Positions 1-6,251 of a DNA stretch of 6,251 nucleotides are shown in pieces. Position 1 is the first letter of the stretch. Every line of letters begins with the position of its first letter. The translations under genes were made by a program, and so were the position numbers. The notes beneath the pieces are model-generated. The model saw nothing but the letters and a program-made list of their open reading frames with translations. It was not told the DNA's origin and did not search any database. Source of the DNA: Clostridia bacterium (GTDB lineage: Bacteria; Bacillota; Clostridia; Oscillospirales; CAG-272); NCBI GenBank assembly GCA_017629925.1, contig JAGBWH010000105.1, forward strand, positions 1-6,251. The letters run 5' to 3'.

Positions 1-1707
1 CCCGCTCCCGGCAAAGAGATGGCAGCAGAAAAGAGCAAAAAGCCTGCTCGTGACATCATTGATATTCCCGTAGAGACGCCGGATGAGGTCGAACAGCAGC
101 CTGCGCGCAAGCACAGATGGTTTGGGAAAGGGGACGATGCCCCGCCCGTTCGCACCTACGAAATGCCCAAACCTCAAAAAGACACAAAAGCACTCGGCAA
201 AAACACCGCCACCTATCAATATCCGCCTCTGGATTTGCTGGTGCCCGGTACTGCTGCTGTTCGTGATGAAGAAACAGAAGCCGAAATCGAGCGCAATTCC
301 GAAGCCTTGGTAGAGACTTTGGCAAGTTTTAATGTGGGCACGCACATTGTAGGCATTTCTCGTGGCCCTCGTATCACTCGTTATGAAATCATGCCCAACA
401 GAGGTGTGAAAGTCAATGCCATTACCAGCCGTGCAGACGATATTGCCCTCAATCTCGCCTCCGCAGGTATTCGTATAGAAGCGCCTATTCCCGGTATGTC
501 TGCGATTGGCGTGGAGGTGCCGAACCGCAAACCTACTTTGGTACGTATTCGTGATATGTTTGCCTCCGAAGGCTTTGCCACCGCCCCCTCTAAATCAACC
601 GTTTGCTTGGGTACGGACGTCACAGGCAATCCTGTTTTTGCCGATATTGCTAAAATGCCTCACCTTTTGATTGCAGGTGCAACGGGTATGGGTAAATCGG
701 TATGTATCAATGGTATTTTGCTCAGTTTGCTCTATAAAGCCAGACCTGACGAAGTGAAACTCATTCTGGTGGACCCCAAAAAGGTAGAGCTCAATGTCTA
801 TAACAATATTCCCCACCTGCTTGTCCCTGTTGTGACAGATGCGCAAGCGGCGGCAGGTGCTTTGATTTGGGCGGTGGGCGAAATGGAACGTCGTTTTGAG
901 TTGATTGAAAGCATGGGTGTTCGTGACCTTAAGAGTTACAATAACGCTGTCGCAGGTCACCCTGATAAGGGCGAGCCCCTTCCTAAGATCATCATTGTGA
1001 TTGACGAATTGAATGACCTGATGATGAGTGCAAAAGATGCCGTGGAATCTGCTATTTGCCGTATTGCACAAAAGGCGAGGGCGGCAGGTATGCACCTAAT
1101 CATTGGTACGCAACGCCCCTCTGTTGACGTTATCACGGGCGTCATCAAAGCCAATATTCCCTCTCGTATTGCCTTCCATGTATCTTCTATGGTGGACTCT
1201 CGTACCATCCTTGATATGACAGGGGCTGAAAAACTGCTCGACAAGGGCGATATGTTAGCCTCACTTGTAGGCCTCTCCGAGCCTCGTCGTGTGCAAGGCT
1301 CTATGGTAGAGGACGAAGAAGTGGAAAGAGTGACGTCCTTCCTCAAAACCAATGCCGCCAAAAATGGTACGGTATATGATGATGAGGTCATGGAAAGTAT
1401 GCGCCACGAAACCGAAAAATACAAACAAAGCACCCAAAAACGCGGCGACCATGACGATGATGGGGAACTCGGAGACGATATTTGGGATGACGGAAAATTC
1501 TGTCAAGCGGTGGAACTCGCCATTCGCTCGGGCAAAATTTCTACTTCTCTCATTCAGCGCAAATTGTCGCTTGGCTACGGAAAAGCCGCAAAATATATTG
1601 ATGCCATGGAAAGATTGGGCATTGTCAGCGAGCCAGATGGTCAAAAGCCTCGTGACGTGCTGATTACCATGGAAGATTATGAACTCATGAGAGCGAGGGC
1701 AAACTAA
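1..1707 (+). CDS. ftsK: DNA translocase FtsK/SpoIIIE family, 5'-truncated by the window
   Basis: This is a hexameric ATPase that pumps double-stranded DNA through the division or sporulation septum. The frame is open from base 1, and the first Met (base 19) has no ribosome binding site, so it is treated as internal and the N-terminal membrane domain lies upstream. Counting from that Met, residues about 66-190 match the alpha domain. The RecA-like beta domain follows, with Walker A GATGMGKS (220-227) and Walker B IIIVIDELNDLMM (D329, E330). An acidic linker (about 477-491) leads to a C-terminal winged-helix gamma domain (about 492-556, ISTSLIQRKLSLGYGKAAKYID) that in the family reads polar DNA motifs. 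Small departures from consensus are Met for Ser in the P-loop and Asn for Ala in DELADLMM; all catalytic residues are present. The stop overlaps the next start (TAATG). FtsK and SpoIIIE cannot be separated from this part alone. Confidence 0.96.
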   Translation, partial: PAPGKEMAAEKSKKPARDIIDIPVETPDEVEQQPARKHRWFGKGDDAPPVRTYEMPKPQKDTKALGKNTATYQYPPLDLLVPGTAAVRDEETEAEIERNSEALVETLASFNVGTHIVGISRGPRITRYEIMPNRGVKVNAITSRADDIALNLASAGIRIEAPIPGMSAIGVEVPNRKPTLVRIRDMFASEGFATAPSKSTVCLGTDVTGNPVFADIAKMPHLLIAGATGMGKSVCINGILLSLLYKARPDEVKLILVDPKKVELNVYNNIPHLLVPVVTDAQAAAGALIWAVGEMERRFELIESMGVRDLKSYNNAVAGHPDKGEPLPKIIIVIDELNDLMMSAKDAVESAICRIAQKARAAGMHLIIGTQRPSVDVITGVIKANIPSRIAFHVSSMVDSRTILDMTGAEKLLDKGDMLASLVGLSEPRRVQGSMVEDEEVERVTSFLKTNAAKNGTVYDDEVMESMRHETEKYKQSTQKRGDHDDDGELGDDIWDDGKFCQAVELAIRSGKISTSLIQRKLSLGYGKAAKYIDAMERLGIVSEPDGQKPRDVLITMEDYELMRARAN

Positions 1708-2243
1708 TGGTCTATTTGTTTTTGGCAGACGGATTTGAAGAAGTAGAGGCGCTGTGTCCTCTTGACATTCTACGCCGTGGCGGTGTAGATATCAAAACCG
1801 TAGGCATTTCAGGAAAAACAGTCACAGGCTCACACGGTATTGCCGTGGTGGCAGATATACTGCCGCATGAGATGCAAGACAAGGCAGAGATGCTCATTTT
1901 TCCTGGCGGTATGCCGGGTTCTCTCAATCTTGACAGTTCCGCTGTGGTGAGTCATTGGCTCGAAAACCGCTCACATGACACCAAGTTAGCCGCCATTTGT
2001 GCCGCACCGTTGGTGCTGGGCAGACGTGGGTTGCTTGGTGGCGTCAAAGCTGTCTGCTATCCCGGTTTTGAAAATGAACTAAAAGGGCACATCCCCTCCA
2101 CGGAACGCGTGGTCACCGACGGACAAATCACCACCGCTGTGGGCATGGGCGCCGCAGCCGAATTTGGCTTTGCCTTGCTGGCTCAGCTCAAAGGTCAAGA
2201 GGTGGCAGATCAGGTTGCAAAAAGCGCACTCTTTGGTGCCTAA
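1707..2243 (+). CDS. DJ-1/PfpI (ThiJ) family protein
   Basis: A 178-residue single-domain protein of the DJ-1/PfpI superfamily, full length for the family. The N-terminal strand and GFEEVEAL segment carry Glu14, equivalent to the conserved acidic residue next to the active cysteine. FPGGMPG (65-71) is the conserved glycine turn. AAICAAP places the nucleophile-elbow cysteine at Cys98. The position of the DJ-1 histidine is occupied by CYPGFE (117-122), as in the YajL-like branch, so a classical Cys-His pair is not evident. Members of the family act as cytoplasmic glyoxalases, chaperones or proposed deglycases; the exact reaction cannot be told from sequence. The ATG overlaps the ftsK stop by one base and a GAGGG sits 7 nt upstream, so translation is probably coupled. 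The gene ends just before an intrinsic terminator. Confidence 0.93.
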   Translation: MVYLFLADGFEEVEALCPLDILRRGGVDIKTVGISGKTVTGSHGIAVVADILPHEMQDKAEMLIFPGGMPGSLNLDSSAVVSHWLENRSHDTKLAAICAAPLVLGRRGLLGGVKAVCYPGFENELKGHIPSTERVVTDGQITTAVGMGAAAEFGFALLAQLKGQEVADQVAKSALFGA

Positions 2244-2256
2244 AGTCACCGCAATA

Positions 2257-2298
2257 GGTGGTGTGTACTGCCCTAAACAGTGACACACCACTCTTTTT
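2257..2298 (+). terminator. Intrinsic terminator after the ftsK/DJ-1 pair
   Basis: GTGGTGTGT (2258-2266) pairs with ACACACCAC (2283-2291). Inside it ACTG (2267-2270) pairs with CAGT (2278-2281), with a single bulged G (2282) and a CCCTAAA loop. The stem is followed by TCTTTTT. It starts 14 bp after the DJ-1 stop, so it would end the ftsK/DJ-1 transcript. Confidence 0.85.
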
Positions 2299-2310
2299 GC
2301 GACAGCCAAA

Positions 2311-2316
2311 AAGGAG
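2311..2316 (+). promoter_or_regulatory. Ribosome binding site that fixes the start at 2328
   Basis: AAGGAG lies 11 nt before ATG 2328. The frame is also open back to a GTG at 2280, but that codon lies in the terminator hairpin and has no Shine-Dalgarno, so the ATG is preferred. Confidence 0.75.
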
Positions 2317-2327
2317 TTGTAAACAAA

Positions 2328-2966
2328 ATGGTATTACAAGGAAAACACACGCAAGTTGCCTATCGTTGCCCTTCCTGTGGGTATGCGATTTTTGGATTGG
2401 TCACCCCTTTTTCGGTGAGCCAAAATCTGCTTAGGCTGAAATGCCAATGTGGAGAGAGCAGTTTGGGTATGCAATTTACCCGTGATAAAAAAGTCAGAAT
2501 GACGGTGCCGTGTCTGTTTTGTCAGCAAGAGCATAACTATACCGTCTCGCAAAGTTTATTTTTTGGTCGTGACCAATTTCTCTTGGCTTGCCCTTACACC
2601 AATATGGATATTTGCTTTATGGGCACAAAAGAAAACATTGACCAAGCCCTAAAAAAATCCGAGGAAGAACTGATGCAACTCTTTGCACAACTTGGGGCGG
2701 AGGAAGACGAGGAAACCCTCCAATCTCCGTTTTTGCCCGATGCGCAAATCTATGACATTTTGCGTTTTGTTGTCAAAGAGCTGGAAGCGGAGGGGCATAT
2801 TCATTGCCCTTGCAAAAGCGGGCCTTATGAGCTTGATATCAGCGAAGATGGGGTTCGTGTGTATTGCACGGAATGTGGCGCATCCTATGTCTTTTTGGCC
2901 GATAGCGTCTCCGAGGCAGAAGCATTTTTGCAATGCGATGAACTTCACCTCACCTATACCCCGTAA
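2328..2966 (+). CDS. Unrecognised cysteine-rich protein with three zinc-ribbon-like modules
   Basis: A 212-residue protein that I do not recognise as a named family. Cysteine pairs suggest three zinc-ribbon-like modules: C14-x2-C17 with C39-x-C41; C62-x2-C65 with C88 and/or C96; and C160-x-C162 with C180-x2-C183. Modules one and two are adjacent and rich in beta-forming residues. A charged, probably helical stretch (about 101-156, KENIDQALKKSEEELMQLF then an EEDEE run) separates them from the third, where CPC and CTECGASYVF look like a rubredoxin or zinc-ribbon pair. There is no signal peptide or membrane segment, so it is likely cytoplasmic. Zinc-ribbon proteins often bind nucleic acids or protein partners, but no function is assigned here. 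It lies just after a terminator, and no clear promoter was resolved in the short gap. Its last 13 bases overlap the convergent amidase gene. Confidence 0.88.
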   Translation: MVLQGKHTQVAYRCPSCGYAIFGLVTPFSVSQNLLRLKCQCGESSLGMQFTRDKKVRMTVPCLFCQQEHNYTVSQSLFFGRDQFLLACPYTNMDICFMGTKENIDQALKKSEEELMQLFAQLGAEEDEETLQSPFLPDAQIYDILRFVVKELEAEGHIHCPCKSGPYELDISEDGVRVYCTECGASYVFLADSVSEAEAFLQCDELHLTYTP

Positions 2967-3517
2967 TACGCGCGCAGACCATTATATAAACCATCAGCAA
3001 ATAGATTAGGGCTATTTGCCATGAGTGCAGCATCCCGGGGATTGGTAATAAAACCAAGTTCCATGAGTACGGCAGGCATGGTGGTGCGTTTTAGCACATA
3101 GATGCCCGGGCGAGCTTTCACACCGCGATTGCGAAGCCCTGTGGCTCTGACTACACCTTTGACCAAATCGTCTGCAATATCCGCCGCTGTGGAGCCCAAT
3201 CGAAAGACGAGCCCTTCAACGCCTGTTGCGGTGCTGTTAGAGGAAGCGTTGGTATGCAGGCTTAAAAACAAATCTGCGCCCCACGCGTTGGCTTGCTCTA
3301 CTCTCACACGCAAACTCGTGGCGTTAGAGACGCCAATTTGAGTGGTGGGAGTCGGGCGCGAAAGTCGGGCCTCAAAATCAGAGTCGGCTTCCAGCCGCTC
3401 ATATAGTAATGTGCCTATGGTATAGACCAAGTCTTGTTCACGATATCCGTTTCCTTCTGCACCTGCATTGGGATTGACGGGATTGTGGCCTTGATCGATG
3501 TAAATACGTATAGCCAT
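2954..3517 (-). CDS. N-acetylmuramoyl-L-alanine amidase, Amidase_3 family, no signal peptide
   Basis: A zinc hydrolase that cleaves the amide bond between N-acetylmuramic acid and L-alanine in peptidoglycan. The 187 residues are essentially a bare Amidase_3 domain. The zinc ligands are visible as His11 (IDQGHN), Glu27 (YREQDL) and His88 (LSLHTNAS). The catalytic Glu is Glu153 in PAVLMELGFITNPRDA. The start at 3517 is chosen because AAAGGA lies 7 nt upstream. The frame is open to 3595, but the extra 26 residues lack a lysine-rich signal-peptide start and would overlap ttcA. With no signal peptide and no SPOR, LysM or SH3 wall-binding domain, the enzyme may be released by lysis, as with sporulation mother-cell amidases of the CwlC type or phage endolysins. 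No holin or phage gene is nearby. It is divergent from ttcA across 63 bp and convergent with the zinc-ribbon gene. Confidence 0.94.
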   Translation of the reverse strand: MAIRIYIDQGHNPVNPNAGAEGNGYREQDLVYTIGTLLYERLEADSDFEARLSRPTPTTQIGVSNATSLRVRVEQANAWGADLFLSLHTNASSNSTATGVEGLVFRLGSTAADIADDLVKGVVRATGLRNRGVKARPGIYVLKRTTMPAVLMELGFITNPRDAALMANSPNLFADGLYNGLRAYYGV

Positions 3518-3524
3518 GGTAATA

Positions 3525-3530
3525 TCCTTT
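3525..3530 (-). promoter_or_regulatory. Ribosome binding site fixing the amidase start
   Basis: On the minus strand AAAGGA lies 7 nt before ATG at 3517. This supports the short 187-residue form over the in-frame upstream start at 3595. Confidence 0.75.
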
Positions 3531-3580
3531 CCATGAAATGAATTCAAAAATAGCATATGAAAGAATGATAGGTATGGTGC

Positions 3581-4318
3581 ATGAAAGAACTGCAACGCAT
3601 TTTAAGTTTTGCCCGCCGTGCTCTGGTGGACTACGATATGATCAAGCCAGGCGACAAGATTGCGGTGGGGATCTCTGGTGGTAAAGACTCGCTGACCTTG
3701 CTCGCGGCTTTAGCTGCTATGAGACGATTTTATCCCATCCCGTATGAACTATGCGCCATTACCATAGATATGGGCTTTGAGGGGGCAGATTTTTCTGCGA
3801 TAGCCAAATATTGTGAAGCGCTCGACGTGCCTTATCACGTGGTGAAAACTGACATTGCCAAAGTGATTTTCGATATTCGAAAAGAACCCAACCCTTGCTC
3901 GCTCTGCTCGAAAATGAGACGAGGCGCGCTGAATGCCGCCGCCAAAGAGTTTGGATGCCAGTCCGTTGCGCTTGGTCATCATTTTGACGATGCGGTGGTC
4001 ACTTTTATGCTCAATTTATTCCACGAAGGCAGGCTGGGATGCTTCTCTCCCGTCACTTATCTATCTGTCAGCGACCTATATGTCATTCGCCCTTTGCTTT
4101 ACGCCAAGGAAAAAGATATTCGCTATTTTGTGAGCCACGCTGACCTACCTATTCTAACTTCCCCCTGCCCCGAAGATAAACACACAGAACGCGAAACGAT
4201 GACAGAATTACTGATCACACTTGAAAAGCAATTTCCCGGCATCAAGCATCGTATTTATACCGCTATGTGCAAAGGAGAGATTGACGGCTTCAAAACTGTT
4301 TCTCGGTTGCCGGAATAA
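3581..4318 (+). CDS. ttcA: TtcA-like tRNA 2-thiocytidine synthetase (PP-loop ATPase)
   Basis: A PP-loop ATPase of the TtcA/TtuA group, whose E. coli member thiolates cytidine 32 of some tRNAs after adenylating the base. SGGKDS (32-37) is the ATP pyrophosphate-binding PP-loop. CSLC gives Cys106 and Cys109. GHHFDDAVVTFMLNLFHEGRL (132-152) is the family's second signature. Cys196 in SPCPEDK is the third cysteine, matching the three that hold the [4Fe-4S] cluster in E. coli TtcA. At 245 residues it is shorter than E. coli TtcA (about 310), lacking N- and C-terminal extensions but no core motif. The ribosome binding site is weak (AGG at 3570-3572, 8 nt from the ATG). The stop codon directly abuts an 11-bp-stem hairpin, and a strong terminator follows about 210 bp later. 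The family assignment is firm; the exact tRNA target is inferred. Confidence 0.93.
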   Translation: MKELQRILSFARRALVDYDMIKPGDKIAVGISGGKDSLTLLAALAAMRRFYPIPYELCAITIDMGFEGADFSAIAKYCEALDVPYHVVKTDIAKVIFDIRKEPNPCSLCSKMRRGALNAAAKEFGCQSVALGHHFDDAVVTFMLNLFHEGRLGCFSPVTYLSVSDLYVIRPLLYAKEKDIRYFVSHADLPILTSPCPEDKHTERETMTELLITLEKQFPGIKHRIYTAMCKGEIDGFKTVSRLPE

Positions 4319-4343
4319 GCGTGTTCTCCGAGGGAGAACACGC
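4319..4343 (+). other. Perfect 11-bp hairpin abutting the ttcA stop codon
   Basis: GCGTGTTCTCC (4319-4329) and GGAGAACACGC (4333-4343) are exact reverse complements with a GAG loop. The stem begins on the base after TAA. No T-run follows, so it is not a normal intrinsic terminator. It looks like the first, longest member of the hairpin array, because the next bases are A plus the ATGAATT linker. It could protect or process the 3' end of the ttcA mRNA. Confidence 0.8.
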
Positions 4344-4344
4344 A

Positions 4345-4514
4345 ATGAATTGCAACCTTACGGCTGCATGAATTGAAATCATAGATTTCATGAATTGCCT
4401 GCGGCATGAATTGTGCCCCAAGGCACATTGGTTGCCATTCAATTCATGGAGGAGGCGGCACGCCGACGAGAAATCATGGCCAGTCCAATTCATGATGCGT
4501 TAGCATCAATTCAT
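4345..4514. repeat. Hairpin-linker repeat array, block A
   Basis: Direct linkers ATGAATT occur at 4345, 4368, 4390 and 4406, separated by small hairpins. These are GCAACC-TTAC-GGCTGC (4352-4367, one mismatch), GAAATC-ATA-GATTTC (4375-4389), GCC-TGC-GGC (4397-4405) and GTGCC-CCAA-GGCAC (4413-4426). The orientation then flips: AATTCAT occurs at 4441, 4487 and 4508, with GATGC-GTTA-GCATC (4494-4507) between the last two. A 39-bp piece (4448-4486) between the first two inverted linkers fits the scheme only poorly; it holds GGCG-GCA-CGCC and a GAAATCAT relic of the 4375 hairpin. No convincing gene lies here. Confidence 0.88.
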
Positions 4515-4528
4515 TTATCATAACAAAT

Positions 4529-4574
4529 AGAGCAAGAATAGAAGGTTTTTTGTCCTTTTATCCTTGCTCTTTTT
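4529..4574 (+). terminator. Strong intrinsic terminator downstream of ttcA
   Basis: AGAGCAAG (4529-4536) pairs with CTTGCTCT (4563-4570). After one A/C mismatch, ATAGAAGG (4538-4545) pairs with CCTTTTAT (4554-4561) with one G-U pair, closing a TTTTTTGT loop. The stem runs into TTTTT (4570-4574). It points in the ttcA direction, so array block A would be transcribed as the ttcA 3' untranslated region and block B would lie mostly beyond the stop. Confidence 0.88.
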
Positions 4575-4670
4575 GCGCCTTCGGCGCATGAATTGAAATC
4601 ATAGATTTCATGAATTGCCCACGGCATGAATTGCAACCTCGCGGTTGCATGAATTGCGCCTGTCGGCGCA
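4575..4670. repeat. Hairpin-linker repeat array, block B
   Basis: This block starts on the base after the terminator T-run. Hairpins are GCGCC-TTC-GGCGC (4575-4587), GAAATC-ATA-GATTTC (4595-4609), GCC-CAC-GGC (4617-4625), GCAACC-TCGC-GGTTGC (4633-4648) and GCGCC-TGTC-GGCGC (4656-4669). They are joined by exact ATGAATT linkers at 4588, 4610, 4626 and 4649. All four linkers are identical, all hairpins are fully paired, and every hairpin begins with G and ends with C, giving a shared CATGAATTG core. It is cleaner than block A. Confidence 0.9.
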
Positions 4671-4677
4671 TTTTTTT
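4656..4677 (+). terminator. Possible terminator formed by the last array hairpin
   Basis: GCGCC (4656-4660) pairs with GGCGC (4665-4669) around TGTC. An A and seven T's (4671-4677) follow. The stem is short but all G/C, so it may act as a weak intrinsic terminator shielding the downstream promoters. Confidence 0.5.
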
Positions 4678-4720
4678 CTGCAAGGCAAATACTTTACCGA
4701 CAAAATAGGCAAAAAAGCGA

Positions 4721-4749
4721 TTGACGGGCGCGTTTTTCCTGTGTATTAT
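4721..4749 (+). promoter_or_regulatory. Sigma-70-type promoter P1 of the secreted repeat protein gene
   Basis: TTGACG (4721-4726) and TATTAT (4744-4749) are separated by exactly 17 bp and differ from consensus at one base each. Transcription would start near 4756, leaving a leader of about 140 nt. Confidence 0.7.
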
Positions 4750-4787
4750 ATCCAAAGGCTCAGGTCAAATATTGTGGATTGTGTCTC

Positions 4788-4816
4788 TTTACTTTAAGAT
4801 GAATTATTTATATAAT
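4788..4816 (+). promoter_or_regulatory. Second promoter P2, closer to the gene
   Basis: TTTACT (4788-4793) lies 17 bp before a perfect TATAAT (4811-4816) in an A/T-rich stretch. It would give a leader of roughly 75 nt. The A/T-rich context makes a chance -10 match more likely than for P1. Confidence 0.5.
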
Positions 4817-4842
4817 ATATTTGTAGAAAGTTTTACATTTTA

Positions 4843-4861
4843 GCACGTCACTTTGATGTGC
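4843..4861 (+). other. Small hairpin in the leader of the secreted protein gene
   Basis: GCACGTCA (4843-4850) pairs with TGATGTGC (4854-4861), with one G-U pair and a CTT loop. TTTTT follows 5 nt after the stem (4867-4871). It could be a weak attenuator or chance; no known riboswitch core is visible. Confidence 0.35.
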
Positions 4862-4883
4862 AATGCTTTTTATGATTCTTAAA

Positions 4884-4890
4884 AAGGAGA
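4884..4890 (+). promoter_or_regulatory. Ribosome binding site for the secreted repeat protein
   Basis: AAGGAGA lies 8 nt before ATG 4899, a near-ideal Gram-positive Shine-Dalgarno. It confirms the start of the open frame that runs off the window. Confidence 0.85.
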
Positions 4891-4898
4891 CTACGAAA

Positions 4899-6251
4899 AT
4901 GAATGCAAAAAAATGGCTTAGCATGGTTTTGATACTCTCATTTGTATTAGTGCTCTGTCCCATGCTAACTCCCGTACACGCAGAAGAAGTGTCAGGTGCA
5001 ACACCTGCCGCTGACTCCGCGCCCAATACTCCAAACGAATTTACAGGGGAGGCCGTGACCGATGGCTTCCAAGGCGGTGATGGCACAGCCGAAAATCCTT
5101 ATCAAATCGCCACCCTCGCTCAACTGCAATACTTTGCCAATTATGTCAACGAGGGCAACACTCCCGCAGATGGCGCAATGCAGCATTTTGCTTTGACACA
5201 TGATATTGTTGTCAATGAAAGTTTTACTCAATGGGTTTTTGGCACAAATCCAAGCAAAATTGCCACAGCCGATAACGTCCCCTTCATCGGCACGGAAACC
5301 GCCCCCTTTTACGGGCATTTTGATGGCAACGGCAAGACCATCTTCGGCTATTACAGGAATACCCAACTTGCTAATTCAGGCTTGTTTGGTTGGGGCAAAG
5401 GTGTGATTGAGAATTTGAATATGGATACCCTGTATATGACGACGGGTGCACAATCCTCCGCACTTTTGAGCATAGCCACAGGGGATATCACCATTCGCAA
5501 TTGCAGTGTTACGAATGCCTTTATCCTGAGCAAAGGCACTTGTGGCGGCATTTTGGGATACGGCAATGCAGTAGGTAGTACGATTGTCATTGATGGTTGT
5601 ACCTATCAAGGCAAGATTAATGGTAATCTCAATTATTCCGGTATCGGTGGAATTATGCAAAGCTACATTCATAGCGTGAAGTCTGTTTCGATTACCAATT
5701 GTCACACCAATGCGGATCTTGTTAACTCTCAATGGGACGGTGCCAGTGGTATTCTTCATACCGCCAATTATACCACAGACAACCCGGGTGTGCTTATCAG
5801 CGACTGCACATTTAGAGGTTCCATTCAAAGTGGTTGTTATAAGTCAGTTGGTGGTATTTTGGCCAATGCAAACAATGCCTATAGAATTCCAAACACCTCA
5901 ACAGATGTCAGGAGTGATATAATCATACAAAACTGCGTAAATTATGGTACTTTATATGCCAATGCCCAAGGTGTCGCCGGCGGTATTTGTGCAACGGTCA
6001 GCGGAAAATCTCCCCTCACCGTTGAAAATTGCTATAATTTCGGCACTCTTTCTGCCAACGCTTCAAACTCTTATACTTTGGCTGGCATTGTTGGTGATGC
6101 CTCAGCGAATAGTACTCTGGAAATGGCAAATTGCGCCAATTATGGCGATATCGTAGCCAAAGCCGCCGCCCCAACGCTTGTCGCAGGCGGTCTTATTGGC
6201 AAGCAACAACCCGGATGGCCAAGCGCAAACATTTGCATTTATAACTGCGCC
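4899..6251 (+). CDS. Secreted Cys-repeat (GLUG-like, probable beta-helix) surface protein, 3'-truncated
   Basis: The frame stays open for 451 codons to the last base, so the C-terminus and any anchor lie outside the window. Residues 1-28 form a classical signal peptide: MNAKK, a hydrophobic core (WLSMVLILSFVLVL), then cleavage after VHA before EE. A short Ala/Pro/Thr-rich linker (30-47) precedes GGDGTAENPYQIATLAQLQY (59-78), a segment typical of the start of GLUG-containing and similar right-handed repeat surface proteins. From about residue 197 come eight repeats of 32-43 residues centred on (N/G/D)C at 202, 234, 268, 303, 346, 378, 412 and 450. The best copies read NCxNxGxL/I followed by a GGI motif. 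This pattern suggests one beta-helix coil or two per repeat, displayed outside the cell for adhesion or glycan contact; that role is inferred. It has its own promoters and is probably a single gene or first in an operon. Confidence 0.92.
   Translation, partial: MNAKKWLSMVLILSFVLVLCPMLTPVHAEEVSGATPAADSAPNTPNEFTGEAVTDGFQGGDGTAENPYQIATLAQLQYFANYVNEGNTPADGAMQHFALTHDIVVNESFTQWVFGTNPSKIATADNVPFIGTETAPFYGHFDGNGKTIFGYYRNTQLANSGLFGWGKGVIENLNMDTLYMTTGAQSSALLSIATGDITIRNCSVTNAFILSKGTCGGILGYGNAVGSTIVIDGCTYQGKINGNLNYSGIGGIMQSYIHSVKSVSITNCHTNADLVNSQWDGASGILHTANYTTDNPGVLISDCTFRGSIQSGCYKSVGGILANANNAYRIPNTSTDVRSDIIIQNCVNYGTLYANAQGVAGGICATVSGKSPLTVENCYNFGTLSANASNSYTLAGIVGDASANSTLEMANCANYGDIVAKAAAPTLVAGGLIGKQQPGWPSANICIYNCA
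5487..6251 (+). repeat. Eight protein-level repeats with an Asn-Cys core
   Basis: The repeat cores are IRNCSV, IDGCTY, ITNCHT, ISDCTF, IQNCVNYG, VENCYNFG, MANCANYG and IYNC, each (except the cut last one) followed 14-25 residues later by a glycine-rich GGI, SGI or AGI motif. They are degenerate at DNA level, so they are old repeats rather than recent tandem copies. Later copies (from 346) are more alike than earlier ones. The array continues past the window. Confidence 0.8.

Follow-up and report, generated by a model that had tools for sequence, protein, structure and literature searches.

What kind of object strings hairpins with changing arms on a nearly fixed 7-bp linker, and what maintains it, is the question that this locus raises. 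In the window, by which we mean the whole 6,251-nucleotide stretch analysed, a sequence-only reading had counted 11 copies of ATGAATT, eight direct and three inverted, joining paired hairpins, and all 11 were recovered, at 4345-4655. The whole window holds 13, as opposed to 1.95 expected from 200 dinucleotide shuffles of the window (largest shuffle count, 5); the claimed enrichment stands, while the guess of about one expected copy does not. The arms GCAACC, GAAATC, GCC, GTGCC, GATGC and GCGCC are likewise present with complementary partners, one bead (4352-4367) containing an A.C mismatch.

The linkers and hairpins were described as a single array, but they belong to two elements, at 4319-4570 and 4575-4677 (Table 1). 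The first runs in the order end hairpin, four direct linkers with hairpins, short centre, a bead with tandem G.A mismatches, inverted linkers with hairpins, and terminator-like hairpin, the inverted linkers being part of its right half. Counted by hand, its linkers number 4+4, three AATTCAT and one AAATCAT making up the right side. A spacer A separates the left end hairpin (4319-4343) from the first direct linker (4345), and an AT-rich stretch lies between the last inverted linker (ending at 4514) and the right end hairpin. The bead types of the second element are common to contigs C77 and C241. On the minus strand, open frames cross the arrays at 4290-4493 and give pseudo-peptides (MNWTGHDFSSACRLLHEL..) that could be annotated as hypothetical proteins; such frames recur as an ORF cluster among the copies. 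Further along the window, 4863-6251 is a secreted-looking ORF, of which 4899-6251 has no Pfam match at E 0.001.

Table 1. Positions of the two elements and the host gene in the window
Feature	Positions	Strand	Basis or remark
Host gene, PP-loop ATPase family	3581..4318	+	Pfam PF01171; first element begins behind its stop codon
Left end hairpin GCGTGTTCTCC-GAG-GGAGAACACGC	4319..4343	+	Sequence; copies align from about here; directly behind the PP-loop gene stop
Left array: linkers at 4345, 4368, 4390 and 4406 with hairpins GCAACC, GAAATC, GCC and GTGCC	4345..4426	+	Sequence, pairing, covariation
Centre ATTGGTTGCCATTC; the matching place holds a PF05635 gene in relatives L086 and L098	4427..4440	+	Copy alignment
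Inverted linker 4441-4447, conserved bead GGA..GAG with tandem G.A mismatches 4448-4470, variant linker AAATCAT 4471-4477	4441..4477	+	
Right array: hairpin 4478-4486, linker 4487-4493, hairpin GATGC..GCATC 4494-4507, linker 4508-4514	4478..4514	+	
Right end hairpin AGAGCAAG..CTTGCTCT, then Ts, terminator-like	4529..4574	+	Copy alignment
Second element: GCGCC hairpin, then GAAATC, GCC, GCAACC and GCGCC hairpins on four direct linkers, then T-run	4575..4677	+	

Pooled over loci, with coding repeats left in, there are 317 distinct inter-linker segments, of which 233 are fully Watson-Crick paired with a loop of at most 6 nt, as against a mean of 6.8 (maximum 19) when shuffled and 46.4 (maximum 63) when arms are swapped between segments. 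The tendency of the hairpins to begin with G and end with C, also noted before, holds throughout this pool (296/317 and 305/317, respectively). In 23 elements chosen for alignment over the whole core, a named structure of five hairpins and four linker duplexes comprises 53 pairs; 95.1% of the cells are paired and both partners have changed in 11 of the pairs, neither value being attained in any of 500 shuffles. Sliding the partner by 1-3 columns lowers pairing to 28-38%, a comparison that favours the named structure in that it was drawn from the window sequence. All 11 double changes fall in hairpins, and the linkers hardly vary. At the level of aligned sequence, the arm changes in the hairpins are compensatory, and the earlier proposal that selection or a copying mechanism acts on structure is upheld, pairing and linker being kept while the arms change.

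These same data bear on the view that the locus is a binding-site array for a DNA-binding protein (a nucleoid protein or regulator), the arms merely spacing the linkers. A nearly fixed linker between changing arms is what such an array would show, but its arms need not stay complementary, and yet 11 pairs have changed on both sides; nor would one expect the same layout to occur, as it does, with other linkers. We regard this explanation as highly improbable.

Predicted RNA folds of 4319-4514 pair left linkers with right linkers, at z -4.73 on the plus strand and -5.43 on the minus strand. Exactly 4+4 linkers were counted in 27 of the 50 GGA..GAG-bead elements that were parsed, although the window copy, with AAATCAT inside its second hairpin, was missed by the parser; on folding, 104 of 198 left linkers of parsed elements pair with a right linker. 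In linker duplex 3, one base pair is non-standard in 18/23 sequences (in the window, A.A). Within the GGA..GAG bead the inner stem varies, with at least two closing pairs in 13/25 distinct forms as opposed to a shuffled mean of 2.1 (maximum 7). Covariation between paired linkers of the ATGAATT family is uninformative (2 A.C cells, 1.7 expected by shuffling), and against the folded form that we favour below it must be said that covariation supports the hairpins, while ATGAATT linker-linker pairing comes without compensatory changes. As for the strand, A-to-G changes facing T occur in 18/114 linker cells as opposed to the 2 A.C cells, an excess that would fit a plus-strand RNA. The loops of the left half, read outward from the centre, point the opposite way, with GNA or GNNA in 39/129 triloops and 35/81 tetraloops (4 and 2 on the other strand). 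Single mismatches in stems, on the outward strand, are too few to decide (16 G.T, 9 A.C, 12 other).

The pattern is by no means limited to one locus, the outcome that the sequence-only reading had named as telling against it: linker-hairpin-linker matches 42 times on 14 contigs of the own genome, whereas the pattern read backwards, used as control, matches 0 times. Nine copies of the first element retain the left end, the window's included, and the other eight are 75-94% identical to the window copy; two further copies are cut by contig starts, and there are shorter fragments. The copies thus occur at different places in the own genome, with different flanks. In the copy on C30 the right end hairpin is inverted, and the right end hairpin part alone is matched on C23, C6, C94 and C156. 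Among relatives the ATGAATT pattern is present in 39/98 genomes (reversed control, 1 match), including 33/60 of the genus; at class level it is found in 25/291 genomes and 21/181 genera (reversed control, 5 matches), at least two of the 25 genomes, G112 and G267, looking like chance matches without a hairpin. A scan of titled genome contigs returned 89 loci, 58 of which contain three or more clustered linkers; by eye, 11 of the 58 are coding or tandem repeats, and most of the remainder belong to MAGs of Clostridia and Oscillospiraceae, with rumen and gut as frequent sources. One relative's contig (L198:2005-2379) holds two element copies in direct tandem, the second reaching the contig end. 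Carriage by plasmid or phage was rejected, a 352 bp query finding no match in two plasmid and phage collections.

Comparison with catalogued repeats left the earlier exclusions intact. The arrays are not CRISPR, the inter-linker segments not being unique spacers of fixed length between fixed repeats, and an Rfam search gave no match above the gathering score (best, 21 bits vs 70.7). Nor are they plain REP, being dispersed non-coding repeats in which linker and structure are kept as the arms change, with no GTAG or CGTC tag. In the portion of PMC3733652 used here, which treats the GTAG and CGTC families, REP/BIME elements with RAYT resemble the arrays as short intergenic palindromes, several per locus; they differ in that the arrays have no tag tetranucleotide at the bead foot and set different arms on a fixed linker.

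A REP/BIME-like repeat moved by a RAYT transposase was nonetheless considered in its own right. Contig C56 of the own genome encodes a RAYT-like protein (L122:4691-5209; NCBIfam NF047646, 78 bits vs a cut-off of 80), and a relative or fragment occurs in 5/6 genomes with at least 15 pattern matches (Fisher p 0.002, the threshold having been chosen after seeing the data). Against this, RAYT has no overall association with arrays (Mann-Whitney p 0.39), PF01797 is present in 8/33 array genomes vs 10/27 others, and the beads are bordered by ATGAATT in place of a GTAG or CGTC tag. Only one of 19 RAYT loci, the fragment locus L338, has an array cluster, so that the RAYT partner proposed earlier is not borne out; we consider this reading improbable. 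A GTAG-type palindrome, GCGGGAGGATGATATCCTCCCCTACG, lies behind four first-element copies (L131, L130, L129 and L126, on own contigs C215, C210, C178 and C114), and GTAG-like hairpins were seen by eye near RAYT genes in L326, L327 and L330. A canonical IS200/IS605 transposase was also rejected, having no association with the arrays.

The left end of the first element lies within 12 nt of an ORF stop codon in 7/9 copies, at 1, 2, 2, 1, 7 and 6 nt behind the ORF end or 12 nt inside it, counting ORFs of at least 90 codons that read toward the element; the C178 and C121 copies are the exceptions. This placement, together with the terminator-like right end and the many among 70 listed arrays that stand behind an ORF reading toward them, is what one would expect of a 3'-UTR element, that is, a structured RNA that ends or protects transcripts, is inherited with genes and kept for that use, its dispersal reflecting old duplication. 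Inheritance with the gene is, however, opposed by the PP-loop orthologues in the genus. Matches occur in 57 other genomes, and the 29 loci retrieved from these show no ATGAATT array behind the gene, two of them (L240 and L250) having less than 80 nt of downstream sequence; at 65-74% protein identity these orthologues are diverged, and there is no clean empty site among them. Behind one orthologue, in L253, a similarly arranged array uses the linker GTGAAGTT. Two further observations, set out below, speak against the 3'-UTR explanation, namely that some copies enclose or adjoin a PF05635 gene and that a single place at rlmD is used by six linker families. Taken together, we think it unlikely.

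Clustering of ORFs near 123 linker clusters led to PF05635, the 23S rRNA intervening-sequence protein (IVP), a four-helix bundle (Pfam E 2e-22 to 4e-26; NCBIfam TIGR02436); the sole solved chain found to match is 2rld (E 7e-29). Neither this partner nor the layout as whole elements with left and right halves figured in the sequence-only reading. Of 96 ATGAATT array loci, counted after removal of 8 coding-repeat loci, 7 have a PF05635 gene inside or within 100 bp, where a density of 2.5 genes per genome in the genus predicts about 0.24, an approximate value because the loci are not independent. The gene occupies the centre of the element in L086 and L098, flanked by left and right arrays, and gene-less copies in the MAG of L086 carry the arms GAACGC, GATTTGC, GCAACC and GACAGC just as L086 does; in L103 and L108 it lies between a right-type and a left-type array. 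Within the class sample, PF05635 is present in 14/20 genomes with the pattern vs 49/176 without it (p 3e-4), the six lacking it including the own genome, and G167, G265 and G267 being counted as sampled and lacking because unlisted. In the genus it is found in 52/60 genomes, and IVP count follows array count per genome weakly (Spearman 0.25, p 0.05; 0.31, p 0.02 without the own genome). Arrays and PF05635 are thus linked, although the preferred explanation must accommodate a gene near only 7/96 ATGAATT array loci and no match in the own genome, which is 66% complete.

The link extends to arrays built on other linkers. In a sample of 30 genus IVP loci, the best match of each of 30 genomes, with L262 dropped for having no placed match, 19/29 loci have a 7-mer repeated four or more times upstream of the gene, vs 1/90 control windows (Fisher 7e-14); flanks of the PP-loop gene show such recurrence in 2/29 downstream (one being L253) and 0/29 upstream. 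These repeat arrays have the layout of the ATGAATT arrays with mostly different linkers, which by eye are AGTGATAT, GTGAAGT, ATGAAGC, AATGATGT, AGTTATAT, AGTTATGAT and ATGAAAT, and the other halves of the arrays, also by eye, carry the reverse complement of the linker. Class-wide, 30 IVP loci add the linker AGCTAAAT; a repeat lies upstream in 8 and on either side in 10, as opposed to 4/118 controls (upstream p 3e-4), and that only 10/30 have such a flank counts against the preferred explanation. Some IVP genes are flanked by AT-rich inverted repeats in place of linker arrays. Such repeats, e.g., AATGCAAAATGC, AAAGTTGAAAATT and AATGAATAATG, lie near PF05635 genes in L263, L265, L266, L271-L273, L275, L277 and L282, L263 having an ATATCAC array upstream of its gene as well.

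One place where these elements insert is at rlmD, a gene named from its C-terminal motif, which we take to encode the 23S rRNA uracil methyltransferase. It was found in 54/60 genus genomes, and 33 of the 52 3' ends inspected are followed by arrays of six linker families (by commonest 7-mer: AATTCAT 11, ACTTCAC 11, ATATCGC 4, ATATCGA 4, CGTGATA 2, AATGATG 1), all lying just behind the codons HVE(S/T)VVCL or variants; the own genome's site is empty (HVESVVCLTRK*). The rlmD 3' end is therefore one insertion place common to six linker families. As far as the fetched stretches reach, a same-strand PF05635 gene follows the array in 23/33 filled sites vs 0/19 others (p 3e-7), these others including L421, for which there is no sequence, L385 and L397, with partial arrays at contig ends, and L392, with a hairpin only. 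In 21/23 the gene lies within 400 nt, G017 and G047 having it at 906 and 1369 nt. The first bases of the element form an inverted repeat with the last codons of the host rlmD, the element-side arm beginning 19-31 nt past the first base of the H codon at 27/33 sites with a placed inverted repeat of at least 8 nt. This inverted repeat measures 12-18 nt in 10/33 filled sites and at most 11 nt in the 19 others (Mann-Whitney on scores, 2e-6). We prefer this comparison of filled with unfilled sites because a test of own arm vs other hosts is partly circular, the arms having been chosen by match to their own gene.

The closest analogue of these arrays is the intervening sequence (IVS) of 23S rRNA. 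In the portion of PMC4990558 used here, the Coxiella IVS has an S23p/PF05635 ORF and complementary ends forming a 28-bp stem, and its origin and mobility are called unclear. Like the 23S rRNA IVSs with an S23p/IVP ORF (Coxiella, Leptospira, others), some relatives of the window arrays have a PF05635 ORF, the window copy having none. A stem of complementary ends with the ORF inside or next to it may be a second parallel: left and right linkers are reverse complementary and pair in the predicted folds, and the ORF is central in L086 and L098, as in rRNA IVSs, but elsewhere lies outside. Unlike IVSs, the arrays stand behind mRNA genes and tRNAs (in relatives, rlmD and, read by eye, guaA-like and tRNA-adjacent sites), the window copy lying between the PP-loop gene and the secreted-looking ORF; the array stem would consist of 7-bp linker steps interrupted by hairpins; and many copies are gene-less. 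Since the defining rRNA location is lacking, we say that the family works like an IVS, not that it is one.

Two further comparisons are instructive. Miniature inverted-repeat elements (MITEs) are dispersed gene-less copies beside a gene-bearing form, and the arrays share this property; they differ in having no transposase family found and no established target duplication, and in consisting of inverted arrays instead of simple terminal repeats. Insertion behind terminator-like hairpins, in sense orientation, is a trait that the arrays share with group IIC introns, but the maturase family GIIM is confined to 2/60 genus genomes, G008 and G009, which lack the ATGAATT pattern, and group II intron machinery was rejected as the mover.

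In our view the window likely contains two gene-less copies of a dispersed family of hairpin arrays, the fuller copies of which carry a PF05635 gene; the element probably inserts as one unit at gene 3' ends and would adopt a branched-stem fold. The window copies are, in other words, probably gene-less members of an IVS-like, mobile element family. Left-half linkers would pair with right-half linkers in 7-bp steps, the hairpins projecting at four-way junctions, and copies with a PF05635 gene would have it in the loop or immediately downstream. Transcription of the upstream gene would continue through the element, and PF05635 protein may bind the hairpins; the resulting ribonucleoprotein would be what moves or is protected, and gene-less copies such as those of the window would be moved in trans. 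Of the options listed from the letters alone, a mobile repeat moved in trans thus survives as an inferred reading, while RAYT as its mover is not supported. Besides the want of a clean empty site noted above, two further points weigh against our preferred explanation. Among the gene families examined near arrays and across genus genomes, no transposase or recombinase is tied to the arrays, and boundaries aligned by eye show no consistent target duplication; moreover, the PF05635 gene is central in some copies and outside in others, standing behind the array at rlmD.

A bolder and quite tentative proposal is that the arrays may represent a new class of bacterial mobile element, a protein-coated tree built of RNA, in which family-specific linker duplexes and four-way junctions make up a ladder-like stem. 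The intervening-sequence protein would take the place of a transposase; the element would home to the last rlmD codons in six linker families, copy the host gene's end into its first hairpin and seed gene-less passengers. rRNA intervening sequences were discovered in 1990, and 25 years later their origin and function were still called unclear in the part of that source used here (PMC4990558); we found no paper whose title or abstract describes the link between the arrays and PF05635. Because the arrays share this protein, occur many times per genome, come with and without the gene and have a common insertion place, they would make these questions testable, and they would account for a large class of hairpin repeats in gut Clostridia for which our searches returned neither a matching Rfam family nor a paper.

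Some minor observations concern element ends. Those of L214, L216 and L218 share CAGCC, possibly by chance. In L278 and L291, AGTTATGAT-linker arrays stand behind a gene ending GTIEWE, presumably guaA-like, and in L278 the end hairpin extends into the coding sequence.
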